Positions 1-27,401 of a stretch of DNA of 27,401 nucleotides are shown here, piece by piece. The DNA is from a virus. The position numbers and the translations under genes are program-made. The stretch is from positions 1 through 27,401 of IMG/VR virus record IMGVR_UViG_3300029319_000386; one strand, given 5' to 3'. How positions within the stretch are numbered: the first letter of the stretch is position 1; each line of letters starts with the position of its first letter. The notes below the pieces were generated by a model. It searched no databases and was not told the DNA's origin. It was given only the letters and a program-made list of their open reading frames with translations.

Positions 1-95
1 GCAGTGCAACGCCAGTGTAGCACTTTTATACCTTTGCTACCACTTGTAGTTTCGTATTCAGTTTGACCTATTGTCCATGTGTATTCAATTGACAT
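1..95 (-). CDS. Small phage protein, N-terminal 31 residues only (cut by window edge)
   Basis: An ATG at 95-93 lies two bases after the fibre stop codon and is preceded by a good Shine-Dalgarno run (GGAAGGGG, 110-103) embedded in the end of the fibre gene. The readable product begins MSIEYTWTIGQTEYETTSGS and stays open to the window edge. Aromatic-rich starts of the type 'MSxxYTW' are common in small proteins of unknown function near the structural genes of marine phages. I cannot assign a function. The tight spacing places it in the late operon, so a virion-related or lysis-module role is plausible by position only. Confidence 0.6.
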   Translation of the reverse strand, partial: MSIEYTWTIGQTEYETTSGSKGIKVLHWRCT

Positions 96-97
96 TT

Positions 98-3000
98 TTA
101 TGCCCCTTCCAAAGCTGTGATACGTGCCTCAAGTTCTTGAATTGTTTTAACTAAAAGAGGCACAAGTTTGCTGTGATCTATTAATTGCGGATCAATGTTA
201 CCGTTTTCATCTACCGCGTCTTTTTCACCAGTAACTGCGTTTACAACTACACTTGAAACTTCATGTGCAAGAAATCCATCAATCGTCTTGCTTGGGGTTG
301 AAATAAAGTTAAATCGTGCTGGTTTTAGTTGTTTTAGGCGTGTAGTTGCATCCCAAGAATATGACACATTTTCTTTTAGTCTATAATCTGAAGAATCATT
401 AAAACTTGTATTAGAACCATCTGTTTCAATTGAACCCTTGCGAGTGGTGCCAGAACCATCAAAGAAATCAATTTGCCGCCTTGTTCCACTCGTAGCAGTG
501 TTAGCACAACCAAGCATAGCAGAGCTGCTTCCACCGTTGTTTAAAACAGTGAGCTTTGAGCCATAACTTGTAATGGACGTTCCCACCAACATATCACCGC
601 TGCTTGTCAGGCGCATACGTACTGTGCCATCATTAGTGCCAAATCGCATAGAATTTTCAGAATGGACGTATTCAATTACACCTGCATCTGCGCCATCGTT
701 AAAGCGTATAGTGCTTGCAACTGTTGATCCTAACGAAATACCACGTTCAGTTGATGCTGCATTATCGCCAACTATCAAGTCATCCGCATTACTTGAGTAA
801 CCTGAGTTAGAGGTTTCAGCAATCATAACCCGACCTGCGCTGTCGATGCGCATACGTTCCTCAGAGGCGCTTGTTCCTGAGTTAGTGTGAAATGTTAAAG
901 CAGTAGAACCTGTTGAACCACCATACGATCCGATTGTAGCCAAGCCACTATCTGTTTCATAATAGAGTTGAAGTCCGTTTACAGCGCCTGTTGTGTCAAA
1001 TGATGTTGAACTCCCAGAAAGACCAATTTGCCCATTGCTGTCGATGCGCATTTTTGTATCATTATTCACACGGAACAGCATCTCATTAGTGCTATGATCA
1101 TACCCAACACCACCACGAGTGTTATCACCGCCACCAGTACCATCTGCAAAGATAAGATAACCCACGCTAGTTGTGCCAGATACGACAGAGATACCAGTAT
1201 TCCCATCGCTTTTTACGACTAAATCATCAGCGTTTGTCCAATAAGAACCAGGTGAGATGCCTCCGATCCCAACCCGCCCGTCGTTGTCGATCCGCATACG
1301 CTCATTGCCGCTTCCTGATGAGTTCGTGTGAAAAGTGATGGCAGTGCTGGCATCTTCCGTTCTAATCCTCAAAGACCCGTCTGCATACATCTCTGCTGGA
1401 TTAGTAGTAGTTGTATTTCTAAAGAATAAAGATCTGGTAGTGTTAGCTGTTCCGTCCAGCCTGATTCCTATTCCATCTGCCTGAATAGCTAATTTAACAT
1501 TTGACGGTGGATCGCTGTCACCAATCCCCACGTTGCCGCTGCTGTGGATGCGCATACTCTCAAGCCACGATAATGATGCGTCTGCCCCGCCACTGTTGCT
1601 TGCTGCCCTATCAAATGTCGTCACTCCAGATGCAAAAGTAATTTTCTCAGCAGTGCCGTTTTCCACGTATTTCCAAGCACTATTGTAATAGGCATTTTGA
1701 GAGATGTGAAAAGAACCAGCGTCATCGTCGTTAATTACTGTACGATTTATTGAAAGGCTTTTTCCATTAGATGTAGTCTCTGGTGTAACTCCTATCCCCA
1801 CGTTGCCACTACCATCAATGACTAAATCGTTTCTGCTATCAGTTTCATTGCGGATAGCAAAACCAGTGTTACTTACTCCAGGTATCTGCCCACAAACACT
1901 AAAAACTTCAGAACCTGATCCTTGAGAAGTGAGTCGCAGTTTTGCAGTGCCAGATGCTGGACTTACTTGGACTTCCCCAGCATTTGTTATGATGTTGCCG
2001 CCAAAAGTAGCACCTGCGTTAAACGTAGCAGCACCAGCATTAGCCATGTCAAAGGACAGAGCAACAACGGGAACACCCCCATCATTACCTCTGATCTGCA
2101 AATCTCCATCTTGAATTTGCGTTTCAATTATGAAGTTATCTGAAGATTTAGAAAATCTTCCAAACGCAGTGCCATCAACTTTTAAGGTTATATCACCACC
2201 AAGAGCATCAAGAACAATATCATCAGCCGCATCAAGCGTAAGACCACCACCAGATGTTTTATTTTTGAAAGTATCAGCAGCAACACCGAAGCTGCCTATT
2301 TGTACATATTCAGTACCACCAGCAGAAAACCCTAAAATATTTGTGGCTGTTCTAAACATACCTGTGTCAGGATCAGAATAGAACGTGTGTGTTGGAGAAC
2401 CTGCAGAACCGTTGGTTGGGCCGACTGAACCATTGACTGATAGCTTGACTGCACTATCAGCGTCCATTCCAACTCCAACATTTCCATAAAAACGGACGTC
2501 GCCTGTCGAATGGTCTAATCTAATTCTGTCAGTAGTAGTAGAACGGTCATCACTAGAAGTGGTGATTACAAAGTCACCAACGCTATTAAACATAGAAGTA
2601 TTTAAGTCTGTAGTGTCATTTTCTTCTAAACGTAGCGTTGCATAGTTTGTACCAGTTATCCTAACACCATCATTGTCTGGGCTAAAAACTGCATCACCAG
2701 ATACAGTCAGCCCATCAGCCGTTACAGTGCCAAAGTCTACATTCTGCGCTGCACCTGTGACCGTGAGCGTACCACCCAGATCGGGGAGATAAATTGCTCT
2801 GTCGGCAGTTGGATCGGTTGCAAAAAGGAATGTTTCAAAACTGTTAGCAGTCGCACCCTCGAAGCCTACAAAACCACTTCCTGTTGGAGCACCAGAAATA
2901 AAAAGACTATTTGAATAAAGTCTGTTGAGAGATGGATTAAAATAAACACCACCATCAAGGACAACATCTTTATTACCGGTTCCAGTTGATGCAACACCAA

Positions 3001-5296
3001 GAATATAATGATTTGCGTCTGTGTCAGGATTAGGGTCAGTGACATAAACCTGAGTTGCCGAAGATGCATTACCAACAAAACCGCTAGAAGCTGTCACAGT
3101 TCCAGAAGCAGTTACAGTTCCAGTGACATCAATACCAGTAGGCTCAACTTTTAAAATTATGTTGGTGGATGCAGCTAATGTTCTATCAGACACGCCAAAA
3201 TGCAAAGCACCCTTTCGACCTGTACTGTCACTGTCCAAGCCCTCAATTACATACGGCCTGATATTTGCAAATGTATGGTAAGCAGAATTTGAGGTGCGGC
3301 TAATATATTTGGTTCCCCCGATGTAAGCTGGCACACCATCGCTTTGAATTTCAGTATCTCGGTGATTTAAATTGGGATTTACACCCTGCAGATGAATATC
3401 ATCTCCACCACTTGACCCCATAGAAATATGCACAAAAGCGTTTTCACCATTAACAGAATTTCCATAAACAAATAAATCTTTGTTCAATTCCATTCGATCA
3501 TCTGTGCTATCGTATGAAAACGTAATGTTCGCACCGTCAATTGTCAGTCCAGCACCGTTAGCAGCCGCTGCATTTGCTGCACCTTTGGCAACAGTAATAT
3601 TCAGATCATCGACATCAACAGTTGTAGAATTAATAGTCGTTGTTGTTCCATCGACTTGAAGATTGCCAGCAATTACAACTGTCCCTGTGTTGTCGCCGTG
3701 AGTAGCAGGGTCGATTGTAAAGCTTGCAGGTCCGCGTAAGTAACCTGTAAGCGTTGTGTTTACTGCACTTAAATCGGCACTCAATGTTGCATTCGCCGCG
3801 CTAATATCGCCGCTAAAAGTAGCGCTGGTACCAGATAAGGAACCTGTGAGAGTACCGCCGGTCGTCATCAATGCGCCAGCTGCCGCCACATTAGTCGAGT
3901 CAGTAACATCTGCGCTTGATTCAATCCCATCAAGCTTTGATTTATCAGACGATGACATCAGGCCATTAGAAGATGTTGTTGCAACCGTGTTAAGGGCTAA
4001 CGTGCCAGAAGCATTAGGTAAGTAAATTGCTCGATCCGCAGTTGGGTCTTCAGCAAACAAAAAAGTTTCAAAGCTATTTTCAGTAGCGCCTTCAAACCCA
4101 ACAAAACCGTTGCTAGTAGGTGACCCAGAAATAAAAATACTGTGAGAATAAAGCCTATTTAAAGATGGGTTAAAATAAACACCACCGTCCAATACAACAG
4201 ATTTGTTTCCAGTGCCGGTCGATGAAACGCCTAAAATATAATGATTAGCGTCAGTATCGGGATCAGGATCAGTTACAGATATTTGAGAGGCGCTACCAGA
4301 GAAAGCTGTAGCAGTAACAGTACCGTCAATAACCAGACCAGTATTGCTTAAAATGAAGACCTCATCACCAGCTGCACCGCTGCTTGTTGAGGTACTTATT
4401 TTCAATGTGTCGGCTGTAGATGTATCCAGCTTAATTAAATCATTAGCGCTTGAGATTGTGGTCTGTAAATAAATTGTCCCAGAGACATCTGTATCCAGAT
4501 AAAGTGGCGCATTGTCTGTTTTTAAGCGCGCTATCGTTGATGAGTTTGTCACGTGTTCAGCGGTCAAAGTTATAAGAGTGCCGATTGCATCCCCATAAAG
4601 CCGCAGCTCGGACGTGGCAGAGGTTCCAATTAGTTCAGCAAAAGCGGTTCCAGCATTTAAAAAATTTACTGAACTAAGTGCTGCATTATCAAGATTAATA
4701 TCCCCTGCGCTGTCTACAGTAATGTTACCAGACGTTGAGCTAAATGTGTTGCCATCCAGCTTGAGATTATCAATGGTTAAGCTTTCTAAATTAAGAAAAT
4801 TTAAATTTGCCACACTATTGATGGCCACGTTGCCGGTTGAATCAAAGCTTAAAAAACCACCGGCCCTGGTCGCTTTATTAGGCAAGACCAGTGTAGCAGA
4901 TCCATCGCTTTCTGGAACTCGAATGCTTCTATCTATGATCGCATCTTGTTGCTGCGCAATGGCTGTAAGCCGGTCTAGAGCGCCTTCATGAGCCTCGGCG
5001 GGGAAAGCATCATTGGCCACGTAATCGACGCTCTGTGTGATCGCCACGTTGCGCAGGAGCGTAACAGTCTCGCCGTTTGCAGGAGCTGTGCCAAATGTAA
5101 CATTACCACCGCTCGATGACCCTGCCCCAGAAACCGTGTAATCAGAGCTAAGTGACTTCACGCTCTCCACACCAGCTGCAGTTGTGACGATGACCTTGAT
5201 ATCGGCGTCTGCAAAGATCTTAAAAGCATAAGCGAAAACCGTTGTGCTACCATTTGCAGTATACTGATTTTTCGTTGTGGTGGATGATATGGTCAT
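98..5296 (-). CDS. Tail fibre / receptor-binding protein with T7 gp17-like N-terminus and S74 self-cleaving chaperone
   Basis: This 1732-residue protein is the predicted host-recognition fibre. Residues 1-150 look like the T7 gp17-type anchoring domain that joins the fibre to the tail (an early YTANGSTTVFAYAFKIF stretch and a later LDRLTAIAQQQDAIIDRSI helix). The long middle is Gly/Ser/Thr/Asp-rich with recurring 'MRIDSxGxVGIG' units, typical of trimeric beta-structured fibres. A 93-residue module occurs twice (DNA 3998-4276 and 2765-3043). The C-terminus from Ser1636 (SDYRLKEN) is a peptidase S74 intramolecular chaperone. It has the expected Ser-Lys dyad five residues apart (Ser1636, Lys1641) and a final coiled coil (LVKTIQELEARITALEGA). 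It should cleave itself off after trimerisation. It overlaps the upstream virion gene by ATGA. T7 gp17 is about 550 residues, so this fibre is about three times longer. Confidence 0.93.
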   Translation of the reverse strand: MTISSTTTKNQYTANGSTTVFAYAFKIFADADIKVIVTTAAGVESVKSLSSDYTVSGAGSSSGGNVTFGTAPANGETVTLLRNVAITQSVDYVANDAFPAEAHEGALDRLTAIAQQQDAIIDRSIRVPESDGSATLVLPNKATRAGGFLSFDSTGNVAINSVANLNFLNLESLTIDNLKLDGNTFSSTSGNITVDSAGDINLDNAALSSVNFLNAGTAFAELIGTSATSELRLYGDAIGTLITLTAEHVTNSSTIARLKTDNAPLYLDTDVSGTIYLQTTISSANDLIKLDTSTADTLKISTSTSSGAAGDEVFILSNTGLVIDGTVTATAFSGSASQISVTDPDPDTDANHYILGVSSTGTGNKSVVLDGGVYFNPSLNRLYSHSIFISGSPTSNGFVGFEGATENSFETFLFAEDPTADRAIYLPNASGTLALNTVATTSSNGLMSSSDKSKLDGIESSADVTDSTNVAAAGALMTTGGTLTGSLSGTSATFSGDISAANATLSADLSAVNTTLTGYLRGPASFTIDPATHGDNTGTVVIAGNLQVDGTTTTINSTTVDVDDLNITVAKGAANAAAANGAGLTIDGANITFSYDSTDDRMELNKDLFVYGNSVNGENAFVHISMGSSGGDDIHLQGVNPNLNHRDTEIQSDGVPAYIGGTKYISRTSNSAYHTFANIRPYVIEGLDSDSTGRKGALHFGVSDRTLAASTNIILKVEPTGIDVTGTVTASGTVTASSGFVGNASSATQVYVTDPNPDTDANHYILGVASTGTGNKDVVLDGGVYFNPSLNRLYSNSLFISGAPTGSGFVGFEGATANSFETFLFATDPTADRAIYLPDLGGTLTVTGAAQNVDFGTVTADGLTVSGDAVFSPDNDGVRITGTNYATLRLEENDTTDLNTSMFNSVGDFVITTSSDDRSTTTDRIRLDHSTGDVRFYGNVGVGMDADSAVKLSVNGSVGPTNGSAGSPTHTFYSDPDTGMFRTATNILGFSAGGTEYVQIGSFGVAADTFKNKTSGGGLTLDAADDIVLDALGGDITLKVDGTAFGRFSKSSDNFIIETQIQDGDLQIRGNDGGVPVVALSFDMANAGAATFNAGATFGGNIITNAGEVQVSPASGTAKLRLTSQGSGSEVFSVCGQIPGVSNTGFAIRNETDSRNDLVIDGSGNVGIGVTPETTSNGKSLSINRTVINDDDAGSFHISQNAYYNSAWKYVENGTAEKITFASGVTTFDRAASNSGGADASLSWLESMRIHSSGNVGIGDSDPPSNVKLAIQADGIGIRLDGTANTTRSLFFRNTTTTNPAEMYADGSLRIRTEDASTAITFHTNSSGSGNERMRIDNDGRVGIGGISPGSYWTNADDLVVKSDGNTGISVVSGTTSVGYLIFADGTGGGDNTRGGVGYDHSTNEMLFRVNNDTKMRIDSNGQIGLSGSSTSFDTTGAVNGLQLYYETDSGLATIGSYGGSTGSTALTFHTNSGTSASEERMRIDSAGRVMIAETSNSGYSSNADDLIVGDNAASTERGISLGSTVASTIRFNDGADAGVIEYVHSENSMRFGTNDGTVRMRLTSSGDMLVGTSITSYGSKLTVLNNGGSSSAMLGCANTATSGTRRQIDFFDGSGTTRKGSIETDGSNTSFNDSSDYRLKENVSYSWDATTRLKQLKPARFNFISTPSKTIDGFLAHEVSSVVVNAVTGEKDAVDENGNIDPQLIDHSKLVPLLVKTIQELEARITALEGA
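2765..3043 (-). repeat. Tail-fibre internal duplication, copy 2
   Basis: This encodes 93 residues beginning VTDPNPDTDANHYILG and ending GGTL. By eye about 80 of 93 residues match the module at 3998-4276, with no indel. The copies lie 1233 bp (411 residues) apart. Many third-codon positions differ, so the duplication is not recent. It is probably a repeated shaft domain or a recombination cassette. Confidence 0.85.
3998..4276 (-). repeat. Tail-fibre internal duplication, copy 1
   Basis: This is the N-terminal-proximal copy of the 93-residue module, beginning VTDPDPDTDANHYILG and ending SGTL. Differences from the other copy cluster in two short loops (SPTSNG versus APTGSG; PNASG versus PDLGG). 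That pattern fits surface loops on a conserved scaffold. Confidence 0.85.
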
Positions 5297-8200
5297 TGCA
5301 TCATGCCTTCATATCTTTCTTTTATTCTTTCATCATATTCTGCCTTACGAAGACTTAACTCAGCACCAAATTTTGGATGCTTATACATTCTTTGTTTGGC
5401 AATAGTTCTTGCAGATCTAAACTGTCTGTTAAACATTCTGTGAATTCTGTCTAAAGCCGCAGGATCCCCCGCTTTAGCAAGTAAAAGCAAATTTGTATTT
5501 TTGATTTCTTGTTGTGCTTGTTCAATTAAATCCAACGCCGTAATACCGTGTATTTGTAAAAACTCATCATATTGCTCTAAAGACATCTCAATACCTTCGT
5601 GCGTTCCCTCAAACTGATCGTTTTCCAGCATATCGTTTGGAAGAAACGGGGAGTACTCAACGTCACTAAAAACCTGCATGGCTTTTAATGCTCGTTCATT
5701 ATACTTCGGACCAGTTGCACCTTTTTCTATCAATCTTTCATCTGGTGCAGCTGCCACAGAACTGTACAAAGGACTGATAATATCTGGACCTACCGCACCA
5801 TCGAGCATGACAGCCTGGCCAAAATAATTACGCCGAGGCGGTAACGTGTCTGACCACCCGGGCACATTTTTTCTAATTTGATCCAGGTATGTTTTTGTTT
5901 GCCGAACAAAAGGATCTGCCTCAACAAGACCAGGCACACCTGTTTTTTTCAATTGGGCGACAACACGGGGTGTTGCAGTACCCACAAAGTTTTGAAGTGT
6001 GCTCCCAGCGTAACGTTGCGGATCTTGGATAGTACTTATCAGGTCTGCGAAACCAGACATAAAGGTTTTATCGGTAAGTTGATTTGATAACATTGCCGCA
6101 ACGTGACCGGCGATTTCATCAAGATCTCTTTCTAAGAGCGAACCATCCATCATCAACTCTGATGCATCAGCTCCCAACATGAACACAGTCGTAAAAGGTT
6201 CAAATGCGGTATAGCTTACATGCTGCCCTAGCGGTAGCTCTTTTGATTTTGTACCAGGTATACGAATAGAGTATGGACGCCAGCCTTGTGCGCGGAGCGC
6301 CGTTTGAAGCCCTCGATCAGATGGACCCGCTCCAGTCATGTGTCCTTGCATCGTCAAATATCCAAACGTTACAGCGGCCAAAGATCCTATGGACATGCGC
6401 GCTATGGCCATATCGGATACTTGCTTGTCTATTGCTGTAGCACCAGGTTTTGACCCACGCGAAATTTGTGATCGTATTTCTGGACTAATTAATCCAAGCG
6501 GAGTTCTATCCCGAAAAACATATTTGAATGAATTGTATGGCGTTTTAAGGAACGGAACAAAGTATCTAAGCACAGGCACTTTGCGTGTATCTGAGAAAAG
6601 TTTACCAATTGGATCAAGGTCACTTTGGAGCGTCACATATTTGGCAAACGCATCCGCATTAGCCACAGCTGTATCAGGTGGATTGAATAGAAAATCTGCC
6701 ACATGATCAACAAGCGCTTCGCCTTCGAGTCCTAACCCGCGCCCACTACTCAGCGCACCCTCATACAACGACATCCTATGCGCAATGACTTTAAAAAATG
6801 TATCTTCAGCGTCTAGCATCCTAGTAGGTATTCTACCGAGTGTCATAACGTGGCCAAGCACGTCAACAGCGGTGGCTATAGCGCTCGTCGTTTTTGTATC
6901 TCTGGCCATCCCCGCTGATGAAAATGCATTGATTGGCCGCTGCCCTTGCAAAGTCTCAAGCTTTGTTCCTGGTATTGGCTTTTCGCCGGTACGAAATGCT
7001 CTACCCGCTCCACTAAATGCATCAATCATTCCCATTACAACGCCAAACATTTGAGCGTTGGCTTGAGAAAACTCTACGCCGCCCTCTCTGCCACGTGCGC
7101 GGCGTACCGCGCCTATTGAAGCAGCTACGTAGGTCTCAGGTATATTTGCAAAGGTGGTGATCCCAGCGCCGACAAAGTTTTTAAAGTGCGTTACTGGATT
7201 GCTAAGAAGTATGTTTATCCAAGCTTCATACATAGCGTCAGAGAAACGACCAAATTTTGATGCCTGTCTTGCAAACGCCATTTTCTGGTGTGGCAGTGTT
7301 GCTTGAGAATTATAGGCCTTTGCCAACTCCCTGATGTCACCGTTACCGCCGAAGCTATCAACTATCGCAGACAGATCCTGAGTACGCATACGGGACGTAT
7401 CAGCTGCCTCACCTCTAGCCGGTATACGAAACGCTCCTAGAGCGCGCGCAATCTCTGTCTGTGATCCTTTGATGTTCGCCTGGAGCTGGGCCACAAATTC
7501 TAGTTGTTCACGAAATGCGGCTGCATCTACATCAGCACCTGTTTCTGCTATGTCGGCAAGTTTATCAAGCTTCTTTAATTCAATGACAAAAAGATCTCTT
7601 GCGGCCAACATACTTTCGGCCAGGCCCATACCTTCAACATTTATCACGCCGCCGGTATTTCTATTTGTAATGGCGTTTACAAGTCGGTTAGGCGTCAATC
7701 CCACCAGGTCGGCAAGCTCTCGCGTTGCTTCCTGTGTAATGACATCGCGTTTAGCTCCAGATATTTGCCGGTTGTATTGTTTGCTTATAGCCTCAATTGT
7801 TGAATAGACTTGACCTTCGTCTGGTATCCTTTCTTCACCCTTTTCACTGCGCGCACGAAAGTCCGTTAACATGCCGTCTTCACCTACGACAGTTTGTTTT
7901 TTAATGTCACTTAGAACATCAGCTGCATCTTTGTCATCGATGTTAAATGTATTGCCAACGGCGCTGGCTTTGTATCCTGCCTCATTTGATTTTTGTAACT
8001 CTTCGCCAAGACCAAGTGCCGCGCGTTCTAAAGGATCATCATTTGGATCTGTGAGTAATGAAGGCAGTGGTCCGTCTGCTTCTTGCACATCAAGTTTCTG
8101 ACGCGCTTCATCAATGGCAGCGCTCAGCTCACTGGGCATGTTGCTCTGCGCAGCATCAGCTGCTTTTATCGTTTCAAGTAAACCTTTACGCTGAAACGCC

Positions 8201-8523
8201 TCTGGATCAGCTGCTTCCTCGGCTTTACTTGCCGCCTCTTCTAGGGCAGCATCTGCTTCCATTTTTTCGAGTTTTTTAAGTGCCTGGTTAAACACATCTG
8301 CGTTTTTACCAGTGGCCCCTAATATGTTTCTTGCGCCTTTTCTAATAAGGTCGCCAGCAACACCGGCGACCTCCTCCCCTTCTGGGTTGATTTCTTGACG
8401 TTCTGGAAGATCTGCTTGAAGCTGTTGTTTTAGAACATCGTTACCTTCAAGTGGTTCTAACAGACCGCCAGTGGCTTGAGCCTTTGCTGCAAGCCTATCT
8501 GGTAATGTAGGATCTATGGACAT
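5293..8523 (-). CDS. Giant internal virion (ejection) protein with polyvalent-protein-like region
   Basis: This 1076-residue protein lies between an 853-residue virion protein and the fibre, the position of the large ejected protein gp16 in T7-like phages. The first 200 residues are Glu/Ala-rich and helical (coiled-coil-like, with 'EKMEADAALEEAASKAEEAAD'-type segments). From about residue 430 there is a long region of the large-polyvalent-protein-associated type. It contains hydrophobic stretches (MYEAWINILLSNPVTHFKNF, IARMSIGSLAAVTFGYLT) and the signature-like PVLRYFVPFLKTPYNSFKYV. Such proteins are packaged and pass into the host with the DNA, or form the trans-envelope channel. No catalytic motif is obvious and no lysozyme/transglycosylase motif was found. 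A 43-bp gap, with no clear Shine-Dalgarno, separates it from the upstream gene; its stop overlaps the fibre start. Function is inferred from order and size. Confidence 0.75.
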   Translation of the reverse strand: MSIDPTLPDRLAAKAQATGGLLEPLEGNDVLKQQLQADLPERQEINPEGEEVAGVAGDLIRKGARNILGATGKNADVFNQALKKLEKMEADAALEEAASKAEEAADPEAFQRKGLLETIKAADAAQSNMPSELSAAIDEARQKLDVQEADGPLPSLLTDPNDDPLERAALGLGEELQKSNEAGYKASAVGNTFNIDDKDAADVLSDIKKQTVVGEDGMLTDFRARSEKGEERIPDEGQVYSTIEAISKQYNRQISGAKRDVITQEATRELADLVGLTPNRLVNAITNRNTGGVINVEGMGLAESMLAARDLFVIELKKLDKLADIAETGADVDAAAFREQLEFVAQLQANIKGSQTEIARALGAFRIPARGEAADTSRMRTQDLSAIVDSFGGNGDIRELAKAYNSQATLPHQKMAFARQASKFGRFSDAMYEAWINILLSNPVTHFKNFVGAGITTFANIPETYVAASIGAVRRARGREGGVEFSQANAQMFGVVMGMIDAFSGAGRAFRTGEKPIPGTKLETLQGQRPINAFSSAGMARDTKTTSAIATAVDVLGHVMTLGRIPTRMLDAEDTFFKVIAHRMSLYEGALSSGRGLGLEGEALVDHVADFLFNPPDTAVANADAFAKYVTLQSDLDPIGKLFSDTRKVPVLRYFVPFLKTPYNSFKYVFRDRTPLGLISPEIRSQISRGSKPGATAIDKQVSDMAIARMSIGSLAAVTFGYLTMQGHMTGAGPSDRGLQTALRAQGWRPYSIRIPGTKSKELPLGQHVSYTAFEPFTTVFMLGADASELMMDGSLLERDLDEIAGHVAAMLSNQLTDKTFMSGFADLISTIQDPQRYAGSTLQNFVGTATPRVVAQLKKTGVPGLVEADPFVRQTKTYLDQIRKNVPGWSDTLPPRRNYFGQAVMLDGAVGPDIISPLYSSVAAAPDERLIEKGATGPKYNERALKAMQVFSDVEYSPFLPNDMLENDQFEGTHEGIEMSLEQYDEFLQIHGITALDLIEQAQQEIKNTNLLLLAKAGDPAALDRIHRMFNRQFRSARTIAKQRMYKHPKFGAELSLRKAEYDERIKERYEGMMQ

Positions 8524-8566
8524 AATTTTTTAGACGGTCGGCATATCGCCGCCATCTTATCACCTT

Positions 8567-11128
8567 TTACTCTGTTTTGGTGTCTTTGGCTACTTCTTGT
8601 GTAACCTGTTCCGAGTTTATTTGTTTTCTAAACTCTGAGTTGATTTCGGGGTTTCCTGTGAATCCGTGGTTGATTTGGTAGTCGGTGTCGATTGCATCGA
8701 TCCTTGGGGCGAGCTCTGTGATGATATCACGAACTTTCCGTTGAATATCGGGTGATCCTCCGGCAGATGCCGCCTGGATATAATCTTCGCCATTTTTGCT
8801 TACGCTCCAATCGTTGCTCGCATAGCCTTCTTGAGCATTAAACGTACCAATTTCCACACCTACATTATCATCAAGCTCTAGTTTTTCAACCGCTTCATCA
8901 ACTAATTTATGAAACTCTTTATTAGTCCTAAGCATATCATCTGAAAACCATGTATCTTCCATTGCTTTTGATCCGTCAGGATTTAATCGAGCAAAAGCAA
9001 AATTTATCACTCTAACGCCGCCAGGTGCTGCTATTGGATTATAGTCCGTATGACCACTTAATTCCGCTAATATTTCACCTAACCTTTCTGTTTCTTTTTC
9101 AGAAAATTGTCTTCCTATTTCAATTAAAACGCCATTTGCGTTTTGTTTAGTTGAATTAAAAAATGGTCTGTGAAATCCAACTCCATCTTGTTTCATTAAA
9201 ATACCACGTACCGCTGCATAAGCGTTTACCAGCTGTAACGCAGCTGGCTCAACTGCACCATATTTTGGCCCTTTAAATTGTCTAGGCACGGCCAATTCAG
9301 TTTGCGTTCCAGGGCTGACCTTACCCTCAAAATATCCAGGTGCCTCGAAGTCACCAGGCGTAGGAATACCCAAGCGCTGGGCGACAATATCGTTCCCGTT
9401 ATCATCTAGAAATGCTTTTGATATATCGACATGATATTGTTGCTGCACTTCATAGGGCGCATCAAACATTTCAAGCATGTGGCCACTTGTACGACCTGGG
9501 ATGCTTTCCCAACTTATTTGCATTTTATTTTTTTCTAATGCGTCAGCGTAATCAAACTTAGCTTTATCGACTGAAATTCCCTCATCGTCAGCCTTGGCCT
9601 TGACCCAGATTGCAGCTTGTACTTGTTGTGGCTCCCAGCCCAGCTGATCAGCTATTTTGTTTACTTCGTTTTCTATGAAAGTGTATTGCTGATCGGTTGG
9701 GTTATCTGTGCCATAGCCAAAGGCGCGCAGCATCCAAAGATCAACTGTTACCGGTTGCTCACGGGTTGGGTCAATCTCTCTCATCAAATTTACATAGAAA
9801 CTGTTTGTCTTACGACCTTCCCAGGGAGTGCCATCAAACATATCTGTCAATCTTTTACTCATGGCCACTGGAAATCGGCCTGTCGTTATTGGCTGTCCAG
9901 CCTTGTGTTGTAGGTACGCTTGCAAAGCGTAATCAAAATTGCTGCTTACAGGTGTGCCAGATGATGTTATGGCGATGGCTTGCGCTATTTTTTCAGCTTC
10001 GACTTTGTCACCGCCTACGGCGTTAAGAATTGCCTTACCGGATCGCTCGTACCAAAAGCGCCCTGGCGCACCTTCTAGGGTCAGCCCCTCTACCTTCTTG
10101 CGAAGAGCTGCTAATTTTTGTGGAGTATCTAAACCAGCCGGTCCACCTACGTATCTGCCCGTGGTGGCTTCGCGCCGAATTTTAGCTTGATCAAAAAGTT
10201 TTTTAGCTTTTTCAATTTCATCGCCAATGTTGCCGCCTAATGCTCCGACAGTAGGCATCTCGCCTTCCTGCATCATTCGATCACGCAGTGTACTACCGAT
10301 TTTTGGAGCTACATCAACAAGGCCAGGAATAGCAGCGCCAGCGGCCATGCCCACTCCAGCTTGTGCCGCAATTTGGCTTGCATCAAGATTATCTTGAAGC
10401 CCCGCTTCTATAGTAACGCCCTGGCGTATCGCTTCATCGAGGCCGGTATACACGCCGCCTTCCACAGCGCCGATCACATAGGGAGCTGCTTTGTTTTTGA
10501 GAACACCCATCAAACGGTTTTTTGTAATCTGCTTTGTACCGGCACGGCCAATAAAGCCAAGGCCAAGCGAGCCTAGGCCGACATATGTTGTCGGATCTGT
10601 AGTTATACCTTTGAACATGCGCTTGGTGCCGTTCCATGTAAAGTTAGGCAAACGATCATACATCTCCATCATCAGATAAAATCGTGTTGCCGTTTCTTCG
10701 TCCATGTTGCGCAGCGCCAAGTAATCACCGGCCATCTTGGCCATATTGTAATTAAATGACCCCATAAACTCGACGCCCCAGCGCGCGTACTCTTCGTCAG
10801 TTTTTGGTAACTTTTGTTTTTCGTTAAAACGCGTGTTGCGGCCACCACTGCCTGGTTTGGCAAACAAGTTGTACAAGTGCTTGCTTGAAGATGTCCAAAC
10901 CTTGCCCATGTCGTCAGTGGTGTCGATCAGCTCGTCTTCTGTCAGCTCATCGTCGTTTTCAAAAGCTTCATTCGATTTGGCTAAAGATTGATCTGGAATA
11001 TCGTTGCCAATGACATAGCCAATATCAATCGGCACAGTGTATTTACGTTTGATGTAATCACCGTATGCATTGCTTTCGTCTAAGAACTTACGACGACTGT
11101 CTGTAAAGCTTTCAAATACATCCATCAC
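8567..11128 (-). CDS. Internal virion protein, 853 aa, DUF7178-like polyvalent domain
   Basis: This is a predicted inner-core or ejection protein. The N-terminal third is soluble and acidic, followed by Gly/Ala-rich hydrophobic segments (GLGSLGLGFIG, AAPYVIGAVEGGVYTG, AAQAGVGMAAGAAIPG) that could cross or disturb a membrane. From about residue 350 to 520 a compact domain contains RFWYERSGKAILNAVGGDK, the spaced motif VTVDLWMLRAFGYGTDNPT, and QVQAAIWVKAKA. I recognise this pattern from DUF7178-type domains in phage polyvalent proteins; the activity is unknown to me. It overlaps the upstream gene by 4 bp (ATGA). T7 gp16 is 1318 residues, so here the large ejection function may be shared between this gene and the next. 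The virion role is well supported by context and the biochemical role is not. Confidence 0.72.
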   Translation of the reverse strand: MMDVFESFTDSRRKFLDESNAYGDYIKRKYTVPIDIGYVIGNDIPDQSLAKSNEAFENDDELTEDELIDTTDDMGKVWTSSSKHLYNLFAKPGSGGRNTRFNEKQKLPKTDEEYARWGVEFMGSFNYNMAKMAGDYLALRNMDEETATRFYLMMEMYDRLPNFTWNGTKRMFKGITTDPTTYVGLGSLGLGFIGRAGTKQITKNRLMGVLKNKAAPYVIGAVEGGVYTGLDEAIRQGVTIEAGLQDNLDASQIAAQAGVGMAAGAAIPGLVDVAPKIGSTLRDRMMQEGEMPTVGALGGNIGDEIEKAKKLFDQAKIRREATTGRYVGGPAGLDTPQKLAALRKKVEGLTLEGAPGRFWYERSGKAILNAVGGDKVEAEKIAQAIAITSSGTPVSSNFDYALQAYLQHKAGQPITTGRFPVAMSKRLTDMFDGTPWEGRKTNSFYVNLMREIDPTREQPVTVDLWMLRAFGYGTDNPTDQQYTFIENEVNKIADQLGWEPQQVQAAIWVKAKADDEGISVDKAKFDYADALEKNKMQISWESIPGRTSGHMLEMFDAPYEVQQQYHVDISKAFLDDNGNDIVAQRLGIPTPGDFEAPGYFEGKVSPGTQTELAVPRQFKGPKYGAVEPAALQLVNAYAAVRGILMKQDGVGFHRPFFNSTKQNANGVLIEIGRQFSEKETERLGEILAELSGHTDYNPIAAPGGVRVINFAFARLNPDGSKAMEDTWFSDDMLRTNKEFHKLVDEAVEKLELDDNVGVEIGTFNAQEGYASNDWSVSKNGEDYIQAASAGGSPDIQRKVRDIITELAPRIDAIDTDYQINHGFTGNPEINSEFRKQINSEQVTQEVAKDTKTE

Positions 11129-12912
11129 TCTTTCATAACCTTTGTATCACCAACGCGTGGCTTGTTTTGCATTGCCGCCAAGTGTTTTCTTAGACGCTCC
11201 AAGATTTCCATATTTCTTACTCGCTCACGTCCGTTTTCCAGTTTTGAAATTGCGTTTGCTGCGGCATCCATAGTCGGGGGACTCATGGCTTCTTTGAAAA
11301 GCTCTGATCCCATCCCCGCGCCACTGAGCATGGGAAAATAGGTGTCCATAAACTCTGGGCCAAACGCCATAAATGGCAGCGCTCTTTCATCTGCCTCAAT
11401 GTTTTCTTTTTCTATTCTTTCAAATAAATTAAGAACGGGCGTATCAGGAAATTGATCGACCAGCTGCCTAAATCTGACAAGCGCATCCGTTGATCTTCTG
11501 GATTGTGCTGCTTCATCGTCAAAAACAAATCCTGGAATTTTAACACCGGCCTCAGTAAACCCAAAAAGCTCACGCACTCTTTTGCTGTAGAATGTTTCCT
11601 CTGCGTTTCTTGCTGAAAGTGTGCTAGAAGTTGTTGAAGATATTTGCTGATCGATGCGGTTATAGAGCTGTGCAAAGGTGCCAGCATCAATTTCTTCATT
11701 TTTAAAGGAGTCCATAATTTCAGTTCTAAGCTCATTATAATCACTTGGATCTGTCGATGTTTGGCGCTCTATCTGGTCTATAAATTCAACAATTACCTCA
11801 GGATTTTCTTTTATTTTTTGGCCATCAAGAAGCTGTGATTGAGCGGTGAGCACAAAGCTTGCGGATACTTTATTTTCTCTTCCCAACTGTACTATGTTTT
11901 CATAGTTTGGGATTTTGATATCAGGATCAGCATTGGACCCTGTTTTGCCAAGCTTCCACTCCATTATTTGGGCAGCAATTTTAGCTTCGTTTTCTTGTCT
12001 TTCTGCAACTAAAGCGGCCTTTGCTTGTGCAGCTTCAGACCTTGATTTTGTTTCGGCTTGGGATTCAAGGCTTGCCTGGACACTTAGGACTTGATTTGCC
12101 AGCGTAACAGCCTTTTGAGGGTCGATGTTTTTATAGTCACCAACGCCTTGCAGTAAATCATTTACCATACCAATAAGTGCGCTACTGTCACCCGAACTTT
12201 TAGCAAGCACCAGGTTTGTTCTGACAATAGCAATCGCTTCGCGCTCTTGTGATTCCTGTGTCAGTTGAAGCACGGCAGACGGTTTAATTAGCCCACGCGC
12301 AGCCATATTTTCAAAAATAGAGGGCTGCACCTTTTTACCCTCTCCGTTTGTTCCGTATAGATACAATCTGGCAGCTGCTTTCTCTGGATCAGATATATCT
12401 GTACTTGCGGGGCGCGCTAGGACAAGTTCCTCTTTTTTTATCCTGGCAAATTCAGCTGCCTTGCTTGCCTCGATAGCGCGCAGACGCGCGTTATTGTTAA
12501 CTGTGATTTCAGCATTTGCCAGGGTTATTTTAGCTCGGCTATTTAATTTTCTTACAACGACACTGTCATCAATGTTGTTTGCAATGCGTTGTAATCTTTC
12601 CGCAGCGCGCGCCCGAAAACCTTTTGGGCCTTTGCTTGTAACTAGGCTGGGACTTTCGCTAAGCGTTTGATTTTTTAATGCCGCAATCTGTAGATCTAAT
12701 TCGCTCTCGGCCTGATTGAGTGCAGTCTGACGTTGTTCTTTAAGCACACTTTCATAGAGGCTAGAAGATTGTCTTGCCAGCTCATCACCAAAACTTGCCA
12801 GCGCTCTGCTATCCTGGCTCAGCGCGCCCGGGCTGGCACGAACTGAAAGCTGCGCTGCGCGCTGCGGCGTTCCTCTCAGCGTTTGTGATCTATAAACCGG
12901 AACTTTCATCAA
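11125..12912 (-). CDS. Internal virion protein, gp15-like
   Basis: This 595-residue protein occupies the gp15 slot, after gp13-like and gp14-like genes and before the large ejection proteins. T7 gp15 is 747 residues. The sequence is strongly helical, with a long heptad-like Ala/Glu/Lys/Gln-rich part (for example AAQAKAALVAERQENEAKIA) and no transmembrane helix or catalytic motif. In T7, gp15 forms the middle ring of the inner core and, with gp16, part of the periplasmic ejection tunnel. The start follows MMKVPVYRSQTLRGTPQRAA, a beta-tail-like opening often seen in gp15 homologues. It overlaps its neighbours by 4 bp on both sides. The assignment rests on order, length and composition. Confidence 0.7.
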   Translation of the reverse strand: MMKVPVYRSQTLRGTPQRAAQLSVRASPGALSQDSRALASFGDELARQSSSLYESVLKEQRQTALNQAESELDLQIAALKNQTLSESPSLVTSKGPKGFRARAAERLQRIANNIDDSVVVRKLNSRAKITLANAEITVNNNARLRAIEASKAAEFARIKKEELVLARPASTDISDPEKAAARLYLYGTNGEGKKVQPSIFENMAARGLIKPSAVLQLTQESQEREAIAIVRTNLVLAKSSGDSSALIGMVNDLLQGVGDYKNIDPQKAVTLANQVLSVQASLESQAETKSRSEAAQAKAALVAERQENEAKIAAQIMEWKLGKTGSNADPDIKIPNYENIVQLGRENKVSASFVLTAQSQLLDGQKIKENPEVIVEFIDQIERQTSTDPSDYNELRTEIMDSFKNEEIDAGTFAQLYNRIDQQISSTTSSTLSARNAEETFYSKRVRELFGFTEAGVKIPGFVFDDEAAQSRRSTDALVRFRQLVDQFPDTPVLNLFERIEKENIEADERALPFMAFGPEFMDTYFPMLSGAGMGSELFKEAMSPPTMDAAANAISKLENGRERVRNMEILERLRKHLAAMQNKPRVGDTKVMKE

Positions 12913-13412
12913 TAACCTTGCTGTATTCTAAACATGTTGGATGCCCCTGAGAGCAATGATCGACCAGCTTGCATGAAACCAGCTGATTGGGCGCGCTGCC
13001 CGTACATGCGTTGCAATCTTCCCTCTAATTCTTGATTTAATGCTGCTTGCTCTCGCGCCTGTTTGCCAAGTTTTATATTGTAAATGTTGTTTGCAATTTC
13101 TTTCTCCGCTTCCATTCTTGATGCAAGCTGAAGCGCCAGCGGCGTACCGGTGCTTGCAGTAAAACCATTTCTGGCGAAGGCCATGCCTTGTGCGTCAGCA
13201 AAATCCTCATACTGTTCGCGAAAGTCTTCTATGCGCGCCGTTTCAAGAAATTCTACACGTTCCGCATTGATACGCTCGGCCTCTGCGTTTCGGTCTGCAA
13301 TTTGTGCATTATAATCATGCGCAGCTTTTGCATCCTTACCCGCCTGGATCGCGCCGATTGCTGAAACCGCCGAGCCAACCGCACTGGCCATCATTAATAC
13401 GTTAAGACCCAT
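12909..13412 (-). CDS. Internal virion protein, gp14-like
   Basis: This 167-residue protein has an N-terminal hydrophobic segment (LNVLMMASAVGSAVSAIGAI, about residues 3-22) and then a long amphipathic helix (DAKAAHDYNAQIADRNAEAE). A conserved-looking block follows (YEDFADAQGMAFARNGFTAS, then STGTPLALQLASRMEAE) and a Gly/Ser/Ala-rich C-terminus. This is the layout of the T7 gp14 family (196 residues), the ejection protein that embeds in the outer membrane. It starts 11 bp inside the gp13-like gene and overlaps the gp15-like gene by 4 bp. The GFxxSxGTPL motif supports the family call. Confidence 0.8.
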   Translation of the reverse strand: MGLNVLMMASAVGSAVSAIGAIQAGKDAKAAHDYNAQIADRNAEAERINAERVEFLETARIEDFREQYEDFADAQGMAFARNGFTASTGTPLALQLASRMEAEKEIANNIYNIKLGKQAREQAALNQELEGRLQRMYGQRAQSAGFMQAGRSLLSGASNMFRIQQGY

Positions 13413-13848
13413 AGATTTTTGCCAACCTTATAAAATCTTCGCCATCGTGTCCGTATTTCTTCATTAGTCCCTCTTCCTCAAAGCCCATAAATTTTGCAAA
13501 GCGCAGCGCTTCTGCCCAGTCTGCCCGACATGCCGCCTGGACGCGCCAGAGTTTGTGTTTCTTCACTGTGTCCTCAAAAATACCGCTGCGTGTCAGTCTG
13601 ACGAACTCACGCGACTTTTGGTGCAGCCTGGCCGATCCAACAAACCAAGCCTCGCCCACACCCTCCCACATTTCGCTTATGCCGACACAGGCTATGAGGT
13701 GGCCATGATCCAATATTGTGAAGCTCCAGCCTGGCAGTTCCAAGCTTTCTGCATATGTTTTGACAAAAACATGACCGTGTGTGCCGTTGCTCAGCTCCCC
13801 ATCCATCAGGTCGGCCAAGTGCTCTTGCCGGTAATCTATTACTCTCAT
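13402..13848 (-). CDS. GNAT-fold virion protein, T7 gp13-like
   Basis: This 148-residue protein has a GNAT acetyltransferase-like layout. A helix-strand start is followed by WSFTILDHGHLIACVGISEM (the beta-strand pair typical of the fold), then EAWFVGS, and finally ALRFAKFMGFEEEGLMKKYG, a C-terminal block found in both acetyltransferases and the gp13 family. T7 gp13 (138 residues) is required for assembly of the internal core. The acetyl-CoA loop (Q/RxxGxG/A) is not recognisable, so enzymatic activity is doubtful and a structural or assembly role is more likely. It overlaps the gp12-like gene by 4 bp and the gp14-like gene by 11 bp. Confidence 0.75.
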   Translation of the reverse strand: MRVIDYRQEHLADLMDGELSNGTHGHVFVKTYAESLELPGWSFTILDHGHLIACVGISEMWEGVGEAWFVGSARLHQKSREFVRLTRSGIFEDTVKKHKLWRVQAACRADWAEALRFAKFMGFEEEGLMKKYGHDGEDFIRLAKIYGS

Positions 13849-16145
13849 TCATCAAACGTGATCAGCCTGGGGAACAGACCAATGATTGTCATGGGAAGTG
13901 GTTGCGTTTGCTGCACTACGATGTGCGCGTCCTGTTCAAACCCGCCTCGAAACTCTATTTCTTTATCACCATCGAAGAGCGGTATTGCTGCGCTCATCGA
14001 TGCACCGGCTGCGCGAAACGGTATACTGTCAAGCTCAGTCTCGGACGTGCCAACATCACAGCCCACCGTGCGGAAAAACCTTACCGTGATATCGTGGATC
14101 CGCTTGATCTTGCCCTGGCTGGTGCCTTGCGCGCTACCGGCATCCAGGCGCATGGTTTGCAGCGTTGATGTGAACGGTAGACCGACATGTGCTTTGGTGA
14201 CGTTTACATCCAAAGAGATTGCGCCAGAACTGACTGTTTTATTCGCATGAGCCGCACCGTTGGCCAGGACGGCTACGGTTTGACCTTCTAGGTGCGTCAG
14301 CCCTGATATCGTATTTGCACTCGATCCTGAGTATGTCAGGCCACTGTCTACGAAGAAGGCATCCTCAGTGCTCGTGCCAAAGTCATAATCCGCAAGTATT
14401 TCCACATATTTTTTTGTTGCAGAATTTATCGTGCGCTCGACAACCATGTACACATCGTCTTGGTCTAAATCGCCTGGGATACATGCCAAAGAATGCACAG
14501 ATCCATATGATCCGTTTGAACTTGTGCCACCTATAGAATGGCTATGCCAGGCAACAACGTTTTCTTCTCGTCGATAGGTCAGTCCAACCAGTTTGCCATT
14601 GTCCAGACAAACCCAGACAATGTCCTCTGGCTCTTGCTGGTAGGCCATTTCTTTAATCCCACCCTCGGTGATGTGCTCAGCCAAAAGTGTCAATTCTGGT
14701 GCCTGGTAGCTGTCGCTCTGAAGATCAAAGACAAACTCCCGAATCTTTCGTTTGGCGCGCTGAACAAAGAGTGTGACATTGCCAATCCCAATCGGCGGGA
14801 TCTTTGCTGTTCCGACCGTGCCTTGCTTGACAATTTGTGTCGTTGTCGGCGTCAACGGTCCTTCGGTTGCGCTTGTGACAACAAACTCGCCGCCACTTGT
14901 TCCAACCTGGAGAAATCGACCAGGTTGAAGATAGCGTATTTCATTCGCAGCCGCAGATGCCAATTCAAAGGTCATGCTCGATGCGTCAGCTGTCCCAGGC
15001 GTAAAGTCCTCAAACTCACTGCTTTTGCTAAAGAACAGGGTACGCGGTTGCTCGAGCGTGTTTGCAAACACCAGCCTTTGCTCATGCAGCGCAACCACCG
15101 CAGGATATGTTTTGGGTGTCGATACGGTAGTAAAACCGTCTTTGAACGCGCCCTCGCGGAAGTTATTGTCAGGCAGTAGATCGCCCGTAATTGTGTGGCC
15201 GGTATCAGCTGCTTCGTCTGCCAGATCTGCACCAGGTGCGAGAAGCATTCGCGTTGATGTAACCTCGGCGATGATGACGTTGGACACATTGTTGTTTGTT
15301 GTGCCTGTGACAGACACAGACATGCCAGCTTCAAACCCAGCGTTTAGAAAACCCCCGGCGCTATCCTCAATCCGGTCATTGTGCTCATTGCCGGTGTTGT
15401 TTGGATCGCCCTCATGAAAACTTATGGTGTCTGCCGTGATGATGGGCGAAAGCTCTGCTACCCCACGCTCGTTTTCCTGGACCGTTGCTGTCACGACGTT
15501 ATTGTTAGTAAAGCCTGTGATCTTTGCAAACCCGTGATGCAGTTTTACGAGACGCCCTACATCATTTGCAAAGAATGTCAGTGTGCTGCCAACGTTTCCT
15601 GCGGTGATCGTCACTGATCCCGTTCTTGCACTGGCCGTAAGCGTTTTGGTCGTATCGTTGGGATCCAGCATCGGACCACGCTGAAAATCCACATCGGCAA
15701 TTGTCCAGGCCGTATGACTTGATCTGAATATTTTTTTCGGGTGGTGGTTTTGGTGGGCTATGAAGAGTGTGTTTCCGCTTTGCGTAAAGCTCAAATCGCT
15801 CAGCTCAGTGTGCAGATATGGCGTTGTAAACTCAATCGGTGATCCGCTGGACACAACAGTGCCACCGTCCTTATGCACCCGAAAGTACTGATCGCCAAAC
15901 TCCAAGATGTAAGATTGCTCGGTGTTAAATTCAAACGGTATAAGCCGTGCATTATGTGCACTGTTTTTAACCTCCTGCACAAATTTTGTACCTGGACGCC
16001 GTCTTGCAGAGCCTTGCGGATGCACAAACATGTTTTCAAGCTTTTTACACGCCTGTGTGTATTTCTGTAAATCAGTACGGCCATCCATTTTCGGGCTAAA
16101 CTCACCGGCAGAAAAGCTTGTGAATGCGGGACTGACTTTGGGCAT
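13845..16145 (-). CDS. Tail tubular protein B (T7 gp12-like nozzle protein)
   Basis: This 766-residue protein is close to T7 gp12 (794 residues). It opens with PAFTSFSAGEFSPKMDGRTDLQKY and NMFVHPQGSARRRPGTKFV, which are typical of this nozzle family. It continues as beta-rich sequence with the characteristic EDFTPGTADASSMTFELAS and later ILADYDFGT blocks. Six copies of gp12-type protein form the conical nozzle through which DNA leaves and to which fibres attach. The start overlaps the stop of the tail-tube A gene by one base (TAATG), and the end overlaps the gp13-like gene by 4 bp. No odd features were seen. The tail-tube pairing with the gene upstream makes this one of the safest calls in the window. 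Confidence 0.92.
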   Translation of the reverse strand: MPKVSPAFTSFSAGEFSPKMDGRTDLQKYTQACKKLENMFVHPQGSARRRPGTKFVQEVKNSAHNARLIPFEFNTEQSYILEFGDQYFRVHKDGGTVVSSGSPIEFTTPYLHTELSDLSFTQSGNTLFIAHQNHHPKKIFRSSHTAWTIADVDFQRGPMLDPNDTTKTLTASARTGSVTITAGNVGSTLTFFANDVGRLVKLHHGFAKITGFTNNNVVTATVQENERGVAELSPIITADTISFHEGDPNNTGNEHNDRIEDSAGGFLNAGFEAGMSVSVTGTTNNNVSNVIIAEVTSTRMLLAPGADLADEAADTGHTITGDLLPDNNFREGAFKDGFTTVSTPKTYPAVVALHEQRLVFANTLEQPRTLFFSKSSEFEDFTPGTADASSMTFELASAAANEIRYLQPGRFLQVGTSGGEFVVTSATEGPLTPTTTQIVKQGTVGTAKIPPIGIGNVTLFVQRAKRKIREFVFDLQSDSYQAPELTLLAEHITEGGIKEMAYQQEPEDIVWVCLDNGKLVGLTYRREENVVAWHSHSIGGTSSNGSYGSVHSLACIPGDLDQDDVYMVVERTINSATKKYVEILADYDFGTSTEDAFFVDSGLTYSGSSANTISGLTHLEGQTVAVLANGAAHANKTVSSGAISLDVNVTKAHVGLPFTSTLQTMRLDAGSAQGTSQGKIKRIHDITVRFFRTVGCDVGTSETELDSIPFRAAGASMSAAIPLFDGDKEIEFRGGFEQDAHIVVQQTQPLPMTIIGLFPRLITFDE

Positions 16146-16732
16146 TAGAACCTAGAACTTATAAATGTTTCAGCGCGCAGCGTTTGGCTTTCGCTGATGC
16201 TGTTGGTGTTTATTAAATTGTCTTCTGTCGCATCGATAAACCTGGCCTCGCTCAGCTTCATTTCGTATTTTGCGTATAGTTCGCGCGCCAGGCTGCTTGA
16301 GCCAACCAATGGATAGGCAATATCGCTTGCCAGGGCTGCGGATATCGTTTCTGTCAAAAGAATATCATAGACGCTCGTATCTGTGATGCGTCCGGTATAG
16401 ATCATTTTGACTTCGCTCTCATTGCAGAGAAGCTTACGCCCTTCGATTTTGTAAATAATGTCTGGGTTATCCAGACCCAAAACGCGCAGACAAAATGGGT
16501 CTGTGGGCAACGTAAATTGCTTGGCGAACTCAAATGCCGGTGTAGAAGTGTCAGGCGACAGGCTGACCCGCTGTATTAGACAATTCCAGGGATGCGCTCG
16601 AAACACGCTGTCTCTGATCTTAGAGTATCGATCATTGATTATCCGCGCAGCTTTGCTGTCTTCGTTGAAGGCCAGGATCTGCGTTGCGCCGATCTGATGC
16701 AGGGCTGCGTTTGCAATGGTGACTTCGCTCAT
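16145..16732 (-). CDS. Tail tubular protein A (T7 gp11-like)
   Basis: At 195 residues it matches the T7 gp11 length (196). It carries the family start VTIANAALHQIGATQI, and then RIINDRYSKIRDSVFRAHPW followed by NCLIQRVSL, a hallmark of gp11-like adaptors. The C-terminus has the expected amphipathic helix with EMKLSEARFIDATEDN. The protein forms the adaptor ring between portal and nozzle. A good Shine-Dalgarno (TGGAGT) sits 7 bases before the ATG, in the intergenic spacer that also holds a long hairpin, so translation of this gene is not coupled to the upstream gene. It overlaps the gp12-like gene by one base. Confidence 0.92.
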   Translation of the reverse strand: MSEVTIANAALHQIGATQILAFNEDSKAARIINDRYSKIRDSVFRAHPWNCLIQRVSLSPDTSTPAFEFAKQFTLPTDPFCLRVLGLDNPDIIYKIEGRKLLCNESEVKMIYTGRITDTSVYDILLTETISAALASDIAYPLVGSSSLARELYAKYEMKLSEARFIDATEDNLINTNSISESQTLRAETFISSRF

Positions 16733-16747
16733 CTTGCACTCCAGTTA

Positions 16748-16787
16748 GGGTGGTTTATTCAAATATTTTTTTTCAAATAAACCACCC
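16748..16787 (-). other. Perfect 12-bp hairpin between head and tail genes
   Basis: The arms at 16748-16759 (GGGTGGTTTATT) and 16776-16787 are exact reverse complements around a 16-base A/T-rich loop. It sits in the 63-bp spacer between the decoration gene and the gp11-like gene. Neither strand has a run of T after the stem, so it is not a classical intrinsic terminator. It may be an mRNA 3'-end stabiliser, a processing site, or a partial attenuator that keeps capsid transcripts more abundant than tail transcripts. Confidence 0.7.
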
Positions 16788-16795
16788 CCAGGGGT

Positions 16796-17260
16796 TTAGT
16801 TTTGGACGTACAACATGGTTACAGCGATAGATCCGGTGCCAGCGGCACCGCCCATTGTGACTGTAACGACCTTGCCGTCTTCGTCAGCATCAACCTCTTC
16901 GCCGTTCAGCAAAGCGAGTGTGGCCGCAATGTCCACAATCTGAGCTGATGTTGAAGCAGCCGCAGCTTTGTACGCAGCCGCTGAGGCTGAGACATCAGCT
17001 CCAGCTGCCGTTTTGTGCGCAGCAAAGCCTACCGACAAAGTTGTGGACGAACCGAGCGCGTCATGCGCCAGCTGGCCTTGAAGGATCCGCGCACCGTCAG
17101 GCAATGCGAACATCTCAATGACATCACCGGATGCCAGGCTTGATGCTTCATATGTGCCGTGGGCTACACGAACTTCACCGCCCAGCTCATTGGCTTTGAC
17201 GAAATCAGAAGGATCGTCCTGAGTAAGCGTTGTACGCTGTGTGCTATATACAGTTGCCAT
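16796..17260 (-). CDS. Probable capsid decoration/cement protein
   Basis: This 154-residue protein lies directly after the major capsid gene, the usual slot of a head-stabilising protein such as Bbp16 of Bordetella phage BPP-1. The sequence is Ala/Gly/Ser/Val-rich and looks like a beta-sandwich. The N-terminus reads TVYSTQRTTLTQDDPSDFVK, followed by GGEVRVAHGTYEAS and IEMFALPDGARILQGQLAHD, then TLSVGFAAHK. The C-terminus is GTGSIAVTMLYVQN. A strong Shine-Dalgarno (GGAGGG) overlaps the capsid stop region, suggesting high expression. The call is by position and composition; I do not recognise an exact family. Confidence 0.65.
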   Translation of the reverse strand: MATVYSTQRTTLTQDDPSDFVKANELGGEVRVAHGTYEASSLASGDVIEMFALPDGARILQGQLAHDALGSSTTLSVGFAAHKTAAGADVSASAAAYKAAAASTSAQIVDIAATLALLNGEEVDADEDGKVVTVTMGGAAGTGSIAVTMLYVQN

Positions 17261-17273
17261 ATCTCAAGCCCTC

Positions 17274-18137
17274 CTATGCTGATTCATCGCAAAGAATGGA
17301 CACGACTTTTTCTTCTTCCATGCGGGTCGCGCCAAAAGCGGCACAGTAATAGACCTGTGTGGAGTAAGATTTGTCGGCGCGTTCATCGATGCGACTTGTT
17401 ACGTCTTTGCCAATTGCCAGCTTGATGCCATCCTGAGCCCAAGCAAAGCAGGTGCGGTTGTTGCCAGATTTTGCCAGGCGATTTGATACATGGAACTGGA
17501 AGCCCATGAATGTGTTGACCTCACCTTGAACCAGAGCTTTCACAGTGTTGAAATCAGAGCTGGTGACATTTGTAGATCCTAGCAGAGCTGAGATCTGATC
17601 TGGGCTTACGGCAATGTGCCGTGGGATACTTGGATCAACAGAGTTTTTATCCAAGATTTCTTTCGCAGAAATCAGTTTTGCAACTGTCATATCTGCGGAT
17701 CCAGCTGCAATTTGATTGCCAGCCGGTAATGATGTTGACGTTGCGCCCGTCTTGCCTGTCTTGGCAGTGCCGGTTGCAGCCTCGATGATCGCATCGTCCA
17801 TCGCCCGACCCATCGCAGCGGCAGCTGCCTGGGCATAGGTTGATGTTGGATCGATCAACATTTTGACTTTGTCAGCATCATCGATCAAATCAGCCCATTC
17901 GTACTGATCCATCGTTACCATTCGTCTGGAATGGGGTGTTTCAACCATCGGCGTGTCACCGTGGCGCGTCGTGCGTTTCACAGCGGCGGCCTGGCCTACT
18001 TGGTCGAAGAAAGCCTTTTCGCCGGTCACAGATTCCTCATCCACTCCACCCCGTAGGATCGAGCCGCGTTGCTGCGAAAGCAGCTGCACATTGGCTGAGA
18101 ACTGTTGTGAAAACGCAGTCGTAATTTGAGTAGACAT
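17274..18137 (-). CDS. Major capsid protein
   Basis: This 287-residue protein follows the scaffold gene and precedes the decoration gene. Recognisable parts include the N-terminal arm with FSQQFSANVQLLSQQRGSIL, a region GDTPMVETPHSRRMVTMDQY resembling the strand region of HK97-fold capsids, ATGTAKTGKTGATSTSLPAG in a flexible loop, and a C-terminal GIKLAIGKDVTSRIDERADK followed by STQVYYCAAFGATRMEEEKV. The last element is typical of BPP-1/Bbp17-type capsid proteins of podoviruses. No cleavage protease gene is nearby, consistent with an uncleaved capsid. The start has a strong Shine-Dalgarno (AAAGGAGAG), as expected for the most abundant virion protein. Confidence 0.92.
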   Translation of the reverse strand: MSTQITTAFSQQFSANVQLLSQQRGSILRGGVDEESVTGEKAFFDQVGQAAAVKRTTRHGDTPMVETPHSRRMVTMDQYEWADLIDDADKVKMLIDPTSTYAQAAAAAMGRAMDDAIIEAATGTAKTGKTGATSTSLPAGNQIAAGSADMTVAKLISAKEILDKNSVDPSIPRHIAVSPDQISALLGSTNVTSSDFNTVKALVQGEVNTFMGFQFHVSNRLAKSGNNRTCFAWAQDGIKLAIGKDVTSRIDERADKSYSTQVYYCAAFGATRMEEEKVVSILCDESA

Positions 18138-18268
18138 AAGTCACTCTCCTTTACAGTTGCGTTGTGTGGGGGATCGCTACCCGACAGTGGTCGGACGAAA
18201 GGTTTTCGAATTTTCGGGGGCGCGAGGCTTATCCCTGGTATACTTACGACACGGTAGGGGCGTAGAGC
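18138..18268 (-). promoter_or_regulatory. Leader of the capsid gene with paired repeats
   Basis: This 131-bp gap is unusual in an operon whose other genes overlap. It contains an imperfect 18-bp direct repeat (18217-18234 and 18257-18274; 14 of 18 identical, all four differences being transitions). It also has a small stem-loop (CCGAC-agtg-GTCGG, 18181-18194) and a strong ribosome site. It may carry an internal promoter or an RNA element boosting capsid synthesis. No convincing -35/-10 pair was found. Confidence 0.4.
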
Positions 18269-19093
18269 TTATCCAGTTGTGTCGTTTAGCATTTCTTGCA
18301 GCCTCAGACGCTCTTGAACGAGGTATGGTTGCTGAGGGTGTCTTTTGTCAAAATAGGCAGGGTTTGCATCAATCGCCGCAATTTCTGCCTTAATATCGTT
18401 TGGCACCATAGCATTACTTGCTTTGACGCCTTCCAGTGTATCTTCGCCAATCTTTTCGTTAATAAAATTGGCTATAGAAACGTTCATCCTTATGAAGTCC
18501 GGGTTATCACCCAGGCGTGTGCCATCTGCCAGCATCATTTCGGTCATGTCTTTGTTGCCGAATTCAGCAATCAAGCCACTTACGTTTTCAATGTTATCTT
18601 CATATGCAGCTCCGTACTCTCGACGAAAGTCTGCCTCTGTCTGCGCCTGGATGGCCTCGTACTGGCCCTCCTCCATCGAGGCTGACTGACCCATTTCGTT
18701 GTTGTACCAATCGAGCAGCTTTTGCGCCTGACCTGGTCTGAGGCCGATCTCATGCGCTGTTTGCTGAAATCCTTGCAGCGCGCTTTCATCTGGCTCAAAG
18801 CCCTCTGGCAGGTTGTTCTCCAGCTGATAGCCTTCTGGCGTGTCTGGTCTGCCCAGGCGTCTATCAACCTCTGCCCAGTCTTCGTCGGTGGCGTATTTGC
18901 CCGGGATCGCCAGCTTATCTGCCCCGATCATTTGCTGCGCATTCACATAGCTTTTTGCCAGTGCGCCAACGTCCTGGATATGTTCTAGTGATCTGTGACC
19001 GGCGATGTCTTCCGGTATTTGTGAGCGCCAGTCTTGCTGGGCATCAGACGGGGTTACCTCTTCCGAGACCTCCGCTACCTGTTCTTCACTCAT
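18269..19093 (-). CDS. Scaffolding (capsid assembly) protein
   Basis: This 274-residue acidic, helical protein lies directly upstream of the capsid gene. T7 gp9 is 307 residues. It has a Glu-rich N-terminus (MSEEQVAEVSEEVTPSDAQQ), then DWRSQIPEDIAGHRSLEHI and YVNAQQMIGADKLAIPGKYA. This opening is commonly seen in podoviral scaffold proteins, as is the DxRLGRPDTPEGYQL motif. The C-terminus is a Gln/Arg/Leu-rich helix (YLVQERLRLQEMLNDTTG) of the kind that binds coat subunits. Its start lies 8 bp inside the Bbp19-like gene. Confidence 0.88.
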   Translation of the reverse strand: MSEEQVAEVSEEVTPSDAQQDWRSQIPEDIAGHRSLEHIQDVGALAKSYVNAQQMIGADKLAIPGKYATDEDWAEVDRRLGRPDTPEGYQLENNLPEGFEPDESALQGFQQTAHEIGLRPGQAQKLLDWYNNEMGQSASMEEGQYEAIQAQTEADFRREYGAAYEDNIENVSGLIAEFGNKDMTEMMLADGTRLGDNPDFIRMNVSIANFINEKIGEDTLEGVKASNAMVPNDIKAEIAAIDANPAYFDKRHPQQPYLVQERLRLQEMLNDTTG

Positions 19094-19307
19094 TTACAAC
19101 TTGCTCCAATTCTTTTTGCTCACGCAGCATTGATTTTAAAAACAAGACCACCGTGCGCTGCCCTTCACGGTAAGCTGTCTCGTTGGAATCAGAACTGAAG
19201 GTGGACCCGTGAACATGAAACCGGTGCTCCATATCCTCGATGACCTTCAGTCCATCGTCATTATTCAACACCACCTTGTAGAGTGTTCTCAGATCTTCTG
19301 GTGTCAT
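19086..19307 (-). CDS. Bbp19-like small phage protein
   Basis: This 73-residue protein sits between portal and scaffold and is translationally coupled to both (ATGA with the portal stop; 8-bp overlap with the scaffold start). The sequence has MTPEDLRTLYKVVLNNDDGL at the start, the central HRFHVHGSTFSSDSNETAYR, and EGQRTVVLFLKSML. These are features of the Bbp19-like domain found in podovirus morphogenesis clusters. Its precise role is not known to me; the position suggests a part in head assembly or the portal vertex. Confidence 0.75.
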   Translation of the reverse strand: MTPEDLRTLYKVVLNNDDGLKVIEDMEHRFHVHGSTFSSDSNETAYREGQRTVVLFLKSMLREQKELEQVVNE

Positions 19308-20917
19308 TGTGGTTGTTGTGCCTGTATTGCTCTGAGCATTGGTGCAGCGTTACCGGCAGCTTCTGCCGTTTGCATCAGCTCTTGCTGTTCTGCCATTTGT
19401 GCAGCTGCTTCTGCTTTCTCAGATCTTATAAGAGCGACTTGCTGGCTTGATCGTACTGCCGTGGCCGGTACACCCAAGATTTTTATCATATGCTTCGCAA
19501 TGCCATCCGCATCGATGTAATCCATGATTTCCGGTGCCATTTGCCCCAGTGGCCCAATCAGCTCCAGTAGCCGTGTGACGTTCTGTATATCGCCCTGACG
19601 CTGCGCTTTTGCCAGTGGGCTGACGTATTCAATCTCCAGATCCTGATTTGCCATGAAATCTGGTGCTGGGAGGAAAGCCTTTTGCCGTGAAAGGAGCGCA
19701 TACACCCTGGTTATCAGCGGCTGTAAAAGCTCTGCCTGTAACCTCCCAAGCACCGGCCCCAACAGACGCATTTTTTCCTCTGTCCGTTGGACCACCTCGG
19801 TTGCTGTCATCTGTGGCCCCTGCCCCAGGATCAGCTGATCGACATAAAACGCAGAGCGTATAGCTGTGCGGCGTTGTTCTTCCATATTGAGGCCCAGCGG
19901 ATTGTTTGCCCCAATATTCAAGGGTTCTATTCTGTCCCTGGTGCCTGATCTGTAGTAGTTCAAACCGCCTGGTATGGTTCGCACAGGCAATAAGAATCCA
20001 TCGTCTGGAACCAACAGGGGTGGATCCACTTGCTTTTGTGCGGCCCGAATAGTGGTCTCACACATCTTGTTGAGCATTTTTATATCTGCCAAAGCCGTCA
20101 TCGATGGTGACCGGCCATAGCCAATTTCAAAACTGCTTTTGAGAAACCTGGGACAAGTATACGGATTTTCGTCAAATCCGCTTTCGCTTAGAACGACCTT
20201 CTCTTCTGGCTCGATGTAGATCGACGCGAAGGGTTTATTCTCTGACGTGATTTTGATTGGATCCCGATCATCCCTTTCAAACACGGCATGAACCAATGTA
20301 ACCTGCGCATAAGGATTATTCTGTGCCTTTTGCAAAACCTTGCTTGTAAATTTTTCTTCGCCAAATCTTTTCTGTGCTGCCCTGAGAGGCATTTTAAATT
20401 CACGATAGATTGTATCGACCCTGCCCTTATCATCCTCTGATAAGTAGCATTCTTTAATATGCCTTGTTGAAAATCTAAGTTGCTGTGAATCATCTTTATC
20501 TATGAACATCACACCGGTGCCAAAGGTGATTAGGTCATGATACAGCTCATGTATTTGTTCCTGGAAGTTCGAGCGATTAAACGCCTTGTACATCACGTCT
20601 TCGACGCCCTGGAGCCACTCCATAGCCTCATCGTCGCTGTTCAGCTCCTCATCCCTATATCTCAGAGAAAACCAGCTCGTAGCAGCTGATGTCAGCATCC
20701 CATGTAATGACGCACTCAAAAGCTCCGCTGCGTGTATCGCTGTACCGTCAAAGACAAGCTCAGATCTCTTATCGCCACTGGATCGACTTTTCGTCACATC
20801 CGCTTTTCGTGGCACGACAAAGTCTGCAACCTCCTGCCAGTGGCTTTCCCAGGTCTGTCGCTGCGTCTTCAGTGACGCCAAATTAGATAAAAGCGACCTG
20901 GCGACTTCATCAGCCAT
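19304..20917 (-). CDS. Portal (head-to-tail connector) protein, T7 gp8-like
   Basis: At 537 residues it matches T7 gp8 (536). The N-terminus carries the family pattern LASLKTQRQTWESHWQEVAD followed by FVVPRK, then DGTAIHAAELLSASLHGMLT, and a DLITFGTGVMFIDKDD segment. Mid-protein are FEIGYGRSPSMTALADIKML and the stem region. Late in the protein are ATEVVQRTEEKMRLLGPVLG and RLQAELLQPLI, typical of the Head-tail_con family. The dodecameric portal is the packaging motor docking site and the attachment point for gp11-type adaptors. It overlaps its upstream neighbour by one base (TAATG) and the downstream gene by 4 bp. Confidence 0.95.
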   Translation of the reverse strand: MADEVARSLLSNLASLKTQRQTWESHWQEVADFVVPRKADVTKSRSSGDKRSELVFDGTAIHAAELLSASLHGMLTSAATSWFSLRYRDEELNSDDEAMEWLQGVEDVMYKAFNRSNFQEQIHELYHDLITFGTGVMFIDKDDSQQLRFSTRHIKECYLSEDDKGRVDTIYREFKMPLRAAQKRFGEEKFTSKVLQKAQNNPYAQVTLVHAVFERDDRDPIKITSENKPFASIYIEPEEKVVLSESGFDENPYTCPRFLKSSFEIGYGRSPSMTALADIKMLNKMCETTIRAAQKQVDPPLLVPDDGFLLPVRTIPGGLNYYRSGTRDRIEPLNIGANNPLGLNMEEQRRTAIRSAFYVDQLILGQGPQMTATEVVQRTEEKMRLLGPVLGRLQAELLQPLITRVYALLSRQKAFLPAPDFMANQDLEIEYVSPLAKAQRQGDIQNVTRLLELIGPLGQMAPEIMDYIDADGIAKHMIKILGVPATAVRSSQQVALIRSEKAEAAAQMAEQQELMQTAEAAGNAAPMLRAIQAQQPQ

Positions 20918-21135
20918 TACTGCATCCCGCCCATATTATTGCGCATGGCACCAATTAAGCTCTGATATTGGATGGGCGCACTGCCGCTTACACCCCGTGC
21001 AGATGTTCCCCCAGAAGGCCTTTTCGGTGTGCCAGCCTCACGCCTATTCACCTCAGGTGTGGCGGGAGGTAAAACAGCTGGCGCAGGCGGCGCTGGCGGT
21101 GGTGGTGCTGGTCTTCGTCTGCTAAAAAATCCCAT
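20917..21135 (-). CDS. Small proline-rich protein between terminase and portal
   Basis: This 72-residue protein has an extremely Pro/Ala-rich N-terminal half (PAPPPPAPPAPAVLPPATPE) after a basic MGFFSRRR start. The C-terminal half is Gly/Ser/Arg-rich and ends SLIGAMRNNMGGMQ. It overlaps terminase and portal genes by one base on each side, so it is very likely a real, coupled gene. No family was recognised. Similar short proline-rich proteins with a basic or hydrophobic head occur at this position in many podoviruses and could be minor virion parts. Confidence 0.72.
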   Translation of the reverse strand: MGFFSRRRPAPPPPAPPAPAVLPPATPEVNRREAGTPKRPSGGTSARGVSGSAPIQYQSLIGAMRNNMGGMQ

Positions 21136-22427
21136 TATACTGCTACTCCTAGAGGATTATACTTGTTGTCAGCCACAGGCGGTGGGCGCTTACCATCAAA
21201 CATCCGGTTTTCTTTCAAACCCACAGCCAAATATCGAAACGCATCCGCAGCATGACTGGACCAATCATGCACAGGCGTAGTCCTAAAACTACGCATTCGC
21301 TCGTTATACGCCCTGTGATACTGCCTAAGCGCTTCCAGACCCGGCTTGCACAAATCCTTGTCAAACCAACAGCGAGGCAACATCATCTTTGCCGCATGAA
21401 TTCCATCTTCCAGCGGAAGCTTTGGAACAACTCTAAAATTTATGCCAAGATCCCAGGCAACTTCTCGGCGCGTCTTGCCAGTGCTTAACTCCCTCACCTC
21501 AATGTCATGAGGCGCATTGTGCGTCCCGTACAAATACTGCCGGTCCTGCAATACTCGCATGTAATGAGGCAAACCCTCACCGCGATTTTCATAGAAATCG
21601 ATCACATGTACAGCCCGACCAACTTGCTGCACAAACCAAATCACAGTACTGTCACCAACACCCAGATCCCAAAACGTATCCACCTTCACAGATGGATCAT
21701 ACGGAACTGAATTGATGCGCCCCTTATCCTGTAACTCTTGAAGCTCCTTACCAAAAACAGCCCCTGGAACATTCGCAACCCAAGAGCACTCATACTCCTG
21801 CGCAAATTGATCTGCCGACATCATCGCCCTGGCAGCGTCAAGCTCCTCATCATCCAGTATGGCTGTCTCACTTGCCTTGTATAACGCCGTGTGCCAATCC
21901 TCCTGCCTCTCAGCGGCACTGTACAGCTCAAAGAACGCATTGTGGCCCCTAGGTGTACCAATGAAGCAAGCCCAGCCCTTACGGTCGCTCAGAGCCGGCC
22001 TTATGATCTCTGGAAATAAACTCTCTGGCATGTCCGCCATCTCATCAAGCACAACACCATCCAAATATATTCCCCGCAAACTATCCGGGTTCTCCGCACC
22101 CAGTAACTGTATCCGAGCACCATTCGGCAAATCACAGCGCAGCTCTGTCTCATGAAAGCGCACCATCGGAATAGCACCAGCAAATTGCTTCAGATAATCC
22201 CATGCCACAGCTTTAGCCTGGCGATACGTGGGCGCAATGTAGGCATAACGGGGATTAGGTCTGCTATTCGTAAATGATCTGGCTAAGATGTGGTTGATCG
22301 CCATCACGGTCTTGCCAAAGCGTCGGTGGCATACGATCACACCCCAGCGCTTTTGACCAAGGGCTTCGTGTAAGCGCAGCTGCAGAGGTCGTGGTGTGTA
22401 TGGTATCTCAATCTGTGTGTGTGGCAG
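21135..22427 (-). CDS. terL: Terminase large subunit (packaging ATPase/nuclease), unusual start
   Basis: This is the DNA-packaging motor. The ATPase part has a Walker-A-like CHRRFGKT, a TYRQAK element, and a Walker B VVLDEMADM. The C-terminal nuclease has an acidic residue in FWDLGVGDST and the typical HDWSSHAADAFRYLAVG end. The first common start codon is GTG at 22340, only a few residues before Walker A, but the open frame continues upstream with conserved-looking QIEIPYTPRPLQLRLHEAL, which belongs to the family N-terminus. The frame closes at a TAA (22448-22446). Between them there is no ATG, GTG or TTG. CTG at 22427, with GGGA seven bases ahead, is my choice; ATA at 22445 is an alternative. 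The stop overlaps the next start (TAATG). Confidence 0.9.
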   Translation of the reverse strand: MPHTQIEIPYTPRPLQLRLHEALGQKRWGVIVCHRRFGKTVMAINHILARSFTNSRPNPRYAYIAPTYRQAKAVAWDYLKQFAGAIPMVRFHETELRCDLPNGARIQLLGAENPDSLRGIYLDGVVLDEMADMPESLFPEIIRPALSDRKGWACFIGTPRGHNAFFELYSAAERQEDWHTALYKASETAILDDEELDAARAMMSADQFAQEYECSWVANVPGAVFGKELQELQDKGRINSVPYDPSVKVDTFWDLGVGDSTVIWFVQQVGRAVHVIDFYENRGEGLPHYMRVLQDRQYLYGTHNAPHDIEVRELSTGKTRREVAWDLGINFRVVPKLPLEDGIHAAKMMLPRCWFDKDLCKPGLEALRQYHRAYNERMRSFRTTPVHDWSSHAADAFRYLAVGLKENRMFDGKRPPPVADNKYNPLGVAV

Positions 22428-22445
22428 TGTCTTGTCCCAGGTTAT

Positions 22446-22680
22446 TTACGTATACAGAAACGGCGCGCGGTTTTGGGGGTGGTGGGGGGTGCCGCACAGG
22501 ATTTACAGGCGGTGTGCGGGGTCAATCCCCGTGACCTCATCGTTTAATTTCAATAGCTTAGCTACCTCGGGTGCCAAATCAGTGCCGAAGACCACCGGTA
22601 TCAACAAAAAATAAAAGCAGCTTGGGGGGGGGGTGGTTCTCGCGCGCGACTGGCACCAGCTCAATGACACCACCACACCA
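22446..22680. other. Non-coding spacer between terminase genes, G-rich with hairpins (possible packaging-site region)
   Basis: No gene could be supported here. The spacer holds a G10 tract (22624-22633), shorter G5 and G6 runs (about 22475-22490), and a 7-bp stem (CCGCACA at 22492-22498 with TGTGCGG at 22513-22519). A second, mutually exclusive stem is CGGGG-tcaat-CCCCG (22517-22531). Spacers between small and large terminase genes often contain cos or pac signals, but no such site can be proved from this sequence. The G10 run is also a place where sequencing indels or slipped-strand variation are likely. Confidence 0.45.
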
Positions 22681-23085
22681 CTACTCACTCTCAGCAAACA
22701 GATTGCCGCCAGCCCAACTGATTGTGATCTGACCTGATCCTTGCTTATCCTCTGCTTTGTTGCGCACACCTTTGCTTGCCATCTGTCGAATGTACTTGTC
22801 CTTCACATCAGCCTCGAGCCTACGCCTTTGCACCTCTGCATTGGCCAGCTGCTTATCGTCAGGCAGCGGAGCTGTAACCATCTCAATGATCTCATCGTGC
22901 ATGACTTCGCATTGTATTGCTCGAGCTCGTTCATACAGCCCGTGTGCTTCTTCGTCTTCTTGTACGTGTCTTAGGAAGGTCATGTAGCTGGGCATATCAC
23001 TGCCCTTACATATCCCCTTTATCGGGTTGCCCTGCATTATGAGATTGCAGATCTCGTCCATCTTTTGCTTAGATACTCTGGGCAT
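22681..23085 (-). CDS. terS: Terminase small subunit
   Basis: This 134-residue protein has an N-terminal helix-turn-helix (ICNLIMQGNPIKGICKGSDM with PSYMTFLRHVQEDEE), a long helical middle (LYERARAIQCEVMHDEIIEM), and ANAEVQRRRLEADVKDKYIR, found in small terminases of BPP-1-like and many proteobacterial phages. It recognises the packaging site and regulates the large subunit. The ATG is preceded by a good AGGAG six bases away. It is the first gene of the late run and comes after an intrinsic terminator and a set of TGTCCC repeats. The gap to the large subunit (about 250 bp) is unusual for this operon. Confidence 0.9.
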   Translation of the reverse strand: MPRVSKQKMDEICNLIMQGNPIKGICKGSDMPSYMTFLRHVQEDEEAHGLYERARAIQCEVMHDEIIEMVTAPLPDDKQLANAEVQRRRLEADVKDKYIRQMASKGVRNKAEDKQGSGQITISWAGGNLFAESE

Positions 23086-23100
23086 GTTGCTCCTATACGG

Positions 23101-23140
23101 GACAGCGGGACACAGCGGGACAAAATGCTAAGTGTCCCGC
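23101..23140 (-). promoter_or_regulatory. Triple TGTCCC repeats and inverted repeat ahead of the late genes
   Basis: On the plus strand CAGCGGGACA occurs twice in tandem, preceded by another GGGACA. Read towards the late genes this is TGTCCCGC, TGTCCCGC, TGTCCCG just before the small-terminase ribosome site. The inner copy also pairs with a distal copy as a perfect 8-bp inverted repeat (GCGGGACA at 23115-23122, TGTCCCGC at 23133-23140, 10-bp spacer). Lying between a terminator and the first late gene, this is the natural place for a late promoter and its regulator. A weak -10-like TAGCAT lies in the spacer; no good -35 is seen. Confidence 0.55.
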
Positions 23141-23150
23141 AAGTTACTCC

Positions 23151-23182
23151 AAAGAAAAACCCCGCTTGTTAGGAGCGGGGTT
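23151..23182 (-). terminator. Leftward intrinsic terminator ending the early/control cluster
   Basis: The stem AACCCCGCT (23158-23166) and AGCGGGGTT (23174-23182) is a perfect 9-bp inverted repeat with a 7-base loop. On the minus strand it is followed by TTTTTCTTT, a good U-tract; on the plus strand it is not. It should stop leftward transcripts from the control genes before they enter the terminase operon, so late genes need their own promoter downstream of it. Confidence 0.85.
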
Positions 23183-23215
23183 CAGTGGGACTCAATCAAC
23201 GGGGAGGATAGTTTC

Positions 23216-23335
23216 ATGATATACTGGCAGAGCCACCCAATCGATGTTGTTGTAGCGACAAGGACGAGACAACCCGCCAGCATACCATATCTTTACCTAA
23301 CCTCACGCATATACGCAAGCAATAGTTTTAAATAA
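23216..23335 (+). CDS. Possible 39-residue rightward miniprotein
   Basis: An ATG at 23216 follows a strong Shine-Dalgarno (GGGGAGG, 23201-23207) with 8-base spacing, and the frame runs 39 codons to TAA. The product starts MIYWQSHPIDVVVATRTRQP. It has no recognisable domain and lies in an otherwise gene-free stretch. The ribosome site is the only positive evidence, so this may be chance. Confidence 0.25.
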   Translation: MIYWQSHPIDVVVATRTRQPASIPYLYLTSRIYASNSFK

Positions 23336-23351
23336 TACATATTGTATGTAT
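23335..23351. repeat. Perfect AT-rich palindrome ATACATA-TTG-TATGTAT
   Basis: This 7-bp perfect dyad lies about 20 bp upstream of the operator-like site ahead of the isolated rightward gene. Its position suits a second regulator-binding site. It could also be a by-product of local AT richness. Confidence 0.45.
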
Positions 23352-23367
23352 TTTTATGTTAAGGGCC

Positions 23368-23383
23368 TTGACACAATATGTCC
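23368..23383 (+). promoter_or_regulatory. Operator-like palindrome with -35-like TTGACA, ahead of the isolated rightward gene
   Basis: The sequence TTGACACAATATGTCC contains GACA-N5-TGTC, the same dyad seen between the divergent regulator genes 2.9 kb away. Its left half doubles as a perfect -35 hexamer. The matching -10 (around 23391) is poor. The site implies that the gene at 23408 is controlled by the phage repressor or Cro-like protein. Confidence 0.65.
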
Positions 23384-23407
23384 GAATACCCATGTGTGGT
23401 TTAGGGG

Positions 23408-23653
23408 ATGCTTGTAGCGACAATGAGAAAGACAATGATTTCACTTACCAAAAAAGCCGCAGCACAATGGAACGGAAACGGCTTTGGTTCTTCTACAGCC
23501 GAATGGGTTGTAAAAGGTTATGAACATATCGAAGTTTTTAAGTTGGGCTTATATTGGATTGCGACAGATACAGCACACGGCATGAACCGCAAAATCTGCC
23601 GAGCCGACACAAAAGCCGAAGTCATTGTAAAATTATCTGCCGAACTAGCATAA
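23408..23653 (+). CDS. Isolated rightward gene of unknown function (moron-like)
   Basis: This is an 81-residue open frame, or 76 or 72 residues if ATG 23423 or ATG 23435 is used. It opposes all its neighbours. An operator-like site with a -35-like hexamer lies 35 bp upstream, and a good intrinsic terminator follows 30 bp after the stop, so it is a self-contained transcription unit. The product is small and basic with a two-part WNGNGFGSSTAEWVVKGYEH and FKLGLYWIATDTAHG core and a charged helical end (ADTKAEVIVKLSAELA). There is no signal peptide or membrane helix. I recognise no family. The AGGGG Shine-Dalgarno touches ATG 23408, so one of the later starts may be the true one. Confidence 0.7.
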   Translation: MLVATMRKTMISLTKKAAAQWNGNGFGSSTAEWVVKGYEHIEVFKLGLYWIATDTAHGMNRKICRADTKAEVIVKLSAELA

Positions 23654-23665
23654 AAGACGGAAGCA

Positions 23666-24103
23666 CTAGCTAAAGTATTTGCCCAGGATCTCATCGTCCT
23701 GGGCTTTTATTTTGTACCAACACCTGATGAGCGCATCAGTGTATCTGCGTTTGATCTGTCTTCCATCTCTTAGCCCTTTCATCCTGGCAAGCTTCTGCCA
23801 TTTAGGCCCACGATCTCTGAAGGCTGCGCTATGCGCTACAGCCCAGACGATCCGTCGATCATCTTTGCTCATCATTTCTATTCCAAGAAACAGTGCTCTT
23901 TCGTATGCATCGATTTCCGCTGGTGATGCTTTGGGCAATGAAACCTTGAAATCTTCATAACCGTATGCGCTCCATTCTTGAACATATTCTGGCCATGAGC
24001 TCAACTTTTGTCTACGGAATGCCGCTGGCAGTTTGCGCTCGGTCTCAGCTGCTTTGAAAAAAATTTCTGACAATTCGCTTACGTCAGGTTTATCCACAGG
24101 CAT
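23666..24103 (-). CDS. DUF6362-like protein
   Basis: This 145-residue protein starts at ATG 24103; a TTG three codons upstream is possible. It has an N-terminal helix, then LPAAFRRQKLSSWPEYVQEW and KASPAEIDAYERAL. The core is SKDDRRIVWAVAHSAAF, followed by GPKWQKLARMKGLRDGRQIK and RRYTDALIRCW, with a helix-turn-helix-like end. This WPE / DDRR-VWA / W-x-ALxxC order is like DUF6362, a family common in alphaproteobacterial phages and prophages with unknown function. It is probably DNA-binding. A perfect DnaA box (24090-24098) lies inside its first codons. Its last codons overlap the terminator of the opposing gene. It is the last gene of the leftward control cluster. Confidence 0.7.
   Translation of the reverse strand: MPVDKPDVSELSEIFFKAAETERKLPAAFRRQKLSSWPEYVQEWSAYGYEDFKVSLPKASPAEIDAYERALFLGIEMMSKDDRRIVWAVAHSAAFRDRGPKWQKLARMKGLRDGRQIKRRYTDALIRCWYKIKAQDDEILGKYFS
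23681..23713 (+). terminator. Rightward intrinsic terminator of the isolated gene
   Basis: GCCCAGGA (23681-23688) and TCCTGGGC (23697-23704) form a perfect 8-bp stem with an 8-base loop. It is followed by TTTTATTTT on the plus strand. It sits 28 bp after the stop of the rightward gene and within the 3' end of the opposing gene. Confidence 0.85.
24090..24098 (+). other. DnaA box (perfect TTATCCACA)
   Basis: An exact match to the consensus strong DnaA box, in the same orientation as the second box at 24276, 186 bp away. It lies in the first codons of the DUF6362-like gene. Confidence 0.75.
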
Positions 24104-24187
24104 TTCTTTCAAAGAAAAAAATTACAGACATGTACATATCTGTGCTGATATGTGCGCGCTTTTTGGTGGCGCGCCCAATCAGCTAAA

Positions 24188-24211
24188 TGAGCGCATATAT
24201 GAGCGCATATA
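24188..24211. repeat. Tandem 12-bp repeat (TGAGCGCATATA x2)
   Basis: Two exact contiguous copies at 24188-24199 and 24200-24211 are followed by the partial start of a third (TGA). It lies between the two DnaA boxes, where initiator-binding iterons would be expected. Confidence 0.8.
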
Positions 24212-24275
24212 TGATACATGTCAGAACGCTTCGCGATTTTAAATACACCTCAAAAATCCAGTCAATACCCTTTTT

Positions 24276-24284
24276 TTATCCACA
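24276..24284 (+). other. DnaA box (perfect TTATCCACA), second copy
   Basis: An exact consensus match directly preceded by a T-run and immediately followed by the 10-bp repeats. About 0.2 exact copies of this 9-mer would be expected in a random sequence of this size counting both strands, so two copies 186 bp apart are notable. Confidence 0.75.
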
Positions 24285-24285
24285 A

Positions 24286-24329
24286 GTCGTCAGCGGTCGT
24301 CAGTGGTCTTCGATCGTCGTCAATCGTCG
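24286..24329. repeat. Tandem 10-bp-period repeat (GTCGTCA-like, about 4.4 units)
   Basis: The units begin at 24286, 24296, 24306, 24316 and 24326: GTCGTCAGCG, GTCGTCAGTG, GTCTTCGATC, GTCGTCAATC, GTCG. The period is one helical turn, so a protein bound to successive units would lie on one face of the DNA. The last units overlap the end of the leftward gene at 24300. Confidence 0.75.
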
Positions 24330-24602
24330 TATTTTTTTTACTGGTATCCACTCTTTAGTGCCGATAACGCGCGTGTGTGTCACTTCATCGTCTTCATCAA
24401 TTCGCACTTCTTTCTCGCCAGCTTTCATTTTTTTTTCGATACGCTCTTCACGAATTACTTTTTGATTGAGCGAGAGTTGAAACCGGCGCATCAAATGATT
24501 GATCTCCTTAAACAGCTCTTGGTGTTCATTTGTGTTCCAATGCTCACGATACTCACGCAGAGCCAGAATTACGATCTGGGTTTCTTCTTGAGTTAAATTC
24601 AT
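24300..24602 (-). CDS. Small charged helical protein, unknown function
   Basis: The chosen start is ATG 24602, preceded by GGAAAGGA, a good Shine-Dalgarno. It gives 100 residues starting MNLTQEETQIVILALREYRE. The protein is mostly helical and highly charged, with EELF-type helices early and IREERIEKKMKAGEKEVRID in the middle, then a short beta-like tail (THTRVIGTKEWIPVKKIRRL). No family was recognised. An open frame continues 30 codons upstream, but the ribosome site favours the shorter form. It belongs to the leftward control cluster and overlaps the end of the gene upstream by 50 bp. Confidence 0.6.
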   Translation of the reverse strand: MNLTQEETQIVILALREYREHWNTNEHQELFKEINHLMRRFQLSLNQKVIREERIEKKMKAGEKEVRIDEDDEVTHTRVIGTKEWIPVKKIRRLTTIEDH

Positions 24603-24777
24603 TTTTTTCCTTTCCATCTTTCTTAGAAAAAAAACCTGGTGCTCGAGACTTCCAATGCCAGTTGCTTTCCGACAGCTCTTGAAGCTTTGCATCTTTTAAT
24701 AAATCTTGCTGCACCTGTTTTTTAAACTCCTCCCTGTAATAATCTTCAAACAGTTTGATATGTGGGATTTTGATCAT
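24553..24777 (-). CDS. Small helical protein, unknown function
   Basis: The ATG at 24777 overlaps the stop of the GcrA-like gene (ATGA) and has AGAGG five bases upstream; a GTG two codons earlier is less likely. The 74-residue product has an amphipathic helix (LFEDYYREEFKKQVQQDLLK) and a Lys/Asn/Ser-rich C-terminus ending DRNSGSA. No family was recognised. The last 16 or so codons overlap the next gene in another frame, so the tail may be dispensable. Confidence 0.5.
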   Translation of the reverse strand: MIKIPHIKLFEDYYREEFKKQVQQDLLKDAKLQELSESNWHWKSRAPGFFSKKDGKEKNEFNSRRNPDRNSGSA

Positions 24778-24932
24778 TTGCACCTCTTACCTCGCTTTAT
24801 GCCCATCCTGTGAAGCTTTCCAATTACGGCACTGCGGGAAACCCAGCCTAGCGCCTCTGCTATTTCACTGCCGCTATAACCATCCATCCATAACTTAATG
24901 GCTCTTGATACACGTTCATCTGTCCATTTCAT
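24774..24932 (-). CDS. GcrA-like DNA-binding miniprotein
   Basis: This 52-residue gene starts at ATG 24932 with AGGAG seven bases before it. The product reads MKWTDERVSRAIKLWMDGYS, then GSEIAEALGWVSRSAVIGKL, then HRMGIKRGKRCK. It matches the N-terminal DNA-binding part of GcrA, the alphaproteobacterial cell-cycle regulator, including the W-T-DERV start, the KLWxxGxSxxEIAxxLG helix-turn-helix and the RSAVIGKxHRxG block. Host GcrA has a further C-terminal domain that contacts sigma-70; it is absent here. The protein could therefore compete with host GcrA at its sites or act as a phage-specific regulator. It supports an alphaproteobacterial host. It is coupled to the next gene by ATGA. Confidence 0.85.
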   Translation of the reverse strand: MKWTDERVSRAIKLWMDGYSGSEIAEALGWVSRSAVIGKLHRMGIKRGKRCK

Positions 24933-24947
24933 TAAGTGCTCCTATCA

Positions 24948-25163
24948 TCACCAGTTTTTGGTTCTTTTGACTGGCAAAGCCGGTGCAAGCCATTGCTTAA
25001 TCTCTTCCTGTGACCAATACCGGCGTCGGTTGATATAGATTGGCTTGGGAAATTTCAGGTCGGCATAGTTTGGATCCTTAACGTAGCGCGCCAAAGTCAC
25101 ATCACTAATACCGCCAAGCATATCTTTTACCTGCTTTGAGTTTATTTTTTTATCGATTTCCAT
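24948..25163 (-). CDS. AlpA/excisionase-like helix-turn-helix protein
   Basis: This 71-residue protein has the layout of MerR-type small regulators of the AlpA/Xis group: INSKQVKDMLGGISDVTLAR (helix-turn-helix), then YVKDPNYADLKFPKPIYINR (the wing 'FPKPIxIxxRxxW'), and RRYWSQEEIKQWLA. AlpA-type proteins control prophage excision or transcription. It has a good Shine-Dalgarno (AGGAG). In the leftward cluster it would be expressed with the nuclease and GcrA-like protein. If an integrase exists it lies outside this window. Confidence 0.85.
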   Translation of the reverse strand: MEIDKKINSKQVKDMLGGISDVTLARYVKDPNYADLKFPKPIYINRRRYWSQEEIKQWLAPALPVKRTKNW

Positions 25164-25165
25164 TT

Positions 25166-25489
25166 CTATACTCCTAGTGGATTGCAGTGCTCACACCGCT
25201 GCTTTTCGCCGACGGGCTCGAGCGCCTGGTACTCTCCTGACACACGCATCATTTTCTCAACCTCGATCCAGCCCTCGCCTTCACAGTGCTCACAGCTCTT
25301 TGATATTTTTAGTTCTATATCTCTTACCTTGCGGTGGAGATTTAGCACTTGACACGCCATTCCAGGATTTATCGGCCCCGAAAATAATGCCCGTGATTCG
25401 CCCGGCACATGAATGCTAAACCAGGCACCGTCCCTTTGGTCCCAGGTCAGCTGAAACTCTACGTGCTCGATCACCGCGCTAGTCTTCAT
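25166..25489 (-). CDS. DnaJ-type zinc-ribbon protein, 107 aa
   Basis: The N-terminal two thirds form a small beta domain (MKTSAVIEHVEFQLTWDQRD, then GAWFSIHVPGES). The C-terminal part has two Cys pairs, SCEHCEGEGWIEVEK and RCEHCNPLGV, resembling half of a DnaJ cysteine-rich zinc module (CxxCxGxG). It starts 11 bp inside the preceding zinc-ribbon gene. Neither has a J-domain, so they are not chaperone partners of the usual kind. Zinc-binding miniproteins like this are frequent in phage early regions; their roles are mostly unknown. Confidence 0.7.
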   Translation of the reverse strand: MKTSAVIEHVEFQLTWDQRDGAWFSIHVPGESRALFSGPINPGMACQVLNLHRKVRDIELKISKSCEHCEGEGWIEVEKMMRVSGEYQALEPVGEKQRCEHCNPLGV

Positions 25490-25649
25490 TGAGAACCACC
25501 TTGCCCGTGCCCTTACACACTGCGCATGTCACGGGCTCCACATGACCGTATCCGCCACTGTATTTTTTTGGATAAGCGACAAACCACACTTCGTCCCGCT
25601 CACCGTACCCGTTGCAGTGCTTGCAGCGTATGAGTATTCGTTTGCTCAC
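25479..25649 (-). CDS. DnaJ-type zinc-ribbon miniprotein, 56 aa (GTG start)
   Basis: A GTG at 25649 overlaps the ATGTGA end of the nuclease gene and opens a 56-codon frame ending TAG at 25479. The product has CKHCNGYGERDEVWF near the start and CAVCKGTGKVV near the end (Cys9, Cys12, Cys42, Cys45), each a DnaJ-like CxxCxGxG knuckle. The tight overlaps at both ends and the complete zinc motif make it convincing despite its size and the GTG start. It may form a functional pair with the next gene, which has a similar Cys pattern. Confidence 0.75.
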   Translation of the reverse strand: MSKRILIRCKHCNGYGERDEVWFVAYPKKYSGGYGHVEPVTCAVCKGTGKVVLNED

Positions 25650-26032
25650 ATGATCACCCGCAGCGGCACAAAATCTTTGAGAAACAAATAAACATCCTCG
25701 ATGCTCTTACACACGGCATGGGGAAAACCAGCCTCGGTGATTTGTTTTCGCATCAGCTCCTGGTTTGCAGTGAGCTTGCCTCGTTTGACTTTTAGCTCGA
25801 TAAATATTGCTTCGTTGCGACCACTTACTGTGGTGTTTGCAGGGCAGAACAGCTCCAGGTCGGGCCAGCCATACTTTGTACCCATCTTTCGTAACCTGGT
25901 CGCATATGAAACGTGGCGCTTGCCCTCATTGGGGCTGTGATGAAACACACAGCCATCAGGTAAAGCATATTCTAAAAACGCAGCGACGTCTCTTTGGAGA
26001 TCATCCTCAGTCACGATCAATGTAGAAGTCAT
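25646..26032 (-). CDS. VRR-NUC-type nuclease
   Basis: This 128-residue protein (start ATG 26032, overlapping the Cro-like gene by 26 bp) has the PD-(D/E)xK core of the VRR-NUC family: GWPD (Asp58), then IFIELKVKRGKLTANQ with Glu79 and Lys81, followed by AGFPHAVCKSIEDV. Upstream, HHSPNEGKRHVSYATRLRKM is the family helix before the core. Phage VRR-NUC proteins cleave branched or flap DNA and may act as Holliday-junction resolvases or in replication and packaging clean-up. A longer frame starts at 26101, but that would place most of its extra N-terminus within the Cro-like gene. No Shine-Dalgarno is strong for either start; coupling to the upstream gene is likely. Confidence 0.85.
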   Translation of the reverse strand: MTSTLIVTEDDLQRDVAAFLEYALPDGCVFHHSPNEGKRHVSYATRLRKMGTKYGWPDLELFCPANTTVSGRNEAIFIELKVKRGKLTANQELMRKQITEAGFPHAVCKSIEDVYLFLKDFVPLRVIM

Positions 26033-26204
26033 TTGGTTGCACGGCCCCCATCGTAAGGTCCATAATTCGCTGCATGTGCTCTTTGGTTGGTATGACTTCA
26101 TGCTTGCACCAGCGGCTGGTCATGCGGCCATGCCCCACGTTCAAAACTTGGGCAAGCTTGCCATACGACCAGCCTTTTTCTTTTCTATATTCATCAAGTG
26201 TCAT
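26007..26204 (-). CDS. Cro-like helix-turn-helix regulator
   Basis: This 65-residue protein has a helix-turn-helix: MTLDEYRKEKGWSYGKLAQV, then LNVGHGRMTSRWCKHEVIPT. The pattern 'LAQVLNVGxxRxxxRWxxxxxxP' is XRE-type. The end GAVQPNDFYIDRD is often seen in small Cro-type proteins. It is transcribed away from the repressor-like gene at 26323, with both operators lying between them, the standard arrangement of Cro/CI-type switches. It is the first gene of the leftward control cluster. No Shine-Dalgarno is seen before its ATG. Confidence 0.85.
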   Translation of the reverse strand: MTLDEYRKEKGWSYGKLAQVLNVGHGRMTSRWCKHEVIPTKEHMQRIMDLTMGAVQPNDFYIDRD

Positions 26205-26212
26205 AACAATAA

Positions 26213-26251
26213 ATGTAAATTTCTTGACAGAATTTGTCCATACATTTACAT
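26213..26251. promoter_or_regulatory. Operator 1: nested palindrome in the divergent regulator gap
   Basis: GACA-GAATT-TGTC (26226-26238) is centred at 26232. An outer inverted repeat, ATGTAAAT (26213-26220) and ATTTACAT (26244-26251), is centred on the same base. The inner dyad is the repeat shared by all four operator-like sites. The outer arms could bind a second dimer or the other regulator. The site lies about where leftward transcripts would begin. Confidence 0.7.
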
Positions 26252-26271
26252 AATTATTTTATCGGACACAA
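26243..26271 (-). promoter_or_regulatory. Possible leftward promoter of the control cluster
   Basis: On the minus strand TTGTGT (26271-26266) and TAAATG (26248-26243) are spaced 17 bp. The -10 match is poor. Operator 2 overlaps the -35 and operator 1 covers the expected start, so repression by occupancy would be natural. Confidence 0.35.
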
Positions 26272-26279
26272 AATGTCAG
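26263..26279. promoter_or_regulatory. Operator 2
   Basis: GACA-CAAAA-TGTC (26265-26277). Its reverse complement, CTGACATTTTGTGTCCGATA, aligns well with the site at 23368 (TTGACACAATATGTCCGAATA), including bases beyond the dyad. It lies between the -35 and -10 of the rightward promoter. Confidence 0.7.
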
Positions 26280-26291
26280 GGCATGTATAAT
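26264..26291 (+). promoter_or_regulatory. Rightward promoter of the repressor-like gene
   Basis: A perfect TATAAT (26286-26291) is preceded by GGACAC or CGGACA with 16-18 bp spacing, overlapping operator 2. Transcription would start near 26298, which excludes the open-frame start at 26290 and supports ATG 26323. Confidence 0.55.
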
Positions 26292-26322
26292 GTTATTAAT
26301 GTACAGCGATGGAAATCTACAA

Positions 26323-26976
26323 ATGAACAACTTAGAAGCGCTGATCCGAAAGTCTGGATATAGCAAAAAAGAATTTGCCGATCTTAATGGCATCACACCT
26401 ACTACACTGTCACGTCACATGCACGGTAAAGTTCCCATGACCGTCAGAGATGCGGAAAAGTATGGAGAACATCTAAACGTGTGTGCTCGAACGGTCCTTT
26501 TCCCAAGTACAAAAGTGCCTGTCATTGTGGAAAGACATGTATATCTTGAAAATGGTCAAGAAATCACACAGTACAAATACCTGACGCCCACTACAAAAGC
26601 CGTTGTAATTCCGGCTTATTACAATGACAAATGTGTAGCATTACATTGGAATATTCATCGAAGTTACAGTGGTGCCTGGAGTTGGCTCGAGGGTGCGTAC
26701 AATCTTTATCCACGCTTTCCAATTGAGCAAAATTTCGTCGATAAGGTATGCTTTCAACAACAAAGCCTCTGTAAACTTAAAGATCCAACTATGGCGCACG
26801 GCAAGCTTCAAGACGTTGTCGCAGCCCAGGTGTATCCACAACCAAACGGGTTGTATCATCTTGCTTCGGGCACCTGTGACATTGATATCCCAAATGTTCA
26901 ACTTGAGTGGGCAACTCCTCTAATAACAATAGTGGTGCGCCCAGACTTGAGAGGAATCACCACAGTATCAATGTAA
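26323..26976 (+). CDS. Repressor-like HTH protein with unrecognised C-terminal domain
   Basis: This 217-residue protein starts at ATG 26323, downstream of a TATAAT box. Residues 1-50 are an XRE-type helix-turn-helix (MNNLEALIRKSGYSKKEFAD, then LNGITPTTLSRHMHGKVPMT). A linker follows with KVPVIVERHVYLENGQEITQ, reminiscent of the first strands of LexA/CI-like domains. The rest (SYSGAWSWLEGAYNLYPRFP, and VYPQPNGLYHLASG near the end) matches no family I know. The S24 catalytic Ser and Lys motifs are not visible, so RecA-stimulated self-cleavage is doubtful. Divergent orientation to the Cro-like gene and the operators between them suggest the lysogeny repressor. An 8-bp perfect palindrome overlaps its stop codon. 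Confidence 0.75.
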   Translation: MNNLEALIRKSGYSKKEFADLNGITPTTLSRHMHGKVPMTVRDAEKYGEHLNVCARTVLFPSTKVPVIVERHVYLENGQEITQYKYLTPTTKAVVIPAYYNDKCVALHWNIHRSYSGAWSWLEGAYNLYPRFPIEQNFVDKVCFQQQSLCKLKDPTMAHGKLQDVVAAQVYPQPNGLYHLASGTCDIDIPNVQLEWATPLITIVVRPDLRGITTVSM

Positions 26977-26989
26977 ATATTTTTACATT
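26970..26989. repeat. Perfect AT-rich palindrome at the end of the repressor-like gene
   Basis: AATGTAAA-tatt-TTTACATT. It shares ATGTAAAT with the outer arms around operator 1. It is not followed by a T-run, so is unlikely to be a strong terminator; a regulator site is possible. Confidence 0.5.
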
Positions 26990-27003
26990 TGGTGTACTGC
27001 CGC

Positions 27004-27020
27004 TTGACATAAAAAGTCTG
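27004..27020 (+). promoter_or_regulatory. Operator-like site with -35-like TTGACA before the second rightward operon
   Basis: TTGACATAAAAAGTCTG contains GACA-N5-AGTC, one base away from the shared dyad, with a perfect -35 hexamer as at 23368. The -10 (CAAATT, 27027-27032) is weak. It lies 44 bp before the partial gene at 27064, so that operon may be under the same control. Confidence 0.55.
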
Positions 27021-27063
27021 TTACTTCAAATTACCTAGTAAGTTTTTTCTGGGTTTATAAAAT

Positions 27064-27401
27064 ATGTTTCACGAAACACCGAGCTGGGCAGCGCGGCACA
27101 ATTACTTTCATCACTCAAATCCACGCTCCGGTGATCGAGCGAAAAAGCTCTTTGAGAAAACCCATATCAGACCTCAAATCAAATGGGCGCGCTACGTAAT
27201 AAAAGACGAAACACGCGAAGCAGAGCACGAAAAAGCCGCAGATATTCTAAAAAATTTTACGGTTGGTCGAGGCTCCGCTGCGATGGAAGCAGGGCGCGCA
27301 GTGCAGGATGCCTGTGATCTGCACCTTATTCCTGACAAAGAATTTCAACAAACGCTTTCGCTTGCAGAAGCGATAGAGGTCGCTGTCGATCGAATGCAAA
27401 A
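27064..27401 (+). CDS. Start of a rightward early gene, possibly PD-(D/E)xK nuclease (cut by window edge)
   Basis: An open frame from ATG 27064 runs to the window end (112 full codons). It starts MFHETPSWAARHNYFHHSNP, with RPQIKWARYVIKDETREAEH, then FTVGRGSAAMEAGRAVQDAC. The S/W-rich start and a GxAxxAGRAVQDA helix resemble the N-terminal part of RecB/Cas4-like phage nucleases, in which a small residue helix 'GxxxHxxL' precedes the catalytic core. The catalytic residues would be outside the window. There is no strong Shine-Dalgarno. It is likely the first gene of a rightward replication/recombination operon; the nuclease idea is tentative. Confidence 0.6.
   Translation, partial: MFHETPSWAARHNYFHHSNPRSGDRAKKLFEKTHIRPQIKWARYVIKDETREAEHEKAADILKNFTVGRGSAAMEAGRAVQDACDLHLIPDKEFQQTLSLAEAIEVAVDRMQ

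Follow-up and report, generated by a model that had tools for sequence, protein, structure and literature searches.

In Escherichia coli, DnaA represses the promoters of mioC and gua, and it has a stimulating effect on transcription at ori-lambda (PMC8203912); the repression of mioC tracks the affinity of the DnaA box (PMC5835720). The HTVC010P-type pelagiphages encode a protein with DnaA domain IV after a nuclease and an SSAP (annealing protein), as seen in our analysis and also noted in PMC6811365, and Skadi-1, a phage of this type, was reported to be without a DNA polymerase (PMC10504331). For DnaA sites in phages of alphaproteobacteria, the nearest precedent among open-access papers is PMC9437464.

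The DNA analysed here (the window) is 27,401 bp long; it is a virus record from IMG/VR and represents part of the genome of a podovirus, a distant relative of pelagiphage HTVC010P. Its genes include those for a small terminase of the Sf6 type, a DUF6362 protein and a VRR-NUC protein, a GcrA-domain ORF, and repressor-like genes, among them a Cro-like protein (26007-26204) and a repressor (26290-26976). The GcrA-domain ORF encodes 52 aa (24774-24932, minus strand), lies in the same control cluster and resembles the N-terminal portion of the host cell-cycle regulator GcrA; this domain points to an alphaproteobacterial host. A near-complete relative of 33.2 kb (G005) has a tyrosine integrase, which indicates that the group of phages with the module described below is probably temperate. 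The CRP-810-type phages were considered as the family and ruled out, as their genome is 57.7 kb long and has a Prim-Pol (PMC11288001). The relatives bearing the module are uncultured contigs throughout, mostly fragments, in which a missing match does not equal a proven absence.

The packaging operon and the module upstream of it

The DUF6362 gene (23666-24097, minus strand; PF19889, 2.3e-12) is the first of a leftward packaging operon, followed by the genes of the terminase small subunit (22681-23085, minus strand; PF20901, 5.1e-21) and the terminase large subunit (21135-22340, minus strand), the latter 57-59% identical to TerL of HTVC010P-type pelagiphages. A fold search with DUF6362 gave no significant match; its model is all-helical with the best local likeness to sigma region 4, and because of this weak likeness DUF6362 may activate late genes in the manner of RinA/ArpU. 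DUF6362 is likewise located just upstream of apparent terS and terL genes in L025, a distant contig from a Rickettsiales MAG. We also observed a strong intrinsic-terminator-like hairpin of 10 pairs with a T-rich tail just upstream of terS (23157-23183, minus strand), so transcription of terS and terL from the DUF6362 promoter may need read-through or antitermination.

Two exact DnaA boxes, TTATCCACA, had been predicted at 24090-24098 and 24276-24284, on one strand and 186 bp apart, and this was confirmed; they are the only exact boxes in the window. The chance expectation is about 0.23-0.32 exact boxes per window, and at least two occurred in 1-4% of Markov-simulated windows, thus the window taken by itself is merely suggestive. 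The looser consensus TTWTNCACA was found three times versus 3.3 expected, which is not significant, and the significance of the boxes comes from their conservation in relatives rather than from this count. The 12-bp tandem repeat, the inverted repeats and the repeat of 10-bp period described together with the boxes were also all present; however, the interval is not otherwise gene-free as had been proposed, since at one end the box at 24090-24098 covers the GTG start of the DUF6362 gene and at the other the 10-bp repeat enters the 3ʹ end of an ORF (24300-24692, minus strand). Rfam and tRNA searches gave no match.

Read in the direction of the operon, the module begins with the array of direct repeats of 10-bp period (24286-24330), located just upstream of the first box and with a lag-10 self-match of 0.71 in the window. 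As 10 is not a multiple of three, this period is not explained by coding. Lag 10 was prominent in most two-box relatives, with the repeated unit differing between phages; among the two-box modules the exceptions were L051, L057 and L062, which were without it, and L020, which had a 9-bp period. Of the box-less loci, two (L075 and L083) had the 10-bp period, but it was seen neither in the subclade with a degenerate first box nor in a box-less clade carrying a protein that we call F40 (see below). The first box, box A (24276-24284, minus strand), reads TGTGGATAA when written along the leftward transcript and lies 10 nt upstream of the -35 element. Of the 16 distinct two-box modules, 15 have a gap of 8-10 nt here and one (L020) has a gap of 16 nt. 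The gap is filled by the G-rich spacer AAAAAGGGTA (24266-24275, minus strand), and a TTTAGGGG-like element is found in most relatives, several box-less ones included.

The promoter (24236-24265, minus strand) is of sigma70 type, with TTGACT and TAAAAT separated by 18 bp (10 of 12 matches); TTGAC and TAAAAT are conserved among the relatives, and the -35 is mostly TTGACA in the box-less F40 clade, versus TTGACT or TTGACG. Directly after the -10 there is a short dyad, CGCGAAGCG (24227-24235, minus strand), whose position across the presumed start site makes it look like an operator in the DNA and not an RNA hairpin. Read by eye, the dyad varied in a compensatory manner between relatives (CGACTTGTCG, CGGCGTAGCCG, CGACGAAGTCG), with the form CGC-GAA-GCG and, elsewhere, CGAC-TT-GTCG and CGGC-GTA-GCCG. 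The structured leader (24098-24229, minus strand) contains inverted arms, a palindrome (24124-24143) and, between the two boxes, the 12-bp tandem pair (24184-24207, 11/12 match); a 12-bp period was read by eye in L004, L008 and L020. The folding energy of the leader was -45.3 kcal/mol in the window (z = -5.1 versus shuffles), and z ranged from -2.5 to -3.7 in four relatives. The module ends with box B (24090-24098, minus strand), which spans the GTG codon at 24095-24097; this GTG is the start codon, since the DUF6362 genes of L003 and L017 offer no in-frame start other than the one in the box.

Conservation of the two boxes among relatives

The loci used for comparison were picked by DUF6362 homology, independently of their box content. 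In ten related contigs (231 kb), exactly two exact boxes were found in each, all in the module, where about two would be expected in total. In the DUF6362-tree clade, box B was exact in 30/30 testable members, i.e. those with upstream DNA present, and box A was exact in 21 of these 30, which thus keep both boxes; in one subclade of nine members box A was degenerate but in place (TGTTGATAA and similar forms). The columns of the boxes were near-invariant in modules with a mean pairwise identity of 58% and a minimum of 42%, and in box B the T preceding GTG and the T of GAT were invariant. In L060, DUF6362 is preceded by another small gene, and it is on the GTG of this gene that box B lies, indicating that the box belongs to the leader and not to the DUF6362 protein. 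These comparisons strongly support the two boxes as genuine DnaA-type sites under selection; binding by host DnaA is predicted from the near-universal consensus.

An exact-sequence search for the module in viral contigs returned no match, DUF6362 had no match in a collection of isolated phages, and its nine distant loci in bacterial genomes were all without the box pair (0/9). In a scan for the pattern of a promoter plus a box, 16 fetched sites had a second box at 198-224 bp and were by sequence members of the family, and at the remaining sites no second box occurred within 320 bp (one of them, L144, belongs to the family but is cut short). Additional boxes were noticed 2.3-3.4 kb upstream in L063-L070; as they lie in the part that encodes the repressor, and some of these contigs have only degenerate forms, we treated them as a coding coincidence. 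DnaA boxes may be used more broadly at phage promoters. In viral contigs outside the family (L129, L139, L149, L172, L187 and others), we often observed TGTGGATAACTT upstream of a TTGAC -35 element, at a distance of a few bases, mostly 6-7 nt.

Replication genes and the possible roles of the module

In the original prediction the boxes were regarded as a candidate replication origin, and a DnaA-dependent origin in a phage with T7-like morphogenesis as a mosaic of two lifestyles. The mosaic argument fails, since no T7-type replication gene was found: DNA_pol_A (PF00476) and DnaB_C (PF03796), and also DnaA_C, gave no match in 17 related contigs, some of which, at 33-35 kb, are nearly complete. 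The integrase of a near-complete relative also speaks against this argument. IstB/DnaC and Prim-Pol likewise had no match in 14 contigs, with PF13730 only below the threshold. Among the scanned control-region proteins of G005, the relative with the integrase, and of G014, no replication family was found and the functions were recombination, regulation, methylation and integration.

F40 is a winged-helix protein (PHROG 1123) encoded between the nuclease and the SSAP, for instance at L043:12714-13163 (minus strand). It was found in eight box-less contigs and in 0/22 box-bearing ones, some of the latter being short fragments that may stop short of this region. The twin boxes, the DnaA-domain-IV protein and F40 could, as judged from their distribution, be alternative ways of starting replication. 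However, a few lineages account for most of the boxes and of F40, the backbone of the TerL tree is either mosaic or unresolved, and there may have been as few as two or three independent switches.

The reading that we prefer, and to which we give about an even chance, is that the element is a switch on the DUF6362-TerS-TerL packaging operon that would respond to host DnaA. Host DnaA would bind both boxes; at box A it would act on RNA polymerase at the promoter, and at box B it would hinder the polymerase leaving the leader and/or the start of translation. We rate repression as likelier than activation, although the sign of the regulation is a guess. In the prophage or another low-copy state, the packaging genes would be kept low by host DnaA, and as phage DNA accumulates, DnaA would be titrated by the two additional high-affinity sites that each genome brings and the operon would open, so that packaging would come after replication. 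A phage regulator probably uses the repeats of the leader and the 10-bp array as its sites or as a scaffold; for this role the Cro-like protein, the repressor, DUF6362 itself and the GcrA-domain protein are candidates. We prefer a switch over an origin because of the geometry of a regulated promoter, namely the near-fixed distance to the -35 and the overlap with the start codon, and because weak boxes are not enriched, the position of the AT-richest stretch is not conserved and the skew is unchanged; a second role as an origin on the same DNA would be compatible with the switch. The retention of promoter and repeats in box-less relatives, where the module thus seems to work without DnaA, is a further reason for this preference, and the control of gua, mioC and ori-lambda transcription by DnaA (PMC8203912, PMC5835720) provides precedents. 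On the other side, the promoters of the box-less relatives show that DnaA control is dispensable, and this counts against the switch. Moreover, the lack of recognisable replication genes is not explained by the switch alone.

Alternatively, the module may be the phage origin, at which host DnaA, in a phage without its own initiator, would open the DNA on the two boxes and load the host helicase, perhaps in a variant where a phage protein acts on the 12-bp repeats in the style of iteron plasmids. We regard this predicted role as possible, though on the doubtful side. It would fit the fact that nearly complete relatives have no replication gene that could be recognised, the restriction of F40 to box-less contigs, and the arrangement of boxes, repeats, promoter and first gene, which is laid out like the origins of iteron plasmids. 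The DnaA-domain-IV protein of the HTVC010P-type relatives and the reported lack of a DNA polymerase in Skadi (PMC10504331) point in the same direction. Of the origin as it was originally proposed, the DnaA-type sites under selection stand, and the number of boxes, the unwinding element and the skew lend it no support. There are two boxes alone, with no one-mismatch box in any of the ten modules and two-mismatch boxes at background. Replication origins normally contain more than two DnaA boxes. An AT-rich unwinding element was not conserved, as the lowest-GC stretch shifts between the T-tract, the loop and the spacer; the GC content is 35-41% in the modules versus 44-49% in the genomes. The GC skew had the same sign on both sides of the module in 10/10 genomes, but since skew follows gene direction, this test is weak and cannot refute an origin either. 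The near-rigid spacing of one box to the promoter and of the other to the start codon and the retention of the rest of the module in box-less relatives also argue against an origin, and the link between F40 and the boxes perhaps reflects descent and not function, given the few independent switches and the short fragments among the box-bearing contigs. The most far-reaching form of this role, which we consider unlikely, is that host DnaA alone would start replication at a minimal origin of two boxes, in a temperate family without an initiator, helicase, loader, primase or polymerase of its own, and that, with the packaging start codon inside the second box, firing of the origin and expression of the packaging genes would be mutually exclusive.

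Several small HTH proteins are encoded in the control region, and one of them, instead of host DnaA, could bind the boxes as look-alike sites; we hold this to be improbable, as no DnaA_C domain was found in the family and the boxes match the near-universal consensus of DnaA exactly, whereas the repeats expected for a phage protein drift freely between relatives. It is still less probable that the boxes serve only as a sink for DnaA, disturbing host initiation during infection, with no local role in cis. High-affinity consensus sites do titrate DnaA, as described for datA and mioC (PMC5835720), but there are two sites per genome and none further, and their geometry is tied to the promoter and the start codon. 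As for chance or a by-product of coding (an N-terminal Val-Asp-Lys/Asn), the simulated windows would allow the former, but conservation of both boxes in independent lineages speaks against it, and the invariant T residues and the box on a different first gene in L060 speak against the latter; we consider either negligible. The module suggests, as far as sequences can tell, that these phages, which are marine and have presumably alphaproteobacterial hosts, read or borrow the replication control of the host.

Comparison with known systems

With E. coli mioC and gua, the module shares a consensus DnaA box at the promoter of an operon whose response is expected to follow host DnaA, and, as at a DnaA-regulated promoter, the box is at a fixed place by the promoter. 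Unlike in mioC and gua, two boxes bracket the promoter and the leader, one of them on the start codon, the operon is one of packaging genes, and the regulation is predicted. The lambda origin also has a temperate phage promoter under the influence of host DnaA, which is predicted here; lambda, however, has its own initiators O and P, and no such gene was recognised in the twin-box phages. The origins of the iteron plasmids P1 (oriR), RK2 and pSC101 likewise combine DnaA boxes, tandem repeats, a promoter and the gene of a DNA-binding protein within about 250 bp, and in the phage module too, tandem repeats adjoin the DnaA boxes. In contrast to them, the first gene of the module is DUF6362 beside terminase and not a recognised Rep, there are two boxes, and an unwinding element is not conserved. 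If the module is an origin, it would belong to a phage that relies on DnaA with two boxes only and without its own initiator, and it would explain how temperate phages related to HTVC010P replicate without recognisable replication genes.

The HTVC010P-type pelagiphages share with this family the TerL, the early operon with nuclease and SSAP, and the absence of a DNA polymerase (reported for Skadi-1, PMC10504331), but they encode the DnaA-domain-IV protein and lack the twin exact boxes, and DUF6362 had no match in the phage collection searched. In L224-L230, which are of the HTVC010P type, terS and terL have upstream of them, at a comparable position, just one DnaA-like site of degenerate sequence (TTATCCACA, TTATACACA, TTATCAACA, TTATACAAA).

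Being small and well delimited, the module lends itself to testing, with precise targets for mutation in the 10-bp array, the spacing of the boxes and the overlap with the start codon. The CtrA-controlled alphaproteobacterial phages resemble the twin-box family in having phage promoters that read a host cell-cycle regulator; in those phages the DnaA sites showed no positional asymmetry (PMC9437464), whereas in the twin-box family all exact boxes are at one place. If DnaA controls the packaging operon, the twin-box phages would read the replication state of the host through its initiator, analogously to the phages that read CtrA.
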